Below, piece after piece: positions 1 through 64,000 of a stretch of DNA of 64,000 nt. Position 1 is the first letter of the stretch; each line of letters begins with the position of its first letter. Below the pieces are notes generated by a model. The model was not told where the DNA came from. It was given only the letters and a program-made list of their open reading frames with translations, and ran no database searches. The translations under genes were made by a program, and so were the position numbers. Source of the stretch: Acidobacteriota bacterium (GTDB lineage Bacteria > Acidobacteriota > Terriglobia > Terriglobales > Acidobacteriaceae); assembly GCA_019351975.1 (NCBI GenBank), contig JABBOG010000001.1, positions 1 through 64,000 on the forward strand, given 5' to 3'.

Positions 1-55
1 AACCACGCAAAAGCCGCTGCAAAGAATCAAGCTATATACCTTTGGCTAATCAGCT

Positions 56-502
56 CTAATGTGCCGAAGCTTGTGCGATGTCCTGCGAGTGGTCCGGGTC
101 ATTCGGCGCGGGATGCGGGCCGAGGCCAAGCTTGATGAGTGCCCGGGAATCGGGAGTGATCTTGGTTTGCCAGCCGTTATCGCCTTGTAGCTTTTGCATT
201 GCGGAGACTGTCTGTGCATCCCAGGTACCGGTGGGCGTACCCGTGAGATAGCCCTTCTGGATAAGCGCTGTCTGAATCTCTGTAGCGCGTTCGGCTGGCA
301 TGGCGGGAATGGACATCTCGTGGTGATGCGCGACGGTGGCTGACTTTGTGTGCCTAAGTTTGCCGGTGTGAGCTGCAACCGTTTTGGTGGTTGCGTGCGT
401 GTGCTTTTTAGCAGCCACAGTTTTAGGAGCAGCCAGAGCGGCTACAGGCACGGAGAGGAGCAGAGCGCTCACGAACAACGATTTATGTGGAAGATGGACC
501 AC
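56..502 (-). CDS. Secreted peptidoglycan-binding domain protein
   Basis: Encodes about 148 residues. The N-terminus (VHLPHKSLFVSALLLSVPVAA) reads as a signal peptide. A Lys/Thr/His-rich linker follows, then a C-terminal domain with the pattern of PG_binding_1 (repeated 'IQxxLxxKGYLTGxPTGxWDxxTVxAMxxLQ'). The role is probably non-enzymatic attachment to peptidoglycan in the periplasm; no catalytic domain is present. I chose the GTG at 502 because it begins the signal peptide and has AAGGGA just upstream. The frame stays open further upstream, but that part looks non-coding. It lies downstream of htrA, beyond a terminator hairpin, so it is probably transcribed separately. Domain call fairly sure, biological role unknown. 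Confidence 0.75.
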   Translation of the reverse strand: MVHLPHKSLFVSALLLSVPVAALAAPKTVAAKKHTHATTKTVAAHTGKLRHTKSATVAHHHEMSIPAMPAERATEIQTALIQKGYLTGTPTGTWDAQTVSAMQKLQGDNGWQTKITPDSRALIKLGLGPHPAPNDPDHSQDIAQASAH

Positions 503-627
503 TCTGATTCCCTTCGGTGACGCAAATCGATACAAAATTGGTCGTGCCGTCTCGTCTTGCAAGGTTAAACAAATTGTTGGAATGGTGCAAGGCGGGAGCG
601 GAGCGGATAGATGCCTGATGCAGTAAA

Positions 628-657
628 AGAGGCGCAGACTGGGGGGTCTGCGCCTCT
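628..657 (-). terminator. Rho-independent terminator after htrA
   Basis: Perfect 12-bp arms AGAGGCGCAGAC and GTCTGCGCCTCT enclose a 6-base loop. On the minus strand the hairpin is followed by TTTT. It lies about 12 bases past the htrA stop. Confidence 0.85.
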
Positions 658-668
658 CTTGCAGAGCA

Positions 669-2333
669 TTACTGCGGCAACGTTCCTCCGACGTAGGAGT
701 CGCCGCCGTTCGGATTACGGGGATCGCGGACGACAAAGACGACATCGTCGCCGGGTTTGAGGGATGTGACGACAGAGCGGTAGCTTGCTTCGTCGGTGAT
801 GGGTCTACGGTTGATCTCGGTGATGACAGCGCCCTGGCCGAGGCCGATGTTGTCGGCGAAGGAGCCTGGCTTGACGCTGGTGACCGTGACGCCGCCGTTG
901 ATGTGAATGTGGCTGGCGGTGGCCTGGCTGGTCGGCTGGACGGTGATACCTAGCATATTCTGGCCAACATCCGATGGATTGGAGCTGTTGGACTGGTCGC
1001 TGCCGCCGTTCATGTTGGCGTAGAGCTTGGTTCTGTCCGTCACACCGACATCGAGTGTCAGATGCTGACCACCACGAATGATGCCGAGCTTGACGGTGGA
1101 ACCGGGGCGCTTGGCGGAGACGATCTGGATGAGCTGGTCACCATTTTTGATGGGGTTACCGTCCACCGAGACGATGATGTCCTTGGGTTGGACGCCGGCT
1201 TTTGCAGCGGGGCCATTGGGTACGACCTCACTGACGATGACGCCGCCATTGGCGAAGCCATAGACGCGACCGACAGCGGAGGATTCTGCGGCCTGGAACT
1301 GGACGCCGATTGAGCCGCGAACGACCTTATGTTCTGGGCCAATGAGCTGGTTATAGACATTGATGATGGTGTTGGAGGGCATGGCGAATCCGATGCCTTC
1401 GCTACCGGCAGACTGGGTGAAGATGGCGGTGTTCATGCCGATGACCTGAGCGGCCATGTTGACGAGCGGGCCACCGGAGTTGCCGGGGTTGATGGCTGCG
1501 TCAGTCTGGATGAACTTCTGGAACTCGTTGACTGCGACGCCATTGGCATCGCCGCCCTCATCGATGGTGCGGTCTTTGGCCGAGATGATCCCAGCGGAGA
1601 CCGTGTTGCGCTCACCGAAGGGGGTTCCGATGGCGAGAACCCAGTCGCCGACCTGAATGCTGTCGGAATTACCCATTTTTACTGTGGGCAGCGGCTCTTT
1701 GGAGTCGATCTTGATGACTGCGATGTCGGTGTCTTTGTCGGTGCCGATGAGGGTGGCGGGACGTCCCTGGCTGGAGGGGTCGTCAGGGTCGCTGGAGAGC
1801 TTTACATAGATGTGGTCGGCACCATCGACGACGTGGTTGTTGGTGATGATGTAACCGCGGGGGTCAACGATAAAGCCGGAGCCGAGAGCGCGGCGTGGGC
1901 CTGCTTCCTGACCACCCTGGCCACCAGGACCACCCTGGCCGCCGAAGAAGCGGTTGAAGAAGTCCTGCATGCCTTGATCGCCCTGACCCTGACCCTGGCC
2001 CTGGTCGTCGTCGCCGTTGGGATCCTGGGGCATCGCGCGGTGATTGCGGGCGGATGTTGGCTGCTTGGGAAGGGTCTCGACGTTGATATTCACGACAGCC
2101 GGGCCGACCTGTTTGACGATTGCGGAAAATCCGTTGGAGAGGGTGACGGGGTTGGGAATGGAAAGAGGCTGGGCATCGCTAGAGTTGACCTGCTTGGCAC
2201 TTACCTTGCCGGTGAGCATGGAACCTGCGAGGACGCCGATGGAGAGGGTTGCAAGGACGGTAAAGGTGGTAGTCAAACTGCCATTGCGGACTCTGGTCCA
2301 CAAGCCACGGCTGGAGCGATTGGGTGATTCCAT
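669..2333 (-). CDS. HtrA/DegP/DegQ-family periplasmic serine protease
   Basis: Encodes 554 residues when started at the ATG at 2333, which has GAGGA about ten bases upstream. An earlier in-frame start would add 18 residues ahead of the signal anchor and has no better ribosome site. A membrane segment or signal spans about residues 20-43. The trypsin-like domain carries the triad: His about 167 (TNNHVVDG), Asp about 203 (DTDIAV) and Ser about 286 (GNSGGPLV). Two PDZ domains follow, with 'GPAAKAGVQPKDIIVSVDG' in the first. The loop before the catalytic His is unusually long and Gly/Gln-rich (about residues 105-145). The family degrades or refolds damaged envelope proteins. The gene appears monocistronic. 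Confidence 0.95.
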   Translation of the reverse strand: MESPNRSSRGLWTRVRNGSLTTTFTVLATLSIGVLAGSMLTGKVSAKQVNSSDAQPLSIPNPVTLSNGFSAIVKQVGPAVVNINVETLPKQPTSARNHRAMPQDPNGDDDQGQGQGQGDQGMQDFFNRFFGGQGGPGGQGGQEAGPRRALGSGFIVDPRGYIITNNHVVDGADHIYVKLSSDPDDPSSQGRPATLIGTDKDTDIAVIKIDSKEPLPTVKMGNSDSIQVGDWVLAIGTPFGERNTVSAGIISAKDRTIDEGGDANGVAVNEFQKFIQTDAAINPGNSGGPLVNMAAQVIGMNTAIFTQSAGSEGIGFAMPSNTIINVYNQLIGPEHKVVRGSIGVQFQAAESSAVGRVYGFANGGVIVSEVVPNGPAAKAGVQPKDIIVSVDGNPIKNGDQLIQIVSAKRPGSTVKLGIIRGGQHLTLDVGVTDRTKLYANMNGGSDQSNSSNPSDVGQNMLGITVQPTSQATASHIHINGGVTVTSVKPGSFADNIGLGQGAVITEINRRPITDEASYRSVVTSLKPGDDVVFVVRDPRNPNGGDSYVGGTLPQ

Positions 2334-2519
2334 GGGTGTCTTTTCCTCGTTCTTTGTACAGATGCTTGGAGTGACTGCGAAACGCATGATCCTTTAAGGC
2401 TTGCGCAGTTCGTTCGCCAAAGTGATAGACGTGATTCGCGTTGAAAGGTCGCAGTCAAGGTTTGTCATGTCTATGGAAGAGTGTCGTTAGTCTGTTTTTA
2501 CGCAAGATGTTGGGAGATA

Positions 2520-3473
2520 CTATGCGCCTGCCATAGGTAGGAGTTGTGACTTACCTCGGGAGGTTGGCCGAAGCTCTGCAAGAAGTATGCCGGTGAAGAT
2601 GAGCCCGGCGCCGAGGAGAGAGCGGGGGCTGAGTTGTTCTCCGTAGAAGAGGAGGGCGGTGAGCCACGCGAAGACGGGCTCGAGGGTGAAGATGAGGGCG
2701 GTGTGCGAGGCAGGGAGGTGCTGCTGAGCCCAGCTTTGGATGGTGAAGGCGGCGGCGGTGGCGAAGACGGCGGTGATGAGAAGCGCGAGCCACAGGATGG
2801 TGCTGCTGTGGAAGTGAGGACGTCCGCCGAGAGGGAGTGTGGCCAGCATGAAGAGTGCGGCGAAGCCGATTTGAAGCGTGCCGAGTTTGCGGGCGGAGAC
2901 CTTTGGTGCAGCGTGGGAGAGCGTGAGGAGGTGGGCGGCGAAGGCGATGGCGCAACCGAGACACAGCCACTCGCCGAGACCGATGCCGGAGAGCAGGGCG
3001 GAGCCAGAGCCGGGCGGGGTGGTGAGTAAGACCAGGCCGGCAAAGGCGAGTGCGGCTCCGATGCAGGTGTCGATGGAGGGTTTTTCGGAGGCGGAAGAGC
3101 GCGCGCCGGGGAGAGCGCTTAGCAGGGGAACGATGACGACGACCAAGCCTGTGATGAAGGCGGCTTTTGAGGGGGTCGTGTGGTTCAGGCCCGTGGTTTG
3201 GAGTTGATAGCCAAGGGCGAGGAAGATGCCAGCGGCCGCACCCAGCTTGAGTTCAGTTCGGGTGAGGTGTTTCAAGGCTGGCCAATTCGCGAGGACAAGC
3301 ACGAACGATGCGAGGGTCATGCGGACGAGGTTGAAGACAAGGGGCGTGGTGTCGCGAAGGGCGGCTTTGACGAGCGAGAAGGTTGCGCCCCAGACGAGCA
3401 CGACGGCGAGCAGCAGGAGATGCGCGATAAAGGCGCGCGAGGTGAGGGACGCCTTTGCCTGAGCCAGCGTCAT
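2520..3473 (-). CDS. EamA/DMT-family transporter
   Basis: Encodes 317 residues with about ten hydrophobic segments in two homologous halves, typical of the drug/metabolite transporter (EamA) family. 'VVLVWGATFSLVKAAL' is a typical first helix of the family. It probably exports a small metabolite or amino acid across the inner membrane; the substrate cannot be read from sequence. Its ATG overlaps the stop of the upstream amidohydrolase gene (ATGA), so the two are translationally coupled and the substrate may relate to the product of that hydrolase or of the M20 peptidase before it. Confidence 0.85.
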   Translation of the reverse strand: MTLAQAKASLTSRAFIAHLLLLAVVLVWGATFSLVKAALRDTTPLVFNLVRMTLASFVLVLANWPALKHLTRTELKLGAAAGIFLALGYQLQTTGLNHTTPSKAAFITGLVVVIVPLLSALPGARSSASEKPSIDTCIGAALAFAGLVLLTTPPGSGSALLSGIGLGEWLCLGCAIAFAAHLLTLSHAAPKVSARKLGTLQIGFAALFMLATLPLGGRPHFHSSTILWLALLITAVFATAAAFTIQSWAQQHLPASHTALIFTLEPVFAWLTALLFYGEQLSPRSLLGAGLIFTGILLAELRPTSRGKSQLLPMAGA

Positions 3474-5236
3474 GGCGCCTGATAGACGGTGGTTCCGCCG
3501 ACGATGGTGCGCAGAACCTTGGTTCGGAGCAGGTCTTGCGGTGCGGCCCTGGTGATGTCGCGGTCGAGAACGACGATGTCGGCGAGGTATCCGGGTTCGA
3601 GGCGGCCTTTGAGGTGCTCGCGGAACTCGGCGAAGGCGGAGGCCTGGGTATAGGCGTAGATAGCCTGATTGATGGTGAGCTTCTCCTGCGGCTCGAAGGT
3701 CTGGGTTCCTTGGACGTTCTGCCGGGTGATGGCGGCATAGAGGCCGCGGAAGGGAGAGATGGACTCGACGGGGTAATCGGTTCCGAAGGCGACGACGACG
3801 CCGTGATCAAGGAAAGACTTCCAGGCGTAGGCGCGCCTGGAGCGATCGGGGCCAAGCCGTTCGGCGGCCCAGGTCATATCGGTGAGGAGGTGGGACGGCT
3901 GCATGCTGGCGATGACGCCGAGTTGAGCAAAGCGGTCGAAGGCACCGGGAGAGACGACCTGAGCGTGCTCGATGCGGAAGCGGAAGTCGGATGGCCTGGG
4001 GGTGATGGGTGACGCGGTGACGATGGCGGCGTTGGGATCGGTGGGCGGCGCAGGTTGATCTGCGGGACGGCCTACCTGCTCGGCGGCTTCGAAGGCGTTG
4101 AGGGCCATGTCGTTGGCGAGATCGCCGATGGCGTGGAAGCCGAGCTGGAAGCCGTCGGCGGCGCGGTCGGAGGACATCTGGTTGAGCTTGTCCTGATCGT
4201 AGCGCGGGAGGCCCATGTCACCGGGCTGGTCGGTGTAGGAGTCGTTCATGGCTGCGGTGCGCGAACCGAGGGAGCCGTCCATGAACGCCTTGAGCATGGC
4301 GAGATGGAGGAGCGGGTCGTTGGCGGGGTGGCTGGCGCGACGCTCGTTGAGGACCGCGAGCGGGAGGTTGAAGTCGATCCACTCGGAGATGCGAAGGGGG
4401 AGTTTGCCGGTGTGCTCGAGTTCTTCGAGGACGAGCCAGTCGTCCCAGGTGGAGTAGTCCTGGATGGAGGTGACGCCGTGGGAGAGAGCATCTTGGATAG
4501 AGAGTTCGAGGGCTTTGCGGCGGGTCTCGGTGGTGGGCGGAGGGATCTTCTGCTGAAGGAGGGCGAGGGCGGGAGCTTCGCGGATGATGCCTGTGGGGTC
4601 ACCGTTGCTGTCGTGGTCGATCTGGCCGCCCATGGGATTTGGTGTGCCGACGTTGATGTTGGCGACAGCGAGTGCGGCGCTGTTGGCGACCGCGATGTGG
4701 CCGTCGGTGCGCTCGAGAAGTGCGGGATGGTCTCCGGTAACGGCGTCGAGATCCTGGCGTGTGGGGAGGGTCCTGGAGGCCCATTTGGTCTGGTCCCAAC
4801 CGCCGCCGACGATCCATGCGCCGGGCGGGAGGGACGCTGCGTAGGAGCGAATCTTGGCGAGCATCGCGGAGAGAGAGGGTACGTTGTCGAGATCGACGGT
4901 AAGGCGTTGCTGGCCGGCAAAGGCGATGTGGGTGTGCGCGTCGTTGAAGCCGGGCATGGCGAAGGCGCCGTGGAGGTCGATGCTGGTGGTGTGGGTGTCT
5001 TTGAGCGCGAGGACCTGCTTATCGGAGCCGGCGGCGATGATCGTGCCGGATCGGATGGCGATAGCGGTTACGCGGGCGGGAGTTGTGGACGTGTCGCCGG
5101 CTTTGAGGCGCGTGCCGGTGAGGATGTCGCCGTGGAAGAAGATGGTGTCCGGCGCTTGTGCCGGGGCGCTGCGAACGCAGACGAGAGCGATGGCGAAGAG
5201 GCTGCGCGTGACGCAGCTACGAAAGTGTGGATGCAC
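3470..5236 (-). CDS. Secreted YtcJ-like amidohydrolase (amidohydrolase family 3)
   Basis: Encodes 588 residues starting at GTG, with a signal peptide ending near 'RSAPAQA'. Metal-site features of the amidohydrolase superfamily are visible: HxH in 'GFNDAHTHI', 'FHAIGD', 'RIEHAQ', and a late Asp in 'FGTDYPVE'. YtcJ-type proteins hydrolyse amide or related bonds with one or two metals; the substrate is unknown. The predicted periplasmic location is notable for a family often cytosolic. It starts 12 bases after the M20 peptidase gene and overlaps the EamA gene by 4 bp, so truA, the peptidase, this gene and the transporter form one transcription unit. Confidence 0.85.
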   Translation of the reverse strand: MHPHFRSCVTRSLFAIALVCVRSAPAQAPDTIFFHGDILTGTRLKAGDTSTTPARVTAIAIRSGTIIAAGSDKQVLALKDTHTTSIDLHGAFAMPGFNDAHTHIAFAGQQRLTVDLDNVPSLSAMLAKIRSYAASLPPGAWIVGGGWDQTKWASRTLPTRQDLDAVTGDHPALLERTDGHIAVANSAALAVANINVGTPNPMGGQIDHDSNGDPTGIIREAPALALLQQKIPPPTTETRRKALELSIQDALSHGVTSIQDYSTWDDWLVLEELEHTGKLPLRISEWIDFNLPLAVLNERRASHPANDPLLHLAMLKAFMDGSLGSRTAAMNDSYTDQPGDMGLPRYDQDKLNQMSSDRAADGFQLGFHAIGDLANDMALNAFEAAEQVGRPADQPAPPTDPNAAIVTASPITPRPSDFRFRIEHAQVVSPGAFDRFAQLGVIASMQPSHLLTDMTWAAERLGPDRSRRAYAWKSFLDHGVVVAFGTDYPVESISPFRGLYAAITRQNVQGTQTFEPQEKLTINQAIYAYTQASAFAEFREHLKGRLEPGYLADIVVLDRDITRAAPQDLLRTKVLRTIVGGTTVYQAP

Positions 5237-5248
5237 GCGATGAGTGTA

Positions 5249-6502
5249 TCAAGCGGGCCTGGTTCTTTGCTGTGCCGCTGCGGAGGCGGTGAGGCTGCAG
5301 GCGTCGAGCAAGAGCAGGAGGATGCGGCGGAGGGCAAGCTCACGTCCGGTGGGGTCGTAGGACTCCTGCAGGGTGTGAATGCCTGAACCGGAGCCTCCGG
5401 CACCGATGGCGAGGGCGGGAATGCCGATGGAGAGGGGAAGGTTTGCGTCTGTGGAACCGATACGGGTTTCGGTGGTGAGGCCGAGGTGACGATCGACGGC
5501 GCGGAGGCTGGTGAAGAGCGGAGAGGTGGGCGGCAAGATGCCCGAAGCCCTGTTTCCGATGCGCTCGACGTGGAGTTTCAGCGGTGTGGCGGAGCGGCTT
5601 GTCTCTGCGTTGTTGAAGACGCGGGAGAGGGTGTTGAGGACGGCGAGTTCGAGGCGGTCAAGCTCGAGGGCGGAGGTGGAGCGGAGGTCGAGGTCCGCGC
5701 TGGCGCGTTCGGGGATGGAGTTGACGGAGCTGCCGCCGGAGATGATGCCGTAGTTGAGCGTGGTGCGGGGCTTTGCGGGGAGGGTAAGTCTGCCGAGTTC
5801 GACGAGGGCGGTTGCAAGGGCCATGATCGGGTTTGGACGGCCTGCGTCGGCCCAGGAATGTCCTCCGGGGCCGGTGATGCGCACGCGAAGTCTGCGGCTG
5901 CCGAGAGCTCGATCGACGACGGTTGTGTCTCCGGCACCTTCGAGCGCCAGGGCGCAGCGGATTCTGCCGGCGTAGGGTGATGCATTGGAGAAGAGGTAGC
6001 GCATGCCGCGGAGGTCGCCTTCGCCCTCTTCGCCGACGTTGGCGGAGAAGACGATGGTGGATACGGGTTTGATACGGGCTTGGACGAGGGCGGAGGCGAT
6101 GGCAAGGAGCGCGGTGAGGCCCGCACCGTTGTCGCAGGCACCGGGGCAAAGGATGCGGGGGCCGTCTTCGCGGGGGCGACAATCGGTGCCGGCAGGAAAG
6201 ACGGTGTCGAGGTGGGCGCTGAGGAGTACGAGATCTTCTGCGCCGGTGGAGCCGGGGGCTTGTAACTCCGCGATGGCATTACCTTCTGCGTCGATGTGGG
6301 CGTTTGCCAGCCCAAGCTGATGGAGTTGATCGCGGAACCATGCGGCGCGGTCGGCTTCCTGGAAGGGAGGTGCGGGGATGGCGAGGAAGTCCATCTGCCA
6401 GCGGCGCATCTGGGGCTCGTGAAGGTGCAGCCATCGGAAGGCCTGATGCACGGCGCGGTCGGCGGCGAGGGTGACGATGCGGTTGTGGTCGGCTGCGCTC
6501 AA
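5249..6502 (-). CDS. M20-family metallopeptidase
   Basis: Encodes 417 residues. Metal ligands of the M20/M25/M40 family are visible: 'SAHLDT', 'CDNGAGLTAL', 'ANVGEEGEGD' (catalytic Glu pair) and 'GPGGHSW' in the dimerisation-domain region. The late 'IGSTDANLP' fits the C-terminal part of the catalytic domain. No signal peptide, so it is probably a cytosolic amino- or dipeptidase such as a tripeptidase (PepT-like). It starts at TTG, which overlaps the truA stop as TTGA, so translation is likely coupled. The family call is firm and the substrate is not known. Confidence 0.88.
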   Translation of the reverse strand: MSAADHNRIVTLAADRAVHQAFRWLHLHEPQMRRWQMDFLAIPAPPFQEADRAAWFRDQLHQLGLANAHIDAEGNAIAELQAPGSTGAEDLVLLSAHLDTVFPAGTDCRPREDGPRILCPGACDNGAGLTALLAIASALVQARIKPVSTIVFSANVGEEGEGDLRGMRYLFSNASPYAGRIRCALALEGAGDTTVVDRALGSRRLRVRITGPGGHSWADAGRPNPIMALATALVELGRLTLPAKPRTTLNYGIISGGSSVNSIPERASADLDLRSTSALELDRLELAVLNTLSRVFNNAETSRSATPLKLHVERIGNRASGILPPTSPLFTSLRAVDRHLGLTTETRIGSTDANLPLSIGIPALAIGAGGSGSGIHTLQESYDPTGRELALRRILLLLLDACSLTASAAAQQRTRPA

Positions 6503-7347
6503 AGCGTAACCCCTGACTTGTCGGATGGGAGATGCGGGTGCGCGGGGGAGGGGTATTCGACGGAGGCGAGAAAGAGGCCTTGTGGGGGAGCGGTTGGGCC
6601 GGCGGCGGAGCGATCTTTGGCGGCGAGGATGCGGTGCATCTCGGCTGGAGGGAGGCTGCCGCGGCCGACGTCAACGAGGGTGCCGACGATATTCCTGACC
6701 ATGTGGTGGAGGAAGCCGGAGCCGGTGACGCGGTAGGTGATCCGAGAGGCGGTGCGCTCCAGGAGGGAGTCGTAGATGGTCTTCAGGGGATTGGGGCGGG
6801 AATCTTCGGATTCGCGCTGCGCAGCGTCGGGGTCGGCGGCAGCGAAGGAGGTGAAGTCGTGGGTGCCGCAGAGGATGGCGGCGGCGCGCTGCATGGGTTC
6901 GAGCGCAAGCCGCCAGCGGCAGTCCCATGTGTAGGGCGCGTCGAAGGGCGAGCAGACGTTTTCCGGCTGAGAGATCTGGGCGTGAGGCTCGGTGCTGCGC
7001 TGGAAGATGCGATATTCGTAGGTTTTGCGGATGGCGGAGTGGCGTGCGTGGAAGTGTGGGGCGGCGGTCTCGACGTGGAGCACGCGGATGCTGGGCGGAA
7101 GAGCGTGGTTGAGTGCTCGCAGAAGGTTTGGCAGGGGGATGGGAGTGGGGGATGCGAAGGATGCAACCTGGCCGAGGGCGTGCACACCGGCGTCGGTGCG
7201 GCCGGAGCCCTGGGGAAGGATGTGCTCGCCTGTGACGGAATGGATGGCGTCGGCGAGTGCGCCCTGGATGGTGGGGAGGCCGGGTTGAATCTGCCAACCG
7301 TGGAAGGTGGTGCCGTCGTAGCTGAGCGTGAGTTTCCAGAGTGTCAT
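6499..7347 (-). CDS. truA: tRNA pseudouridine(38-40) synthase TruA
   Basis: Encodes 282 residues. The catalytic motif 'GSGRTDAGVHALGQ' holds the essential Asp. 'LSYDGTTFHGWQIQ' at the N-terminus and 'GSGFLHHMVRNIVGTL' near the C-terminus are TruA hallmarks. The enzyme isomerises uridines 38-40 in the tRNA anticodon arm. It begins at ATG 7347 and is the first gene of the overlapping minus-strand unit with the M20 peptidase. An insertion of about 25 residues after 'HDFTSFAAAD' is longer than in E. coli TruA. Confidence 0.95.
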   Translation of the reverse strand: MTLWKLTLSYDGTTFHGWQIQPGLPTIQGALADAIHSVTGEHILPQGSGRTDAGVHALGQVASFASPTPIPLPNLLRALNHALPPSIRVLHVETAAPHFHARHSAIRKTYEYRIFQRSTEPHAQISQPENVCSPFDAPYTWDCRWRLALEPMQRAAAILCGTHDFTSFAAADPDAAQRESEDSRPNPLKTIYDSLLERTASRITYRVTGSGFLHHMVRNIVGTLVDVGRGSLPPAEMHRILAAKDRSAAGPTAPPQGLFLASVEYPSPAHPHLPSDKSGVTL

Positions 7348-7451
7348 GGTGTGCGAGCCGCAACCTTGATTGTAGCGAGGTCAAATTGGGGCAAGTATTG
7401 GTTTTCGCACGCTTTAGGGAATATGCGGAGGGTGCGCGTGCAAATGTGGTG

Positions 7452-7479
7452 TTGAATCAGCAAGCGGGACACATATACT
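7452..7479 (+). promoter_or_regulatory. Sigma-70-type promoter of the TolC-like gene
   Basis: -35 TTGAAT at 7452-7457, a 16-base spacer, then -10 TATACT at 7474-7479. It lies about 100 bases ahead of the GTG start of the outer-membrane protein gene. Confidence 0.6.
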
Positions 7480-7489
7480 TAGGTGTCCC
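7466..7489 (+). promoter_or_regulatory. Palindromic operator candidate over the tolC-like -10 box
   Basis: Perfect 7-bp inverted arms GGGACAC (7466-7472) and GTGTCCC (7483-7489) with a 10-base centre that contains the -10 box TATACT. A bound dimeric repressor here would block RNA polymerase. No regulator gene lies next to it in the window, so the binding protein is unknown. Confidence 0.6.
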
Positions 7490-7502
7490 CTATCGTTTGG
7501 CT

Positions 7503-7528
7503 GGAACCAACTGGCCGATGCTGTCGTA
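7503..7528 (+). promoter_or_regulatory. Possible ECF-sigma promoter of the TolC-like gene
   Basis: GGAAC at 7503-7507, 17 bases, CGTA at 7525-7528. This resembles the general ECF pattern GGAAC-N16/17-CGTC/A. A similar arrangement precedes the M13 peptidase gene at 60330-60354. Short motifs, so weak evidence. Confidence 0.3.
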
Positions 7529-7582
7529 TCTAATCGCAACGGACAGCAATTGAAGTGCAAGCTGCACGCTGGAGAAGTGAAC

Positions 7583-9709
7583 GTGAGATTAAGACATTGG
7601 CAGGCAAGCGTCTGCGTCGCCCTTACACTGATGAGTACGTTGCCTGAAGGCGTAGCGCAGCAGACGGTGCTTGCTGCCCAGCAGGTGAGTCCGACGGCTC
7701 CGGCTGTTCCGCAGCAGGTGCGAAACGATACGACGGGGACGCCTGGATTGCCGCAGGCACCGGCACCGCGGCTGACGCCACAGTTGCTGTTCCGACCGAA
7801 CGAGGAGGACTACAGCCGGGGAAAGTCAGGGTTTCCTGACCCGTTTCGGTGGTATACGGCGACGGATTATCCTGCGCCGCGGCTGAGCAATACGCCGCGG
7901 ATGGACGATCTGCTGCGCGACGGCAAGATCTATCTGAGCCTTTCGGATGCCGTGACGCTGGCGATCGAAAACAACTACGATATCGCGATTGCGCGGGTGG
8001 ATCTGGATATCGCCGATACGGATCTTTTGCGCGCACGGGCTGGGGCGAGTTTGCACGGTGTGCCGACGGGCCTGGTGACGAATACGCTGGGAGGAACGAG
8101 TTCGACGATCACCGGCGGAGGTGGGCCTGGAGGGACGTCGAGCGGCACGGGCGGCGGCGGTGCGGGAACGTCGGGCCTGGTGTTGAGCACCAATGGCGGC
8201 GGACCTGCGCCAGAGGTGTTAGATCCAGTGATCACATCGCAGATTTCGTATGAGTCTGTGTCACAGCAACAGACGAATCTGTTCTTCAGTGCGGGTCTTC
8301 CGGTGATCTACAACAAGACCGAGACATATAACTTCGGCTATACGCAGGGCTTCAAGACGGGTACACAACTGGCTGTGATCTTCGATAACTCGCGTCAGGT
8401 GACCGACAACCCTTACTCCTCGTTCGATCCGGCGTTGGCAACGAACTTCCGCGCGACGCTCACGCAGCATCTGTTGCAGGGTTTTGGTACGGGGATCAAT
8501 GCGCGCTTCATTGTGCAGGCGAAGAACGATCGCCGGATTACCGATTCCGCGTTCCGGCAGCAGTTGCTGTATACGGTCAACCAGGTGGAGAACATTTACT
8601 GGGGGCTGGTGAGTGCGTATGAGGATGAGCAGGCGAAGGAGCGCGCGGTGGCGCAATCGACGCAGCTGACGGAGGACAACCGCAAGCAGTTGCAGATAGG
8701 CACGCTGGCACCGCTGGATGTGGTGAACTCGGATGCGACGGTGGCAACGGACAAGCAGGCGTTGATTGCGGCGCAGACGAACCTGGAGTATCAGCAGTTG
8801 ATTATGAAGCAGGCGATTGCGCGGAATCTGAATGACCCGCAGCTTTCGGCGGCTCCGGTGATTCCGACGGACCGTGTGGCTCTGGACCGTTTGCCGGAGG
8901 AAGATATGCCGGTGGAGGATCTGGTGCGAGAGGCGTACGAGAATAATCCGCAGATTGAGCAAGCTGTGCTGAATATGAAGAATAATCAGATCACGATCAA
9001 GGCGGAGAAGAATGGGCTGCTGCCGGTTGTGGATGCGTATGGATTCTATGGGGCGGCGGCTGCGGGAGGACTGGTGAGTCCGAGCTGCGCTGCTCAGGCT
9101 GGAGCCAGCGGGTATCCTGCGTCGTCGTGCCCGGTGTCGGCGAATTACCGGAGCGTTTTTTCGAGCACGCTGAATAATTCATTTCCTGATTATGGTGTGG
9201 GCGTGAATGTGACGATACCGCTGCGCAACCGGACGGCGCAGGCGGACCAGGCGCGATCGCAGATGGAGCTTCGGCAGTCGCAGATGCGGTTGCAGCAGCT
9301 ATATACGCAGATTCGGATACAGGTGATCAATGGCCAGTATGCGCTGACCAATGATCGTGCACAGGTGGCTGCAGCGCAGGCGTCACACGATTATGCGGCG
9401 CAGAGTTATGCGGCAGAGCAGAAGAAGTACAAGCTGGGTGCGTCGACTACGGCCAACGTACTCCAGCAAGGGCGGAACCTTGCTTCTGCGGACAATACGT
9501 TGATCTCTGCGACGGCGGCCTATGCAAAAGACCGTGCGGCGCTGCTGCAATTGCTTTCGACGACGCTGGACCGTTATCACATCAGCATCCTGGATGCGGC
9601 GAATGGAAGTGTGGGAGAGGCGCCGATGGTTCCGGGGCTGACGGCTCCGAAGCCGCAGGCAGCACCTGCTCCGATCTCTGGAACGCCGCCACCGCCGCCT
9701 GGGATGTAG
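7583..9709 (+). CDS. TolC-family outer-membrane efflux protein
   Basis: Encodes about 708 residues from the GTG at 7583, which has GGAGAA six bases upstream. Nearby alternative starts are TTG 7550 and GTG 7577. A signal peptide is followed by a low-complexity Pro/Gln segment and 'YLSLSDAVTLAIENNYDIAIARVDLDIADTDLL', the usual start of an OEP repeat. A Gly-rich insert (about residues 175-200) follows, then two heptad-rich helical hairpins ('LQIGTLAPLDVVNSDATVATDKQALIAAQ', 'KYKLGASTTANVLQQ'). It would form an outer-membrane channel for a tripartite exporter or type I secretion. It is longer than TolC (about 490), with extra N-terminal and Gly-rich parts. No pump or adaptor gene is adjacent. Confidence 0.88.
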   Translation: MRLRHWQASVCVALTLMSTLPEGVAQQTVLAAQQVSPTAPAVPQQVRNDTTGTPGLPQAPAPRLTPQLLFRPNEEDYSRGKSGFPDPFRWYTATDYPAPRLSNTPRMDDLLRDGKIYLSLSDAVTLAIENNYDIAIARVDLDIADTDLLRARAGASLHGVPTGLVTNTLGGTSSTITGGGGPGGTSSGTGGGGAGTSGLVLSTNGGGPAPEVLDPVITSQISYESVSQQQTNLFFSAGLPVIYNKTETYNFGYTQGFKTGTQLAVIFDNSRQVTDNPYSSFDPALATNFRATLTQHLLQGFGTGINARFIVQAKNDRRITDSAFRQQLLYTVNQVENIYWGLVSAYEDEQAKERAVAQSTQLTEDNRKQLQIGTLAPLDVVNSDATVATDKQALIAAQTNLEYQQLIMKQAIARNLNDPQLSAAPVIPTDRVALDRLPEEDMPVEDLVREAYENNPQIEQAVLNMKNNQITIKAEKNGLLPVVDAYGFYGAAAAGGLVSPSCAAQAGASGYPASSCPVSANYRSVFSSTLNNSFPDYGVGVNVTIPLRNRTAQADQARSQMELRQSQMRLQQLYTQIRIQVINGQYALTNDRAQVAAAQASHDYAAQSYAAEQKKYKLGASTTANVLQQGRNLASADNTLISATAAYAKDRAALLQLLSTTLDRYHISILDAANGSVGEAPMVPGLTAPKPQAAPAPISGTPPPPPGM

Positions 9710-9711
9710 GC

Positions 9712-10530
9712 TCAGAATTTTTTGTAGGCGTTGTTGAAGGCTGGACGGGGCTGGGCATGGATGAATGCAGCTACGTCGTAGGCTTCCTGCGGCGAGAGGA
9801 TTCCCATGCGATTCTGCGGCATGTTGTGCTGGACGAAAGCAGCCATTTTCTGGATGCTGTCCAGGCCAGCACCGTCGTTGAATGACATGGGACCCCAGAC
9901 GGGCGGGAAGAGGGGAGCACGACCCTGGCCGTCGGTCCCGTGACAGCCGGCGCACTGCGTGGCGTAGATGTTCTGGCCGTGGGTGGGGTTGGGCGTGAGG
10001 AGAGGAAGAGAGATCAAGCCGCGGCCATGGTACGGCTGATGGTCTGGCTGAGGCGTGGATAGCCAGCCAATGTATGCGAGCAGATCCTGCATGGTGGCGC
10101 CTGAGTAGGGGATTGGCTGGCCGTTCTCGCTGCGGACGAAACACTCTTCGATGCGGTCCGGCAGGCTGATGACGCGGCCGGCGCGTGCGTTGAACATGGG
10201 AAAGAGCTTTGTCATGCCGACGACGGGAGAGGCGAAGGGCTGCATGCCGCCTCCGGCGTGGCAGCTGGAGCAGCTTATCTTCGAAGGTGTGTCTTTGGAG
10301 GCGTAGATGGGAGTTTCATCGAAGATGAGCGCGCCGCGGCGGATGCTGTCGCCGCGCGGCGTGGAAGGAATCGACATTGAAGAAGGCGGCTGCCACGCCC
10401 TTCCGGGGCTGCGAGATAGATCATCCTTGCCGGAGGATAGGTCGTTGACTGTGAGACCGACGACGATGGCGACGGTATAGAGTGCGAGAGTGAGGCCGCT
10501 GCATACGAGGATGGTCTTCGTGCGGTTCAC
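9712..10530 (-). CDS. TsdA-like dihaem cytochrome c (thiosulfate dehydrogenase family)
   Basis: Encodes about 272 residues from GTG 10530, with GAGGA ten bases upstream. The frame is open further 5' but lacks a ribosome site. A membrane anchor spans residues 6-27. Two haem motifs are present: CSSCH (about 87-91) and CAGCH (about 193-197). 'DRIEECFVRSENG' follows the first haem by about 40 residues, and its Cys130 corresponds to the unusual Cys haem ligand described for TsdA. Met237 or Met242 could ligate the second haem. TsdA oxidises two thiosulfates to tetrathionate or runs the reverse. The divergent neighbour is a persulfide dioxygenase-rhodanese, which supports sulfur chemistry. A plain electron-carrier role remains possible. 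Confidence 0.75.
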   Translation of the reverse strand: MNRTKTILVCSGLTLALYTVAIVVGLTVNDLSSGKDDLSRSPGRAWQPPSSMSIPSTPRGDSIRRGALIFDETPIYASKDTPSKISCSSCHAGGGMQPFASPVVGMTKLFPMFNARAGRVISLPDRIEECFVRSENGQPIPYSGATMQDLLAYIGWLSTPQPDHQPYHGRGLISLPLLTPNPTHGQNIYATQCAGCHGTDGQGRAPLFPPVWGPMSFNDGAGLDSIQKMAAFVQHNMPQNRMGILSPQEAYDVAAFIHAQPRPAFNNAYKKF

Positions 10531-10730
10531 TTGATCATAGTCCTCGAATTGTTTTGCGAGAAACACATGGATGGTGCCTTGACGGTAGCATGTTGATGGC
10601 GTGGGCAAGAGGATGTGGTCTGCGTGGCTGAGGACGAGAGCGGGCGCGGCGTGGGCGACCTTGCCATTGGCCGGTGCAGGATCGATGGGCCCGATGCGTG
10701 TGGTGTAGAGTCACGGTGAGTGCGCGTTTC

Positions 10731-10749
10731 TGTACAGCGATATCGTACA
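10731..10749 (+). promoter_or_regulatory. Inverted repeat upstream of the persulfide dioxygenase gene
   Basis: Arms TGTAC and GTACA are separated by 9 bases that include the palindrome GATATC. It sits 85 bases before the start of the MBL-rhodanese gene, in the 303-base divergent region between it and the cytochrome gene. The rest of that region (10531-10833) shows no convincing gene. Confidence 0.35.
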
Positions 10750-10833
10750 AGACCGTTTTGGGTGCATCGGCGGCATCTCGTCCTCGTTGAGGGCGCCGGT
10801 GGATGATGGCGAGGTCCAGGACAAGGAGCAGGT

Positions 10834-12207
10834 ATGTACTTCAAGCAGTTTTATTTGGGATGTCTGGCTCATGCGTCGTATCTGATCGGATCGGATGGAG
10901 TTGCGGTGGTGGTGGATCCGCAGCGCGATGTGGAGCAGTATATCGAGGAGGCGGGGAAGCAGGGGCTGAAGATCTCGCATGTGCTGGAGACGCATCTGCA
11001 CGCTGATTTTGTGAGTGGGCACAGGGAGCTGGCGGAGCGGACGGGAGCGGAGATCATCTTTGGGGAGAAGGCGCATGCGGCGTTCGCGCACCATGCTGTG
11101 AAGGACGGCGATGTGGTGAGGCTGGGTGGGATTTCACTGCATATTCTGGAGACGCCGGGGCATACGCCGGAGGGGATCTGCGTGCTGATCGAGGACCCGA
11201 TAAACAGGGAGGCTCCGATGAAGCTGCTGACGGGCGATACGCTGTTTCTCGGTGATGTTGGGCGGCCGGACCTGGCGGGATCGAAGGGGTTTACGGCGGA
11301 AGAGATGGCGGGGATGCTGTACGACAGCCTGCACGAAAAGCTGATGCGGATGGCGGACAGTGTGGAGATCTATCCGGCGCATGGTGCGGGGTCGATGTGC
11401 GGAAGGAATATCTCGAAGGACAGCTCGTCGACGATGGGGTTGCAGCGGCGGTTTAATTATGCGCTGCAACCGATGTCGAAGGAGGCGTTTGTGGCGATGA
11501 TGACGACGGACCTGCCGGAGGCGCCGGCGTACTTCTCGAAAGATGCGGAACTGAACCGGACGGGAGCGAAGGCGCTGGAGAAGGCGGAGCGACCGAAGGC
11601 GATGACGCCGGCGGAGGTGAAGGACGCTGCGGAGAAGGGAGCGTTTGTGCTGGATGTGAGGTCGGCGGCGCAGTTTGGGAATGGGCATGTGCCGGGGGCG
11701 CTGAATATCGGGTTGTCGGGGCAGTTTGCGTCGTGGGCAGGGAGTTTGCTGGATATGCAGACGCCGATTGTGGTGGTGGCCGAGGAGGAAGATGGGGTGG
11801 ATGAGGCTGTGATGCGGCTGGCGCGGGTGGGTGTGGAGACGGTGGCGGGGTATCTGGAGGGTGGAATGTATGCGTGGGACAAGGCGGGGCTGGAGGTATC
11901 GACGATAGAGCAGATGCCGGTGGATGAGCTGCGTTCGTTGCTGCAGGAGCATGCGGAGGTGCAGTTGCTGGATGTGCGGCGACCGGGCGAGTATCAGGCC
12001 GGGCATGTGCCGGAGGCGAAGAGCGCGGAGTTGGCGCATCTGGCGGAGCGGGTGAGGGGTTTAGACAGGTCGCGGCCGATTGCGGTGATGTGCCAGAGCG
12101 GCTACAGGTTGGCGGCGGCGTGCAGTGTGCTGCGAAGGGAGGGGTTTGCGAAGGTGTCGAATGTGGTGGGAGGGATGAGTGCGTGGAGTGCGATGGAGGC
12201 GAAGTAA
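10834..12207 (+). CDS. Persulfide dioxygenase-rhodanese fusion (MBL fold plus two rhodanese domains)
   Basis: Encodes 457 residues, ATG preceded by AAGGAG at five bases. Residues 1-250 form a metallo-beta-lactamase fold of the ETHE1/persulfide dioxygenase type: 'ETHLHADFVSGH', 'ETPGHTPEG', 'LFLGDVGRPDL', 'YPAHGAGSMCG'. The first rhodanese domain (about 265-355) lacks a Cys in the active loop (VVVAEEED), so it is probably inactive. The second (about 365-457) has the catalytic Cys in 'AVMCQSGYRL'. The architecture matches CstB-like enzymes, which oxidise persulfides and move sulfur to sulfite to give thiosulfate. Together with the adjacent TsdA-like cytochrome this would form a sulfide or thiosulfate handling module. 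Confidence 0.88.
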   Translation: MYFKQFYLGCLAHASYLIGSDGVAVVVDPQRDVEQYIEEAGKQGLKISHVLETHLHADFVSGHRELAERTGAEIIFGEKAHAAFAHHAVKDGDVVRLGGISLHILETPGHTPEGICVLIEDPINREAPMKLLTGDTLFLGDVGRPDLAGSKGFTAEEMAGMLYDSLHEKLMRMADSVEIYPAHGAGSMCGRNISKDSSSTMGLQRRFNYALQPMSKEAFVAMMTTDLPEAPAYFSKDAELNRTGAKALEKAERPKAMTPAEVKDAAEKGAFVLDVRSAAQFGNGHVPGALNIGLSGQFASWAGSLLDMQTPIVVVAEEEDGVDEAVMRLARVGVETVAGYLEGGMYAWDKAGLEVSTIEQMPVDELRSLLQEHAEVQLLDVRRPGEYQAGHVPEAKSAELAHLAERVRGLDRSRPIAVMCQSGYRLAAACSVLRREGFAKVSNVVGGMSAWSAMEAK

Positions 12208-12372
12208 GGTCGTGGAGGTGGACCAGCGGCGCGGCATGGACGAAAGGAGGGGAGGGGTTCGTAGGGTGGGATCGGATCGAAAGATTATGGAATATTTGTA
12301 ATAGGGGCGATTGACCGCACGGAAGGTACGTGAGAGGCTAAAGCGCAACAACTATGTGCCGATAACAATATT

Positions 12373-13170
12373 ATGACACCGCCGATGCCCACTAACCGAT
12401 GCCTTGCTTGCCGCGATGGAGTGGAGAAGCCTTTTCCATTCAGCATAGCGTTTCAACCGATCGTGGACGTGGTGGCGCGGGAGGTGTTTGCGTATGAGGC
12501 GCTGGTACGCGGGCCCCAGGGTGAACCGGCGTGTTCGGTCCTGAACCAGATTACGCAGGAGAATCGATACGCGTTCGATCAGAACTGCCGGGTTGCGGCG
12601 ATCTCCACGGCGGTGAAGCTGGGTCTGGTCGAGACGGGTGCGCGGCTGTCGATCAATTTCATGCCTGGAGCGGTGTACAGCCCGAGCGCATGTATTCAAT
12701 TGACTCTTGAGACGGCCCGACGCTATGACTTTCCCGTGGACCGCCTGATCTTTGAAATTACCGAGGGAGAAGAGATTGTCGACAAGGAGCATTTGCGGGG
12801 GATTGTAGAGGAGTACCGACGACGTGGCTTCAAGGTATCGCTTGATGACTTTGGGGCTGCCTATTCAGGGCTGACTCTGTTGTCGGAGATACCTGTCGAT
12901 CATCTGAAGCTGGACATTGGGTTGGTGCGCGATCTAGGGCAACGGCCCACAGCCCTGATGATTGTTCAGGCGATTGTCGCGCTGGCGACGGCGCTGGGAC
13001 AGAGCGTGGTGGCGGAGGGCGTGGAGACCATGGAGGAGTACCGCGCGGTGCGCAGTTGCGGCATCCGGCTGATACAAGGATATCTTTTGGCTAAGCCGGG
13101 ATTTGAGCAGTTGCCAGAGGTCCACTGGCCGGAGGAGGAGACGTCTCTGGCGGCATCTGGAGTCGCGTAG
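12373..13170 (+). CDS. Stand-alone EAL-domain cyclic-di-GMP phosphodiesterase
   Basis: Encodes 265 residues made almost entirely of one EAL domain. The catalytic and metal-binding features are intact: EALVRG (about 42), 'INFMP', 'FEITEGE', 'LDDFGAAYSG', 'LKLD', 'VAEGVET' and 'QGYLLAKP'. It is therefore probably active, cleaving c-di-GMP to pGpG in the cytoplasm. No sensor or GGDEF domain is fused; a short N-terminal CxxC (CLAC, residues 10-13) could be a redox or metal site. No clear ribosome site precedes the ATG; ATG 12385 is an alternative start. The same frame stays open for 60 codons after the TAG stop. Confidence 0.9.
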   Translation: MTPPMPTNRCLACRDGVEKPFPFSIAFQPIVDVVAREVFAYEALVRGPQGEPACSVLNQITQENRYAFDQNCRVAAISTAVKLGLVETGARLSINFMPGAVYSPSACIQLTLETARRYDFPVDRLIFEITEGEEIVDKEHLRGIVEEYRRRGFKVSLDDFGAAYSGLTLLSEIPVDHLKLDIGLVRDLGQRPTALMIVQAIVALATALGQSVVAEGVETMEEYRAVRSCGIRLIQGYLLAKPGFEQLPEVHWPEEETSLAASGVA

Positions 13171-13441
13171 TGGTGTGAGGTGTTGCGCGTTGCGCTGAGG
13201 GACTGGCTGCAGCGTGCCAGCGCTTCGCGGGGAGCGGCGGAGGTATTCTGGGTGAAGCAGTATGTGCTGGCAAGCACGAGACAGGGTGCGGTGGAGCGGA
13301 GCGAACCTGATTTGGTTCACGATATCCACTGGTTTTATCGGAATTGCATGTAAAGGTCTTGATTGGAGCGGGTTGCGCACGCATACTCGCAGCTAGAGCA
13401 CGCCGCATGGTGCGGATGCAGATAAAGCTGAGAATGATGAG

Positions 13442-14359
13442 ATGGACGCTGTGAGCCGATACTGCCGTGAAGACGTTCTGCGCATTCTGCGAGTGCCTGT
13501 TCGCCAGCTGGTTGCATGGGAGCGGGCGGGGCTGATTGGGTCGTCGGAGATGTACTCATTTGATGAGTTAGTGCAGCTGCGGAAGCTGCGGGACCTGACG
13601 GCGACGCGTATCTCGGTGAAGAGCATACGGCGGTCAGTGGACGCGATGCAGAAGGTTTCGGGAATGGTGAATCCGCTGCTGGAGTCGGTGGCGGTAGGGC
13701 ATGGGACGCGGCTGCGGTTTCGGCAGTGGGGCGCGCTGGTGGACCCGATGACGCGGCAGATGGCATTCGATTTTGAGCTGGCGCATGGCGGAGGGATGGC
13801 GGTGGTGCGGCGGCGTGCGCAGGAGATCTCGGCGGGAATCGCTGAGGTGCAGGAGATGTTTCAGCGGGCGGTGCGGCTGGAGGAGATTCCGGGGCGTCTG
13901 GATGAAGCGAAGGTGGTGTACGAGACGATTCTGGAGATGCAGCCGGGACATGCAGCTGCGGCGATCAATCTGGGGACGATCCGGTATAACGAGCGGGATT
14001 TTGCGGGGGCGGAGAGGCTGTACCGGCGGGCTACGGTGAGTGATCCGGAGTATGCGCTGGCGTTTTTCGACCTGGGGAATGTGCTGGATGAGCAGCAGCG
14101 GATGGATGAAGCAGTGACGGCGTACCAGAGGGCGTTGGCGCTGGTGCCGCAGTATGCGGATGCGCACTACAATCTGGCGCTGGCGTATGAGCGGATGAAA
14201 GAGCCAAGGAAGGCGCTGCGGCACTGGACGATCTATATGCGGCTGGACCCGAGCGGGCCGTGGGCGAGCCATGCGCGCGGGCAGGCGAAGAAGATTCTGG
14301 GGAGCGAGCGGCTGGCGATTGTGACCCGGCATGGGCGGACGATGAGGATTGCGGGGTAG
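13442..14359 (+). CDS. MerR-type DNA-binding domain fused to TPR repeats
   Basis: Encodes 305 residues. The first 70 or so have the MerR winged-helix pattern: 'RVPVRQLVAWERAGLIG', then 'YSFDELVQLRKLRDL'. From about 135 to 270 there are at least three tetratricopeptide repeats ('GHAAAAINLGTIRYNERDFAGAE', 'YALAFFDLGNVLDEQQRMDEA', 'YADAHYNLALAYERMKEPRKA'). The usual MerR effector domain is replaced by a protein-protein interaction scaffold, suggesting a regulator controlled by a partner protein rather than a small ligand. The target is unknown. The 271 bases before it hold no clear gene. Domain assignment is strong, function open. Confidence 0.85.
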   Translation: MDAVSRYCREDVLRILRVPVRQLVAWERAGLIGSSEMYSFDELVQLRKLRDLTATRISVKSIRRSVDAMQKVSGMVNPLLESVAVGHGTRLRFRQWGALVDPMTRQMAFDFELAHGGGMAVVRRRAQEISAGIAEVQEMFQRAVRLEEIPGRLDEAKVVYETILEMQPGHAAAAINLGTIRYNERDFAGAERLYRRATVSDPEYALAFFDLGNVLDEQQRMDEAVTAYQRALALVPQYADAHYNLALAYERMKEPRKALRHWTIYMRLDPSGPWASHARGQAKKILGSERLAIVTRHGRTMRIAG

Positions 14360-14496
14360 GGACGGGACGGGTTGTAGGTTGTTGGTTCCAGGTTGTTGGT
14401 GGGTGCGGGAGGTGCGGAAAACAGGCGTGGTGGGGCGCTGATACACTGCGATGCAATGTTGCGTTTGAATCTTTGTGGAATCGGAGACTGCTGCTG

Positions 14497-16761
14497 ATGG
14501 CTGCACGGACGTCGTTTCGCCCTTTTGTTGCTGCGAATGAGAGCCGGAAGGAGCTTTCGGTACGAGCGCTGCTGCTGGGTGCGGTGTTTGGTGTCATCTT
14601 TGGCGCGGTGACGGTGTATGTGGGGCTGCGCGCGGGATTGACGGTGGCGGCGAGCATACCGATCTCGGTGCTGTCGATCTCGATCCTGCGGGCGTTTGGG
14701 CGGGCGTCGATCCTTGAGAACAACATTGTGCAGACGACGGGGAATGCGGGGCAGTCGATTGCCTCGGGCGTGATCTTTACGCTGCCTGCGTTGATCTTTC
14801 TGGGGTTCGATCTGGAGAGCACGAGGATCTTCGCGTTGGCGTTGTTCGGCGGATGGCTGGGCGTGCTGTTCATGATTCCGCTGCGGCGGCAATTAATTGT
14901 GGAGGAGCATGGAACGCTGACGTACCCGGAAGGAACGGCGTGCGCCGATGTGCTGCAGGCAGGGGAGCGCGGCGGGTCGTTTGCGAGCCGGGTGTTTCTG
15001 GGGCTGGGGCTGGGTGGGTTGTACACACTGTTCCAGAACGAGAACCTGCTGAGCTTGTTTCCTGCGACGCCGAACTGGGAACCGAACTTCGATCCGCATG
15101 GGCAGCAGATTTTGCGGGGGGCGGCGATTCGGGCGGATGTGACACCTGAGTACCTGGGGGTGGGGTACATCATTGGGGTGAAGGTGTCGGCGATTATGCT
15201 GGCGGGCGGGGTGTTCAGCTGGCTGGTGCTGATGCCGGCGATTGTGTTCTTTGGGAAACACCTGCCGGGGCCGCTGTATCCGGGGGTGGTGCCGATTGCG
15301 GCGATGAGCCCGAGCGAGCTGTGGTCGACGTATGTGCGGCCGATGGGAGCGGGAGCGGTGGCGGCGAGCGGGCTGATTACGCTGCTGCGGACGGCTCCGA
15401 CGATTGTGAGCGCGCTGAGTGCGGGGTTCGCGAAGATGGGCGTGAAGAAGGGCGCGGCGGCCGAGCAGCCGTTGCGGACCGAGCACGATATCCCAATGAG
15501 TGTGGTGATTGCCGGGAGTGTGGTGCTGATCGGGTTGATGTTTCTGTTTCTGGAGTTTCAGCCGATACCGGGGGCGCAGGTGGGATGGCTGGCGAACCTG
15601 GCGGCGTCGCTGCTGGTGGTGGTGTTCGGGTTCCTGTTTGTGACGGTTTCGGCGCGGATTGTGGGGATCGTGGGGTCGAGCGCGAGCCCGGTGAGCGGGA
15701 TGACGATTGCGACGCTGATGGCGGTTTCGGCGATCTTCCTGGTGAAGGGATGGACGTCTCCGGCGTTTGGGGCGCTGGCGATCACGATTGGCGGAATGGT
15801 GTGCATTGCGGCGTCGAATGCGGGGGATACTAGCCAGGATTTGAAGACGGGGTACCTGATTGGGGCGACGCCGTGGAAGCAACAGGTGGCGGTGATGGTG
15901 GGGGTGATCATCTCTGTGTTTTCGATTGGGGCGACGCTGAATGCGATGAATAAGGGGCTGGAGAGCTTTCAGCGGCTGCCGACGCCGCGGGCGATCTCGC
16001 TGGCGGCGCTGCCGGACGGGGTGACGAACCAGGGGAACTTCAAGCGGGATCATCTGGAGGTGACGGAGCGCAGGGCGGCGGGAAGTTCGGTTAAGGCAGA
16101 ACATACGGAGCTGACGGATGCGAAGAAGTTTGTGGTGCTGAACTCGATTGGATCGGCGACGCTGGAGGATGGGAAGTATTTGTATGATCCGGCGACGGGG
16201 AAGATCGCCGTGCAATGGGTTCAAGGCATTGGCAGCGAGAAGGCCGCGGCACCGCAGGGACGGCTGATGGCGACGGTAATCAATGGCATTCTGAGCCGGA
16301 AGCTGCCGTGGAGCCTGGTGCTGCTGGGTGTGGCGCTGGTGATTGGGATTGAGCTGCTGGGAGTGCGGTCGCTGACGTTTGCGGTGGGGGCGTATCTGTC
16401 GATTGGGACGACGCTGGCGATCTTTGTGGGCGGGGTTGTGCGATGGATGGTGGACAGTGCGATGGCGAGGCATGGGACGGGGCCGAAGACAGAGGCGGAG
16501 ACAGAGATTTCGTCGGGAAGTCTGTATGCATCGGGGCTGATTGCGGCGGGCGGTATTATGGGACTGGTGGGCGTTTGTGTGAAGCTGTATGAGGCGGCCA
16601 CGGATAAAGTTGTGCCGACGTTTTCCGAGACCAATCCGCTGCACAGGGACTGGGTGAGTGTGTTGATGTTCGCGGCGCTGGCGTTCAGTTTGTATTATTT
16701 TGCGCGGAAGCCAATGGACTCGGAGCAGATTTTAGAGCAGGTAGAGAGTGAGGAGCAGTAG
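14497..16761 (+). CDS. OPT-family oligopeptide or metal-chelate transporter
   Basis: Encodes 754 residues from ATG 14497, with GGAG ten bases upstream. Open frame continues upstream into the end of the preceding gene but those codons do not look coding. Many hydrophobic segments (about 14 or more) and typical OPT blocks are present: 'GAVFGVIFGAVTVYVGLRAGLTV', 'TGNAGQSIASGVIFTLPAL', 'YPEGTACADVLQAGE'. The family moves small peptides or metal-chelates into the cytoplasm by proton coupling; substrate not predictable. A soluble loop at about 490-560 interrupts the membrane part. The next gene, a DUF2059 protein, starts on the base after this stop, so the two form an operon. Confidence 0.9.
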   Translation: MAARTSFRPFVAANESRKELSVRALLLGAVFGVIFGAVTVYVGLRAGLTVAASIPISVLSISILRAFGRASILENNIVQTTGNAGQSIASGVIFTLPALIFLGFDLESTRIFALALFGGWLGVLFMIPLRRQLIVEEHGTLTYPEGTACADVLQAGERGGSFASRVFLGLGLGGLYTLFQNENLLSLFPATPNWEPNFDPHGQQILRGAAIRADVTPEYLGVGYIIGVKVSAIMLAGGVFSWLVLMPAIVFFGKHLPGPLYPGVVPIAAMSPSELWSTYVRPMGAGAVAASGLITLLRTAPTIVSALSAGFAKMGVKKGAAAEQPLRTEHDIPMSVVIAGSVVLIGLMFLFLEFQPIPGAQVGWLANLAASLLVVVFGFLFVTVSARIVGIVGSSASPVSGMTIATLMAVSAIFLVKGWTSPAFGALAITIGGMVCIAASNAGDTSQDLKTGYLIGATPWKQQVAVMVGVIISVFSIGATLNAMNKGLESFQRLPTPRAISLAALPDGVTNQGNFKRDHLEVTERRAAGSSVKAEHTELTDAKKFVVLNSIGSATLEDGKYLYDPATGKIAVQWVQGIGSEKAAAPQGRLMATVINGILSRKLPWSLVLLGVALVIGIELLGVRSLTFAVGAYLSIGTTLAIFVGGVVRWMVDSAMARHGTGPKTEAETEISSGSLYASGLIAAGGIMGLVGVCVKLYEAATDKVVPTFSETNPLHRDWVSVLMFAALAFSLYYFARKPMDSEQILEQVESEEQ

Positions 16762-17298
16762 ATGAAGCGATGGATTGCGGTTTTGGTGATGGTGGTGGCG
16801 GTGGCTCCGTGCGCGGCGCGTGCGGATGAGGCTACGAAGCAGGCGAAGGTGAAGGAACTATTTGCGGCGATGCACATGAATCATGTGCTGGATCCGATGC
16901 TGAAGGCGATCCAGCAGGAGATGCAGGGAATGATTCAGCAGGCGGCGGGAACGCAGCAGATGACGCCGCAGCAGAAGAAGTTGACGCAGGATTATCTGAA
17001 CCAGTCGATGGCGGTGGTGAATCAGAGCCTGGGATGGAGTGCTCTGGAGCCGGAGTATGTGAAGTTGTATGCGGCGACGTATTCGGAGAGCGAGATTGAT
17101 GGGATTCTGGCGTTTTACAAGTCGCCGGCAGGGCAGGCGATGCTGGCGAAGTCGCCGCAGTTGACGCAGGGAGCGATGCAGATTGTGCATGGGCGGATGG
17201 GAGCGTTTCAGCCGAAGGTGCAGGCGCTGGCGCAGGAGTATATGAAGCAGATGAAGGCGACGATGCCGGCGGGTGCGGCAAAGCCGGCAGGGAAGTAA
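16762..17298 (+). CDS. Secreted DUF2059-domain protein
   Basis: Encodes 178 residues: signal peptide (cut near AARA-DE), then a helical domain matching DUF2059 ('YAATYSESEIDGILAFYKSPAGQAMLAKSPQL'), and an Ala/Pro/Lys tail. Function of the family is unknown; such proteins are periplasmic and Gln-rich as here. The ATG follows the OPT stop directly, so it is co-transcribed with the transporter and may act with it at the envelope. It ends before a terminator hairpin. Confidence 0.85.
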   Translation: MKRWIAVLVMVVAVAPCAARADEATKQAKVKELFAAMHMNHVLDPMLKAIQQEMQGMIQQAAGTQQMTPQQKKLTQDYLNQSMAVVNQSLGWSALEPEYVKLYAATYSESEIDGILAFYKSPAGQAMLAKSPQLTQGAMQIVHGRMGAFQPKVQALAQEYMKQMKATMPAGAAKPAGK

Positions 17299-17313
17299 GG
17301 GGAGGTGGGTGAG

Positions 17314-17344
17314 GCCGGATGGGAGCGAGGTGCTCGCATCCGGC
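17314..17344 (+). terminator. Terminator after the OPT-DUF2059 unit
   Basis: Arms GCCGGATG (17314-17321) and CATCCGGC (17337-17344), with an inner AGC/GCT pair, are followed by TTT. It lies 15 bases past the stop. Confidence 0.7.
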
Positions 17345-17487
17345 TTTGCGGGAGGGGGTGGACGGCAGATGGGGGCGTCAGGGCTCTGAGGGTTTGAGGA
17401 TGGGCGATTGAGGCTGCAACCGCGGAGGTATGTGGTAGAGTGGTTCTGCGTTTCGGCGCGATTTAGTTTGGAAGGTGGATCAAATCC

Positions 17488-18264
17488 TTGGCGTACGACG
17501 CTTTCGATCTCTCGGGATACTGTGCGGTAGTCGTAGGTGGGACCTCCGGGCTAGGGCGAGAGATTGCTCTGGGTCTAGCCCGGGCGGGCGCGGATGTGGT
17601 GGCGAGCTCGCGGCGGATGGAGCAGGTGGATGAGGTTTCGGATGCGATTGAAGGGATGGGACGGCGGACGCTGCGTGCGGCGTCGGATGTAACGGAGCGG
17701 GGGACGCTGGAGGCGCTGCACGCGAAGGTGATGGAGCGCTTTGGGGCGGTGGATGTGCTGGTGAATGCGGCAGGCGTTACGGCGCGGTTGCCGACGATGG
17801 AGTGCTCGGAAGAGCGGTGGCAAGGGATCTTCGATACGAACCTGACAGGGACGCTGCGGGCGTGCCAGATCTTTGGGCGGACGATGCTGGAGCGGGGCAG
17901 AGGAAGCGTGATCAACATCGCGTCGCTGGCGACTTTTGTGGCGTTTCATGAGGTGGCGGCGTATGGTGCGAGTAAGGCGGCGGTGGGAGCACTGACGAAG
18001 TCGCTGGCGGTGGAGTTTGCGCCGAGGAACGTGAGGGTGAATGCGATTGCTCCTGGGATCTTTCCGACGGCGCTGAATGAGAAGTTGTTGTTCAGCACCG
18101 AGCGCGGGAAAGAGGAGTTGATGCGAACGCCGATGGGGAGGTTTGGGCGTTTGGAAGAGGTGGCGGGAGCGGCTGTGTTTCTGGCTTCGAGGGCGTCGTC
18201 GTTTGTGACAGGGGAGATACTGACGGTTGATGGCGGGTATATGGCGAGCGGTGTGAATCAGTAG
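17488..18264 (+). CDS. SDR-family oxidoreductase, candidate hexuronate-pathway dehydrogenase
   Basis: Encodes 258 residues from TTG 17488. It has the nucleotide-binding motif 'VGGTSGLG', 'NAAG', and the catalytic 'YGASK'. The N-terminus 'FDLSGYCAVVVGG' and overall length resemble gluconate 5-dehydrogenase, KduD and the SDR-type mannonate oxidoreductases. It lies 65 bases before a ROK regulator, which faces mannonate dehydratase and xylan-degrading genes. By context it may interconvert fructuronate and mannonate, or act on a deoxy-keto-gluconate. The SDR call is firm; the substrate is inference from the neighbours. Confidence 0.85.
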   Translation: MAYDAFDLSGYCAVVVGGTSGLGREIALGLARAGADVVASSRRMEQVDEVSDAIEGMGRRTLRAASDVTERGTLEALHAKVMERFGAVDVLVNAAGVTARLPTMECSEERWQGIFDTNLTGTLRACQIFGRTMLERGRGSVINIASLATFVAFHEVAAYGASKAAVGALTKSLAVEFAPRNVRVNAIAPGIFPTALNEKLLFSTERGKEELMRTPMGRFGRLEEVAGAAVFLASRASSFVTGEILTVDGGYMASGVNQ

Positions 18265-18293
18265 TTTGGGGTGGGGCGATGTTCCGGGTCGGC

Positions 18294-18315
18294 TAGAATT
18301 GTTGCCAAACATTGG
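18294..18315 (+). promoter_or_regulatory. -10 box and palindrome before the ROK regulator gene
   Basis: A -10-like TAGAAT lies at 18294-18299. Immediately downstream, at the expected transcription start, is the palindrome CCAA-ACA-TTGG (18305-18315). This position would suit autoregulation by the ROK protein. No good -35 is visible. Confidence 0.4.
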
Positions 18316-18329
18316 TGCACGAGGTTTGC

Positions 18330-19571
18330 GTGGCGAAGCAAGAGCGGCAGTTCAGTGGAATCCGGCGAGTAGATCTGGCGTATGCGCAGTTGGCGTCGAG
18401 CGAAGTGGCGCGGGATATGAACAGGGATGTGGTGCTGGAGCTGATCCGGGCGCATCAGCCGGTTTCGCGGGCGGACCTGGCGCGGCTTTCGGGACTGCAG
18501 CGGAGCACGGTTTCGGAGATCGTTGAGGAACTGATTCAGGAGGAGTGGGTTCGCGAAGGAATGCTGGCAAAGCGGCCGCGGGGACGGCGGCCGACGATGC
18601 TTGGGTTGAATGAAGACCTGGTGATTTTGGCGGCGGATATTCATCCAAAACAGGCAATTGTTGCGGTGGTGGATTTGAATGGTCACTTTCTGTCGCGGGA
18701 TGTGGTGACGATTGCGTCGGACCCGAAGCGGGCGATAGAGAATATCGTGCGGTCGATGCAGCATATGCGGGAGAAGCATGCAGGGAAGTCGTTTGAGGGG
18801 GTGGGGATTACGCTGCCGGGGAGGGTCGATCCTGAGACGCAGCGGCTGATCTTTGCGCCGAACCTGAAGTGGGTGAATTTCGATATCCAGGGGATGGTGG
18901 AGAAGGCGACGGGGCTGAAGGTGGAGCTGGATAATGCGGCAAACGCGTGGCTGCTGTCGGAGATGTGGTTTGGGAAGATGGATGGCGTGCGGAATGTGGT
19001 GCTGGTGACGATCTCGGAGGGAGTGGGGGCCGGCGTGATTGCGAATGGGCAGGCGGTGGTGGGGAAGAACGGGATGGCGGGAGAGTTTGGGCACCTGGTG
19101 CTGGACCCGTCGGGGCCGCAGTGCGCTTGCGGAGCGAAGGGGTGCTGGGAGACGTATGCGTCGTCGAGTGCGGCGGTGAAACTTTACGAGTTGAAGCGGG
19201 GCGATGGGCCTGCGGTGAGCATTGCGGATGTGCATGCGCTGGCAGAGGAGGGCGATGCGCACGCGGTGGCGGCGATGAAGGAGCAGGCGCGGAACATTGG
19301 GCGCGGGTTGAGGCTGATTACGGCGGCATTGTCGCCGGAGGTTATTTTTATCGCGGGGGATATTACGGTGGTGTGGGGGCTGATTGAGGCGGAGATGCGG
19401 GGGACGATGCTGGCGGGAGATGCGCCGCGGCTGGTGCCGTCGGAGGAAGGTGGATTGGCGAGGTTGAGGGGAGCTTCGGCGCTGGTGCTACAGCGGCACT
19501 CGGGGAAGCGGGAGGTGCGGGATGTGCCGGAGCACCCGTCGAAGTCGAAGGGTAAGAAGAAGGTGGCTTAG
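18330..19571 (+). CDS. ROK-family transcriptional regulator
   Basis: Encodes 413 residues from GTG 18330, with GAGG five bases upstream; TTG 18312 is a weaker alternative. A winged helix-turn-helix spans about 20-80 ('PVSRADLARLSGLQRSTVSEIVEELIQE'). It is followed by a ROK sugar-kinase-like fold with 'GVGITLPGRVD', 'GAGVIANGQAV', 'GEFGHLVLDPSGPQCACGAKGCWE'. The last motif carries the zinc-binding Cys cluster. NagC/XylR-type proteins of this kind repress sugar genes until a sugar ligand binds. Location between the SDR and the convergent manD-GH67-GH3 genes makes it the candidate regulator of xylose or glucuronate use. Confidence 0.9.
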   Translation: MAKQERQFSGIRRVDLAYAQLASSEVARDMNRDVVLELIRAHQPVSRADLARLSGLQRSTVSEIVEELIQEEWVREGMLAKRPRGRRPTMLGLNEDLVILAADIHPKQAIVAVVDLNGHFLSRDVVTIASDPKRAIENIVRSMQHMREKHAGKSFEGVGITLPGRVDPETQRLIFAPNLKWVNFDIQGMVEKATGLKVELDNAANAWLLSEMWFGKMDGVRNVVLVTISEGVGAGVIANGQAVVGKNGMAGEFGHLVLDPSGPQCACGAKGCWETYASSSAAVKLYELKRGDGPAVSIADVHALAEEGDAHAVAAMKEQARNIGRGLRLITAALSPEVIFIAGDITVVWGLIEAEMRGTMLAGDAPRLVPSEEGGLARLRGASALVLQRHSGKREVRDVPEHPSKSKGKKKVA

Positions 19572-19573
19572 AG

Positions 19574-20788
19574 CTACCAGTTGTGGAGGGTGCCATCTTC
19601 GAGGCGGCAGACGGGGAGGTAGGCGCGCTTGTAGGGGTGTTTTGCGGCGAGGGTTTCGTCGATGTCGACACCGTGGCCGGGGGCTTCGCCGGGGTGCATG
19701 AGGCCGTTTGCGAAGGTGTAGGCGTGGGGGAATACTTCGTCGGTGAGGGCGGTGTGGGGCATGTGCTCCTGGATGCCGAAGTTGGGGATGCTGAGGTCGA
19801 AGTGGAGGGCGGCGCCCATGCAGATGGGAGAGAGATCGGTGGCGCCGTGGCTGCCGGTTTTGACGCCGTAAAGGTCAGCGAAGCTGGCGATGCGGCGCAT
19901 GTGGGTGATGCCGCCGGCGTGGACGATGGTGGTGCGGATGTAGTCGATGAGCTGCTCGCTGATGAGCTTCTGGCAGTCGAAGATGGAGTTGAAGACTTCC
20001 CCGATGGCGAGGGGGGCGGTGGTGTGCTGGCGGATGAGGCGGAAGGCGTCCTGATTTTCCGCGGGGGTGAGGTCTTCGAGCCAGAAGGGCTGGAACTCTT
20101 CGAGGCTTTTGGCGAGGGAGGCGGCTTCGATGGGAGTCATGCGGTGGTGGCCATCGTGGAGGATGGCGAGGTCGAAGCCGAATTTGGAGCGGACGGCGTC
20201 CATGAGCCTGGGCATGAAGCGGAGGTACTTGGGGGTGTTCCAGACCTCTTCGCGGGGGATGGTTCCGTCGGCGGGCTCGTAGGGCTTGTCGCCGTGAGGG
20301 ACACCGTAGGCGTCGGCGACACCGGGGACGGCGGCCTGCACGCGGATGGCTTTGTAGCCGAGCTCCTGATGCTGTGCGACGGATTCGAGGAGGTCGCTGA
20401 TCTCGTGGCCGTTGGCGTGGGCGTAGACGGTGACGGACTCACGGCAGCGGCCGCCGAGGAGTTGGTAGAGCGGCATGTTGGCGCGCTTGGCTTTGATGTC
20501 CCAGAGCGCGACGTCGACGGCGGCGATAGCGGACATGGTGACGGGGCCGCGACGCCAGTAGGCACCGCGATAGAGATACTGCCAGGTGTCTTCGATGCGG
20601 TCGGCGTCGCGGCCGATGAGGCAGGGGATGATGTGCTCCTGGAGGTAAGCGGCGACGGCGAACTCGCGGCCGTTGAGGGTGGCGTCGCCGATGCCGTAGA
20701 CGCCGTCGGTGGTGGTGATTTTGAGGGTGACGAAGTTGCGGCCGGGGCAGGTGATGATGACGCGGGCTTCAAGGATGGGGTTGGGCAT
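19574..20788 (-). CDS. manD: D-mannonate dehydratase of the enolase superfamily (ManD/RspA)
   Basis: Encodes 404 residues, the usual ManD length. Clear family signatures: '[27 protein letters not shown]', the Asp metal ligand in 'ILHDGHHR', Glu in 'WLEDLTP' and Glu in 'IGEVFNS', plus the His of the 'DGHHR' motif used as a base. The reaction is D-mannonate to 2-keto-3-deoxy-D-gluconate plus water. Some members act on D-gluconate or are near-inactive, but the carbohydrate context favours mannonate. It is downstream of GH67 on the same strand by 27 bases and ends 2 bases from the ROK gene, convergently. Confidence 0.9.
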
Positions 20789-20815
20789 GATGGATGTACC
20801 TGAGGCTGACAGCGG

Positions 20816-23365
20816 CTACGGCTGAGGGAGTTTTGCGGGGGTGATCTCGATGTAGTCGAGGGGGGCGGGCTCGGCGGCGTTGGGCTGGCCTGTGATCTGG
20901 ATGATGTCGCCGTGGTGGACGGCGACGTTGTGGAGGAGGATGCGGGTGGAGGTGTGGCCGTTGGGTTTGTCGCTGGGGAGGGTGTCGTCTGCCACCCAAC
21001 GGTCGACGGTATTGCCAGCGACGGAGAGGGTGAAGTGCGATTGGCCATGAAGGTAGTCGAAGTAGCGGACGCTGATGTCGTACCAGCCGTCGGGCTTGTC
21101 CCATGTGGTTTGAGCGGAGCATTGGGGTTGGTTGCAGATGACGGCTTTACCGTCGGATGCGGTCTCCCATGGGGTGACGTCGGTGATGGTGTAGCCGTCG
21201 AGCTGCATGGAGGTGGCGGGGATGCGGTCGGGGTAGTGGCCGACGCGACCGAGGGCGTCGGGGATGCCGGACTGCTTGGCGAACCAGCGGGTGATGGCGT
21301 CGCGCCAGACGATGGCGTGGCCGGCCTGGAATTCGAGTCGCTTAAGCTCTTCGTTGTAGGCGGCGTCGGGGATTTTGCCGTGGAGGGACTGCCACGCGGG
21401 GACCTGCGCGGCTGCGGCCTGTGCGCCCCAGTAGTGCGTGTTGTAGATGTACTGGATGACAGTCTGGCCGGAGTGGAGGCGGTAGGTGTAGGGGACATGA
21501 TGCATGAAGAGGAGGAGGTTGTCGGGGCAGGTGGCGAGGGACTCGTAGGTGGCGGCGAGCGGTGGGGGGTACTGGCCGATGTAGCCGGTGCCGGTGGCGA
21601 CGGTACGGTCCATGCCGATGCCGGTGGGGTCGGCGCGGAGCCACTGGCCCCAGCCGTTGCGCTCGGCGGATTGAGGATTGGGGCCGAAGTGGACACCGAT
21701 GATGTCGGTGAGGGTGCCGAGGCCGAGGGGGCCGGTGTAGCTCTCGTAGATGTGCCAGGAGTTGAGTTCGAGGTTGTTGACGATGGAGCGGACCTGCGGG
21801 TCGTTGCCGTAGGTAAGACGGGTCCACTCGTCGCTGATGGTGGCGGCGGAGAGGTTGGGGTTCCAGGCGAGGCGGCCGAAGCTGTAGAGGTTGGTCATGG
21901 CGAGGGGAGCGCCGAGCCAGCCGTCGGTGCCGACGTTGGCGACGCCGACGAAGCCGCCGGAGGTGTGATGCTGGGTTGGAACGGGATGGCCGCTGATGAG
22001 GTCTTTGACGGGGAGCGGAGCGGCGGTGGTGGAGGCGCGCATGTCGGTGTCGAGGGAGGTCTTCCACATGGGGGCGAGGTAGACGAGGTGGCGCTGCTGG
22101 CCGGTGTACTCCTGGGTGATCTGGAGTTCGATGGCCTCGTTGGTGTGGGGGAGGGCGGCGAGGAGCGGGCTGACGGGCTCGCGGACCTGGAAGTCGATGG
22201 GGCCGTATTTGATCTGGACAATGACGTTAGCGTCGAATTTGCCGTCGAGGGCGTGGAAGTTGTCGTAGCCGGCGCGGGCGCGGTCGGCTTTGAGATCGTG
22301 CCAGTCGAGGTGGTTGTTGTAGACAAAACCGCGATATAAGACGACACCGCCGTGGGGTTTGAGGGCACGGGCGACGACGTTAGCGGCTTCTGCGGGCGTG
22401 CGGTGGTATTGGGAGGGTCCGACGCGGCCTTCGGAGTCGGCTTTGATGACGACACCGCCGAAGTCGGGGATGAGCTGGTAGATGGTGTCGATCTCGTGGT
22501 TCCACCAGGCGACGACCTGGGGATCGAGGGGGTCGAAGGTGTTGAGGCCGCCGATGACCTGGGGGCTGCTCATGTCGACGGAGAGGGAGAGGCGGACGCC
22601 GTAGGGGCGGAAGACGTCGGCGATGCGGGCGATGTCTTTGAGGTTGTCGGGTTTGAGGAGGCCGATGGCGGCGTTGACGTTGTTGATAGTGCAGCCGTCG
22701 ATGCCGACGGAGCTGAGCAGGCGGGCGTAGGCGGCGGCACGGGAGAGGTCGGAGCGAACTTTGCCGTCGGCGAAGAAGATGGATGGGCCTGCGTAGCCGC
22801 GCTCGATGGTGCCGTCGGGGTTGTCCCACTCGTTGGTCCAGCGGATGGCGGCCCAGGGGGTGGATGTCGTGTCGAGGGTGGAGAGGGGTTGCTGCTGGGC
22901 GATGAGGCGAAGGAGCGCGAAGCTGCCGTAGAGGACGCCGCGAGCGTCGCCGCCTGCGACGATGAGGGTGCTGCCATCGCGGTAGAGGCGGTAGGCGTCG
23001 GGTGTGAGGGGCTCGGAGCGTGCGGCGGAGGGTCGCCAGACGTGGATCTCGGCCTGCGTGCCGAGGACGACGGCGTTGGTGAGCGGGCCGGTGGTGGTGG
23101 AGATGACGCGGGGTTCGTGGCGGAGCATGCCGCGCCAGCCGAGGGCGAGTTCGTGAGAGGCGGAGTCTTCAAGGACGCTGTGGCCGAGGACGGCGATGGT
23201 GTCGGGGACGCGGGTGGGGAAGACGGCGGTGGTGTTAATGGGACGGTAGTCCAGCCAGGCTTGCTCACCGGGGCCGAGAGGTGTTTGCGCAGCGACGCAC
23301 AGGCCCATAAGAAAGGGCAAAAGGAGGAGGGTACGGTGCGCCGCTGTGCGAGGGGTCCAGCTCAT
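20816..23365 (-). CDS. aguA: GH67 alpha-glucuronidase
   Basis: Encodes 849 residues with a signal peptide ('LLLLPFLMGLCVAAQ'), so secreted or periplasmic, and longer than the 700-730 of many GH67 enzymes. The catalytic region is typical: 'VIKADSEGRVGPSQY' (acid Glu), 'ALDGKFDANVIVQIKYGPIDFQVREP' (base Asp) and 'IELQITQEYTG' (second base Glu). It removes 4-O-methyl-glucuronic acid from the non-reducing end of aldouronic acids released from glucuronoxylan. The C-terminal 100 or so residues add a beta-rich domain. The start overlaps the GH3 stop (ATGA), so translation is coupled. Confidence 0.93.
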   Translation of the reverse strand: MSWTPRTAAHRTLLLLPFLMGLCVAAQTPLGPGEQAWLDYRPINTTAVFPTRVPDTIAVLGHSVLEDSASHELALGWRGMLRHEPRVISTTTGPLTNAVVLGTQAEIHVWRPSAARSEPLTPDAYRLYRDGSTLIVAGGDARGVLYGSFALLRLIAQQQPLSTLDTTSTPWAAIRWTNEWDNPDGTIERGYAGPSIFFADGKVRSDLSRAAAYARLLSSVGIDGCTINNVNAAIGLLKPDNLKDIARIADVFRPYGVRLSLSVDMSSPQVIGGLNTFDPLDPQVVAWWNHEIDTIYQLIPDFGGVVIKADSEGRVGPSQYHRTPAEAANVVARALKPHGGVVLYRGFVYNNHLDWHDLKADRARAGYDNFHALDGKFDANVIVQIKYGPIDFQVREPVSPLLAALPHTNEAIELQITQEYTGQQRHLVYLAPMWKTSLDTDMRASTTAAPLPVKDLISGHPVPTQHHTSGGFVGVANVGTDGWLGAPLAMTNLYSFGRLAWNPNLSAATISDEWTRLTYGNDPQVRSIVNNLELNSWHIYESYTGPLGLGTLTDIIGVHFGPNPQSAERNGWGQWLRADPTGIGMDRTVATGTGYIGQYPPPLAATYESLATCPDNLLLFMHHVPYTYRLHSGQTVIQYIYNTHYWGAQAAAAQVPAWQSLHGKIPDAAYNEELKRLEFQAGHAIVWRDAITRWFAKQSGIPDALGRVGHYPDRIPATSMQLDGYTITDVTPWETASDGKAVICNQPQCSAQTTWDKPDGWYDISVRYFDYLHGQSHFTLSVAGNTVDRWVADDTLPSDKPNGHTSTRILLHNVAVHHGDIIQITGQPNAAEPAPLDYIEITPAKLPQP

Positions 23366-26064
23366 TTGGGGAGCTCTTTGGTGCCGTGAATGGTGAAGGT
23401 CGCGGCGAGGGAGTTGGCGGGGTCGTCAGAGGGTTGGGAGCCGCCGAGGTGGAGGACGTAGGTGCCGGGTGTGATGGAGCGCGTGCCCTGCTCGTCAACG
23501 GTGCTGAGCGAGCGGGGATCGACGGCGATGTGGACGTGCTGGGTGGCGTGGGGTGCGAGGGTTGCGCGGTCGAAGCCAACGAGCGCGAGCAGGGGCGAGG
23601 TGGGAGCTGAGGGTGGCGTGAGGTAGAGTTCGCTGACGGCGTCGCCGGCGATGTTGCTGGTGTTCTGGATGTCGGCATCGATGGTGAGGGGATCACCGGC
23701 CTGCAGTGAGGTGGAGGAGAGCTTGAGGTTGGACCACTTGAAGCTGGAGTAGCTGAGGCCGTAACCGAAGCCGAAGAGGGGCGTGCCGCGGTAGTAGCGG
23801 TAGGTGCGGCCGGCCATGGAGTAGTCGTCGAAGGGTGGGAGGTCTTTGGTGCTGGCGTAGAAGGTGATGGGGAGGCGACCGGCGGGGTTGATCTCCCCGG
23901 TGAGGACCCTGGCGATGGCAGTGCCGCCCTGCTCGCCGGGGTACCAGGCTTCGACGATGGCGTTGGCGTGCTGTTTGGCCCAGTCGACGGCGAGGGCGCT
24001 GCCGTTCATGAGGACGACGACGAGGGGTTTGCCGGTGGCGGCGACGGCTTCGAGCATCTGCTCCTGCGCCGCGGGTAGTTCGATGCTGGTGCGATCGCCG
24101 CCGTCGAATCCGGTGACGTGGACGGGCATCTCTTCGCCTTCAAGCTCGGGCGAGAGGCCGACGAAGGCTACGACCACGTCGGCGTGTTTGGCGGCGACGA
24201 CGGCGGCTTCGCGCTCGGCGTCGATGGAGGGCTTCCAGTTGAGGGTGATGCCGGCGCCGAAGAGCTTGGCCTTGTGGGTGTACTCGATGCGGATCTCGTG
24301 GGGTTTGTTGTCGGCGAAGTGGAGGGTGAAGGGCTTGAGGCTGCTGGCGCGGAATTCGCTCTCGGGGACGGGCTGGTCGGAGAGCGGCTTGTCGTCGAAG
24401 TAGAGCTTGACGGATTCGGCGTCGCCGCAGGGGTAGCAGTGGGCGAGGGTGAAGCTGAACTCGTAGTCGCCGGGTGTGGGAACCTGGATGGTGCCGGACC
24501 AGCGGACGCCGAAATGCTCGGCATCGACCGCGGGGACAGGGGCGGCGGCGTTCCAGTCGAACTGGACCTGCGGATCGATGCGGGCTACGGCGGGCGCGCC
24601 CTGAAAGTCTACGTTGTTGAAGTACTCGGCTTTGAGGCCGAACTGTCTGGAGTGGATGGCGGGACGGAAGGCGTTGGGAGGAACGGGAAGGGTGAGTTCG
24701 CTGACGTAGGGAGAGCCTTGCGCGTACTTGACGTGGGCCGTGCCGAAGAGCTGCTGCATGCCTTCGAGAGGAAGGACGGGGTTGGAGGGAACGGCGTTGT
24801 AGTTGCCTTCGATGGCGGCGAGGCTGGCGGCGTTGGGGCCGATGACGGCGATGGTGGCGGACTTTTTGAGGGGAAGAATGCCGTCGTTTTTGAGCAGGAC
24901 GATGGACTTGCCGGCGGCTTCGAGGGCGAGCTGCTGGTGGGCCGGGGAGTTGTCCTCGGAGAAGGGAATCCGGGCGTATTTGACGTTGGAGGGATCGTCG
25001 AAGAGGCCGAGCTTGAAGCGGGCGGTGAAGAGGCGCTTGACGGCGGTGTCGATCTCGGACTCCTGGATGAGGCCGTCGTGTACGGCTTTGGTGAGGACGG
25101 CGTATTCCTTGCCGCAGGAGGTGTCGGTGCCGGCGCGAACGGCGGCAACGGCGGCGTGTTCGAGATCGGGGGAGTACTTGTGGCCTTCGGCGATGTCGGT
25201 GATGGCGGCGCAGTCGGAGGTGACGTAGCCGTTGAAGTTCCAGTCCTTGCGCAGGATGGTTTTGAGGAGCATGGTGTTGGCGCAGGCGGGTTCGCCGTCG
25301 ATGGAGTTGTAGGCGCACATGATGCTGCCGGCTTTGGCCTCAGTGATGGTGGCGCGGAAGGCAGGCAGATAGGTGTCTTCGAGGTCGTGGGGCGAGGGAT
25401 TGACGTTTGCGGTGTGGCGGGTGCTCTCGGGGCCGGAGTGGACGGCGTAGTGCTTGGGCGTGGCGATGGTCTCGTAGAAGGTTGGGTCGGTACCCTGAAG
25501 GCCTTCGACGAAGGTGACGCCGAGGCGGCTGGTGAGGAAGGGATCTTCGCCGTAGGTCTCCTGGCCGCGGCCCCAGCGGGGGTCGCGGAAGATGTTGATG
25601 TTCGGCGACCAGATGTCGAGGCCGAAGTAGATGTTGTGGTTGTCGTGGCGGAGGGCTTCGCTGTTCTTGGCGCGGGCTTCGGTGCTGATGGTCTGGGCGA
25701 CCTGGTGCATGAAGGGGACGTCCCACATGGCGGCGAGGCCGATGGCCTGGGGGAAGACGGTGGCGTAGCCGGAGCGCGCGATGCCGTGGAGGCCTTCGCT
25801 CCACCAATCGTAGGCCGGGACGTCGAGGCGAGGGATGGCGGCGGCGTGGTTCTGCATCTGCGAGACCTTCTCTTCGAGGGTCATCTTGCTGACGAGATCG
25901 GCGACGCGCTTCTGGGTTTCTGGCGTGGGAGCGTGCGAAGGGACCTGTGCGGCGAGCGATGCAGCGAGGGAGGCGGCGAGCATGGGAGCGGCGCAGAGGG
26001 TAAAGAGGGATGCGCGGGTGGAGCGGCGCTGGAAGAGAGCAACGGAGAGGTGTTTCGGGGTCAT
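23362..26064 (-). CDS. GH3 beta-xylosidase/glucosidase with PA14 insert
   Basis: Encodes 900 residues with signal peptide (cleavage near SLAAQ-VPS). N-terminal GH3 barrel: 'DPRWGRGQETYGEDPFLTSRLG', 'TPKHYAVHSGPE', and the nucleophile Asp in 'YVTSDCAAITD'. A PA14 beta-domain is inserted at about 470-620 in the second catalytic domain ('RWSGTIQVPTPGDYEFSFTL'), followed by 'VAFVGLSPELEGEEM' and a C-terminal fibronectin-III-like domain. 'GGLHGIARSGYAT'-type N-terminal sequence and pairing with GH67 favour xylan 1,4-beta-xylosidase, but GH3 specificity is hard to assign. First gene of the GH3-GH67-manD operon. Confidence 0.9.
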   Translation of the reverse strand: MTPKHLSVALFQRRSTRASLFTLCAAPMLAASLAASLAAQVPSHAPTPETQKRVADLVSKMTLEEKVSQMQNHAAAIPRLDVPAYDWWSEGLHGIARSGYATVFPQAIGLAAMWDVPFMHQVAQTISTEARAKNSEALRHDNHNIYFGLDIWSPNINIFRDPRWGRGQETYGEDPFLTSRLGVTFVEGLQGTDPTFYETIATPKHYAVHSGPESTRHTANVNPSPHDLEDTYLPAFRATITEAKAGSIMCAYNSIDGEPACANTMLLKTILRKDWNFNGYVTSDCAAITDIAEGHKYSPDLEHAAVAAVRAGTDTSCGKEYAVLTKAVHDGLIQESEIDTAVKRLFTARFKLGLFDDPSNVKYARIPFSEDNSPAHQQLALEAAGKSIVLLKNDGILPLKKSATIAVIGPNAASLAAIEGNYNAVPSNPVLPLEGMQQLFGTAHVKYAQGSPYVSELTLPVPPNAFRPAIHSRQFGLKAEYFNNVDFQGAPAVARIDPQVQFDWNAAAPVPAVDAEHFGVRWSGTIQVPTPGDYEFSFTLAHCYPCGDAESVKLYFDDKPLSDQPVPESEFRASSLKPFTLHFADNKPHEIRIEYTHKAKLFGAGITLNWKPSIDAEREAAVVAAKHADVVVAFVGLSPELEGEEMPVHVTGFDGGDRTSIELPAAQEQMLEAVAATGKPLVVVLMNGSALAVDWAKQHANAIVEAWYPGEQGGTAIARVLTGEINPAGRLPITFYASTKDLPPFDDYSMAGRTYRYYRGTPLFGFGYGLSYSSFKWSNLKLSSTSLQAGDPLTIDADIQNTSNIAGDAVSELYLTPPSAPTSPLLALVGFDRATLAPHATQHVHIAVDPRSLSTVDEQGTRSITPGTYVLHLGGSQPSDDPANSLAATFTIHGTKELPK

Positions 26065-26102
26065 TCGTGATCCTGCCTCGGTGGAGGTTTGCGAAGAACA
26101 CC

Positions 26103-26132
26103 AATTTATCTTGCCGATGCAAACAAAAGCAA
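26103..26132 (-). promoter_or_regulatory. Promoter of the GH3-GH67-manD operon
   Basis: On the minus strand -35 TTGCTT (26127-26132), an 18-base spacer and -10 TAAATT (26103-26108), about 40 bases before the GH3 start. One copy of the GTTTGCATCG box lies inside the spacer. Confidence 0.45.
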
Positions 26133-26228
26133 ATGCAGGGGGGAGGCTGTGATTTGAGGCTTGCTGGTGAGAGGGAGCGGGTCAGGAGACGCTCTTTTGC
26201 AGGAGGGGGCTTCGATTCGTTTGCATCG
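26115..26228. promoter_or_regulatory. Pair of inverted 10-mers flanking the GH3 promoter
   Basis: CGATGCAAAC at 26115-26124 and its exact reverse complement GTTTGCATCG at 26219-26228 lie 94 bases apart. The first overlaps the promoter spacer. The second overlaps a smaller palindrome TTCGAT-N8-ATCGAA (26211-26230). The layout suits a pair of operators for a sugar-responsive repressor such as the ROK protein. The rest of 26065-26398 holds no gene, only this region and the hairpin at 26333. Confidence 0.5.
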
Positions 26229-26332
26229 AAAACTAATTTTGGTACGAGTGAAGATACGAGCGCAGAAAGGTACAGGGAGGGTTTTGGGTGTCAGTGGATC
26301 CAAGCTGGATTTGCTGTCGGGCGTACGGAGAA

Positions 26333-26353
26333 TCCTTCGCTTGCGGCGAAGGA
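26333..26353. repeat. Hairpin sharing a 12-mer with 41573-41584
   Basis: Arms TCCTTCGC and GCGAAGGA with a 5-base loop. The 12-mer TGCGGCGAAGGA recurs at 41573-41584, again in an intergenic hairpin. It may be a dispersed repeat or a terminator remnant. Confidence 0.4.
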
Positions 26354-26398
26354 ATGTGCTGCGCAATGATGAGGTGTGGTGAGGCGGCAGGCCGCGTA

Positions 26399-26689
26399 TT
26401 ACTTCTTTGCGGGGGTGGATTGGGTGGGGAGGTTCGAGAGGACGGAGCGGCTGCTACTGGAGCGCGACATGACGACGGTGAGCGCGATGGAGGTGATCAT
26501 GAAGATGATGGCGGACCATGTGGTGAGGCGGGTGAGCAGATTGGAGGCGCCGCGCGGGCCAAATGCGGTCTGCGAACCTTGTCCGCCGAAGGCGCCGGCG
26601 AGGTCTGCGGATTTTCCTTGTTGAACGAGAACGACTCCGACGAGGAAGAGGCAGACGATGACGTGCAGGATGACGAGCAGAATGAGCAT
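26399..26689 (-). CDS. secG: Protein translocase subunit SecG
   Basis: Encodes 96 residues. It has two membrane helices (residues 2-20 and 53-73) joined by the conserved loop 'VQQGKSADLAGAFGGQGSQTAFGPRG', typical of SecG. It supports SecYE during protein export through the inner membrane. A Ser-rich tail with TPAKK follows. Neighbours are not Sec genes; there are 133 bases without a gene upstream. Confidence 0.93.
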   Translation of the reverse strand: MLILLVILHVIVCLFLVGVVLVQQGKSADLAGAFGGQGSQTAFGPRGASNLLTRLTTWSAIIFMITSIALTVVMSRSSSSRSVLSNLPTQSTPAKK

Positions 26690-26822
26690 GATAGAGCGTT
26701 GCCTTAAAGAGCCGCAGAGCGGAGAGATCGTGGATGGAGGCTGGCCACGTGGCGAGTGCCATCCGCTATTGAGTGTACCATCGCGGCGGTCGAGGTGTTG
26801 CGGTCGACGGTGTTGAGGGCGT

Positions 26823-27416
26823 TCAGGGGATGTTTACGGTGAGTGGAGCGGCATCGTGGGCGAGGTTAATGGTCAGGGCGGCGGCTTTTTTGGATTGCCA
26901 ATCCTTGGCCGCGACCTGCGGGAAGAGGAGGACGACGGTGTCGGTCTGGGTTGCGCCGGGTGCGATGGCGGCGTCTGCGGGGAGGGCCGGTGGGGCGGCG
27001 GCGACCAGGGGGGTGAGCTGCGGGAACATGGTTTCGAGGCGGGAGAGAACCTGCGGGGAGACGATGGTGGCCTGCAGGGTGGATCCGTCGGCGGTCGTCA
27101 TGGTGGCGGAGGTGCTGTCGAGGAAGATGGGGAGGCGGAGCTTGTTGTCGATGCTGAAGGTGGTGACGGCGTAGAGGTCGTCTTCGGTGGAGGCTTGCTC
27201 GCCGATAACTTTGTTTGCGCCGCCGGGGGTGGCTGCGAACTCGGTGTGCGGGGAGAAGGTTTGCACCTTCTGGATGGAGAGCACGGCGGTGCGGTGGGGG
27301 TTGAGCAGGAAGACGGCGACGGCGACGATGGCCATGATGACGCCGGCGGTCAGAATCTTGGGCAGAAGGCGGTTCTGGTCGGCGGGGGGCGCTATCTGTA
27401 GGAGTGTGCTGGGCAT
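26823..27416 (-). CDS. Membrane-anchored hypothetical protein
   Basis: Encodes 197 residues. One membrane helix at about 20-41 is followed by an extracytoplasmic domain of about 150 residues with alternating polar/hydrophobic beta-like segments ('LYAVTTFSIDNKLRLPIFLDSTSATMTTADGS'). It resembles the ligand-poor Ig-like domains of DUF4352-type lipoproteins, but I do not recognise a specific family. It starts 42 bases after the polX stop on the same strand, so it may share transcription with polX. Confidence 0.7.
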   Translation of the reverse strand: MPSTLLQIAPPADQNRLLPKILTAGVIMAIVAVAVFLLNPHRTAVLSIQKVQTFSPHTEFAATPGGANKVIGEQASTEDDLYAVTTFSIDNKLRLPIFLDSTSATMTTADGSTLQATIVSPQVLSRLETMFPQLTPLVAAAPPALPADAAIAPGATQTDTVVLLFPQVAAKDWQSKKAAALTINLAHDAAPLTVNIP

Positions 27417-27458
27417 GGTATGGGTGCGTTCGTCTCTTTGATTTTCGGTGCGTATCGG

Positions 27459-29294
27459 TTAGATGCGGCGGAGGGCATGAAGGAGTTGTTCGACCGGAAG
27501 AGTATTGAGGAGGTCAGGGGCGGTGAGCCAGGCGCGGCGAAGCTGGACGATGCCGTCATCGATCTGGTCGAGCTCGACGGTGCTGTGGGCGTCGGTGTTG
27601 ACGACGATCTTGCAGCCTTGTTCTTTGGCGTGGCGGAGGTGGAGGTCGCTGAGGTCGGAGCGGGCGGGGGCGGCGTTGTGCTCGACGGCGACGCCGAGGC
27701 GGGCGGCGGCGGGTAAAAGTTGGGCGAGGTCGATCCTGTAGGGCTCGCGCTTGAGGACCTTGCGGCCGGTGGGGTGGCCGAGGATATGGACGTGGGGGTT
27801 CTCGGCGGCGCGGAGGACGCGCGCGGTGACCTCTTCGGCGGTCTGGTTGAAGCCGGAGTGGACGCTGGCGACGACGATGTCGAGCTGGGCGAGGGTGCTG
27901 TCGTCGAGGTCGAGGGTGCCGTCGAGGAGGATATCGACTTCGATGCCGGCGAGGATGCGGAAGGGGAGGGTGGGGTGGTGGGTGTTGGGCTCGTTGGCGC
28001 GAAGGCGGGCTTCGTGGCGGTCCCACTTGGGGCCGCGGCGGGCGGCGAAGTCTTCGGCGAGTTCGGAGGAGACCTGGCGGATGCGAAGGGCGTGGGCGAG
28101 GGTGCGGACGTCGTCCATGCCGTTGGTCATGGCGAGGTTCTTGGAGTGGTCGGTGATGGCGATGTAGTCGAGGCCGCGGTGGATGGCGGCTTCGGCCATC
28201 TCGCGGATGGAGTTGACGCCGTCGGACTCGGTGGTATGCATGTGGAGGTCGCCGCGGATGTCGCTGCGTGTGATGAGGGTGGGGAGGGCGTGTTTGGCGG
28301 CGGCTTCGAGCTCGCCGCAGTTCTCGCGGAGCTCGGGCGGGATGTACTGGAGATCGAGGGCGTTGTAGATCTCTTCTTCGGAAGCGGCTGCGATGACGGT
28401 GTTGTCTTCGAGGCGGAGGAGGGCGTACTCGCTGAGGGTGAGGCCGCGCTTGATGGCGCGCTGGCGGAGGGCGACGTTGTGGTGCTTGGAGCCGGTGAAG
28501 TACTGGAGGGCGGCGCCGTAGCTGGCGCGGGGAAGAAGGCGAACGTCAATCTGGAGGTTGTTGCGGAGGGTGAAGGAGACTTTGTTCTGGCCTTTGGCGA
28601 GGAGCTTGTCGATGAGCGGAAGTGTGGCGACGTGCTCGACTGCGGCTGCGACGACATCAGGCTCGCAGGCGGGGCCGGTGACGAGGAGGTCGATGTCGCC
28701 GATGCTCTCGCGGCCACGGCGGAGGGAGCCGGCGGGGGTGATGGTGTCGATGCCGGGGAACTGGCGGATGAGTTCGATGACGCGCTCGGCGTGGGAGCGG
28801 GCGATATCGATGCGGAAGCGGGAGGAGTTTTTGCGGTGGTCTTCGATGCCTTTGAGGAGCTTGTCGGTGAACTTTTTGCCGAGGCGCGGGAGGGGGAGGA
28901 GATCGCCGCGTTTGGCGGCTTCTTCGAGGGCATCGATGTCGGCGATGCCGAGGGCGGAGTAGAGCATGGCGACGGTTTTGGGGCCCATGCCGGGGAGACG
29001 GAGGAGCTCGAGCATGGAGGGTTTGTAGCGCTGGAGGAGCTCGTCGCGGAGGGGCATGGAGCCGGTGGCGACGAGGTCGCGGATGTTGGCGGCCATGCCC
29101 TTGCCGATGCCTGGGATGGCTAGGAGAGCTTTGGGGTCGGCGTCGGGTGTGGCGAGGGTGGCGAGCTGGGTGGTTTGCTGCTCGACGGCCTCGGCGGCGC
29201 GGCGGTAGGAGCGGATGCGAAAGGGATCGGCGGCGTCGATTTCGAGGAGGGCGGCGGTTTCGTCGAGGAGGCGAGCGAGGGTGATGTTGTCCAT
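27459..29294 (-). CDS. polX: DNA polymerase/3'-5' exonuclease PolX
   Basis: Encodes 611 residues. An N-terminal helix-hairpin-helix region has 'LLAIPGIGKGMAANI' and 'LLRLPGMGPKTVAML'. The family-X polymerase core carries 'GRESIGDIDLLVTG' (metal Asp pair). From about 340 a PHP domain follows with 'GDLHMHTTESDG', 'AITDHSKN' and 'VNTDAHS', which supplies the manganese-dependent exonuclease. The length fits bacterial PolX (about 570-610). It acts in base excision or gap-filling DNA repair in the cytoplasm. The gene follows the cold-shock gene on the same strand, beyond a hairpin. Confidence 0.95.
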   Translation of the reverse strand: MDNITLARLLDETAALLEIDAADPFRIRSYRRAAEAVEQQTTQLATLATPDADPKALLAIPGIGKGMAANIRDLVATGSMPLRDELLQRYKPSMLELLRLPGMGPKTVAMLYSALGIADIDALEEAAKRGDLLPLPRLGKKFTDKLLKGIEDHRKNSSRFRIDIARSHAERVIELIRQFPGIDTITPAGSLRRGRESIGDIDLLVTGPACEPDVVAAAVEHVATLPLIDKLLAKGQNKVSFTLRNNLQIDVRLLPRASYGAALQYFTGSKHHNVALRQRAIKRGLTLSEYALLRLEDNTVIAAASEEEIYNALDLQYIPPELRENCGELEAAAKHALPTLITRSDIRGDLHMHTTESDGVNSIREMAEAAIHRGLDYIAITDHSKNLAMTNGMDDVRTLAHALRIRQVSSELAEDFAARRGPKWDRHEARLRANEPNTHHPTLPFRILAGIEVDILLDGTLDLDDSTLAQLDIVVASVHSGFNQTAEEVTARVLRAAENPHVHILGHPTGRKVLKREPYRIDLAQLLPAAARLGVAVEHNAAPARSDLSDLHLRHAKEQGCKIVVNTDAHSTVELDQIDDGIVQLRRAWLTAPDLLNTLPVEQLLHALRRI

Positions 29295-29305
29295 AGAGAA
29301 GCGAA

Positions 29306-29348
29306 GGCCCGGGGGCGACTCTGATTGTAGAGCGCGAACCTCCGGGCC
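29306..29348 (-). terminator. Possible terminator after the cold-shock gene
   Basis: Arms GGCCCGGGGG (29306-29315) and CCTCCGGGCC (29339-29348) pair with one G-U and a 23-base loop. It lies 15 bases past the csp stop and just before polX. No T-run, so attenuation rather than full termination is possible. Confidence 0.4.
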
Positions 29349-29363
29349 GAAATAATTAAGAGG

Positions 29364-29579
29364 TCAGGCAGATTTGGTGCGGGTTACCTGGTCTGCTTGC
29401 GGACCTTTGGATCCCTGAATGACGTCGTATTCGACTTCGTCGCCTTCCTTGAGACTTTTGTAGCCATCGAGCTGGATGGAGCTGTAATGTACGAAGACGT
29501 CGGGGCCATCTTCGCGTCCGAGGAAACCGTAACCTTTTGCGTTGTTGAACCATTTTACCGTGCCTTTGTACTGTGCCAT
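29364..29579 (-). CDS. Cold-shock-domain protein (CspA family)
   Basis: Encodes 71 residues. It carries RNP1 '[10 protein letters not shown]' and RNP2 'VFVHYSSI' of the cold-shock fold, so it binds single-stranded RNA and DNA as an RNA chaperone. The start ATG has AAAGGG close upstream. The usual FGFI of RNP1 is replaced by 'YGFL'. The 190-base upstream region contains a short hairpin at 29608-29625 in the probable leader, as often seen for csp genes. Whether it is cold-induced cannot be read from sequence. Confidence 0.93.
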
Positions 29580-29607
29580 GGGTCCCTTTACCGTGCTCTT
29601 AAATTAC

Positions 29608-29625
29608 CTCCCGCGTGGCCGGGAG
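29608..29625 (-). promoter_or_regulatory. Hairpin in the csp leader
   Basis: Six-base arms CTCCCG/CGGGAG separated by six bases, 29 bases before the csp start. It could influence leader folding; no clear cold-box was seen. Confidence 0.35.
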
Positions 29626-29769
29626 ATGGATACGTACTTTGACGCAGGAGAGAGCAAAGTTGGCGGCATGATTGGGCATAAAGGGGGGTGTAGCGGCGGG
29701 AAAATGACGCGATCGCGAAAGTAGTTGTTGTGGCGTGGTAAAACCGCTTGATTTGGTGCAAGTGCTGGA

Positions 29770-30441
29770 TTATGAGGCGTTGTGTTTGCGGATGGAGTCG
29801 TAGAGGAGGACGCCGATGAGGGTTTTGCCGTCCTGGATTTTGCCGGTGTGGATGAGGCGGAGGACTTCGGAGAGGGGGGGCATGTGGATCTCGATTTTTT
29901 CATCTTCCTCGGGGGCGGCCTGGCCGAGGGTGAGACCTTCGGCGAGGAGGATGGTCATGGTTTCGGTGAGGAAGCCGGGGCTGGCGTAGTAGTTGACGTG
30001 TTTGGACCAGCGTTTGGCGCGGTAGCCGGTTTCTTCGATGAGCTCGCGCTTGCCGGCGGGGATGAGCTTTTCGCCGGGCTCGATGCGGCCGGCGGGGAGT
30101 TCGAGGAGGAGCTTGCCGGCGGCGTGGCGGTATTGTCGGATGAGGAGGATGCCGGGATCGGAGGGATTGGTTTCGGTGTCGACGGCGAGGATGACGACGG
30201 AGCCGTTGTGGCGGATGACGTCGCGGGTGGCCTTGACGCCGCCGGGCTCGACGACCTGATCTTTGGTGACCCAGAAGACGTTGCCCTGGTATACGGTTTT
30301 GGAGGAGAGGGTTTTGCCGCTGCCGGTGAGCTTGAGGGGCTTGGCTGGGGCGGTTGTTTCGGAGGGTGCTGGAGGTTTGGTGGTGGCTTTGGCGGGTGTT
30401 TTGGCGGGTGTTTTGAGCGTGCGGGATTTGGAGAGAGCCAT
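29770..30441 (-). CDS. Nudix hydrolase, ADP-ribose pyrophosphatase type
   Basis: Encodes about 223 residues from ATG 30441, though the frame is open 90 bases further upstream. The complete Nudix box 'GRIEPGEKLIPAGKRELIEETG' lies near residues 120-142. The flanks 'VVILAVDTE', 'LIRQYRHAAGKLLLELPAG' and 'YASPGFLTETMTILLAEGL' match the ADP-ribose pyrophosphatase (NudF-like) group, which hydrolyses ADP-ribose to AMP and ribose-5-phosphate. The first 45 residues are a Lys/Thr/Pro/Ala-rich low-complexity tail not present in the core family. It is divergent from bshC across 100 bases. Confidence 0.88.
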   Translation of the reverse strand: MALSKSRTLKTPAKTPAKATTKPPAPSETTAPAKPLKLTGSGKTLSSKTVYQGNVFWVTKDQVVEPGGVKATRDVIRHNGSVVILAVDTETNPSDPGILLIRQYRHAAGKLLLELPAGRIEPGEKLIPAGKRELIEETGYRAKRWSKHVNYYASPGFLTETMTILLAEGLTLGQAAPEEDEKIEIHMPPLSEVLRLIHTGKIQDGKTLIGVLLYDSIRKHNAS

Positions 30442-30541
30442 GCACGTACGGTACACGATGGGGAGCGGGGATTGGGTGAAAAATCCGGCAGAAGGAATTG
30501 GCTGCATCGGCGGCGGGTGTGGTGCATCCAAATAGCTTCAG

Positions 30542-32218
30542 ATGAGAGACGAAGACTGCATGGACTGTGAGTGCTATCCGATATCGACGTTGCCGGGCGT
30601 GAGTGCGCTTTTTCGGGATTTCTCGGAGCGGAAGACGGCTGCGGAGGGAGAGCGGTTGCGGCGGTGGTATCCGGCGGACCCGTTTGCGATGGAGTGGGCC
30701 GACGGCGGGCCGGTGCTGGATGAAGGGCACCGGGCGCTGTTGCGGGACCTGCTGCTGCGGCAGGCGGATGGGTTCGATGCCGGCGGAGCTGTGCTGGCGA
30801 ATATTGAGCGGCTGCGGCATGGGGCGGCGGCGGTGGTGACGGGCCAGCAGGTGGGACTGTTTGGCGGGCCGCTGCTGACGCTGCTGAAGGCTGCGACGGC
30901 GATACGGAAGGCACAGGATGCGACGCGGGTGAGCGGGCGGGAGCATGTGCCGGTGTTCTGGCTGGCGAGTGAGGATCATGACCTGGCGGAGGTGGACCAG
31001 GTGGCGCTGCTGAGCAAGGCGGCGGTGGAGACGCTGCGGCTGGGGTTGCGTACGGAGCGTGCGGTGCCGGTGGGCGGGATGCGCGTGGATGGCGGGGATG
31101 AGGCGGGGCGCGAGCATCTGGAGGAGGATCTGGAGCGGGCAAGTGAGCTGCTGGGATGGGCTCCGATATGCCAGCTGCTGCGGGAGTGTTATGCGCCGGA
31201 TGCGAAGCTGGCGGGGGCGTTTGGGCGGCTGCTGACGAAGGTGTTTGCGGCGCAGGGGCTGGTGGTGATGGACGCTGCGACGAGGGAGTTTCATGCGCTT
31301 GGAGCGGGAGTTCTGCGGGCGGCGATCGAGCGCGCGGAGGAGTTCGAGGCGGCGCTGCTGGAGCGGTCTGGAGAGCTGGAAGCGGCTGGATATCATGCGC
31401 AGGTGCTGGTGGCGAAAGGGCATTCGCTGCTGTTTTTGATCGATGCGGAGACGGGAGCGCGGCAGGCGCTGCACCGCACGGGAGATGGAGCGTGGAAGGC
31501 GGGTGCGCGGAGCTATACGACGGCGGCGCTGCTGGAGATTCTGGATGCGAAGCCAGAGCGGATGAGCCCGAATGCGCTGTTGAGGCCGGTGTTTCAGGAT
31601 GCGATTCTGCCGACGGCGGCGTATGTGGGCGGGCCGGCGGAGGTGGCGTACTTTGCGCAGACGGCAGTGCTGTACGAGCGCGTGCTGGGAAGGATCACGC
31701 CGGTGCTGCCGCGGCTTTCGGCGACGTTGGTTGAGCCGGCGATTGCGGCGGTGATGAAGGCGCATGAGGTGGAGTTTGCGCAGGTAATGGAGGCGAAGAC
31801 GGTGGAGGCGCTGGCGCTGCGGATGGGCGCGCGGGCGATGCCGATGGAGGGTAAGCGGAAGATTGCGGCGGTGGGGAACGCGATGGATGCGGAGCTGACG
31901 GCGCTGACGGAGTATATGACGGCGATGAGTGCGGAGCTGGGGCGGGCGGCGGGGGTTTCGGCGAGCAAGATGCGGTACCAGATGAACCGGCTGCGGAGGA
32001 TGGCGGCGCGGTTTGAGGTGCAGAAGGAGGCGTCGCTGGAGAAGCATGCGAGGGCGGTGATGCTGAGTTTGTATCCGGAGGGGCATATGCAGGAGCGGCT
32101 GCTGGGAGGGGTGTGGTTTCTGGCGAAATATGGGGAGGGGCTGCCAGAGCTGCTGGTGGAGCGCGCGGGGATGGAGCGCGACGGGTGCAAGGGTGGGCAC
32201 CAGGTGCTGTACCTGTAG
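30542..32218 (+). CDS. bshC: Putative cysteine ligase BshC (bacillithiol synthesis)
   Basis: Encodes 558 residues, near the usual 530-540. 'VVTGQQVGLFGGPLLTLLKAATAI' and 'VPVFWLASEDHDLAEVDQV' are hallmarks of the BshC family. A long C-terminal coiled-coil region and 'FVAKYG'-like end are present. BshC is thought to add cysteine to GlcN-malate, the last step of bacillithiol synthesis. BshA and BshB are not in this window, so the thiol pathway cannot be confirmed here. M1 and M7 are both possible starts; ribosome site weak. It is divergent from the Nudix gene. Confidence 0.9.
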   Translation: MRDEDCMDCECYPISTLPGVSALFRDFSERKTAAEGERLRRWYPADPFAMEWADGGPVLDEGHRALLRDLLLRQADGFDAGGAVLANIERLRHGAAAVVTGQQVGLFGGPLLTLLKAATAIRKAQDATRVSGREHVPVFWLASEDHDLAEVDQVALLSKAAVETLRLGLRTERAVPVGGMRVDGGDEAGREHLEEDLERASELLGWAPICQLLRECYAPDAKLAGAFGRLLTKVFAAQGLVVMDAATREFHALGAGVLRAAIERAEEFEAALLERSGELEAAGYHAQVLVAKGHSLLFLIDAETGARQALHRTGDGAWKAGARSYTTAALLEILDAKPERMSPNALLRPVFQDAILPTAAYVGGPAEVAYFAQTAVLYERVLGRITPVLPRLSATLVEPAIAAVMKAHEVEFAQVMEAKTVEALALRMGARAMPMEGKRKIAAVGNAMDAELTALTEYMTAMSAELGRAAGVSASKMRYQMNRLRRMAARFEVQKEASLEKHARAVMLSLYPEGHMQERLLGGVWFLAKYGEGLPELLVERAGMERDGCKGGHQVLYL

Positions 32219-32226
32219 AAAATGGG

Positions 32227-32255
32227 TGTACAGGTAGGGGCAGGTGCGCGATACT
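32227..32255 (+). promoter_or_regulatory. Promoter for a leaderless message of the superinfection-immunity-like gene
   Basis: -35 TGTACA (32227-32232), a 17-base spacer and -10 GATACT (32250-32255). The ATG at 32262 is only six bases beyond the -10, which places the transcription start at the start codon. This also supports 32262 over 32244 as the start. Confidence 0.5.
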
Positions 32256-32261
32256 GCGTGC

Positions 32262-32501
32262 ATGGCCTTTCTGCTTGGACTACCGGTGTTGGTGCTGGTT
32301 CTGATCGCTATTGCGGCGTTTGTGATTCATTTTCTGCCGGTCTTTGTGGCGTGGCGGCGGCATGTGGCGAGCTTCTGGTGGATCTTTCTGCTGAATTTTT
32401 TCTTTGGGTGGACGTTGATTGGGTGGGTGATTGCGCTGGTGTGGGCGCTGCAGGGACGGCAGAAGTTTGGGTACGGGTATGTGCAGCCGTACAATCGCTA
32501 A
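32262..32501 (+). CDS. Superinfection-immunity-family small membrane protein
   Basis: Encodes about 79 residues with two hydrophobic segments joined by a charged loop. 'FWWIFLLNFFFGWTLIGWVIALVWAL' is the recognisable core of the T4 Imm-like family, which is found widely in bacterial chromosomes. In phage T4, Imm blocks injection of a second phage genome, but chromosomal members have unknown roles. ATG 32262 has no ribosome site and follows a promoter-like element (see the promoter entry). It is followed by a small CxxC protein 15 bases later. Family firm, function unknown. Confidence 0.8.
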   Translation: MAFLLGLPVLVLVLIAIAAFVIHFLPVFVAWRRHVASFWWIFLLNFFFGWTLIGWVIALVWALQGRQKFGYGYVQPYNR

Positions 32502-32516
32502 CTGAGGAATATTGTT

Positions 32517-32825
32517 ATGGGATTGAGCGACCAGCCGTTTGAGGTGATGTGCCCGGATTGCGGGGGGATGTTGAAGGTGGATCCGGTGACGCGGTCGGTG
32601 ATTGGGCATACGGCTGCGCCGAGGAAGAAGACGTTCGAGGATTTTGGGGCGGCGGCGAAGGCGTTGAAGGAGCAGGATGCGCGGCGGGAGTCGATCTTTG
32701 CGCAGTCGGTGCAGGCGGAAAAGAACAAGGACGATCTGATGTCGAAGAAGTTTGCGGAGGCGGTGAAGAAGGCGAAGGAGTCGCCGCTGACGGGCAAGCC
32801 GCTACGGGATTTTGATCTGGACTGA
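32517..32825 (+). CDS. Small CxxC zinc-ribbon-like hypothetical protein
   Basis: Encodes 102 residues. Near the N-terminus there is one CPDCGG motif, then a Lys/Glu-rich helical tail ('FAQSVQAEKNKDDLMSKKFAEAVKKAKES'). A lone CxxC could bind a metal only as a dimer or with partner residues. I do not recognise the family. It lies 15 bases after the superinfection-immunity-like gene and 32 bases before the ABC-F gene, which seems to have its own -10 box. Confidence 0.7.
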   Translation: MGLSDQPFEVMCPDCGGMLKVDPVTRSVIGHTAAPRKKTFEDFGAAAKALKEQDARRESIFAQSVQAEKNKDDLMSKKFAEAVKKAKESPLTGKPLRDFDLD

Positions 32826-32845
32826 GGAAATGCGCGAGAAGCTAG

Positions 32846-32851
32846 TAGACT
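32846..32851 (+). promoter_or_regulatory. -10 box for a leaderless ABC-F message
   Basis: TAGACT ends six bases before the ATG at 32858, the same spacing as for the superinfection-immunity-like gene. Transcription would start at or next to the start codon. GAGG at 32853-32856 is too close to act as a ribosome site. No convincing -35 was found. Confidence 0.35.
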
Positions 32852-32857
32852 AGAGGC

Positions 32858-34699
32858 ATGCCGCCTATTTTGAATGCTCAGGGCGTGTCGAAACGCTTTG
32901 GGGCGACGCCACTCTTCGAAAAAATATCATTTGCTGTCAATGAAGGCGACCGGATCGGGCTGATTGGGCCGAACGGCGCTGGGAAGTCTACGCTGCTGGC
33001 TGTGCTGGCGGGAGAGACGGAGCCCGATACGGGCGAGGTTTCGGTGCGGCGACGCGCGCGGATTGGATATGTAAAGCAGATCTCGGAGTATGGGAAGGGC
33101 GCGACGGTGCGCAGCGTGCTGGAGGCGGCGCTGGAGGGTGCGGCGGTGCCGGCGAATGAGCGCGAGCAGCGGCTGCGCGAGACGCTGGGGAGGGCGGGGT
33201 TCGCGGATGATGGAGCGGACACGTCGATCCGTATGGATGCGGAGGCGGCGAGCCTTTCGGGCGGATGGCGGAAGCGGCTGGCGATTGCGGAGGCGATGGT
33301 GACGCAGCCCGATGTGCTGCTGCTGGACGAGCCGACGAACCATCTGGATCTGGAGGGGATTGAGTGGCTGGAAGAGGTGCTGCGGGGGGCGAGGTTTGCT
33401 TGCGTGGTGGTGACGCATGACCGTTATTTTCTGGAGAATGTGGCGAGCGAGGTGGTGGAGCTGAGCAGGGTGTATGCGGAGGGCGTGCTGCGGGTGCGGG
33501 GGACGTACTCGAAGTTTCTGGAGGGCCGCGAGCTTTATATGGAGGCGCAGACGAAGATGCAGGAGGGTCTGCGGAACCGTGTGAAGACGGAGATTGAGTG
33601 GCTGCGGCGTGGGCCGAAGGCGCGGGCGACCAAGGCGAAGGCGCGCATCGACAATGCGCATGGGCTGATTGGGAAGCTGGCGGAGGTGGACGCGCGAACG
33701 CGGACGGCGAGCGCGGGGATTGAGTTTGCAGCGACCGACAGGCAGACGAAGCGGCTGATCGAGATGGAAGATGTGAGCATTTCGCTGGGCGGGCGCGTGA
33801 TTGTGGGTGGCGTGACGTTTGGTGTGACGAATGGGATGAAGCTGGGGCTGGTGGGGCCGAATGGAAGCGGGAAGACGACGATTTTGCGGGCGATGTCGGG
33901 CGAACTGGCGGTGAGCTCGGGTGTGGTGAAGCGTGCGAATGGGCTGCGCATTGTGTATTTTTCGCAGATGAGGGAGATTGACCCGTCGCTGACGCTGCGG
34001 CGGGCACTGGCACCGGATTCGGACTCGGTGATCTATCAGGACCGCGTGGTGCATGTGGCGAGCTATGCGAACAAGTTTTTGTTTACGGGAGACCAACTGA
34101 ACCAGCCGGTGGAGCGGCTGAGCGGAGGCGAGCGAGCGAGGGTTCTGATTGCGCGGCTGATGCTGCAGCCGGCGGATGTGCTGATGCTGGATGAGCCGAC
34201 GAACGATCTGGATATACCGACGCTGGAGATCCTGGAGGAGTCGCTGCTGGAGTTCAGCGGGGCGCTGGTGCTGGTGACGCATGACCGCTACATGCTGGAT
34301 CGGGTGTCGAATGTGGTGCTGGGGCTGGATGGGCATGCGCATGCGCGGACGTTTGCGGACTATGGGCAGTGGGAGGAGTGGAAGGGCAGCGAGAGGGGAT
34401 ACGCGACGAATCAGCAGGCGGCGGCCAACAGCGGGCAGAAGGCTGCTGCGGGTTCGGGGAGCGGTGGAGGCGGCAAGAAGAAGCTGTCGTACCTGGAGCA
34501 GCGGGAGTTTGATGGGATTGAGGCGCTGGTGGACAACGCGGATGCGCGGATGGCAGCGGCGCATGATCGGCTGGACGATACGGCAGTTGTGACGGACCCG
34601 GCGAAGCTGACGGCGGCGCTGGCGGAGATGGAGGCGGCGCAGCATGAGCATGATGCGGTGTATGCGCGGTGGGCGGAGTTGACGGAGAAAGCCGGGTAG
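32858..34699 (+). CDS. ABC-F family ATPase, Uup-like
   Basis: Encodes 613 residues with two ATP-binding domains and no membrane helices. The first has Walker A 'GPNGAGKST', signature 'LSGGWRKRL' and Walker B 'LLLDEPTNHLDL'. The second has 'GPNGSGKTT', 'LSGGERARVL' and 'LMLDEPTNDLDI'. A linker between them and a C-terminal coiled coil ('YLEQREFDGIEALVDNADARM') fit the Uup subgroup, which acts in the cytoplasm on ribosomes or on DNA-junction processing. Not a transporter. Role in antibiotic resistance cannot be claimed. It starts leaderless-like (see promoter entry) and is followed by a ligase gene 23 bases later. Confidence 0.9.
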   Translation: MPPILNAQGVSKRFGATPLFEKISFAVNEGDRIGLIGPNGAGKSTLLAVLAGETEPDTGEVSVRRRARIGYVKQISEYGKGATVRSVLEAALEGAAVPANEREQRLRETLGRAGFADDGADTSIRMDAEAASLSGGWRKRLAIAEAMVTQPDVLLLDEPTNHLDLEGIEWLEEVLRGARFACVVVTHDRYFLENVASEVVELSRVYAEGVLRVRGTYSKFLEGRELYMEAQTKMQEGLRNRVKTEIEWLRRGPKARATKAKARIDNAHGLIGKLAEVDARTRTASAGIEFAATDRQTKRLIEMEDVSISLGGRVIVGGVTFGVTNGMKLGLVGPNGSGKTTILRAMSGELAVSSGVVKRANGLRIVYFSQMREIDPSLTLRRALAPDSDSVIYQDRVVHVASYANKFLFTGDQLNQPVERLSGGERARVLIARLMLQPADVLMLDEPTNDLDIPTLEILEESLLEFSGALVLVTHDRYMLDRVSNVVLGLDGHAHARTFADYGQWEEWKGSERGYATNQQAAANSGQKAAAGSGSGGGGKKKLSYLEQREFDGIEALVDNADARMAAAHDRLDDTAVVTDPAKLTAALAEMEAAQHEHDAVYARWAELTEKAG

Positions 34700-34722
34700 A
34701 GCGTGGCGGCATCTTACGGTGG

Positions 34723-35724
34723 ATGAAACGTGCGAAGGATGTAGCGGCGGTGGAGCGGCTTCCGGCAGCGGATGCGGAGTACATTGAGCCGATGCTGTGT
34801 GCTCCGGCGAAAGCAGTGCCGGATGGGCCGGAGTGGCTGTTTGAGGTGAAGCTGGATGGATTTCGGATCCTTGCGGCGAAGCCGGCGGGCGGTGAGGTGA
34901 CGCTGTGGTCGCGGCGTGGGAACAGTCTGAATCGGAAGTTTTTTTATATCGCTGAGGCACTGAGTTTTCTGCCGGAGGGGACGCTGCTGGATGGGGAGCT
35001 GGTGGCGCTGGATGCGCATGGAAAGCCGGAGTTCAGTTTGCTACAGAGCTTTCGGAGTGCGGCGGAGCATGTGTACTACTATGCGTTCGATGTGGTGCGG
35101 CTGCGGGGGAGGGATGTGTCGGGGTTGCCGTTGACGGCGCGCAAGAAGCTGCTGGCGGAGCTGGTGGAGGGGAAGTCGGAACGGATTCGGTTGAGCGAGT
35201 TTGTGGAGGGAGATGCAGCGGCGATGCTGCGGCATCTCCGCAAGGAAAAGCTGGAAGGGATTGTGGCGAAGCAGAGGGAGAGCGTGTATGAGGCGGGGAT
35301 GCGCAGTGGGGCGTGGGTGAAGCATCGGCTGAACCAGGGGCAGGAGTTTGTGGTGGGTGGGTATGTTCCGGGGGGGAACGGGTTTCAGTCGCTGGTGATC
35401 GGGTTTTATCGAGGGAAGGAGCTGCTGTATGTGCATCGGCTGGTGGCGGGGTTTGTGCCGGCGGCGAAGCGGGAGATCTTTGCTAAGTTGAAGGGGCTGG
35501 AGGTGGTGGCGTGCCCGTTTGTGAATCTGCCGCAGGAGGGGAAATCGCGGTGGGGTGGCGAGGGGCTGAATGCGGAGAAGATGAAGGCGTGCGTGTGGTT
35601 GCGGCCGGAGATTGTGGTGCAGGTGGAGTTTGTGGAGTGGACGAGCGAGACCCACCTGAGGCACGCAAAGTTTGTGGGGCTGCGCGAGGACAAGGCAGCG
35701 AAGGATGTCGTGCGGGAGAGTTGA
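34723..35724 (+). CDS. Stand-alone ATP-dependent DNA ligase (LigD/LigC type)
   Basis: Encodes about 333 residues from ATG 34723. Catalytic motif I 'EVKLDGFRIL' holds the Lys that is adenylated. The later motifs are 'LDGELVALD' (III), 'EGIVAKQRESVYEAG' (IV) and 'SGAWVKHRL' (V), and a C-terminal OB-fold has 'FVVGGYVPGGNGF' and 'HLRHAKFVGLRED'. The size matches the ligase part of LigD without polymerase or nuclease domains. These enzymes serve non-homologous end joining with Ku or other repair; no ku gene is in this window. The gene follows ABC-F on the same strand. Confidence 0.88.
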   Translation: MKRAKDVAAVERLPAADAEYIEPMLCAPAKAVPDGPEWLFEVKLDGFRILAAKPAGGEVTLWSRRGNSLNRKFFYIAEALSFLPEGTLLDGELVALDAHGKPEFSLLQSFRSAAEHVYYYAFDVVRLRGRDVSGLPLTARKKLLAELVEGKSERIRLSEFVEGDAAAMLRHLRKEKLEGIVAKQRESVYEAGMRSGAWVKHRLNQGQEFVVGGYVPGGNGFQSLVIGFYRGKELLYVHRLVAGFVPAAKREIFAKLKGLEVVACPFVNLPQEGKSRWGGEGLNAEKMKACVWLRPEIVVQVEFVEWTSETHLRHAKFVGLREDKAAKDVVRES

Positions 35725-35782
35725 GGGGTGATCGCTGCCGTGTACAGCTGCGGGAGGTGACTGTTTCGAGGGCTATCTTGCT

Positions 35783-37369
35783 CTAGTGGGCACCGGCGGG
35801 GCCTTTGCCGGGTTTCACTTTTTTGAAGAACCAGACGGCGATAACGCAGGTGAAGCTGAGGAGCGAGAGCCAGCGGAAGATCTCGATGAAGGCCCAGAAG
35901 GCTGCTTGCTGCTTGAGCTGCAGATAGAGGGTGTCGCGGGCGGCGTGGGCGGCGTTGGCACCGAAGTAGGTGGTGAGGAACTGCTTGGTGGATTGGAATG
36001 CGGACTCATAGGCGGTGCCGGACTGAGCCATGTAGTTGGTGAGGGCGTTCTGGCTGGCGTCGGTGCGGCGGGTGAGGAGTGTGGAGGCAACGGAGATGCC
36101 GATGGACCCGCCGATATTACGCATGAGGTTGAAAAGGCCGCTGGCGTTACCGATCTGCTCATTGGAGAGAGTGCCATAGGCGGCGGTGTTTATGGGGACG
36201 AAGACGAAGCTGAGGCCAAAACCGGTGATGAGGATCGGCATGAAGAGCGTCCACGGGGAGAGGTCGAGAGTGATGGAGCCGAAGTAGAGGGTGGTGAAGC
36301 CGAAGGTGACGAAGCCGAAGGTTAGGAGATAGCGGGGATCGACTTTGTTGGAGAGATAGCCGATGACGGGCATGCCGCAGATGGCACCGAGGCCGCGTGG
36401 AGCGACGACCAGGCCAGCGGTGAAGGCGGTGTAGCCGAGGAGTTCCTGATAGAAGAGTGGAAGGACGACGACGGTGGAGTAGATGGCGACGCCGAAGAGG
36501 AAGATGAGCACGCAGCCGACGAGGAAGTTGCGGTCTTTGAGGATGCGGAGATTGACGAGCGGCTGTTTGCCCCAGAAGGACTGATAGATGAAGACGGCGA
36601 GACCGATGATCATGGCGGCAAAGGCCCAGCGTACCCAGACGGCTCCGAACCAATCTACTTCCTGGCCTTTGTCGAGAATGACTTGGAGGCAGCCGACCCA
36701 GACGATAAGAGAGCCGAAGCCAATGTTGTCGAAGCGCGAGGCTTTGGCGTTTTTGATGTAGGCAGGATCAAAGACGTACTTATTGATCATGTAGAGGGCG
36801 AGGATGCCGATAGGGATGTTGATGTAGAAGGCATAGCGCCAGGAGTAGGAGTCGGTGAGGTAACCGCCGAGAGTGGGGCCGAGAACTGGAGCGACGACGA
36901 CACCGAAGGCGAAGACGGCCATGGCGGCACCGCGTTTGACGGGCGGAAAGCTTTCGAGAAGGATGGCTTGAGAGAGTGGTTGGAGAGCGCCGCCGCCTGC
37001 ACCCTGGATGACTCGGAAGACGAGGAGAAGAGCGAGGGATGGAGCAGCACCGCAGGCGAAGCTGGAGACGGTGAAGATGGCGACGCAGGTCATGAGGAAG
37101 CGCTTGCGTCCGAATCTGAGGGAGAACCAGTTTGAGGCAGGGAGGATGACGGCGTTGGAGACCAGATAGCTGGTGAGAACCCATGTGGCCTGATCGTTGG
37201 AGGCTGAGAGCGAGCCGGCGATGTAAGGCAGCGCGACGGAGGCGATGGAGGTGTCAAGGACCTCCATAAAGGTGGCGAGCATTACGGCGGCGGCGATGAA
37301 CCATGGGTTGATACCGCGTGCGGCGGCCGGTGAGGCGTCCGTAGGTTCTGTAGCTGTGGCGGCAGCCAT
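35783..37369 (-). CDS. DHA2-family (EmrB/QacA) major-facilitator drug exporter
   Basis: Encodes 528 residues with about 14 hydrophobic helices. The DHA2 marker 'FMEVLDTSIASVALPYIAGSL' occurs in helix 1, and 'RFGRKR' and 'RVIQGAGGGALQPLSQAILLESFPP' follow. It is probably an inner-membrane proton-coupled multidrug exporter. EmrB normally works with an EmrA adaptor and a TolC channel; no EmrA gene is adjacent here. N-terminal Ala/Thr-rich tail precedes helix 1. It converges with the ligase gene. Confidence 0.88.
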   Translation of the reverse strand: MAAATATEPTDASPAAARGINPWFIAAAVMLATFMEVLDTSIASVALPYIAGSLSASNDQATWVLTSYLVSNAVILPASNWFSLRFGRKRFLMTCVAIFTVSSFACGAAPSLALLLVFRVIQGAGGGALQPLSQAILLESFPPVKRGAAMAVFAFGVVVAPVLGPTLGGYLTDSYSWRYAFYINIPIGILALYMINKYVFDPAYIKNAKASRFDNIGFGSLIVWVGCLQVILDKGQEVDWFGAVWVRWAFAAMIIGLAVFIYQSFWGKQPLVNLRILKDRNFLVGCVLIFLFGVAIYSTVVVLPLFYQELLGYTAFTAGLVVAPRGLGAICGMPVIGYLSNKVDPRYLLTFGFVTFGFTTLYFGSITLDLSPWTLFMPILITGFGLSFVFVPINTAAYGTLSNEQIGNASGLFNLMRNIGGSIGISVASTLLTRRTDASQNALTNYMAQSGTAYESAFQSTKQFLTTYFGANAAHAARDTLYLQLKQQAAFWAFIEIFRWLSLLSFTCVIAVWFFKKVKPGKGPAGAH

Positions 37370-37481
37370 ACTGGGGAGGTCTCAACTCTCTGGCGGGTAT
37401 GGATCAGACACGGGACGAACTGCGCGACGATCAAGAGTTGGATGCTGGGAGGCGAGCGGAGATGCTTTTATGTCGTAGACC

Positions 37482-38768
37482 CTACGAGTGGCGGGTTCGG
37501 GAGCGCTTGCGGCGAGAGGAGTGGGGAGAGTGAGCGAGGGGCTCTCCCCAGGGGAGGGATGAGCTCATGGGGAAGTATCGCTTGAGGGAGAGGATAGGGA
37601 GTTCGAAGAGGTGGAAGGAGAGCCAGGAGATGAGGCAGGTGATGGGGAAGGCGAAGACGAGGCGGACGATCTGGTAGTACTCGCCGGTATTGGCGTGGGC
37701 GACGACGCGGCCGATGTGGTCGAAGAGGGGTTCGAGGAGGATGTGGAAGATGTAGAAGCCGTAACTGATGCGGCCCATCCAGCCGAGGGCGGAGTTGGAG
37801 GCGAGCGTGCGCAGAAGACCGGGGCGCAAGACGAGGGGGATGGCTGCAGCGGCTGCGACGGAGATGGCAGGCAAGCCGATCCAGAATTGGATGGGGTCGC
37901 CGAGGTACAGGGTTTTGGAGAGGAAGCTGGTGTAGAGGTAGATGGCTAGACCGATGAGAAAGGCGGGCCGGGCGTACTTGCGGATGATGCGATGGCTGCC
38001 GGGCTTGCGTCCGGTGGTGGCGATACGGCTGCCCATGGCGAGGGAGACGGCTGCGCCGAGAGCGATGGGGCCAGCCTGGGTGAGGAGGAAATAGTCGTAG
38101 AGATGATGCGTGCGTGCGCCGGCGAAGGGTGGGAGGGCATAGACACAATAGAGGAAGAGCTCGACGGTGCCGAACATCCAGAGGCTAAGGCGGACGGCGT
38201 GGCGGCGGCTGTGGGCGAAGAGCAGGACGATGGGCCAGAGGAGATAGAACTGCTCTTCGACGGCGACGGTCCAGAGGTGATAGAGGGGAAGTGTGAACTG
38301 GTTCTGGATGGCGTAGGAGGAGAGGTGGGGGAAGTCCTGAAGGAAGAAGACGAAGACGAGAAGGGGCTTGAGCGAGGAGGTCGGAGCGTGGCGGTGAAGG
38401 GCGTAGAGGGCGGCTGCGGCGAGTGCGAGGAAGTACAGGGGAAAGATGCGTAAGATGCGTCGAATGTAAAAGTTGCGTAGGCGGTGGCGCTGTCCGACGG
38501 AGTCCCATAGGCTGCCGGTGATAAGGAAGCCGGAGAGGGCGAAGAAGAGGACGACGCCGAGCCAGCTGCCCTGGGTGACGTATCCCATGAGGCGAACGGC
38601 CGGGCTGGAGGACTGAAGGCCGCCGCCATAGTGGAAGAGAAAGACCATGAGGACGGCGAGGCCGCGCAGGCCGTCGAGGGCGGGATCGCGCTGGGTACGC
38701 GGGGTTTGATGCGCGTCGGTGGTGGTGGCAGCCGGGGAGGGCTGGATGGATGTTTCAATGTGAGGCAT
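37482..38768 (-). CDS. OafA/YrhL-type membrane acyltransferase (acyltransferase 3)
   Basis: Encodes about 428 residues from ATG 38768; a GTG or ATG further up adds 12 residues without a ribosome site. The family motif 'LDGLRGLAVLMVFLFHYGG' supplies the conserved His. About ten membrane helices follow, with 'WLGVVLFFALSGFLITGSLWD' and 'RILRIFPLYFLAL'. Such proteins acetylate or acylate polysaccharides or lipids at the inner membrane. The long N-terminal Thr/Pro stretch before the motif is variable. It is divergent from dnaK across 362 bases. Confidence 0.88.
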   Translation of the reverse strand: MPHIETSIQPSPAATTTDAHQTPRTQRDPALDGLRGLAVLMVFLFHYGGGLQSSSPAVRLMGYVTQGSWLGVVLFFALSGFLITGSLWDSVGQRHRLRNFYIRRILRIFPLYFLALAAAALYALHRHAPTSSLKPLLVFVFFLQDFPHLSSYAIQNQFTLPLYHLWTVAVEEQFYLLWPIVLLFAHSRRHAVRLSLWMFGTVELFLYCVYALPPFAGARTHHLYDYFLLTQAGPIALGAAVSLAMGSRIATTGRKPGSHRIIRKYARPAFLIGLAIYLYTSFLSKTLYLGDPIQFWIGLPAISVAAAAAIPLVLRPGLLRTLASNSALGWMGRISYGFYIFHILLEPLFDHIGRVVAHANTGEYYQIVRLVFAFPITCLISWLSFHLFELPILSLKRYFPMSSSLPWGEPLAHSPHSSRRKRSRTRHS

Positions 38769-39050
38769 TGAGGTCAGGCTAGCTAGTTGGTGGCTCCGCG
38801 TCAATGATTTCGTCCTGACGTGGAAACTTGGGGATTTTGGTTGGGTTTGGTGTTGGCGTTCGATGAGTTTAGGAAGGTACTGAGTCGGTGCGAGATATTC
38901 CCTTTAGGGGTGAAGAGTGTGCTCTTCGAAACAGTGCTTTATCAGAGGCTTCTTCGCGCGGATAGGAGAGGGATCTGCTGGCGCGATTGGGTGGCGGAAA
39001 GAAATGTGAGAATTGTGTGCGCCGCGGAGCGCATTTCTGCATCATATTAG

Positions 39051-39085
39051 TTGACAGTAAGTCACTCACATGGGAAGCTAGTGAG
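39051..39085 (+). promoter_or_regulatory. Control region of dnaK
   Basis: In the 362 bases between the acyltransferase gene and dnaK (38769-39130), TTGACA at 39051-39056 looks like a -35 box. An inverted repeat CTCAC-N11-GTGAG lies at 39065-39085. I find no CIRCE or HspR (HAIR) element and no clear -10, so the mode of heat control is unclear. A smaller repeat TGCGC-N6-GCGCA is at 39018-39033. Confidence 0.35.
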
Positions 39086-39130
39086 GGTCAGGCAAGTATT
39101 TCGCACTGCGGCTCAAGGATGGGATGGCAT

Positions 39131-41053
39131 ATGGGAAAGATTATTGGAATCGATCTGGGAACGACAAACAGTTGCGTTGCGGTGATGGAGGGCGGCGAGC
39201 CCAAGGTCATTCCGAACGAAGAGGGCGGACGGACGACGCCGTCGATCGTTGCATTCACCAAGAGCGGTGAGCGTCTGGTGGGTATGGTCGCGAAGCGGCA
39301 GGCGATCACGAACCCGGAGAACACGGTTTATTCGATCAAGCGGTTTATGGGTCGCCGGTTGAATGAGGTTGGCGATGAGATGAAGATGGTGCCGTACAAG
39401 GTTGTGGCCAAGGGCGACAACGTTGGCGTGATGGCACAGGGTAAGGAGTTCACGGCGCCGGAGGTTTCGGCGATGATTCTACAGAAGCTGAAGAAGGCGG
39501 CAGAGGACTACCTGGGACAGAGTGTGACGGAGGCCGTGATTACGGTTCCGGCGTACTTCAATGATGCGCAGCGGCAGGCGACCAAGGACGCTGGAAAAAT
39601 TGCAGGGCTCGATGTAAAGCGCATTGTGAATGAGCCGACGGCGGCAGCGCTGGCGTATGGGCTCGACAAGAAAAAGGACGAGACGATTGCCGTGTACGAC
39701 TTTGGCGGCGGAACGTTCGACGTGTCGATCCTCGAGGTTGGCGATGGTGTGATTGAGGTGAAGTCGACCAACGGCGATACGCACCTGGGCGGCGATAATC
39801 TCGACCAACGAATTGTTGACTGGTTGATCTCGGAGTTCAAGAACGAGAGCGGATTGGATCTGCACTCGAAGGGTAACGAGATGGCGCTGCAGCGGCTGAA
39901 GGATGCTGCGGAGCGCGCGAAGATCGAGCTGTCGACGGCGCAGGAGACGGAGATCAATCTTCCGTTTATCACGGCGGATGCAAGTGGACCGAAGCACCTG
40001 GTGCGCACGCTCAGCAGGGCGAAGCTGGAGCAGTTGGTGTCGGACCTGCTGGAGAAGTCGGTTGGACCGTGCAAGCAGGCGATGAAGGATGCAGGCATCG
40101 ATGCGAGCAAGATCGACGAAGTAGTGCTGGTTGGCGGACAGACGAGAATGCCTGCGATCCAGGAGTTGGTGAAGAAGCTGTTCGGCAAGGAGCCGCATAA
40201 GGGTGTGAACCCGGATGAGGTTGTGGCGATCGGTGCGGCGGTGCAGGCTGGCGTGCTGGCAGGCGATGTGAAGGACCTGCTGCTGCTGGACGTGACTCCG
40301 CTGACGCTGAGCATTGAGACGATGGGCGGCGTGGCGACGGCGATGATTCCGCGCAACACGACCATCCCGACGAAGAAGTCGGAGACGTTCTCGACGGCGG
40401 CGGATAACCAGACTGAGGTTGAGGTTCACGTGATGCAGGGCGAGCGTCCGATGGCGGCTCAGAATCGCACGCTGGGCAAGTTCAAGCTGGGGGGCATTCC
40501 GGCAGCGGCGCGCGGCGTACCGCAGATCGTGGTCACCTTTGATATTGATGCCAACGGCATTCTGAATGTGAGTGCGAAGGACAATGCGACGGGCAAGGAC
40601 GCGAAGATTACGATTACGAGCTCGTCGGGCCTGAGTAAGGAAGAGGTCGAGCGCATGGCGAAGGATGCTGAGGCGCACGCGGCGGAGGACAAGGAAGCGA
40701 AGGAGAAGATCGAAGCTCGCAATCAGCTGGACTCGATGGTTTATAACGTCGAGAAGATGCTGAAAGAGGGCGGAGAGAAGGTCGATGCTTCAGACAAGGG
40801 TGAGGTCGAATCGGCGCTGGCAGAGGCTAAATCGACACTGGTTGGAGACCCGAGCGTGACGGAGTTGAATGCGTCTCGCGAGAAGCTGACGACGGCGAGC
40901 CACAAGCTGGCGGAGGCGCTTTATAAGGCCAATGCGGCGGCACCGGCGGGCGATGCTCCGACGGATGGAGCAGCGAGCGCGGCTGGAACGGCAGATGAAG
41001 CGAAGAAGGACGAAGGCGTGATCGATGCGGAGTATGTTGACGCCGAGAAGTAG
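39131..41053 (+). CDS. dnaK: Chaperone protein DnaK
   Basis: Encodes 640 residues from ATG 39131 ([18 protein letters not shown]), the standard DnaK start; the frame continues upstream but those codons are not family sequence. Signatures: '[14 protein letters not shown]', '[15 protein letters not shown]', '[17 protein letters not shown]'. A full substrate-binding domain and an acidic Asp/Glu/Lys-rich tail ('[19 protein letters not shown]') follow. It folds proteins in the cytoplasm with DnaJ and GrpE. dnaJ is 2 kb downstream in a different transcription unit. A strong terminator follows. Confidence 0.97.
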
Positions 41054-41077
41054 GTTGTAGATGTAGGTGCAGTGCGG

Positions 41078-41103
41078 CAAGGAGGAGCTTCGGCTCCTCC
41101 TTG
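41078..41103 (+). terminator. Rho-independent terminator after dnaK
   Basis: Eleven-base arms CAAGGAGGAGC and GCTCCTCCTTG around a TTCG tetraloop, followed by TTTGTAT. It lies 25 bases past the dnaK stop. Confidence 0.9.
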
Positions 41104-41213
41104 TTTGTATAGCTCTTCAAGAAACGGTTTTGGCGTGGATTGCGCGCAAGCGGAGATTCGACGGATCAATCCGGGTGCAGGGCTGGAGCGTCAGATAGAA
41201 AGAGGTGGTTGTG

Positions 41214-41474
41214 ATGACCAACGACAGAGCGGGAGATGAGGGACGGAAGGATCGGGCGTGGCCGGGTGGCGTGCGCTGGGAGTTTGGCGGTGCGCGCGGA
41301 CATGTGAGCGAGACGCTGTGGCGTTGCGATGGGCTGCGGGCGGGACGGCTATATCAGCGGAGCTTGTTTGGGACGCGTGCGGAGGCTGAGGAGTTCGCGG
41401 GGAAGATGCGGGAGATGGAGCCGGACCAGATGTTTTGCGTGGAGGCGATCAAGGCGAGTGCTGTATGGAATTAG
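41214..41474 (+). CDS. Small hypothetical protein
   Basis: Encodes 86 residues from ATG 41214, with GAGGTG six bases upstream. Highly charged: 'DEGRKDRAWPGGVRWEFGGARGHVSE', then a helical C-terminus 'TRAEAEEFAGKMREMEPDQMFCVEAI'. No membrane segment, signal peptide or family I recognise. It lies after the dnaK terminator, followed by 250 bases without a gene (41475-41724) that hold the repeated 12-mer and little else. Confidence 0.6.
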   Translation: MTNDRAGDEGRKDRAWPGGVRWEFGGARGHVSETLWRCDGLRAGRLYQRSLFGTRAEAEEFAGKMREMEPDQMFCVEAIKASAVWN

Positions 41475-41563
41475 AGGCTGCTTGAAGATCGCAAGTGTGC
41501 GGCGCCTGAAGGTCGCTGCAAGAGCTTTGTTTGATATCACTGCGGAATCCGGATAGAAGCAAG

Positions 41564-41584
41564 TCCTCCGTCTGCGGCGAAGGA
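41564..41584. repeat. Imperfect hairpin with the 12-mer shared with 26333-26353
   Basis: TCCTCCG pairs with CGAAGGA with one mismatch. TGCGGCGAAGGA at 41573-41584 is identical to 26342-26353. Both copies lie between genes. Confidence 0.4.
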
Positions 41585-41724
41585 TGTCAACGTATGGAAG
41601 GATGTTGGTGATTTGTCAGGAGAGCGGCGAGCTTTGACTGCGTCGCTTTTCGTTCTTTGCAGAAGGACAGCGAGGTCGGAATGACGGTGCGCTGTCGGCG
41701 TTGGTGAGGCGAGGAGGGGTTTAG

Positions 41725-42627
41725 ATGCCTGAGGGGAATGAGATACATCGGTGGGCGGAGCGGCATGGGGCGGCTTTTGTGGGGAAGCCGGTGCGGGTGG
41801 ATGGGCCGCAGGGGCGGTTTGTGGATGGGGATGTGCTGGATGGGCGGAGGCTGCTGCGGGTGATGGCGGTGGGCAAGCATCTGGGGTATGACTTTGGACG
41901 GGACCGGATTTTGCATGTGCATTTGGGGTTGCAGGGGGACTTTACGGAGGGTTCGGGGGCTTTGCCGCCGGTAAAGGGGGCGTTGCGGCTGCGGATGTGG
42001 AGCGCGGCGAGGGTGAAGCTTCCGGCGGTGCCGGGGGAGAGCAAGCGGCATGCGTGGTACTCGAGTGATGATGGGACGGGGCACCTGAGGCCGGAGGAGA
42101 TTGCGTGGGTGGAGCTGCGGGGGCCGATGGACTGCTCGGTGTGGACGAATGCGCAGTGGGAGATGCTGCTGGAGCGGCTGGGGCCGGACCCGCTCTGTGC
42201 TCCGAGAGACGGGGGCGATGGGCCGGAGAAGGCGATGGAGCGGATTGCGAAGAGCAAGAAGCCGATTGGGCTGCTGCTGATGGAGCAGGATGTGATGGCC
42301 GGGGTGGGGAATATTTATCGGGCGGAGCTTCTGTTTCGGGCGCGGCAGAGTCCGTTTACACCGGGGAGGGAGGTGGAGGCGGCGGTGGTGAAGAAGATGT
42401 GGAAGGAGGCAGGGCCGCTGATGCGGGCGGGGATGGTGGATCGCAGGATTGTGACGACGCTGGCGAAGCATCGGGAACGTAAGGCGGGGAAGGTGCAGGT
42501 GGGGGATGAGCACTATGTGTATCGGCGGAACGGGAAGGAGTGCCGGGTGTGCGGCGGGGTGGTGATGAAGCAGGAGGGGTTTGGGGGGAGGAATCTGTTC
42601 TGGTGCCCGGAGTGCCAGGCGGGTTGA
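41725..42627 (+). CDS. nei: Fpg/Nei-family DNA glycosylase (endonuclease VIII-like)
   Basis: Encodes 300 residues with GAGGAGG seven bases before the ATG. It begins MPEGNEIHR: Pro2 and Glu3 are the catalytic residues. 'DVMAGVGNIYRAELLFRA' is the helix-two-turn-helix, and the C-terminal zinc finger has 'CRVCGG' and 'WCPECQ'. Nei-type members start MPEG. It removes oxidised pyrimidines (or purines for Fpg) and nicks the strand in base excision repair. Lack of the Fpg signature MPE-LPEVE suggests Nei. It is followed 51 bases later by an orphan HigA-like gene. Confidence 0.9.
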   Translation: MPEGNEIHRWAERHGAAFVGKPVRVDGPQGRFVDGDVLDGRRLLRVMAVGKHLGYDFGRDRILHVHLGLQGDFTEGSGALPPVKGALRLRMWSAARVKLPAVPGESKRHAWYSSDDGTGHLRPEEIAWVELRGPMDCSVWTNAQWEMLLERLGPDPLCAPRDGGDGPEKAMERIAKSKKPIGLLLMEQDVMAGVGNIYRAELLFRARQSPFTPGREVEAAVVKKMWKEAGPLMRAGMVDRRIVTTLAKHRERKAGKVQVGDEHYVYRRNGKECRVCGGVVMKQEGFGGRNLFWCPECQAG

Positions 42628-42634
42628 ACGCGGT

Positions 42635-42660
42635 GCGTATAACGCGATGCGTGGTATGCT
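42635..42660 (+). promoter_or_regulatory. Promoter with small palindrome before the HigA-like gene
   Basis: An extended -10 TGGTATGCT has its hexamer TATGCT at 42655-42660. The palindrome GCGT-ATA-ACGC at 42635-42645 lies in the spacer region, where an autoregulator would bind. The -35 is weak. It lies just after the nei stop. Confidence 0.45.
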
Positions 42661-42678
42661 CTGCATAGGAGACTTGCA

Positions 42679-43005
42679 TTGGCGAAGAAGCTGCTGAAAC
42701 ATCCAGGAGAGGTGCTGCGGGAGGAGTATCTGGAGAGGCTGGGACTGTCGGCGAACGCTCTGGCGATGGCGCTCCATGTTCCGTCCACACGGATCTCTGA
42801 GATTGTCCGGGGACGGAGGAGTTTGAGCGCGGATACTGCGCTGAGACTGGAGCGATATTTCGGGGGCGATATGGGTTCAAAGTCGGCGCATGAATGGATG
42901 GATTTACAGAGTCGGTATGAATTGGCGAAGATAGGTCCGGCGGAGCGGCGCAGGATCGAATCTGAGGTGAAGTCGGTGCAGCGAGTGGGAAAGGGAGCAC
43001 GTTAG
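42679..43005 (+). CDS. HigA-like XRE-family regulator without HigB partner
   Basis: Encodes 108 residues from TTG 42679, with AGGAGA seven bases upstream. '[54 protein letters not shown]' is the HigA antitoxin helix-turn-helix. The C-terminus '[23 protein letters not shown]' differs from the usual 'TSPEFWLNLQ'. No HigB or RelE toxin gene lies on either side. The stop is two bases from the dnaJ start, so it is co-transcribed and probably coupled to dnaJ. It may regulate this operon through the palindrome at 42635, in the manner of HspR or CbpM partners of DnaJ-type genes. Confidence 0.85.
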
Positions 43006-43007
43006 AG

Positions 43008-44273
43008 ATGGCGACACAGACGAAGGATTATTACGGCACGCTGGGCGTGAAGAAGACGGCGACGGCGGATGAGATTCGCAAGGCATTTCGCAAGCTGGCG
43101 CGGAAGCACCATCCGGATGTGAATCCGGGGGACAAGAAGGCTGAGGAGAAGTTTAAAGAGGTCTCTGAGGCGAACGACGTATTGAGTGATGAGAAGAAGC
43201 GGAAGATCTATGACCAGGTGGGCTTCTACTCGGACAATATCGATGCGGCGACGGCGGAGGCGTATGCGCGCGGTGGAGGTGCGCCGGGCGGCGGCGGGTT
43301 TGGTGGTGGAGGGTTTGGCGGAGGCGCGGGAGCGGCTCAGGGTGGGCATGGAAAGGGTGTTCCGTTCGATTTCGAAGGGTTTGATTTTTCGGGATTTCAG
43401 GGCGGGGGGAAGGCCGCGCCGCAGGAGTCCGGGGCTGGATTTGGGGGAAGCTTTCGGGATGTATTTTCGGGGATGTTCAGCGGTGGCGGGGGACGGCAGG
43501 CGCGCGGGCCGCAACCGGGGACGGACCTGGAGTACCAGGTTGAGATTGATTTCTGGACGGCGATTCGTGGGGGTGTGACGCGGTTGGAGATTCATCGGCA
43601 GGAGCAGTGCCCGACGTGCAAGGGGCGTGCGGTGACGGGCGGGAGTATGGTATGCCCGGAGTGCCACGGCGAAGGGCAGGTGACGCAGATGGGCGGGCGT
43701 ATGAAGTTCAATATTCAGTGTCCGCGCTGCGGTGGGAGCGGCAAGGTGCAGAACGCGTGCAAGACTTGCGATGGAGCGGGCGTGGTGACGAAGCGCGAAC
43801 CGCTGCAGTTCAACATCAAGGCGGGGACGCGCGATGGGCAGAGGATTCGGCTGGCTGGGAAGGGCAATGCGGGGACGGAGGGAGCGCCGGCGGGTGATCT
43901 GTACCTGATTATCAAAGTGGCGGGGCACAAACTGTTTCAGCGGGTGGGCGATGATATTCACATCAGCGTGCCGGTAACGGTGATGGAGGCAGCGCTGGGA
44001 GCGAAGATCGATGTGCCGACGGTGGATGGTGTGGGCACGGAGACGGGGCGCGCGCAGTTAAAGATTCCGCCGGGAACGCAGACGGGGCAGAAATTGCGGA
44101 TGCGGGAAAAGGGTGTGACGAGCGCGACGCGCGAGGGGCACCGCGGCGACCAGATCGTTGAGGTGAAGATTGTGGTGCCGAAGGTGCAGGATGAGCGGTC
44201 GAAGGAGATTCTGCGGGAGCTGCAGAAGTTGAATCCGGAGGATCCGCGAGCGGAGATGCTGGCGGGAGTGTAG
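43008..44273 (+). CDS. dnaJ: Chaperone protein DnaJ
   Basis: Encodes 421 residues, longer than E. coli DnaJ (376). J-domain at 1-70 with HPD in 'KHHPDVNPG'. A long Gly/Phe-rich region (about 90-160) explains the extra length. The four zinc repeats are 'CPTCKG', 'CPECHG', 'CPRCGG' and 'CKTCDG' around 200-260. C-terminal peptide-binding domains are complete ('[24 protein letters not shown]'). It stimulates DnaK ATPase in the cytoplasm. It lies directly behind the HigA-like gene and ends before a bidirectional hairpin. Confidence 0.95.
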
Positions 44274-44292
44274 GTTGGTGTGATGTTGAAGC

Positions 44293-44324
44293 AAAGCGTG
44301 GGACGGATGCCCGTCCCACGCTTT
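44293..44324 (+). terminator. Terminator after dnaJ
   Basis: Thirteen-base arms AAAGCGTGGGACG and CGTCCCACGCTTT around a six-base loop, followed by CTTGTTTT. It lies between convergent dnaJ and the glycine-zipper gene and may serve both. Confidence 0.9.
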
Positions 44325-44353
44325 CTTGTTTTAGATGTTGATGCGTGTGGAGG

Positions 44354-44986
44354 TTACTCGGCGATACGATTGGTGCTGATGGGGCGGGTTTCGACATAGT
44401 CGGCCTTGGTGGAGTAGTCGGCGCGGGTGGTGTCGTCGCTGTCGTCTGCTTTACGTTCGACGCCAGAGGTTTCTTCGCCGGAGGAGGAGATGTCGCGAGC
44501 GCCGGTGTCGCGGAGAGCCTGCTTGGCGCGCGATATTTCTTCGGAGGTATCGCAGTGGACGGAGAGGAGATTGCCGCCGTTTTTGACGGCGCCTTCGAAG
44601 CGCTTGGCTTCATATTCGGGGATACCCATGCCGACGAGTGCTCCGACGACACCACCGACGGCACCGCCGACGCCGAGACCGGCGAGCGCGCCCATGATGG
44701 GGCCGGCTGCGATGAGCGGGCCGACGCCGGGGATGGCGAGGGCACCGATGCCGGCGAGCAGGCCAAGGGTTCCGCCGATGACGCCACCGGTGGTGACGCC
44801 GGTGACGGTGCCTTCGGGAGCCTTGGTGTTCTTCTCGTGAGCGAAGGCGCGGGTGCTGTCATCGTCGGGAAGAAGGACGGAGATGGCGGCGTTGGTAAAG
44901 CCGATGGAGAGGAGGTGATCGACGGCGTTCTCTGCGGTGGCAGGTGTGGCGTAGATGCCGAAGACGGCGGTGTTTTTGCTGGACAT
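44354..44986 (-). CDS. Glycine-zipper stress protein (general stress protein 17M/YflT-like)
   Basis: Encodes 210 residues. N-terminal YflT-like fold ('VFGIYATPATAENAVDHLLSIGF') is followed by a Gly-rich stretch with two membrane-like glycine-zipper helices (about 75-125). The polar tail ends 'TKADYVETRPISTNRIAE'. Similar proteins are general-stress or envelope-stress products. ATG 44986 has AAGGAG seven bases upstream. An AACTTTAAAGTT palindrome lies at 45004-45015 upstream. It starts 67 bases after a BON-domain gene on the same strand. Confidence 0.75.
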   Translation of the reverse strand: MSSKNTAVFGIYATPATAENAVDHLLSIGFTNAAISVLLPDDDSTRAFAHEKNTKAPEGTVTGVTTGGVIGGTLGLLAGIGALAIPGVGPLIAAGPIMGALAGLGVGGAVGGVVGALVGMGIPEYEAKRFEGAVKNGGNLLSVHCDTSEEISRAKQALRDTGARDISSSGEETSGVERKADDSDDTTRADYSTKADYVETRPISTNRIAE

Positions 44987-45053
44987 GGTGAATCTCCTTG
45001 AAGAACTTTAAAGTTTTTTGCGTTGCAGGTCGGCAGTGCGGCGGCGGGTCGTA

Positions 45054-45443
45054 TTACTGCTTGACGGTCATCTGATCGACAATTTTGTAGCTCGGGGCTG
45101 CCTGCGTGGCGTCGTTATCGACTTGCTGCTTTTGGCGATCGGATTTGACGGGGCCTTTGAGCGTTACGGTGCCGTGGCGCGTGATGATCTTGACGTTGTA
45201 GGCGTCCATGGTGAGACTCTTGTCGGCGATGATGGCTTTGCGGACGGCTGCTGTGGTTTTGAGATCGTTTGTGGAATTCGGCTGGTTGTCTGCGGTGAGG
45301 CCAGCGTTCTTATTCTGTGCGGAGTCGTTGGGCTGCGTGGAGGATGTCTGGGCCGATGCGGATGGATTGAGTAGAGCGGCAGGTGCGCCTAGAACGAGCA
45401 GCGCGAGCGTTGAGCGGTACAGTGTAGTGCGGAACTTCGTCAT
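45054..45443 (-). CDS. Secreted BON-domain protein
   Basis: Encodes 129 residues with a signal peptide (cleaved near ASAQ-TSS). An Asn/Gln/Thr-rich linker precedes one BON domain ('AVRKAIIADKSLTMDAYNVKIITRHGTVTLKGPVKSDRQ'), a fold linked to phospholipid or envelope interaction as in OsmY. It is probably periplasmic and stress-related. The next gene downstream encodes the glycine-zipper protein. Three GTACG boxes lie 70-95 bases upstream. Confidence 0.82.
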   Translation of the reverse strand: MTKFRTTLYRSTLALLVLGAPAALLNPSASAQTSSTQPNDSAQNKNAGLTADNQPNSTNDLKTTAAVRKAIIADKSLTMDAYNVKIITRHGTVTLKGPVKSDRQKQQVDNDATQAAPSYKIVDQMTVKQ

Positions 45444-45510
45444 AAGGGCCCTTGTGCTGCAGTGATTTTGGCCGTTGCCGAAAGCACAGTACTTGTGAAT
45501 GCGACATGTA

Positions 45511-45538
45511 TCGTACGACCAGTACGTCAGATGTACGT
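45511..45538 (-). promoter_or_regulatory. Iterated GTACG boxes upstream of the BON gene
   Basis: GTACG occurs at 45513, 45522 and 45533, giving spacings of 9 and 11 bases. The first copy lies in the palindrome TCGTACGA (45511-45518). The other two are GTACGT repeats one helical turn apart. The arrangement resembles cooperative regulator sites; the regulator is unknown. The remainder of 45444-45608 has no gene. Confidence 0.45.
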
Positions 45539-45608
45539 GGGATGGTCTGCGTTGTGCAGCGCTATGTAATGAGTGTGTCGCTGGTCAGCGGTTTGCCGTT
45601 CGGAGAAT

Positions 45609-46052
45609 TTATTTGACAGCGTTGCGAATGTTGGAGCGGCCTGCGTAGGCCATGACGCCGGTGGAGATGGCGGTGGCGGTACACCAGGAGCAGAGCTTGC
45701 CGAAGCTGATGACCTGGCGGCCGGCGTTGAAGGCAGCTGCGGAGGCGTCGAGGGCGAGCTTGGCACCGAGCAATTTTTTTGCGGGCTCGTGTTTTCGGGC
45801 AAGAAGGATCAGGGCGAGCGTTGTGCTGAAGCTGGCAATGCCGAGGATGCCGTCTGGAATCCCGAAGGGGTGCGCTGCCCTGGAGGTGGTGATGCGTTCG
45901 GAGTCGAAGACACGGCAGTGAGGATCAGGAAGAGAGTCGATTGCGCCGAGCTGATAGAGGGTGATGGGGACGAGGGTTGCGAGGGCGCAGCAACATGCTC
46001 CGAGCATGATGGCGTCCTCGCAGGTGCAGGGTTGGGATTTGCGGCGGCTCAT
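45609..46052 (-). CDS. Vitamin K epoxide reductase family membrane protein
   Basis: Encodes 147 residues with four hydrophobic segments. 'HPFGIPDGILGIASFSTTLALILL' is typical of VKOR-family proteins. The redox pair is in 'KLCSWCTATAIS' near residue 122. The N-terminus has several Cys (residues 9, 11, 20-22). VKOR homologues reoxidise quinone-linked DsbA-like thiol carriers in the inner membrane. A DsbA partner is not present in this window. It overlaps the stop of an SDR gene by 4 bp, so translation is coupled. Confidence 0.85.
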   Translation of the reverse strand: MSRRKSQPCTCEDAIMLGACCCALATLVPITLYQLGAIDSLPDPHCRVFDSERITTSRAAHPFGIPDGILGIASFSTTLALILLARKHEPAKKLLGAKLALDASAAAFNAGRQVISFGKLCSWCTATAISTGVMAYAGRSNIRNAVK

Positions 46053-47059
46053 GCGGTTCTCCGTTTCGCGAGGATGGCACCGCCCAGCGCGGTGACGGCG
46101 AGAGCGGCGACTGTGGCGACCGTACCTCGATTGAGGGAGAGGAAGATTTCGGCGCTGGTGCGAGTGGAGCGATCGGCAAACTTGCCGCGTGCGCTGTGGA
46201 CGCCGGGGACGTAGTTGTAGAGATTATTGGGTGCGTTGGGGTTTTTGGGTTCGTTGGGAATTTGTTGGGACTTGTATCCGGTCTTGCCGAGGTAGCGGTC
46301 GAGCAGGCCGGGGATGAACATCTGGCCGATGATGGCGGCGACGGTGGGTGTGCCGACCCAGTATTCGCGGCGCGGATTTTGTGCGAAGCCTGCGGCGACG
46401 ACGACTTCAGCGGCGAGTTCGGGCTCGAAGATGGGAGGGACGGGTTGGGTATCGTTGGGCATGCGGTTCTTGACCCAGTCGAACTGCGTGGTGTTCATGG
46501 CGGGCATCTGTACGGTGGTGATTTTGATGTTGCTGTTGTCGTGATAGAGTTCGCAGCGCAGCGAGTCAGTGAAGCCGTTGATGGCGTGTTTGCAGGCGCA
46601 GTATGCGGACTGGAGCGGGATGGAGCGGTAGGAGAGTGCGGAGCCGATCTGGATGATGGTGCCGCGATCGCGGGGGAGCATGCGCTTGAGCGCGGACTGG
46701 GTGCCGTGGACGAAGCCGAGGTAGAGGACTTCGGTGACGCGCTTGTAGTCGGAGGCTTCCATTTCTTTGACGGGGGAGAAGACGCTGACCATGGCGTCGT
46801 TGACCCAGATGTCGATGGGGCCGAACTCTTCTTCAACTTTGGATGCGGCGGCGTCGACGGCTTCGGCGTCGGAGACATCGACGGGAAGAACGAGAGCTTT
46901 GCCGCCGAGTGCTTCGCACTCTTGCCTGGCGGCGTTGAGGGCTTCGGGATTGCGGGCCATGAGGCCGATGTGTGCGCCGCGTTTTGCGAAGCCGTGGGCG
47001 ATGGCGCGGCCCAGACCTGCGGATGAGCCTGTGATGACGACGACGGGTGGGTTGGGCAT
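46049..47059 (-). CDS. SDR-family oxidoreductase with membrane tail
   Basis: Encodes 336 residues from ATG 47059, with AAGGAG six bases upstream. An open frame continues 89 codons upstream but is not conserved-looking. 'VVVITGSSAGLGRAIAHGFAKRG' is the nucleotide-binding motif, and 'SAYCACKHAI' supplies YxxxK. The C-terminus beyond 250 is unlike short SDRs: 'YKSQQIPNEPKNPNAPNNLYNYV' and a hydrophobic helix with AKRR end ('GTVATVAALAVTALGGAIL'). It is therefore probably membrane-attached. Overlaps VKOR by 4 bp; substrate unknown. Confidence 0.85.
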   Translation of the reverse strand: MPNPPVVVITGSSAGLGRAIAHGFAKRGAHIGLMARNPEALNAARQECEALGGKALVLPVDVSDAEAVDAAASKVEEEFGPIDIWVNDAMVSVFSPVKEMEASDYKRVTEVLYLGFVHGTQSALKRMLPRDRGTIIQIGSALSYRSIPLQSAYCACKHAINGFTDSLRCELYHDNSNIKITTVQMPAMNTTQFDWVKNRMPNDTQPVPPIFEPELAAEVVVAAGFAQNPRREYWVGTPTVAAIIGQMFIPGLLDRYLGKTGYKSQQIPNEPKNPNAPNNLYNYVPGVHSARGKFADRSTRTSAEIFLSLNRGTVATVAALAVTALGGAILAKRRTA

Positions 47060-47299
47060 GGGTGACTCCTTTTCGCGTTTGGGAACCTGGGGTGTGGGTA
47101 GCGAACTTGCGGGGCTACTGGATTCTGGCGGCACGGCGATCATGTGCGCTCTTTCGTTGAGATGCAGATTTTCGAGAAGAAACATCTTTCTACGATAAAA
47201 ACTATCGGCACGTCGAGAGGTGGTTGATGGAGCTGTCGATGAGGGAGTGACGAAGCGCTTGCAACCCGAAGAGGCGCTGTGTGCTCTCATGTAGCGGAA

Positions 47300-47312
47300 C
47301 AGCGTAACGCTG
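47300..47312 (+). promoter_or_regulatory. Palindrome upstream of the first DUF421 gene
   Basis: CAGCGT-A-ACGCTG, perfect 13-base palindrome, 30 bases before the GTG start. GGAAC at 47296-47300 overlaps its edge and could be an ECF -35, but the spaced CGCA is a poor -10. Another short repeat CGATA-N5-TATCG lies at 47193-47207 on the SDR side. Confidence 0.35.
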
Positions 47313-47341
47313 CCGCACGCATACAAAGCAGGGGAAAATCG

Positions 47342-47800
47342 GTGGCTATCTTTGTCATCTTTCGCGCGGTGTTTGGGTATCTGTTTCTGGTGCTGATGGT
47401 TCGGATTGTGGGGCGGCGTCCGGGGAAGCAGCTGACGCCATTTGAGTTTGTACTGATTTTTTATCTCGGGGGGCTGACGCTTACGGGAATGGTGGGGGAC
47501 GAGGCGTCACTGACGAATGCGGTGACGCAGATTTTGACGGTGGCGCTGTGCCACTACGTGCTTGCGTCGCTGCGGTACCGGTTTGATGTGGTGGCGCAGG
47601 TGCTGGATGGGACGCCGCTGATCCTGCTTGAACATAACGAGTGGCGGACGGATACGATGAGCCGGATGCGGATCACGGACGACGATGTAATGGATATGGC
47701 GCGCGAGCACAAGATCAAGGACCTCAAGGGCATTGATGCGGCGGTTCTGGAGGCGTTTGGGGAGATTACAGTGGTGGCGCGCAAGGACGATTCGAAGTGA
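47342..47800 (+). CDS. DUF421 (YetF-like) membrane protein
   Basis: Encodes 152 residues from GTG 47342. It has three hydrophobic segments at about 3-20, 30-50 and 60-75, then the YetF-like soluble domain 'VAQVLDGTPLILLEHNEWRTDTMSRMRITDDDVMDMAREHKI'. 'RRPGKQLTPFEFVLIFYLGG' is the family signature. Function of DUF421 proteins is not established; some are reported in sporulation or stress. First gene of a short operon with a second DUF421 gene three genes later. It is divergent from the SDR. Confidence 0.85.
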   Translation: MAIFVIFRAVFGYLFLVLMVRIVGRRPGKQLTPFEFVLIFYLGGLTLTGMVGDEASLTNAVTQILTVALCHYVLASLRYRFDVVAQVLDGTPLILLEHNEWRTDTMSRMRITDDDVMDMAREHKIKDLKGIDAAVLEAFGEITVVARKDDSK

Positions 47801-47810
47801 AAGGGTAGCT

Positions 47811-48347
47811 ATGCCGAAGCCGTTTACAAGCCCGGTGGAAGACTCTGTTCCAAAGGTGGACGAGAAAATCGCTGTTGGAGAGAACCTGGAATTTCAGCGT
47901 AAGTGGTGGCGCTTTGAGCGGGTGATATGGTCAGTGTTTCTGGTGATTCTGGTGTGCGATGTATTGGGATTGTTTGGGCGAGGATGGCTGTCGAAGGCAA
48001 AGCTGGTGAGCGATGACGGGGAGTTAACGCTGAACTATGAGCGGATGGAACGGTCGGATACACCGTCGATTATGACGCTGCACTTCAGCGAGCAGGCGAT
48101 TCACGATGGGCGTGTAAAGATTTTTGTGGGCCGAACGATTCTGGGACCGCTGGGTGCGCAGCGGATCTCGCCGCAGCCTGTGGTGTCTGCGATTGGCGAG
48201 GGTGGAATTACGTATACGTTTGCGGCGACGGAAGCGCCTGCTGTGGTGCAGATTGCGTTGAAGCCGTCGTTTCCGGGGCCGCACAAGTTTACGATGCGGA
48301 TGGAGGATGGGCGGCCGGTTGAAGGCAGTGTGTTTGTATTTCCGTGA
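47811..48347 (+). CDS. Single-pass hypothetical protein between two DUF421 genes
   Basis: Encodes 178 residues from ATG 47811, with AAAGGG five bases upstream. The only hydrophobic segment is at about 36-56 ('RVIWSVFLVILVCDVLGLFG'). A soluble beta-rich domain follows ('IMTLHFSEQAIHDGRVKIFVGRTILGPLG', ending 'MEDGRPVEGSVFVFP'). I do not recognise a family. The location between two DUF421 paralogues, 10 and 13 bases away, suggests a subunit of a membrane complex made with them. An earlier frame start overlapping the first DUF421 gene is less likely. Confidence 0.7.
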   Translation: MPKPFTSPVEDSVPKVDEKIAVGENLEFQRKWWRFERVIWSVFLVILVCDVLGLFGRGWLSKAKLVSDDGELTLNYERMERSDTPSIMTLHFSEQAIHDGRVKIFVGRTILGPLGAQRISPQPVVSAIGEGGITYTFAATEAPAVVQIALKPSFPGPHKFTMRMEDGRPVEGSVFVFP

Positions 48348-48360
48348 GTGTTGAATTTCT

Positions 48361-48801
48361 ATGGCTACGATTCTCCATGCGGTGCTCGGGTATTTTATTT
48401 TGCTGCTGGTGGTGCGCGTGCTGGCGCGGCGCCCTGGGTCGCAGATGACGATGTTCGAGTTTGTGATTGTGTTCCTGATGGGAGGAATTATCATTCTTTC
48501 GACGGTGGGGAACGACCGGTCGGTGACGAACTGTACGTGCGCTGTGATTGCGGTGGGATTGATCCACCGAACGGTGTCATGGGCGAAGAACAGGTCGCCG
48601 ATGCTGGGCGCGATTATTGATGGGACGCCGCTGGTGGTTATCCGGAACGGGGAGTGGCAGCCGGAGGTTGTGCGGGGGATGAAGCTGCGCCGCGAGGACA
48701 TTGAGGCGGCGGCACGAGAGCGTGGCGTGACGCGGGTCGAGGATATAGAGTATGCGATTCTAGAGCGCAATGGACGCATCAGCGTGTTGCCAAAGGAATA
48801 A
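48361..48801 (+). CDS. Second DUF421 (YetF-like) membrane protein
   Basis: Encodes 146 residues, similar in layout to the first DUF421 gene: two or three helices at about 5-75 ('RRPGSQMTMFEFVIVFLMGG'), then 'GAIIDGTPLVVIRNGEWQPEVVRGMKLRREDIEAAARERG'. They differ enough to be ancient paralogues, not a recent copy. It lies 13 bases after the intervening hypothetical gene and 17 bases before an MFS gene, so all four are likely co-transcribed. No clear ribosome site before its ATG. Confidence 0.85.
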   Translation: MATILHAVLGYFILLLVVRVLARRPGSQMTMFEFVIVFLMGGIIILSTVGNDRSVTNCTCAVIAVGLIHRTVSWAKNRSPMLGAIIDGTPLVVIRNGEWQPEVVRGMKLRREDIEAAARERGVTRVEDIEYAILERNGRISVLPKE

Positions 48802-48818
48802 ACGGACAGGGGTGGGCC

Positions 48819-50267
48819 ATGGCGCGCGGAGCAGAGGTCGAACCAGGGCGGGAGGTTGAGACAGACGTGCCGGAGCGCATGGACCGGCTGCCGTGGTCTA
48901 GCTGGCATGTGCGGATTCTGGTGGCGCTGGGGACATCGTGGCTGCTGGATGGGCTAGAGGTCACGCTGGTGGGGTCGCTGTCGGGGATTCTGGAGAGCCG
49001 CGCGGGATTGCACCTGACGGCGCCGGAGGTGACGGGTGCGGCTTCGACGTATCTTGCGGGGGCTGTGCTGGGTGCGCTGCTGTTTGGATATCTGACGGAC
49101 AGGCTGGGCCGGCGAAAGTTATTTCTGGTGACGCTGGCGACGTACTCGCTGGCGACGATTGCGAGCGCGTTTTCGTGGAACCTGGTGAGCTTTTCGGTGT
49201 TCCGGTTCTTCACGGGGGTTGGGATCGGCGGGGAGTATGCGGCGATTAATTCCGCTGTGGACGAACTGATTCCGGGCAAGATTCGGGGAACGGTGGACCT
49301 GATTGTGAATGGGACGTTCTGGCTGGGAGCGACGGTTGGATCGCTGGCGACGATGTTTCTTCTGGCAGGGTATGTGCCGAGAGATATTGGGTGGAGATAT
49401 GCGTTTGGGATTGGCGGAACGCTGGGGATCGGGGTGCTGGTGCTGCGGTTGTCGGTGCCGGAGAGTCCGCGGTGGTTGATGCTGCGAGGGAGAGAGAAGG
49501 ATGCGGACCGTACGGTGGCGGAGATTGAAGGGAAGGTGAGCAAGGGGCATCCGGAGACGTTGCCGAAACCGGAGGCGGGCAAGCTGAAGATTGCGGTGCG
49601 GGACCATACGCCGCTGCGGGAGATCTTCAGCAATATGGTGGGAGAGAACAGGCAGAGGTCGATCCTGGGGCTGGTGCTGATGGTGTCGCAGGCGTTCTTT
49701 TTCAATGCGGTGTTCTTTTCGTACGGGCTGATGGTGAAGAAGTTTTTTCATGTGTCGGATGGGGCGATGCCGATGCATCTGCTACCGTTTGCGATCGCGA
49801 GTTTTCTGGGGCCGCTGACGCTGGGGCGATTGTTTGACAACATTGGGCGAAAGCCGATGATTACAGCTTGCTATGGCGTTGCGGGGCTGCTGCTGGTGGG
49901 GGTTCTGTTCCCGTTTGTGCATGGGATGCTGGGAGCGCGCGGGCTTGCGATATGGTTCAGCGTGATTTTCTTCGTGGCATCGTCGGCAGCGAGCGCGGCG
50001 TACCTGACGGTGAGCGAGATCTTTCCGCTGGAGATGCGGGCGTTCGCGATTGCGATCTTTTATGCGCTGGGAACGCTGCTGGGTGGAGTTGGAGCGCCGG
50101 TGTTGTTTGGAGTGCTGATTGCGACGAACTCGAAGATGAATGTGGCGATGGGCTATGCGCTGGGAGCGGCGTTGATGCTTGGGGGCGCGGCGTGCGAATA
50201 CTTTATCGGAGTGGAGGCCGCGGGGAAGAGTTTGGAGAGCATCTCGAAGCCGCTACAGAGCCGGTAG
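48819..50267 (+). CDS. Major-facilitator (sugar-porter-like) transporter
   Basis: Encodes 482 residues with about 12 helices. 'GYLTDRLGRRKLFLVTL' and 'RFFTGVGIGGEYAAINSAVDELIPGKIRG' resemble the sugar-porter and organic-acid branches. 'VPESPRWLMLRGREKDADRTV' lies in the central loop. The substrate is unknown. It sits at the end of the DUF421 operon, so it may be linked to the same stress response. A hairpin follows 125 bases later. Confidence 0.85.
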   Translation: MARGAEVEPGREVETDVPERMDRLPWSSWHVRILVALGTSWLLDGLEVTLVGSLSGILESRAGLHLTAPEVTGAASTYLAGAVLGALLFGYLTDRLGRRKLFLVTLATYSLATIASAFSWNLVSFSVFRFFTGVGIGGEYAAINSAVDELIPGKIRGTVDLIVNGTFWLGATVGSLATMFLLAGYVPRDIGWRYAFGIGGTLGIGVLVLRLSVPESPRWLMLRGREKDADRTVAEIEGKVSKGHPETLPKPEAGKLKIAVRDHTPLREIFSNMVGENRQRSILGLVLMVSQAFFFNAVFFSYGLMVKKFFHVSDGAMPMHLLPFAIASFLGPLTLGRLFDNIGRKPMITACYGVAGLLLVGVLFPFVHGMLGARGLAIWFSVIFFVASSAASAAYLTVSEIFPLEMRAFAIAIFYALGTLLGGVGAPVLFGVLIATNSKMNVAMGYALGAALMLGGAACEYFIGVEAAGKSLESISKPLQSR

Positions 50268-50391
50268 TCCAGGGAAGTTCCGATGTGGCAGGTACGGCTG
50301 GGCTGAAGGCCGTCCCCTTCAGGACAGCGACCTGAGCATAGGTTCTCCAGAGGTTGCGTGGGTGAAGGGAATCCGGAGGATCAAGCAAAGC

Positions 50392-50421
50392 GGCGCTACT
50401 GTGTAGAGACACGGTAGCGCC
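50392..50421. terminator. Terminator-like hairpin between convergent genes
   Basis: Arms GGCGCTACTGTGT and ACACGGTAGCGCC (one mismatch) around AGAG. No T-run. It lies between the MFS gene on the plus strand and the small membrane gene on the minus strand. Confidence 0.55.
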
Positions 50422-50441
50422 GGATTCTGCTGGTGGTTCGA

Positions 50442-50753
50442 TTAGTCCACGTAGGTGACGCGGCGGCGGGTGTAGACACGCTGGCTGCCGCCGCCCCAGG
50501 CGATGAGGAGGGCGATGACGTGCAGCAGGAACCAGAGGCCGATGCCGAGGTCGGTGTAGATCCAGTAGAGGATGAGGAGTCGTGGGATGAGGAGTGCGAC
50601 GATGGCTGGAATGAGGCCGACGGTGGAGGGGATGAACTGCGTCATGCTGTGCTGCAGCCATGCGAGCACGATGCAGATGCGGGGGAGGAAGAGGGAGAGA
50701 ACGAGAAACCAAAGTGGAATGGCGTGCGTTGCCAGATTGAGGTGGACGTTCAT
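50442..50753 (-). CDS. Small hydrophobic membrane protein
   Basis: Encodes 103 residues with three hydrophobic segments (about 10-30, 43-65, 70-92). 'PLWFLVLSLFLPRICIVLAWLQ' and 'YTRRRVTYVD' at the end. No recognised family. It is not obviously in an operon with the lipoprotein gene 60 bases upstream. Confidence 0.7.
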   Translation of the reverse strand: MNVHLNLATHAIPLWFLVLSLFLPRICIVLAWLQHSMTQFIPSTVGLIPAIVALLIPRLLILYWIYTDLGIGLWFLLHVIALLIAWGGGSQRVYTRRRVTYVD

Positions 50754-50813
50754 GTTGGTTGCTGGCTCCTGAGTGTTACGTGTCTTGTTACAGCAAGATA
50801 CACGATTAGGATG

Positions 50814-51587
50814 CTACTTGGCTGCAAAGGTGAAGCTGACTTTGGCGGTGGATTTTGCGGGCACGGTGATCTGCATGTCCTGCTCGCCTAGTTTTTCCTG
50901 TACGGCGGCGACGGTGTAGGTACCCGGTGCGAGGTCGGGGATGGTGAAGGTGCCGTTGGTGCCGGTGACGGCGAAGTAGCGGTTGGGAGCGACGTTGATG
51001 AAGGCGCTCATCCAGGGATGGTTGTTGCAGCGGACGGGGAGCATGACCTCGGGTGAGTTGAACTTCTCAGTCTGAGGAGGACCCATGGGTGCCTCGGAGA
51101 GATCGACGGAGTTGTTGCCGACCTGTGTGGGCATGGTGTGGACGTTGTGCATGGTGGGGTCGGAGTTGCGAAACTCGACGGTGCCGCCCTGCTGGAGCGC
51201 GATGACGTGAGGAACGTAGCGGCAGCCCTTTTGATCGAGGAGGACGGGCGGGGTATTCGAGGGTGCGCTGGCGTCGGGTGCGCCGGATTTGATGTAGATG
51301 AAGACGTTTGCGAGCTTGTGGTCGGTGACGAGGATTTGCTCGGTGGCGTTGGTGGAGAGGGCGCAGGCCGGGTCGGCAGACATGTCGATGGGGATGCGTA
51401 CGGGGGGAGTGCCTTTGAAGTCGACGATGCCGGAGATGGATCCGGCGGTGGCGGGATCGACGGCGGGCGCGGGATGAGCGGCGATGGGCTGGGTGGGGGA
51501 CTGCGCTGTGTTCACTGCAGCCTGCTTGCAGCCTGCGAGGGAGATGGCGAGGAGAGCGATGGACGTGAGGCGGAAGGATTGGGTCAT
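50814..51587 (-). CDS. Cupredoxin-like lipoprotein with carboxypeptidase-regulatory-like domain
   Basis: Encodes 257 residues from ATG 51587; the signal ends in a lipobox 'LAISLAGC', so it is lipid-anchored. A cupredoxin-like region includes 'DPTMHNVHTM' and 'VRCNNHPWMSAF', which supply His, Cys, His and Met in the order of type I copper ligands. A C-terminal beta domain 'NGTFTIPDLAPGTYTVAAVQEKLGEQDMQITV' is a carboxypeptidase-regulatory-like fold. It may bind copper or carry electrons at the outer or inner membrane; binding is not shown. The frame is open far upstream but without a start region that fits. Confidence 0.78.
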   Translation of the reverse strand: MTQSFRLTSIALLAISLAGCKQAAVNTAQSPTQPIAAHPAPAVDPATAGSISGIVDFKGTPPVRIPIDMSADPACALSTNATEQILVTDHKLANVFIYIKSGAPDASAPSNTPPVLLDQKGCRYVPHVIALQQGGTVEFRNSDPTMHNVHTMPTQVGNNSVDLSEAPMGPPQTEKFNSPEVMLPVRCNNHPWMSAFINVAPNRYFAVTGTNGTFTIPDLAPGTYTVAAVQEKLGEQDMQITVPAKSTAKVSFTFAAK

Positions 51588-51732
51588 AGGCTGGGGCGTC
51601 GATTCGGTACTGCTTGTGAGACGCGGTATAACGGTGGTCGGCTTCGGATCGATGGAGGTTTTGTGGCGTGAGGAGGTGTGGAGCGAGTGCTGTAGCACTT
51701 GATGGATGTGCCACAGCACTGGCTGGAGATAG

Positions 51733-52749
51733 TTACAGGGCGGCGATGACGGCTTCGCTAAATGCCCGTGTACCGGCAGTGCCGCCGACGTCGCGGGTGA
51801 GGGTTTTGCCTTCGGTGTAGACCCTATCGAGGGCGGTGCGGATGTTGGTTGCGGTCTGTGCTTCGTCGATGTGGTCGAGCATGAGGAGGGCGGACTGGAG
51901 GAGGGCGGTGGGATTGGCTTTGTCCTGTCCGGCAATGTCGGGTGCGGAGCCGTGGACGGCTTCGAAGATGGCGCAGTGCGCGCCGAGGTTGGCACCCGGG
52001 ACAAGGCCGAGGCCGCCGACGAAGGCGGAGCAGAGGTCGGAGAGGATGTCACCGTAGAGGTTTTCGGTGAGGATGATGTCGTATTGGTAAGGGTTCAGGA
52101 CAAGCTGCATGCAGGTGTTGTCGACGATGTGCTCGGCGTAGGTGACGTCGGGGAATTGGGATGCGACGGACTTGCAGCAGCGCAGGAAGAGGCCATCGGA
52201 GAGCTTCATGATGTTGGCCTTGTGGATGGCGTGGACTTTTTTGCGGCCATGCTTGAGGGCGTAGTCGAAGGCGGATTTAGCGATGCGGGTGGAGCCTTTG
52301 GTGGTGATGATCTTGAAGGACTGCGCGATGTCGGGGTTGATCATGACTTCGAGACCGGAGTAGAGGTCTTCGGTGTTTTCGCGGAAGATGACGAGATCGA
52401 TGTTGGGGTAGTTGGTTTTGAGGCCGGGGAGGTTCTTGATGGGGCGGAAGTTCGCGTAGAGGTCGAACTTTTTGCGCAGTGTGACGTTGATGGAGGAGAA
52501 GCCGCCGCCGATGGGCGTGGTGACGGGGCCTTTGAGGGCGACGCGGTTCTGTTCGATGGAGTCGTAGAGAGCTTTGGGGATGTACTCGCCGGTTTTAGCG
52601 AAGGCGTCGGCGCCAGCGTCATAGGTGTGCCAGTCGAAGGTGACGCCGGTGGATTTGCCTGCGGCTTCGAGGATGGCGACGGTGGCGGAGGTGACTTCGG
52701 GGCCGATGCCGTCGCCGGGGATAAGAGTGATGTTGTGGGTGTGGGGCAT
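51733..52749 (-). CDS. NAD-type isocitrate dehydrogenase (isocitrate/isopropylmalate family)
   Basis: Encodes 338 residues with AAGGA before the ATG. 'LIPGDGIGPEVT' N-terminal motif, substrate loop 'GGGFSSINVTLRKKFDLYANFRP', 'HKANIMKLSDGLFL', the metal Asp region 'ENLYGDILSDLCSAFVGGLG' and 'EAVHGSAPDIAGQDKANPTALLQSALLMLDH' fit NAD-dependent isocitrate dehydrogenases (mitochondrial IDH3-like). Isopropylmalate or homoisocitrate dehydrogenase is possible but less likely. It oxidises isocitrate to 2-oxoglutarate in the citric acid cycle. The gene is separate from leucine synthesis genes. Confidence 0.85.
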   Translation of the reverse strand: MPHTHNITLIPGDGIGPEVTSATVAILEAAGKSTGVTFDWHTYDAGADAFAKTGEYIPKALYDSIEQNRVALKGPVTTPIGGGFSSINVTLRKKFDLYANFRPIKNLPGLKTNYPNIDLVIFRENTEDLYSGLEVMINPDIAQSFKIITTKGSTRIAKSAFDYALKHGRKKVHAIHKANIMKLSDGLFLRCCKSVASQFPDVTYAEHIVDNTCMQLVLNPYQYDIILTENLYGDILSDLCSAFVGGLGLVPGANLGAHCAIFEAVHGSAPDIAGQDKANPTALLQSALLMLDHIDEAQTATNIRTALDRVYTEGKTLTRDVGGTAGTRAFSEAVIAAL

Positions 52750-52829
52750 GAGATCCTTTGCGGGTTGGGCTGATTGCGAGCTACAGCTTGAAGTTGTTCG
52801 CTTTTAGCTGACAACAACAGCGTTGGCGG

Positions 52830-53315
52830 TTATTTTGAGGTGATGCGTTTGGAGCGGGAGTCTTTGCCGCTGAGAAGGCCTTCGAGTTCAATTTTGAATT
52901 CGTTGACGTCCTTGAAGTCGCGGTAGACGCTGGCGAAACGGATGTAGGCTACGGTGTCGATGTCGCGGAGGCGGGTCATGATGAGCTCGCCGATGGAGGA
53001 TGTGGAGCGTTCGCGGTCGGAGGAATCAACGACAAAGGCTTCGACGGCGTCGACGATGACCTGCATCTGTGCGGTGGAGACCTTGCGCTTCTGGCAGGAG
53101 TGGAGGATGCCGGTGAGGACCTTCTGGCGGTCGAAGCGTTCGCGGCGGCCATCTTTTTTTACGACCATGTAGGGGATTTCGTCGAGGCGCTCGTAGGTGG
53201 TGAAGCGCTTGTTGCAGCGTTCACATTCGCGGCGGCGACGGATAGAGTCGGCGTCTTTGCTCTCGCGGCTGTCGATGACTTTGTCCTGGGTGAAGGAGCA
53301 AAACGGGCATTTCAT
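52830..53315 (-). CDS. nrdR: Transcriptional repressor NrdR
   Basis: Encodes 161 residues, the usual size. N-terminal zinc ribbon 'MKCPFC...CERCNKRF' with four Cys, then an ATP-cone domain ('MVVKKDGRRERFDRQKVLTGILHSC'). It senses dATP or ATP and represses ribonucleotide reductase genes; no nrd genes are in this window. A gene for a flippase-like protein starts 27 bases upstream on the same strand. Confidence 0.95.
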   Translation of the reverse strand: MKCPFCSFTQDKVIDSRESKDADSIRRRRECERCNKRFTTYERLDEIPYMVVKKDGRRERFDRQKVLTGILHSCQKRKVSTAQMQVIVDAVEAFVVDSSDRERSTSSIGELIMTRLRDIDTVAYIRFASVYRDFKDVNEFKIELEGLLSGKDSRSKRITSK

Positions 53316-53342
53316 TGTGGTTATTCTACTTGGTTGTGGATG

Positions 53343-54422
53343 TTAGATGTTGGTAGAGGGTTGGGTGGCGGCGTCGCGGAGGCTGACGCCTTCGAGATGT
53401 GCGGCGACAAGGCCGATGGGGATGACGGCGAGGTTGGAGATGAGGAGGATGACCGCGCCGCAGGCTGAGGCGGCTTCGAGGGGGACGTTGAAGAAGCCGT
53501 GGAGGGCAGCGGCGAGAACGGCGATCTGTGTGAACCAGCCGAGGACGGGGAGTTGCAGGAGTGAGCCACCGAGCGAGGTAGCGAGCAGCAGCATGGTGGC
53601 GGCGAAGCTGAGGTTGGCGAGGGTAGGGGCTGCGCGGAAGGCATGCGTGGCGTTGAAGTACATGAGCGCGATGACGAGCCACATGGCGATGGAGATGGCG
53701 AGAGCGCTGAGGAACTCGGCGAGAGTGGAGACGATGCGGAGGCCGTGGCTGAACTCGAGGATGCGGCCGGAGGCGGTGTTGGCGAAGGTTTCGGAGAGCG
53801 GCTTGAAAATGCGGGCGGTGAGGGCGGCGACGCGATGTCCGGCGAAGCGAAGGGCGAGGGCGAAGGCGGCAAGGAAAGCGGTTGCGGCGAGCGAGAGGAT
53901 GCCGGCGCGGGCGAAGGCTTCGTGGTGAGCCATGTTGCGGGGAGCGAAGGCGAGGGTGGTGGAAAAGAGGATGGCGGCGGCGGCGAGGTCGAAGGCGCGC
54001 TCGATGGAGTAGACGGCGAGTTGGGTTGCGACGGAGGTCTTAAGGCGACGCGCGATGAGGTAGGGACGAGCGAGGTCGGCGAAGCGGCCGAAGAGACCAA
54101 CGATGGTAAAGCCGATGAGCTGTGAGGGAAGCATCTGCAAGGCGGTGGTTTTGCAGATGGGGGAGAGCAGCACGGACCAGCGCCAGGCACGCAGATAGTA
54201 GCCAAAGTAGCTGCAGGCAAGGGCGATGGCGATGGAGATGGGAGAGACGGAATGGAGTTGGTGCGAGAGAGAGGCCCAGTTAAAGGCGTTATGGCTATAT
54301 GCGATCCAGATGCCGAACGCGAGCAGGATGACGGCGACGGGAATGACGGTGCGGGGGGTAAAGAGGCTGGAGCGAGGCGGTGTCTGCTGAGGGTCGCTCA
54401 GCGCGGCAGGGGATAGGGGCAT
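53343..54422 (-). CDS. Flippase-like (LPG synthase TM region / UPF0104) protein
   Basis: Encodes 359 residues with about eight membrane helices. 'LACSYFGYYLRAWRWSVLLSPI' and 'TIVGLFGRFADLARPYLIARR' match the AglD/MprF-type transmembrane domain, which may flip a lipid-linked substrate. The catalytic soluble domain of MprF is missing, so it is not an aminoacyl-PG synthase. Start ATG overlaps the transglycosylase stop by one base (TGATG). Envelope role probable; substrate unknown. Confidence 0.82.
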   Translation of the reverse strand: MPLSPAALSDPQQTPPRSSLFTPRTVIPVAVILLAFGIWIAYSHNAFNWASLSHQLHSVSPISIAIALACSYFGYYLRAWRWSVLLSPICKTTALQMLPSQLIGFTIVGLFGRFADLARPYLIARRLKTSVATQLAVYSIERAFDLAAAAILFSTTLAFAPRNMAHHEAFARAGILSLAATAFLAAFALALRFAGHRVAALTARIFKPLSETFANTASGRILEFSHGLRIVSTLAEFLSALAISIAMWLVIALMYFNATHAFRAAPTLANLSFAATMLLLATSLGGSLLQLPVLGWFTQIAVLAAALHGFFNVPLEAASACGAVILLISNLAVIPIGLVAAHLEGVSLRDAATQPSTNI

Positions 54423-55186
54423 CAGTGCGAACCGAGAGCGGCGATGGTCAGCGAGGCGGACGGTGTGGACTGGATGCGAGTTGTACTTTGGGTGTGCTGT
54501 TCGGCCAGCTTGCGACGTTTGAATTCGCGTTCGACACGGGCGACATAAGCTCGGGTTTCAGCGTAGGGCGGGATACCGTGGTAACGGTCGACGGCAGCGG
54601 GGCCTGCGTTATAGGCCGCCAGGGCAAGGGATAGGTCGTTCCGGTAGCGGGTAAGGAGCTGGTCTAGATAAGCGGTGCCGCCGGCGATGTTCTGGTCTGG
54701 GCGGAAGGCGTCATCGACACCGAGCTGCTGGGCGGTGCCGGGCATGAGCTGCATGAGGCCGCGGGCACCGGTGCGGGAGACGGCGTTGATGCGGCCGCCG
54801 CTTTCGGCTGCGATGACGCTGGCGAGGAGATCCACATCGATGTCGTGCTGCGCGCCAGCGTGGGTAAGGATGTCGTGGACGCTTTGCGGTGTCTGGGCAG
54901 CTGCGGGGACGGGTGGCGGCACGGGAGGGTCTGGCAGGGTTTCAATACTGGCGACGGATTGCTGTGCGATATCGATGAAGTTGGCCGGTTGTGTGGAGGA
55001 GGACGCAGTGTCTGAGAAGAGGAACAGACGAAGCTGGGAGCCGTCTACAGGCTGGGTGCTCATGCAGTCATACGAGAATCCACTGCGGAGGGTGACGCGC
55101 TGGATTGCGAAGACGGGGCGGCAAAGGGTTGCTGCAAAAAGAACACTTGCGAGCGCGAGGATGCGTTTTGTGTTGCGAGGGTGCAC
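54422..55186 (-). CDS. Lytic transglycosylase (SLT domain)
   Basis: Encodes 254 residues from GTG 55186, with a signal peptide. The SLT domain spans about 105-225: catalytic Glu in 'VIAAESGGRINAVSRTGARGLMQLMPGTAQQLG', then 'GTAYLDQLLTRYRNDLSLALAAYNAGPAAV'. It cleaves the glycan strand of peptidoglycan and forms 1,6-anhydroMurNAc. The N-terminal 90 residues are Ser/Pro-rich and not conserved. Overlaps the next gene by one base. Confidence 0.9.
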   Translation of the reverse strand: MHPRNTKRILALASVLFAATLCRPVFAIQRVTLRSGFSYDCMSTQPVDGSQLRLFLFSDTASSSTQPANFIDIAQQSVASIETLPDPPVPPPVPAAAQTPQSVHDILTHAGAQHDIDVDLLASVIAAESGGRINAVSRTGARGLMQLMPGTAQQLGVDDAFRPDQNIAGGTAYLDQLLTRYRNDLSLALAAYNAGPAAVDRYHGIPPYAETRAYVARVEREFKRRKLAEQHTQSTTRIQSTPSASLTIAALGSH

Positions 55187-55195
55187 TTCTTTATG

Positions 55196-55225
55196 AGAAT
55201 ATCATCGCGTTGTTTTGAACTGCAA
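55196..55225 (-). promoter_or_regulatory. Promoter of the lytic transglycosylase gene
   Basis: -35 TTGCAG (55220-55225), an 18-base spacer and -10 TATTCT (55196-55201). The GTG start is nine bases beyond the -10, so the leader would be only a few bases long. Confidence 0.5.
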
Positions 55226-55619
55226 AAAGGCATGACTACGTGAGGTCTGCACCTCCGGTATGTGCCAAGGAATGTTTCGGGCCTTGGTTGAGATTCTTTC
55301 CGGAGTTTGAGCGATGCAGTGCGAAAAGTGTGCGCGCGGCCGGTTGTTCCGGTCGAAGCGAAGTCTGGTGGAGAAGCTGGTTCATAGCCGAATAGGGCTT
55401 TATCCGTGGCGATGCAACTCTTGCAGCAGCAGACAGCTGCTGAAGGTGCGCGAGGACCAACAGAGCAAACCCGATCCTGTGTGGCGAGGCTGAGGTGGAG
55501 TGCCGACGAAGTCGACGCTTGCTACGAGCTGAGTTGCGTATCACTTCGACGCATTGTGTTCTCTTGTGGATGAGGAACGAGAAGCTGCAGTAGCAGTAGA
55601 CGCTATCTGATTGCGTTCG
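55226..55619. other. Gene-free stretch before the transglycosylase gene
   Basis: No coding frame here looks real: a minus-strand frame of 102 codons at 55236-55544 lacks any recognisable sequence. A hairpin of CAGCAG with CTGCTG lies near 55425-55445. Nothing else seen. Confidence 0.5.
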
Positions 55620-56543
55620 CTAGACGGTGATTGCGGCGAGAGCGCTTTCGATAGCGATGGCGACACCGTCGTCGTTGTTGGATGGGGCGATGGTCCAGCG
55701 CTCGGCGCGTGCAAGGGCGAGGAGGTCGCCGGGTGCGTTGGACATGAGGACGGCCTGACCTGCAAGACGGAGCATGGGGACGTCGTTCCAGTTATCTCCG
55801 ATGGCGAGAATGTCGCGTGTCGAGAGACCTCGGAGGTGAGCGAGGCGGGTGAGAGCGGAGGCTTTCGAGCAGCCAGCGGGCAGGATGTCGACGATGGAGA
55901 GATCGTTTTCGGGGTAGATGGTGCGGTGGAGTGTGATCTCGGCGTTGTGAGCCTCGATGGCACCGACGGCGGTGACGTGGGGATGCTCGAGGAGTCGGGA
56001 TTCGGCTTCGGCCATACGGGCGATGGGGCCGCAGAGCATCATCTGAATGGGTGGAATACTGCCGGGGGTGGACTGCAGGGCGTCTTCGATGGGATCGACC
56101 TGTGCGATGTACGGCTCGTTGGAACGCATCCAGCGGCCGATGCTGGCGTGGAGATCGTCGAGGTGTTCGACGACGAGAGCACCGCGGCTGTCGTCGCCGG
56201 TGGGACCGACGAGGTCGAAGGTGAGAACAAGGGTTTTGCGGAAGTCTGCGAGATGGGAGCAGAGCCAGCGGGCTGTGGAGAGGGGAAGGTGGGTACGGTG
56301 AAGGAGCCTGGACCCTATGGTGCGTATGACGGTGCCGTTCGAACTAACTACAGCGCTAGATTGGTGGAGATTGAGATCGTGGAGGACGCGCATGGCATAG
56401 CTGTGGCGGCGGCCGGTGGCGATTACGACTTCGGCACCGGAGGCTTCTGCGAGACGCAAGGCGGAGCGGTTGCGAAAGCTTACGTCGCCGTCGGTGTTGA
56501 GCAAAGTCCCGTCCATGTCGATCGCGATGAGGCGTGGCGGCAT
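55620..56543 (-). CDS. Cof-type HAD-superfamily hydrolase
   Basis: Encodes 307 residues. HAD motif I 'AIDMDGTLLN' with the nucleophile Asp, motif II 'VIATGRR', and motif IV 'ILAIGDNWNDVPML'. The large cap between about 85 and 200 is the type IIB cap of Cof/YbiV proteins, which hydrolyse sugar phosphates and similar. The substrate is not determinable here. 'SNAPGDLLALA' follows motif IV, as is usual. Confidence 0.88.
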   Translation of the reverse strand: MPPRLIAIDMDGTLLNTDGDVSFRNRSALRLAEASGAEVVIATGRRHSYAMRVLHDLNLHQSSAVVSSNGTVIRTIGSRLLHRTHLPLSTARWLCSHLADFRKTLVLTFDLVGPTGDDSRGALVVEHLDDLHASIGRWMRSNEPYIAQVDPIEDALQSTPGSIPPIQMMLCGPIARMAEAESRLLEHPHVTAVGAIEAHNAEITLHRTIYPENDLSIVDILPAGCSKASALTRLAHLRGLSTRDILAIGDNWNDVPMLRLAGQAVLMSNAPGDLLALARAERWTIAPSNNDDGVAIAIESALAAITV

Positions 56544-56679
56544 GGATTCAGGGTAGGTGATGAACGGCCCCTTTCGGAGGGTACTTCACGGAGAAGGACG
56601 GATGAACTTTGTGCGGCCACAGATTTTCGCGAATCTTACACCGTGGTTGAAGTAGGTATTCGAGTGCGGTGTGGCGTAC

Positions 56680-57018
56680 TTATTTGAAGCAGGTCTGGTT
56701 GTGAGCGCCGTGAGCATGGATGGATTTTGCGTCGGCTTCGGTCATGTAGGAGCCGCCTTTGGTGCGGCCATAGTATCGGTCGCCGGGGCAGTGGTAGATC
56801 TTCGTGGTGGCGTTGACCCAGACCTTGTTGGGCGCGGCCCCGGGGGCCTGATCTGTGGCGGGTTTGGGTGGCTGACGTTTCGAGGGCTGCGTGGTGCGCT
56901 GTGGAGCAGTCTGCGCTATGGTCTGTGTCGTGATTTGGGGATTGGCGGTTTGGGCTGAGCAGAAGGGGCTCGCGCAGCAGGCCAGAGTGAGCGCTGAGGC
57001 GAGAGAGCGGAGATTCAT
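56680..57018 (-). CDS. Small secreted protein with HCPGDRYYG motif
   Basis: Encodes 112 residues from ATG 57018, with GAGGA seven bases upstream. Signal peptide, then a Gln/Thr/Pro-rich linker, then a conserved-looking core 'VWVNATTKIYHCPGDRYYGRTKGGSYMTEADAKSIHAHGAHNQTCFK'-type region in which Cys and His are well placed for a metal or disulfide. I recognise the type from other acidobacterial or proteobacterial genomes but not a named domain. Function unknown. The frame continues 155 codons upstream but the start is clear. Confidence 0.75.
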   Translation of the reverse strand: MNLRSLASALTLACCASPFCSAQTANPQITTQTIAQTAPQRTTQPSKRQPPKPATDQAPGAAPNKVWVNATTKIYHCPGDRYYGRTKGGSYMTEADAKSIHAHGAHNQTCFK

Positions 57019-57074
57019 GTGGCAATCCTCATTCATGAAGGGTGGATGGTTGACGATGCGATGGTAGCAGAGGG

Positions 57075-57992
57075 TTAGACCATTGCGGGGTCTTCCAGCG
57101 GTGGAGAAGAATGCGTGGCGAGACCGATGGCGGCGGTGAGGATCAAGGCTCCACCGAGCCAGGCGAGCGGACCAAGGTGTTCGGAGAGAATGAAGACGCC
57201 CAGCAGGGAGCCGATAAGGGGCTCCATGTTGAGGAGGACACCGGCCTGAGATGCGGGAACCTGCGTCATGCCCCAGTTCCACAGGAGGGTGGTGGTTGCT
57301 GTGCAGAGGATGCCGCTGCCGATGAGGGCGGCCCAGGCTTTGAGGGAGATGCCGTGGACGGGAGGAACTCCGTAGGCAAAGGGCACATAGAGGGCGAGCA
57401 TGAGAGTGCCCAGCGCGATGCCGTAGGCGGTGACGACGATGTGGTCGTGGGTTTCCATGAGGTGCTTGTTGATAAGGATCCAAAAGAGGGCGATGAAGAG
57501 GGAGAGGACGACGAGGAGATCACCTTCGAGGGAGGGGCCGTTGGCGGTGGGATGGTGGGAACCACCGAGGGCGATGAGGGCGGCACCGGAGGTGGAGAGC
57601 ACGAGGGCGCCCCAACCGAGTGAGTTGAGGTGCTCTTTGGAGAAGATGGTCGCACCGACGGCGAGGATGACGGGCATGGTGCCGACCATGAGCGCGGCGT
57701 GCGAGACCGTGGTGATCGAGAGACCTTTGAACTGGATAAGGAACTGCACGGGAACGCCGAGAAACGATGCGATGAGGAGGGTGCGCCACTCGGATGCGTT
57801 GAAGCGGGGCCGGTGGGTGATGAGGAGTGGAATCAGGCCGATAGTGGCGAAGAAGAAACGGTAGAAGACCATTGCTCCAACGTTCATCTCTGCAAGCGCG
57901 ATTTTACCGAAGAAAAAGCCGCAGCCCCAGAAGCTGCTGGCGAGAGCAGCGGCGAGGAAGCCAAGAGTGCGGCGGCGTTGCAGTGTGGGCAC
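57075..57992 (-). CDS. EamA/DMT-family transporter
   Basis: Encodes 305 residues from GTG 57992 with ten helices in two EamA halves. 'LASSFWGCGFFFGKIALAEM' opens the first half, and 'GMTQVPASQAGVLLNMEPLIGSLLGVFILSEHL' is a strong family marker. It probably exports a metabolite across the inner membrane. It is not closely similar to the EamA gene at 2520-3473. Confidence 0.85.
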   Translation of the reverse strand: MPTLQRRRTLGFLAAALASSFWGCGFFFGKIALAEMNVGAMVFYRFFFATIGLIPLLITHRPRFNASEWRTLLIASFLGVPVQFLIQFKGLSITTVSHAALMVGTMPVILAVGATIFSKEHLNSLGWGALVLSTSGAALIALGGSHHPTANGPSLEGDLLVVLSLFIALFWILINKHLMETHDHIVVTAYGIALGTLMLALYVPFAYGVPPVHGISLKAWAALIGSGILCTATTTLLWNWGMTQVPASQAGVLLNMEPLIGSLLGVFILSEHLGPLAWLGGALILTAAIGLATHSSPPLEDPAMV

Positions 57993-58030
57993 AGATTAAG
58001 TTTCGCATGGAGTGAGGCGAAAAGAAGAAT

Positions 58031-58065
58031 GGCACCTTGTCGCGAATGATGTGCGACAAGGTGCC
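58031..58065 (-). terminator. Terminator after the M13 peptidase gene
   Basis: Thirteen-base arms GGCACCTTGTCGC and GCGACAAGGTGCC around a nine-base loop, followed on the minus strand by ATTCTTCTTTTC. It lies just past the M13 stop. Confidence 0.85.
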
Positions 58066-58086
58066 GGAGGGTGGCTAAAAGGAGAG

Positions 58087-60228
58087 CTACCAGACGCGAC
58101 AGTTGCTGGAGGGAACCATGGGGGTACCCTCTTTGCAGCCAAACGCCTTTGCGAAGCCGGGCTGGTTGACGATGGCCCCGTTAGCTCGGAAGTGGTCGGG
58201 CGAGTGCGGATCGGTGAGGACCTGCGCGCGCGTGGCTGCGGGGCGAGTGTTTTCACACCAGTTCTGGGCGAAGGAGATGTAGAAACGCTGCGGACCGGTG
58301 TAGCCGTCGATCTTCTTGTCCACGTCGATGCCGTCCTTTTTGGCGCGTTCGAGGTAGGCTACATAGGCGAGAACGAGGCCACCGTTGTCGGCGGTGTTTT
58401 CGCCGAGGGTGAGCTGGCCGTTGACGTGGACATCATCGGCTGGCTTATCGCCTTTGACAGCGACGAAGTTTCCGTACTCGTTGACGAGGCAGCTGGTCTT
58501 GGCCTGGAACTTCTTTGTATCGTCGGCGGTCCACCAGTCGGCGAGATTGCCGTTGGCGTCGAACTTCTTGCCTTCATCGTCGAAGCCGTGGGTGAGCTCG
58601 TGACCGATGACGGCACCGATGTGGCCGTAGTTGACGGCGAGGTCGGCGGTGGGGTCATAGAAGGCAGGCTGAAGGATGCCGGCGGGGAAGTTGATGTCAT
58701 TCATGCTGGGGTTGTAGTAGGCGTTGACGGTGGGAGGCGACATGCCCCATTCGAGCTTGTCGACGGGCTGGCCGATCTTATTGAGCTCGCGATCATTTTC
58801 GAAGGCAGTGGCGCGTTCGTCGTTGCCGAGAGCCTCGGTGGGCGAGACGGTGAGTTTGGAGTAGTCGCGCCAGTGGTCGGGATAGCCGATTTTGTCTGCT
58901 ACAGCGTGGAGCTTGTCTTTGGCTTTGATTTTGGTGGCGGCGCTCATCCAGTCGAGTGTGTCGATGTCCTTGTCCATTGCAGCTTCGATGTCATGGACCA
59001 TCTGAAGCATGCTGGATTTGCTTGCGGGCGGGAAGTATTGGGCGACGTAGACCTGACCGAGAGCTTCGCCGAGGGCACCATCGACGGCGGAGGAACAACG
59101 CTGCCAACGGGGACGCTGGTCGGGCTGCCCTTCGAGTTCGCGGCCGTAGAAGTCGAAGCGGGCGTCATCGAACTGCTTGGGGAGGTTCATGGCGAAGGTG
59201 TCGAGGGTATGGAAGCGGATGTAGGCGCGGAGGGTATCGATGTCGGCAGACTTGACGGCGGCGACCATGGCGGGGAAGAAGGACGGATTGGCGTTGATGA
59301 GGGAGTCAGGGCCCAGCGGTCCGGGAAGCTGTGCGGGCGCGTGGATGGCTTCAAGAAAGGGTTTGAAGTCGACGGGCGCGATGGATGCCTCGAATGCAGC
59401 GAGGGTCTGCGGGTGGTAGATGGCGTCGGGATCACGGCGCTGGGTGTTTGTCATGGAGGCTTCAGCGAGTTTGGTTTCGAAGTCCATGATGTTTGTGGCG
59501 TCGCGTTGTGCATCGGCGGGGGACTCGCCGGCGAGGGTCAGGACCTTGGTGATGTGGGCGACGTACTGCTGGCGGATCTGCTTGTCTTTGTCGCCGGTGC
59601 GAGTGTAATAATCGCGCTCGGGAAGACCGAGACCGCCTTGATCGACGGCGGCGACCTGTTTTGTGGCGTCTTTGAAGTCCTGCTGTTCGCCGAAGCCAAA
59701 GAAGGCGTTGACACCGATCCGCTGGAGTTCCCCAGCCAGAGCGGGAAGGTCGGATTTGCTGACGTGGCCGATCTTGTCGAGGAGTGGTTGGATGGGAGCG
59801 AGGCCCTTCTCGTCGATGAGGTTTGTGTTGGTGCAGGCGGCGTAGTAGGCACCGATCTTCTGCTGGTTGGGAGTGTGCTGGTCAGCGGGGTTCTCGTACT
59901 TGGACAGAATGCCGTTGAGCTCTTGTGTGTTGACGTTGAAGAGGGTGTAGAACTGATCGACGCCTGACTGGTCGGCGGGAATGGGATGGTTGGCGGCGAA
60001 GTTTCCGCAGGCGTATTTGTAGAAGTCGGTGCATGGGTCGGCGGCGGTGTTGATGGCGGCTTTGTCGAATGCGGGAGCGGGCAGGTAATGTGTCTGAGGC
60101 GGCGTTGCGGGCGCTGTAGGTGCTTGTGCCATGGAGGCGAATGGGGCCGCGAGAACGATGCCGGTGCAGGTGAGGGTTAGGGCAGAGCGACGGACACGGC
60201 TGGTGGTCCGCTGGAGGGTGGTATTCAT
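58087..60228 (-). CDS. M13-family (neprilysin/PepO) zinc metallopeptidase
   Basis: Encodes 713 residues with a signal peptide. 'VIGHELTHGFDDEG' carries the HExxH zinc ligands, and 'GENTADNGGL' the third ligand Glu. 'NAYYNPSMNDINFPAGILQP' is the substrate-binding NAYY motif. The C-terminus 'CRVW' matches the family end. It would cleave peptides outside the cytoplasm. GGAG is six bases before the ATG. A possible ECF promoter is at 60330. Confidence 0.93.
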   Translation of the reverse strand: MNTTLQRTTSRVRRSALTLTCTGIVLAAPFASMAQAPTAPATPPQTHYLPAPAFDKAAINTAADPCTDFYKYACGNFAANHPIPADQSGVDQFYTLFNVNTQELNGILSKYENPADQHTPNQQKIGAYYAACTNTNLIDEKGLAPIQPLLDKIGHVSKSDLPALAGELQRIGVNAFFGFGEQQDFKDATKQVAAVDQGGLGLPERDYYTRTGDKDKQIRQQYVAHITKVLTLAGESPADAQRDATNIMDFETKLAEASMTNTQRRDPDAIYHPQTLAAFEASIAPVDFKPFLEAIHAPAQLPGPLGPDSLINANPSFFPAMVAAVKSADIDTLRAYIRFHTLDTFAMNLPKQFDDARFDFYGRELEGQPDQRPRWQRCSSAVDGALGEALGQVYVAQYFPPASKSSMLQMVHDIEAAMDKDIDTLDWMSAATKIKAKDKLHAVADKIGYPDHWRDYSKLTVSPTEALGNDERATAFENDRELNKIGQPVDKLEWGMSPPTVNAYYNPSMNDINFPAGILQPAFYDPTADLAVNYGHIGAVIGHELTHGFDDEGKKFDANGNLADWWTADDTKKFQAKTSCLVNEYGNFVAVKGDKPADDVHVNGQLTLGENTADNGGLVLAYVAYLERAKKDGIDVDKKIDGYTGPQRFYISFAQNWCENTRPAATRAQVLTDPHSPDHFRANGAIVNQPGFAKAFGCKEGTPMVPSSNCRVW

Positions 60229-60329
60229 CGTGAACTCCGGTGTGAGCTAGGTTGGTTCTGGCGGTACAACGTAGGAGATACCTGCAGCTTCGCTACAGGC
60301 GTGAGGGAAGTTTCTTAGTTAGAGTACTG

Positions 60330-60354
60330 TACGCGAATGGGGGGCGAAGGTTCC
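60330..60354 (-). promoter_or_regulatory. Possible ECF-sigma promoter of the M13 peptidase gene
   Basis: Minus strand GGAAC (60350-60354), 16 bases, CGTA (60330-60333), about 100 bases before the start. The tolC-like gene has the same motif pair. Weak evidence. Confidence 0.3.
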
Positions 60355-60383
60355 AGTGCTGCTTGCTGTTAGGGCAAAGTAAA

Positions 60384-60404
60384 AGGCCAGCGCTGGGCTG
60401 GCCT
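60384..60404 (-). terminator. Terminator after rpsT
   Basis: Eight-base arms AGGCCAGC and GCTGGCCT around a five-base loop, followed on the minus strand by TTTTAC. 25 bases past the rpsT stop. Confidence 0.85.
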
Positions 60405-60428
60405 CTTTGATGTGATGGAAAATCGTGC

Positions 60429-60704
60429 TTATGCTGCCTTTGTGACGACGGCTTTGACGCGGGCATTGAGGCGGGCCTTGTAGCGGCTAGCGGTGTTCTT
60501 GTGCAGCACGCCCTTCTGAACGCTCTTGTCGAGGACGGACACGGTAGAGCGGTAGACCTCGGTGAGGTTGTTCTTGTCGCCGGCGGCGAGGGCCTCGCGC
60601 ATGAGGCGGAGGCTACCGCGAAGCTTGGACTTGTTGGCGCGGTTGATGGCCGTTTTGGTGATAGTTTGACGAGAGCGCTTGAGGGAGGAGACGTGATTTG
60701 CCAT
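60429..60704 (-). CDS. rpsT: 30S ribosomal protein S20
   Basis: Encodes 91 residues, starting [26 protein letters not shown], the usual S20 pattern; Lys/Arg/Ala-rich helices. It binds 16S rRNA in the small subunit. A textbook -35/-10 promoter lies about 125 bases upstream, giving a long leader, possibly for autoregulation as in E. coli. A terminator follows. Confidence 0.96.
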
Positions 60705-60827
60705 GGTGCGCGAGACTCTTTTCTTTTAGCCCGGGGTGGCTGGATGGTTAGATTCAGATACGCGGGAAAATGGGATGCAGACCGGAAGCTGGTGCTGACG
60801 CAGTGCAGCTACTCCTCTGCAGCTTTG

Positions 60828-60856
60828 ATTTTATGGGTTTTACGGGGCATGGTCAA
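60828..60856 (-). promoter_or_regulatory. Sigma-70 promoter of rpsT
   Basis: -35 TTGACC (60851-60856), a 17-base spacer and -10 TAAAAT (60828-60833), just behind the lpxB stop. The leader to the rpsT start is about 115 bases. Confidence 0.75.
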
Positions 60857-60873
60857 CGCTAGAAACATGGAGG

Positions 60874-62181
60874 CTACGGTTGAGGTGGTGCGTGGAGCAG
60901 GTTGAGGATGGTTTCGGTGACGCGGAGGATGGGTGAGGATGGATGCTGTGGGGGCGGCTGAAGCCGGCTTCGAACCTCTGCGAGGGCTGCGATCTGCGCG
61001 GATCGCTCGGGGCCATCGAAGAGCAGCGGGCCGAGTTTTGACGCAACATTCGCTGCGTTGAAGCTGACCTGGAGCAGTTCAGGAACGATGCGCTTTCCGG
61101 CGATCAGATTGACCATTGCGACGGGTAGGTTTCCGGCGACGTCTTTCATGCCGGAGAGTTCCTCGGGATACTCCACTAGTTTTTTTGCGAGTGCGAACGT
61201 GAGCGCGGAGACTCGGTAGACGACGATGAAAGGATTGCCAACGATGGCGGCGAGCACGGTTGCCGTGCCACTGGCGACGACAGAGGCGCGCGCGTGATGG
61301 AGGGCTTCGCGTGCGTTGGGAACGAGGGTGAGTCGTATGCTGGCGGCTTCAGGGCCGAAGTATTTCAGGTGCTCGGCGTTCAAGCTTTGAATGTATTGGC
61401 GCAGCGCCTGAATGTCGATCGTGGAGGCGACGGGTAGAAGGAACTCGTAGCGGGTGTGAGCGGCCGGGTCGGATGGCTGGATGGTGGTATCACCGTTAAA
61501 GGTCGTGTACGCAGCGGCGGTAGTGATGAGATCGCTCATCGCAAGTTCATGCAGGGCAGGAAGGTTTGCGCGAATCTCTTTCCAGCGGCTGCCGGGGAGC
61601 AGAGCGATCCACGTCCTGGATGGGTCGAGATGATGCTGGTCAGCGTAATGCTCACGCGATGGAACAGGAAGAGTGTCCGTGGCGAGGGGATGGCCGACAA
61701 ACGTTGCATCTACGCCGCGTTCGCGATAAAAGCTCTCTTCAAAGGGAAAGATGACAAGCATTTTGTCGACGCGTTCCTGCACCCAGCGAAGTCTTCCGCG
61801 CTTCCACGCCCATAGCTGTGGGCTAACGAACCAGACAACAGGAACACCGGTGCGATGGAGGTGTTTTGCCAGACGAAAGTTGACGTCTGGGAAGTCGATG
61901 AGGATGGCAATATCGGGACGGTTTCGGCGAATCGCTGCGACGAGTTTGCGGTAGCTCGCGAAGATGCGCGGGATGTGGCGCAGGATCTCTGTGACACCCA
62001 TGACGGCGACATCCTCTGCGCGTACGACGCGCTGCTGGCCTGCGCGCTCCATCTGGATGCCACCGAGACCCGTGAAGGTGGCGGATGGAAGGTTGATGCG
62101 AAGGGCATCGATCAGGGCTGCACCATAGGCATCGCCGGACGCTTCACCGGCGGAGACAAAGATGCGCGGATTGGGCTGAAT
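60874..62181 (-). CDS. lpxB: Lipid-A-disaccharide synthase LpxB with probable ATT start
   Basis: Encodes about 435 residues. The family N-terminus 'RIFVSAGEASGDAYGAALI' is read from 62161 downward and is essential for UDP-sugar binding. The first ATG in frame, at 62052, would cut off 43 residues including this motif. No ATG, GTG or TTG lies in frame before it. ATT at 62181 has GGAG seven bases upstream, and gives MQPNPRIFVS. ATT is a rare start (infC, pcnB in E. coli). Other motifs: 'VWFVSPQLWAWKRGR', 'FVGHPL', 'LLPGSRWKEI'. It forms lipid A disaccharide from UDP-diacylglucosamine and lipid X. It follows the MsbA-like gene by 56 bases. Confidence 0.85.
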   Translation of the reverse strand: MQPNPRIFVSAGEASGDAYGAALIDALRINLPSATFTGLGGIQMERAGQQRVVRAEDVAVMGVTEILRHIPRIFASYRKLVAAIRRNRPDIAILIDFPDVNFRLAKHLHRTGVPVVWFVSPQLWAWKRGRLRWVQERVDKMLVIFPFEESFYRERGVDATFVGHPLATDTLPVPSREHYADQHHLDPSRTWIALLPGSRWKEIRANLPALHELAMSDLITTAAAYTTFNGDTTIQPSDPAAHTRYEFLLPVASTIDIQALRQYIQSLNAEHLKYFGPEAASIRLTLVPNAREALHHARASVVASGTATVLAAIVGNPFIVVYRVSALTFALAKKLVEYPEELSGMKDVAGNLPVAMVNLIAGKRIVPELLQVSFNAANVASKLGPLLFDGPERSAQIAALAEVRSRLQPPPQHPSSPILRVTETILNLLHAPPQP

Positions 62182-62237
62182 CGCAATGCTCCAAGTGTAA
62201 CGCTGGGGATACTTTGAGTTGAATGCGTGCGGTTGCT

Positions 62238-64000
62238 CTATGCTGTGATCGTGGCCGATGCGATGTCCGCGGTCAACTCCTGATCCTTGTACTGAAGCTG
62301 ATAGAGCTTGAAATAGAGGCCGCGCATGGCGAGAAGCTCTTGATGCGTGCCCTGCTCGCGAAGTTTGCCTTTGTGCATGACGAGGATGGTGTCGGCGCGC
62401 TGAATGGTGGAGAGACGGTGGGCGATAAGGACGGAAGTTCGCCCAGTGATCATACGCTCCAGCGCAAGACGGACGCGGAATTCAGTCTCAGTGTCTACGG
62501 AACTGGTGGCTTCGTCGAGTATGAGGATTCCGGGGCGATGGGCGAGCGCGCGCGCGAAGCTGATGAGCTGCTTTTGGCCCGTGGATAGCGTGGATCCGCG
62601 CTCGAGGACGGGTTCAGCAAAGCCTTGCGGAAGCGTACGAATGAAGTCAGCTACGTTGACTTCCTCTGCGGCGTTGGTGACTTCATCCTCGGTGATCCAG
62701 TTGGAGCCAAGACGAATGTTTTGCGCGATCGTTCCGGAGAAGAGGAAAGGATCCTGAAGTACTACACCGAAGCGGCGCCGCAGCTTGTTGAGGTCCTGTT
62801 CGCGCACATCCACACCATCGACGATGACCGCTCCGCGCTGAACGTCGTAGAAACGCATCATGAGCGCGGTGATGGTCGTTTTGCCTGCACCGGTGTGGCC
62901 GACGATCGCGGCGGTCTTGTCGGGGTCAACTGTGAAGCTCACGCCGCGAAGAATCCATTCGATACCTTTGAAGTGTTGGAGTTGATCATCATTTAGGATG
63001 CGCAGTTGCTCGAGTTGAAGCGGTGTGAGTTGTTGGTAGGTAAACCATACGTCGCGAAACTCAATTTTTCCGCTACGGTCGCCAGGAATGGGATGCGGAA
63101 GCTCGGTTTTGATCTCGGGTTGAGTGTCGAGGAGCTTGAAGACGCGTTCTGCGGCAGCCATGGCGGCTTGAAGGATGTTGTATTTGTCGCTGAGATCTTG
63201 AATTGGGCGGAAGAATCGCTGCGCATACTGGATGAATGCAATTAGGATGCCGAGCGTGACGATGGGGTGAAGGAAGTTTGCATGCGCTGCGAGGGCGGGT
63301 GTGGCGTGCAGGACTGCGATGCCGCCGCGCCAGATGACCAACGCAATTGCGATAGAACTTAGGAGTTCGACGACGGGATAGTACAGGGCGTACGCGAAGA
63401 TGGCGTCCGTCCAGGCTTGTTTGTTGAGCTGATTCACCGCAGAGAAGTCATCGAAGGCCCGTTGCTCGCGGTTGAAGAGTTGTACAACGCTCATACCTGA
63501 GACGTATTCCTGTGTGAACGCGTTGATCTTCGCGGTTGCGGCGCGCTGGCGGCGGTAGCTTTCGCGAACGTGACGGCGGAAAAGATGGGTGGCGTACAGG
63601 ATCGCAGGAATTACTGAAAGCGTCAGGAGCGCAAGCAACCAGCTCATCTTGAGCATGATGGCAACGATGAAGGTGAGAACGAAGATGTCCTCAAAGATGG
63701 CGAGGACGCCGGAGGTGAACATCTCGTTGAGCGCGTCCACGTCTGAAGTGACGCGAGTGACGAGACGGCCTACGGGGTTGCGGTCAAAGAATGCTACATG
63801 CATGCGCTGGATATGGCGAAAAATCTGGCTGCGAAGATCGAACATGATCTTCTGGCCGGTCCACTGCATCATGTAGGTCTGTACAAATTCGAGACCGAAG
63901 ATCAATACAAGCGTAGCTAGATAGAGGAAGGCGAGCTCAGTGACGCCGCGCACCGGGTCGGGGCTCAGCCTGGAGGCGAGCCAAGAGTGTTTTTCGTGTG
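62238..64000 (-). CDS. MsbA-like ABC exporter, 5' end beyond the window
   Basis: At least 587 residues; the frame is open to the edge, so the start lies outside. Several membrane helices are followed by an ATPase: Walker A 'GHTGAGKTT', signature 'LSTGQKQLISFARAL', Walker B 'ILILDEATSSVD' and the H-loop 'IAHRLST'. An insert of about 25 residues (rich in Gln/Leu, 'LTPLQLEQLRILNDDQLQHF') interrupts the ATPase before 'WILRGVSF'. Context with lpxB suggests a lipid A flippase like MsbA, but drug exporters of the same type are similar. The insert is unusual. Confidence 0.85.
   Translation of the reverse strand, partial: HEKHSWLASRLSPDPVRGVTELAFLYLATLVLIFGLEFVQTYMMQWTGQKIMFDLRSQIFRHIQRMHVAFFDRNPVGRLVTRVTSDVDALNEMFTSGVLAIFEDIFVLTFIVAIMLKMSWLLALLTLSVIPAILYATHLFRRHVRESYRRQRAATAKINAFTQEYVSGMSVVQLFNREQRAFDDFSAVNQLNKQAWTDAIFAYALYYPVVELLSSIAIALVIWRGGIAVLHATPALAAHANFLHPIVTLGILIAFIQYAQRFFRPIQDLSDKYNILQAAMAAAERVFKLLDTQPEIKTELPHPIPGDRSGKIEFRDVWFTYQQLTPLQLEQLRILNDDQLQHFKGIEWILRGVSFTVDPDKTAAIVGHTGAGKTTITALMMRFYDVQRGAVIVDGVDVREQDLNKLRRRFGVVLQDPFLFSGTIAQNIRLGSNWITEDEVTNAAEEVNVADFIRTLPQGFAEPVLERGSTLSTGQKQLISFARALAHRPGILILDEATSSVDTETEFRVRLALERMITGRTSVLIAHRLSTIQRADTILVMHKGKLREQGTHQELLAMRGLYFKLYQLQYKDQELTADIASATITA

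Follow-up and report, generated by a model that had tools for sequence, protein, structure and literature searches.

Leaderless mRNAs are generally thought to rely on a 5′-terminal AUG, because little else in them marks the start of translation. In Deinococcus deserti, proteomics-supported ATC and CTG starts were reportedly described by Baudet in 2010, and an abundance of leaderless mRNAs by de Groot in 2014. These starts belong to other genes, in another phylum, than the lpxB gene described here. If any of them is both leaderless and ATC, the combination that we propose for lpxB is not unprecedented. In Escherichia coli, the AUU start codon of pcnB limits the output of a gene that does not function in translation. 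The pcnB mRNA is not known to be leaderless.

The start codon of infC is ATT in E. coli and ATC in Streptomyces, and infC is autoregulated by IF3 (PMC5472188). Streptomyces sigR starts at GTC in 32 of 34 species, or at GTT, and IF3 represses sigR from its GTC codon (PMC5472188). Leaderless genes have been recognized by a TANNNT box about 12 bp upstream of the start, with a mean frequency of 13.3% in Acidobacteria (three genomes), and the examples presented carry ATG or GTG (PMC3160421). Raised IF3 inhibits some leaderless mRNAs, and low IF3 can help them (PMC9031893). Non-AUG codons are described as poor in leaderless mRNAs of E. coli, which counts against a model with AUC or AUU (PMC9031893).

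We propose, with a probability of roughly 0.85, that lpxB of an Acidobacteriaceae genome is transcribed from its own sigma-70-type promoter and that its leaderless mRNA is translated from a 5′-terminal AUU at position 62187. This gene shares an AUU start and a role outside translation with pcnB, which is not known to be leaderless. It shares with infC an Ile-type start codon in which ATT and ATC interchange, and differs in that it appears leaderless and does not encode a translation factor. Like sigR, lpxB has a conserved non-canonical start in a non-translation gene, whereas the ribosome binding site of sigR is extensive (AGGAGGTG) (PMC5472188). The effect of IF3 was tested for sigR (PMC5472188); for lpxB we infer it. 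The -10 box and its spacing match those of described leaderless genes, and the 5′-terminal codon, AUC or AUU, sets lpxB apart from the examples given for them (PMC3160421). No earlier report of this lpxB start was found in titles and abstract beginnings of the open-licence literature, among the matches listed.

The lpxB reading frame

The window, the whole stretch of 64,000 nucleotides that we analysed, encodes lpxB near one end, with the following features.

62238..63998, minus strand: ABC transporter gene, upstream of lpxB and cut by the window end
60874..62187, minus strand: lpxB (lipid-A-disaccharide synthase; PF02684, 5w8s), 437 codons and a stop, with ATT 62187-62185 as the first codon
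62185..62187, minus strand: ATT start codon and predicted transcription start (+1 = 62187); 51 of 97 distinct regions have ATC, ATT or ATA (ATH) as the aligned codon
62050..62052, minus strand: first canonical in-frame ATG, past the GEASGD motif, which cannot yield a whole LpxB

A profile search matched PF02684 to the gene in two stretches (204.1 and 55.8 bits) that cover profile positions 1-210 and 251-348. This whole-family match includes the N-terminal GEASGD region and places the gene in the LpxB family. The search detected no second PF02684 match in the window genome, a draft of 132 contigs that is 95% complete. The solved LpxB 5w8s also matches (E 1e-41). Counted from a start at 62187, query residue 9 aligns to chain position 9 of this protein, and the two N-termini would thus have the same length.

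The in-frame stop upstream of lpxB is a TGA at 62484. A sequence-only reading of this DNA had claimed that the frame holds no ATG, GTG or TTG before GEASGD and that its first ATG, at 62052, lies beyond this motif. Reading every codon from TGA 62484 to ATG 62052 bore out both statements. The frame ahead of this ATG also carries a strong coding signal, as judged by a codon-usage score trained on a congener. Among 42 window ORFs, lpxB had the highest score ahead of its first canonical start (9.4). The ORFs that scored next (6.9 and 6.8), 10608 and 47326 (minus strand), appeared by eye to be ordinary genes; the sequence preceding 47326 overlaps an ORF on the plus strand.

The stop codon of the ABC transporter gene and the start of lpxB, on the same strand, are 50 nt apart. 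A homologue of this transporter gene lies upstream at 39 of the 62 named lpxB loci.

Start codons in related genomes

We found lpxB in 23 of 28 genomes of the window's GTDB genus and in 373 of 398 genomes of the family. Granulicella species are the closest named relatives. Start regions were read at 140 lpxB loci. The window gene is present among them in three copies and many genomes are represented by two entries, and identical sequences were merged. Seven loci without the motif or upstream sequence were dropped (L018, one of these, was read later), and the other 133 gave 97 distinct regions. This count is kept throughout, although one member, the second row of L062, matches the motif by chance and is not lpxB, which leaves 96 real regions.

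The aligned start codon is ATH in 51 of the 97 distinct regions, the window included (ATC in 42, ATT in eight and ATA in one), and sits 13 codons before GEASGD. Because these 51 regions were defined by ATH at the aligned codon, its invariance among them is not itself evidence; promoter spacing and the absence of canonical starts were not selected. Canonical starts are absent from the 25 codons upstream of GEASGD in 39 of the 51 regions and from the whole frame back to the in-frame stop in 26. In 17 regions, no canonical start precedes GEASGD and an in-frame stop lies within the four codons ahead of the ATH codon. L018 has a TGA immediately before its ATT. By comparison, 44 of the 46 non-ATH regions have a canonical start close by, the exceptions being the L062 chance match and L084. 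The missing start thus characterizes one part of the family and does not arise from LpxB searches as such. The ATH genomes belong to GTDB groups g1, g35 and g32.

ATC or ATT is present in 19 of the 21 distinct regions of the genus. L020, from the same genus, has ATG at the aligned codon, and L021, also from this genus, has ATG one codon upstream. ATG is likewise found at the aligned codon in L107 and L136. We examined 18 further regions, of which 12 repeated known sequences. Among the new ones, L229 has ATT at a gap of 6 from the promoter box described below, L231 has ATC six bases from TAAACT and is one codon shorter, and L232 and L238 have canonical starts; the remaining two come from G240 and G174, genomes with a TTG start that are described below.

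The relatives' start regions support the proposal, made from the sequence alone, that the gene begins at a non-AUG codon (ATT in the window), and the suggested alignment of related lpxB genes shows this property to be conserved. ATG in the aligned place in a relative had been named as a sign against the proposal. Such relatives form a minority (L020, L107 and L136, with L021 offset by one codon) and the majority have ATH; the ATG forms show the codon changing while the start site is kept, and are not signs of an error in the window. Acidobacteriaceae of the Granulicella/Edaphobacter type very probably share a conserved leaderless AUC/AUU start of lpxB, which has reverted to ATG, GTG or TTG in some of them. 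In the conservation of a non-canonical start codon among orthologues, lpxB resembles infC and sigR. Gene finders limited to ATG, GTG and TTG would be expected to misplace or truncate lpxB in many Granulicella and Edaphobacter genomes.

We also made observations on individual records. The lpxB of L084 (Acidobacteriaceae MAG clean814, a distant lineage) has no ATG, GTG or TTG before GEASGD. It has no TA...T box at the lpxB spacing and has AGGA upstream of an ATT, and it is possibly an independent case of a non-canonical start. Records L066 and L041 are titled Rhodanobacteraceae and Verrucomicrobia, yet carry a Granulicella-type lpxB, and are probably mislabelled bins; L066 is also a row of the tree described below. 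Terriglobus roseus DSM 18391 (L062, L063) has lpxB twice, about 460 kb apart and with identical match statistics, a situation also seen in G304. The two copies in DSM 18391 likely reflect a duplicated segment.

Promoter spacing and the leaderless model

The segment directly upstream of the aligned codon contains a candidate promoter element.

62194..62199, minus strand: -10 box TACACT, 6 nt upstream of ATT 62187; consensus TAnACT in relatives

A TA...T box ends 5-7 nt before the ATH codon in 48 of the 51 regions (43 at 6 nt, four at 7 and one at 5). The aligned boxes read TAnACT. All 48 have C at position 5 and 45 of them have A at position 4; the first T, the A that follows it and the last T were set by the search pattern. 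No -35 element emerged, as no column upstream of the -10 box exceeded 0.6 bits in the 48 aligned regions. The window arrangement, TACACT-6-ATT, has the TANNNT about 6 nt before the start codon that marks leaderless sigma-70 genes. Such genes are described as starting with AUG or, in certain bacteria, GUG (PMC9031893), and the window has ATT.

A -10 box that ends 6 nt before ATT 62187 implies that transcription should begin at its A and that the mRNA would be leaderless. On the simplest reading of these sequences, the +1 of lpxB should be the A of AUU or AUC. Promoters with exactly this geometry are common in the congener G011, as indicated by a peak at this spacing. In 1.2 Mb of this genome, TANN[AC]T lies 6 nt before the first ATG in 36 of 784 cases. 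It occurs 23 times at a spacing of seven, 13 at eight and 20 at nine, against a background of 1-7 occurrences at each spacing from 20 to 54.

Three of the 51 regions (L012, L014 and L065) have no TA...T at the right spacing. In L014, from G011, TACACT lies 31 nt upstream of the AUC instead of 6, which implies a leader of about 25 nt there. G011 may thus have gained a short leader while keeping AUC. L065 lacks the box altogether, and a GTG stands four codons ahead of its ATH codon; its ATH label is therefore doubtful.

We suggest the following route to LpxB. A sigma-70-type promoter with the -10 box TACACT (TAnACT in relatives), ending 6 nt before ATT 62187, would direct transcription from the A of this ATT, giving an lpxB mRNA with neither a leader nor a Shine-Dalgarno sequence. 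Ribosomes, probably 70S particles with fMet-tRNA as on other leaderless mRNAs, would then initiate at the 5′-terminal AUU (mostly AUC in relatives). The predicted N-terminus is Met-Ala-Ile-Gln-Pro-Asn-Pro-Arg-Ile-Phe-Val-Ser-Ala-Gly-Glu... Codon 2 encodes Ala in 31 of 48 aligned regions, which suits a processed N-terminus. The weak start codon probably caps LpxB output and makes this output sensitive to IF3.

By being both leaderless and non-AUG, lpxB would join two weaknesses, an arrangement that could fit a need to limit LpxB. The retention of a leaderless AUC/AUU start across three GTDB genera may, tentatively and at somewhat less than even odds, reflect a translational valve on lipid A synthesis, in which LpxB output depends on the level of IF3 and on free 70S ribosomes and fMet-tRNA. 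Such a valve would couple the production of outer-membrane lipid to the state of the translation apparatus. A conserved 5′-terminal AUC/AUU in a lipid A gene also provides a direct test of the AUG rule of leaderless mRNAs.

Codon changes behind a conserved box

Two of the 398 genomes (G240 and G174) have one extra base just after the ATT when compared with their relatives L122 and L126. The old ATT frame runs into a TAG in both, and the lpxB frame now opens with a TTG that overlaps the ATT, 7 bases from TACACT. In sister lineages, the box is followed at a gap of 6 by ATG (L060) or GTG (L071), at a gap of 8 by GTG (L064 and L068) and at a gap of 9 by GTG (L062 and L074). L020 has ATG at a gap of 9. 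These cases indicate that the start site stays put, or nearly so, while the codon changes. The occurrence of ATG, GTG, TTG and ATC/ATT/ATA behind one box provides a ready natural series for experiments.

We built a tree of 64 regions, using loci in which most of the gene is present and leaving out L067, L089 and L091 as too short, with the root set at the midpoint for drawing only. One clade of 52 rows (support 100/100) mixes 38 ATH with 14 canonical starts, and none of the 12 rows outside it is ATH. The 38 ATH rows include L065, with its doubtful label. The tree needs seven changes between ATH and canonical codons. The simplest history has ATH arising once and canonical codons coming back several times, a direction that the counts leave unproven.

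Alternative starts

Two further features bear on where translation begins.

62189..62192, minus strand: GGAG, proposed Shine-Dalgarno; probably an untranscribed chance match in the promoter gap
62179..62181, minus strand: second ATT, an ordinary third codon; the aligned codon is variable

The conserved ATC could be a transcription start sequence only, with translation starting codons later, at ATG at codon 3 or else at ACG, ACT or another codon. An A at +1 is expected of a promoter. Among 48 regions, the codon aligned with 62181 is ACG in 11, ATG in nine, ACC in eight and ACT in four, with others including GCC, AGC, ACA and ATA. Initiation could happen at the codon-3 ATG in the nine relatives that have it. 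However, codon 3 takes at least eight forms, and ATC is retained even where a codon-3 ATG exists. A transcription start requires a purine rather than ATC, and the 1-nt insertion in G240 and G174 is accompanied by an in-frame TTG that overlaps the first codon. We therefore consider a later start very unlikely.

The sequence-only reading had instead placed the start at ATT 62181, behind a Shine-Dalgarno GGAG, and had dismissed ATT 62187 as too close to that GGAG. The GGAG (62192-62189) does lie seven bases ahead of ATT 62181, and a read-through transcript from the ABC transporter gene, 50 nt away and in the same orientation, could carry both. SD-like tetramers precede the ATH codon in just two of the 51 regions, however, namely the window and L110, and the strong ribosome binding site of infC and sigR is thus not a feature of lpxB. 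The GGAG is best taken as a chance occurrence. It very probably belongs to the gap that separates the -10 box from the transcription start and does not act as a Shine-Dalgarno site. It is also codon 62187 that is conserved, with the box exactly 6 nt before it, while the codon aligned with 62181 varies. Initiation at 62181 is accordingly very unlikely as the main route, and could yield a minor extra product in the window species.

A sequencing or assembly error that deleted a normal lpxB start, also raised from the sequence alone, is conceivable in a draft of 132 contigs. The same situation recurs in 39 of 51 distinct regions from many independent genomes, including the single-contig G003 and G011, and leaves this explanation a negligible chance. 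A decaying or truncated lpxB starting at ATG 62052, its first canonical start, is just as implausible, since this start would remove GEASGD and the first strand of a protein whose N-terminus is conserved throughout the clade, and the window genome yielded no other lpxB. Translation of a leaderless mRNA from AUU at 62187 remains our preferred explanation.

Non-canonical starts elsewhere in the genome

We considered whether ATC leaderless starts are a genome-wide habit, and rejected this view because ATC is absent from the position 6 nt from TANN[AC]T among 785 ORFs in 1.2 Mb of G011. This comparison is blind to G011's own lpxB, which lacks a box at 6 nt. The codons enriched at this position include ATG (35, 7.0x) and GTG (9, 3.7x). 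TCT is also enriched (6, 3.1x), which shows the noise level, and ATT occurs three times (1.8x) with no convincing case.

We also scanned G011 for coding signal that precedes the first canonical start, a scan that would miss starts misplaced by just a few codons, and lpxB ranked second (9.9) of 747 ORFs scored. The highest score (15.2) belongs to what looks like a ligase-ACP-acyltransferase gene with a frameshift. Judged by eye, the next ORFs (7.0, 5.3, then below 4) represent either antisense shadows or unremarkable upstream sequence.

The comparison with infC drawn from the sequence alone proved apt. In 25 of 26 infC loci of the genus (L201-L226), the aligned start is ATT (17) or ATC (8), in most cases with a Shine-Dalgarno sequence. 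A GGAGG-type core is present in 20 of these 25 loci, and in 14 of the 25 the frame holds no canonical start between the aligned codon and the stop upstream. In the infC of the window genome (L221), a GTG lies in frame six codons before the ATT, and the ATT call there rests on the alignment and on the GGAGG that precedes this ATT.

In G011:C1, near 133885 on the minus strand, a gene of the ligase-ACP-acyltransferase type is seemingly split by a frameshift, with its ACP part apparently in a different frame from the acyltransferase.
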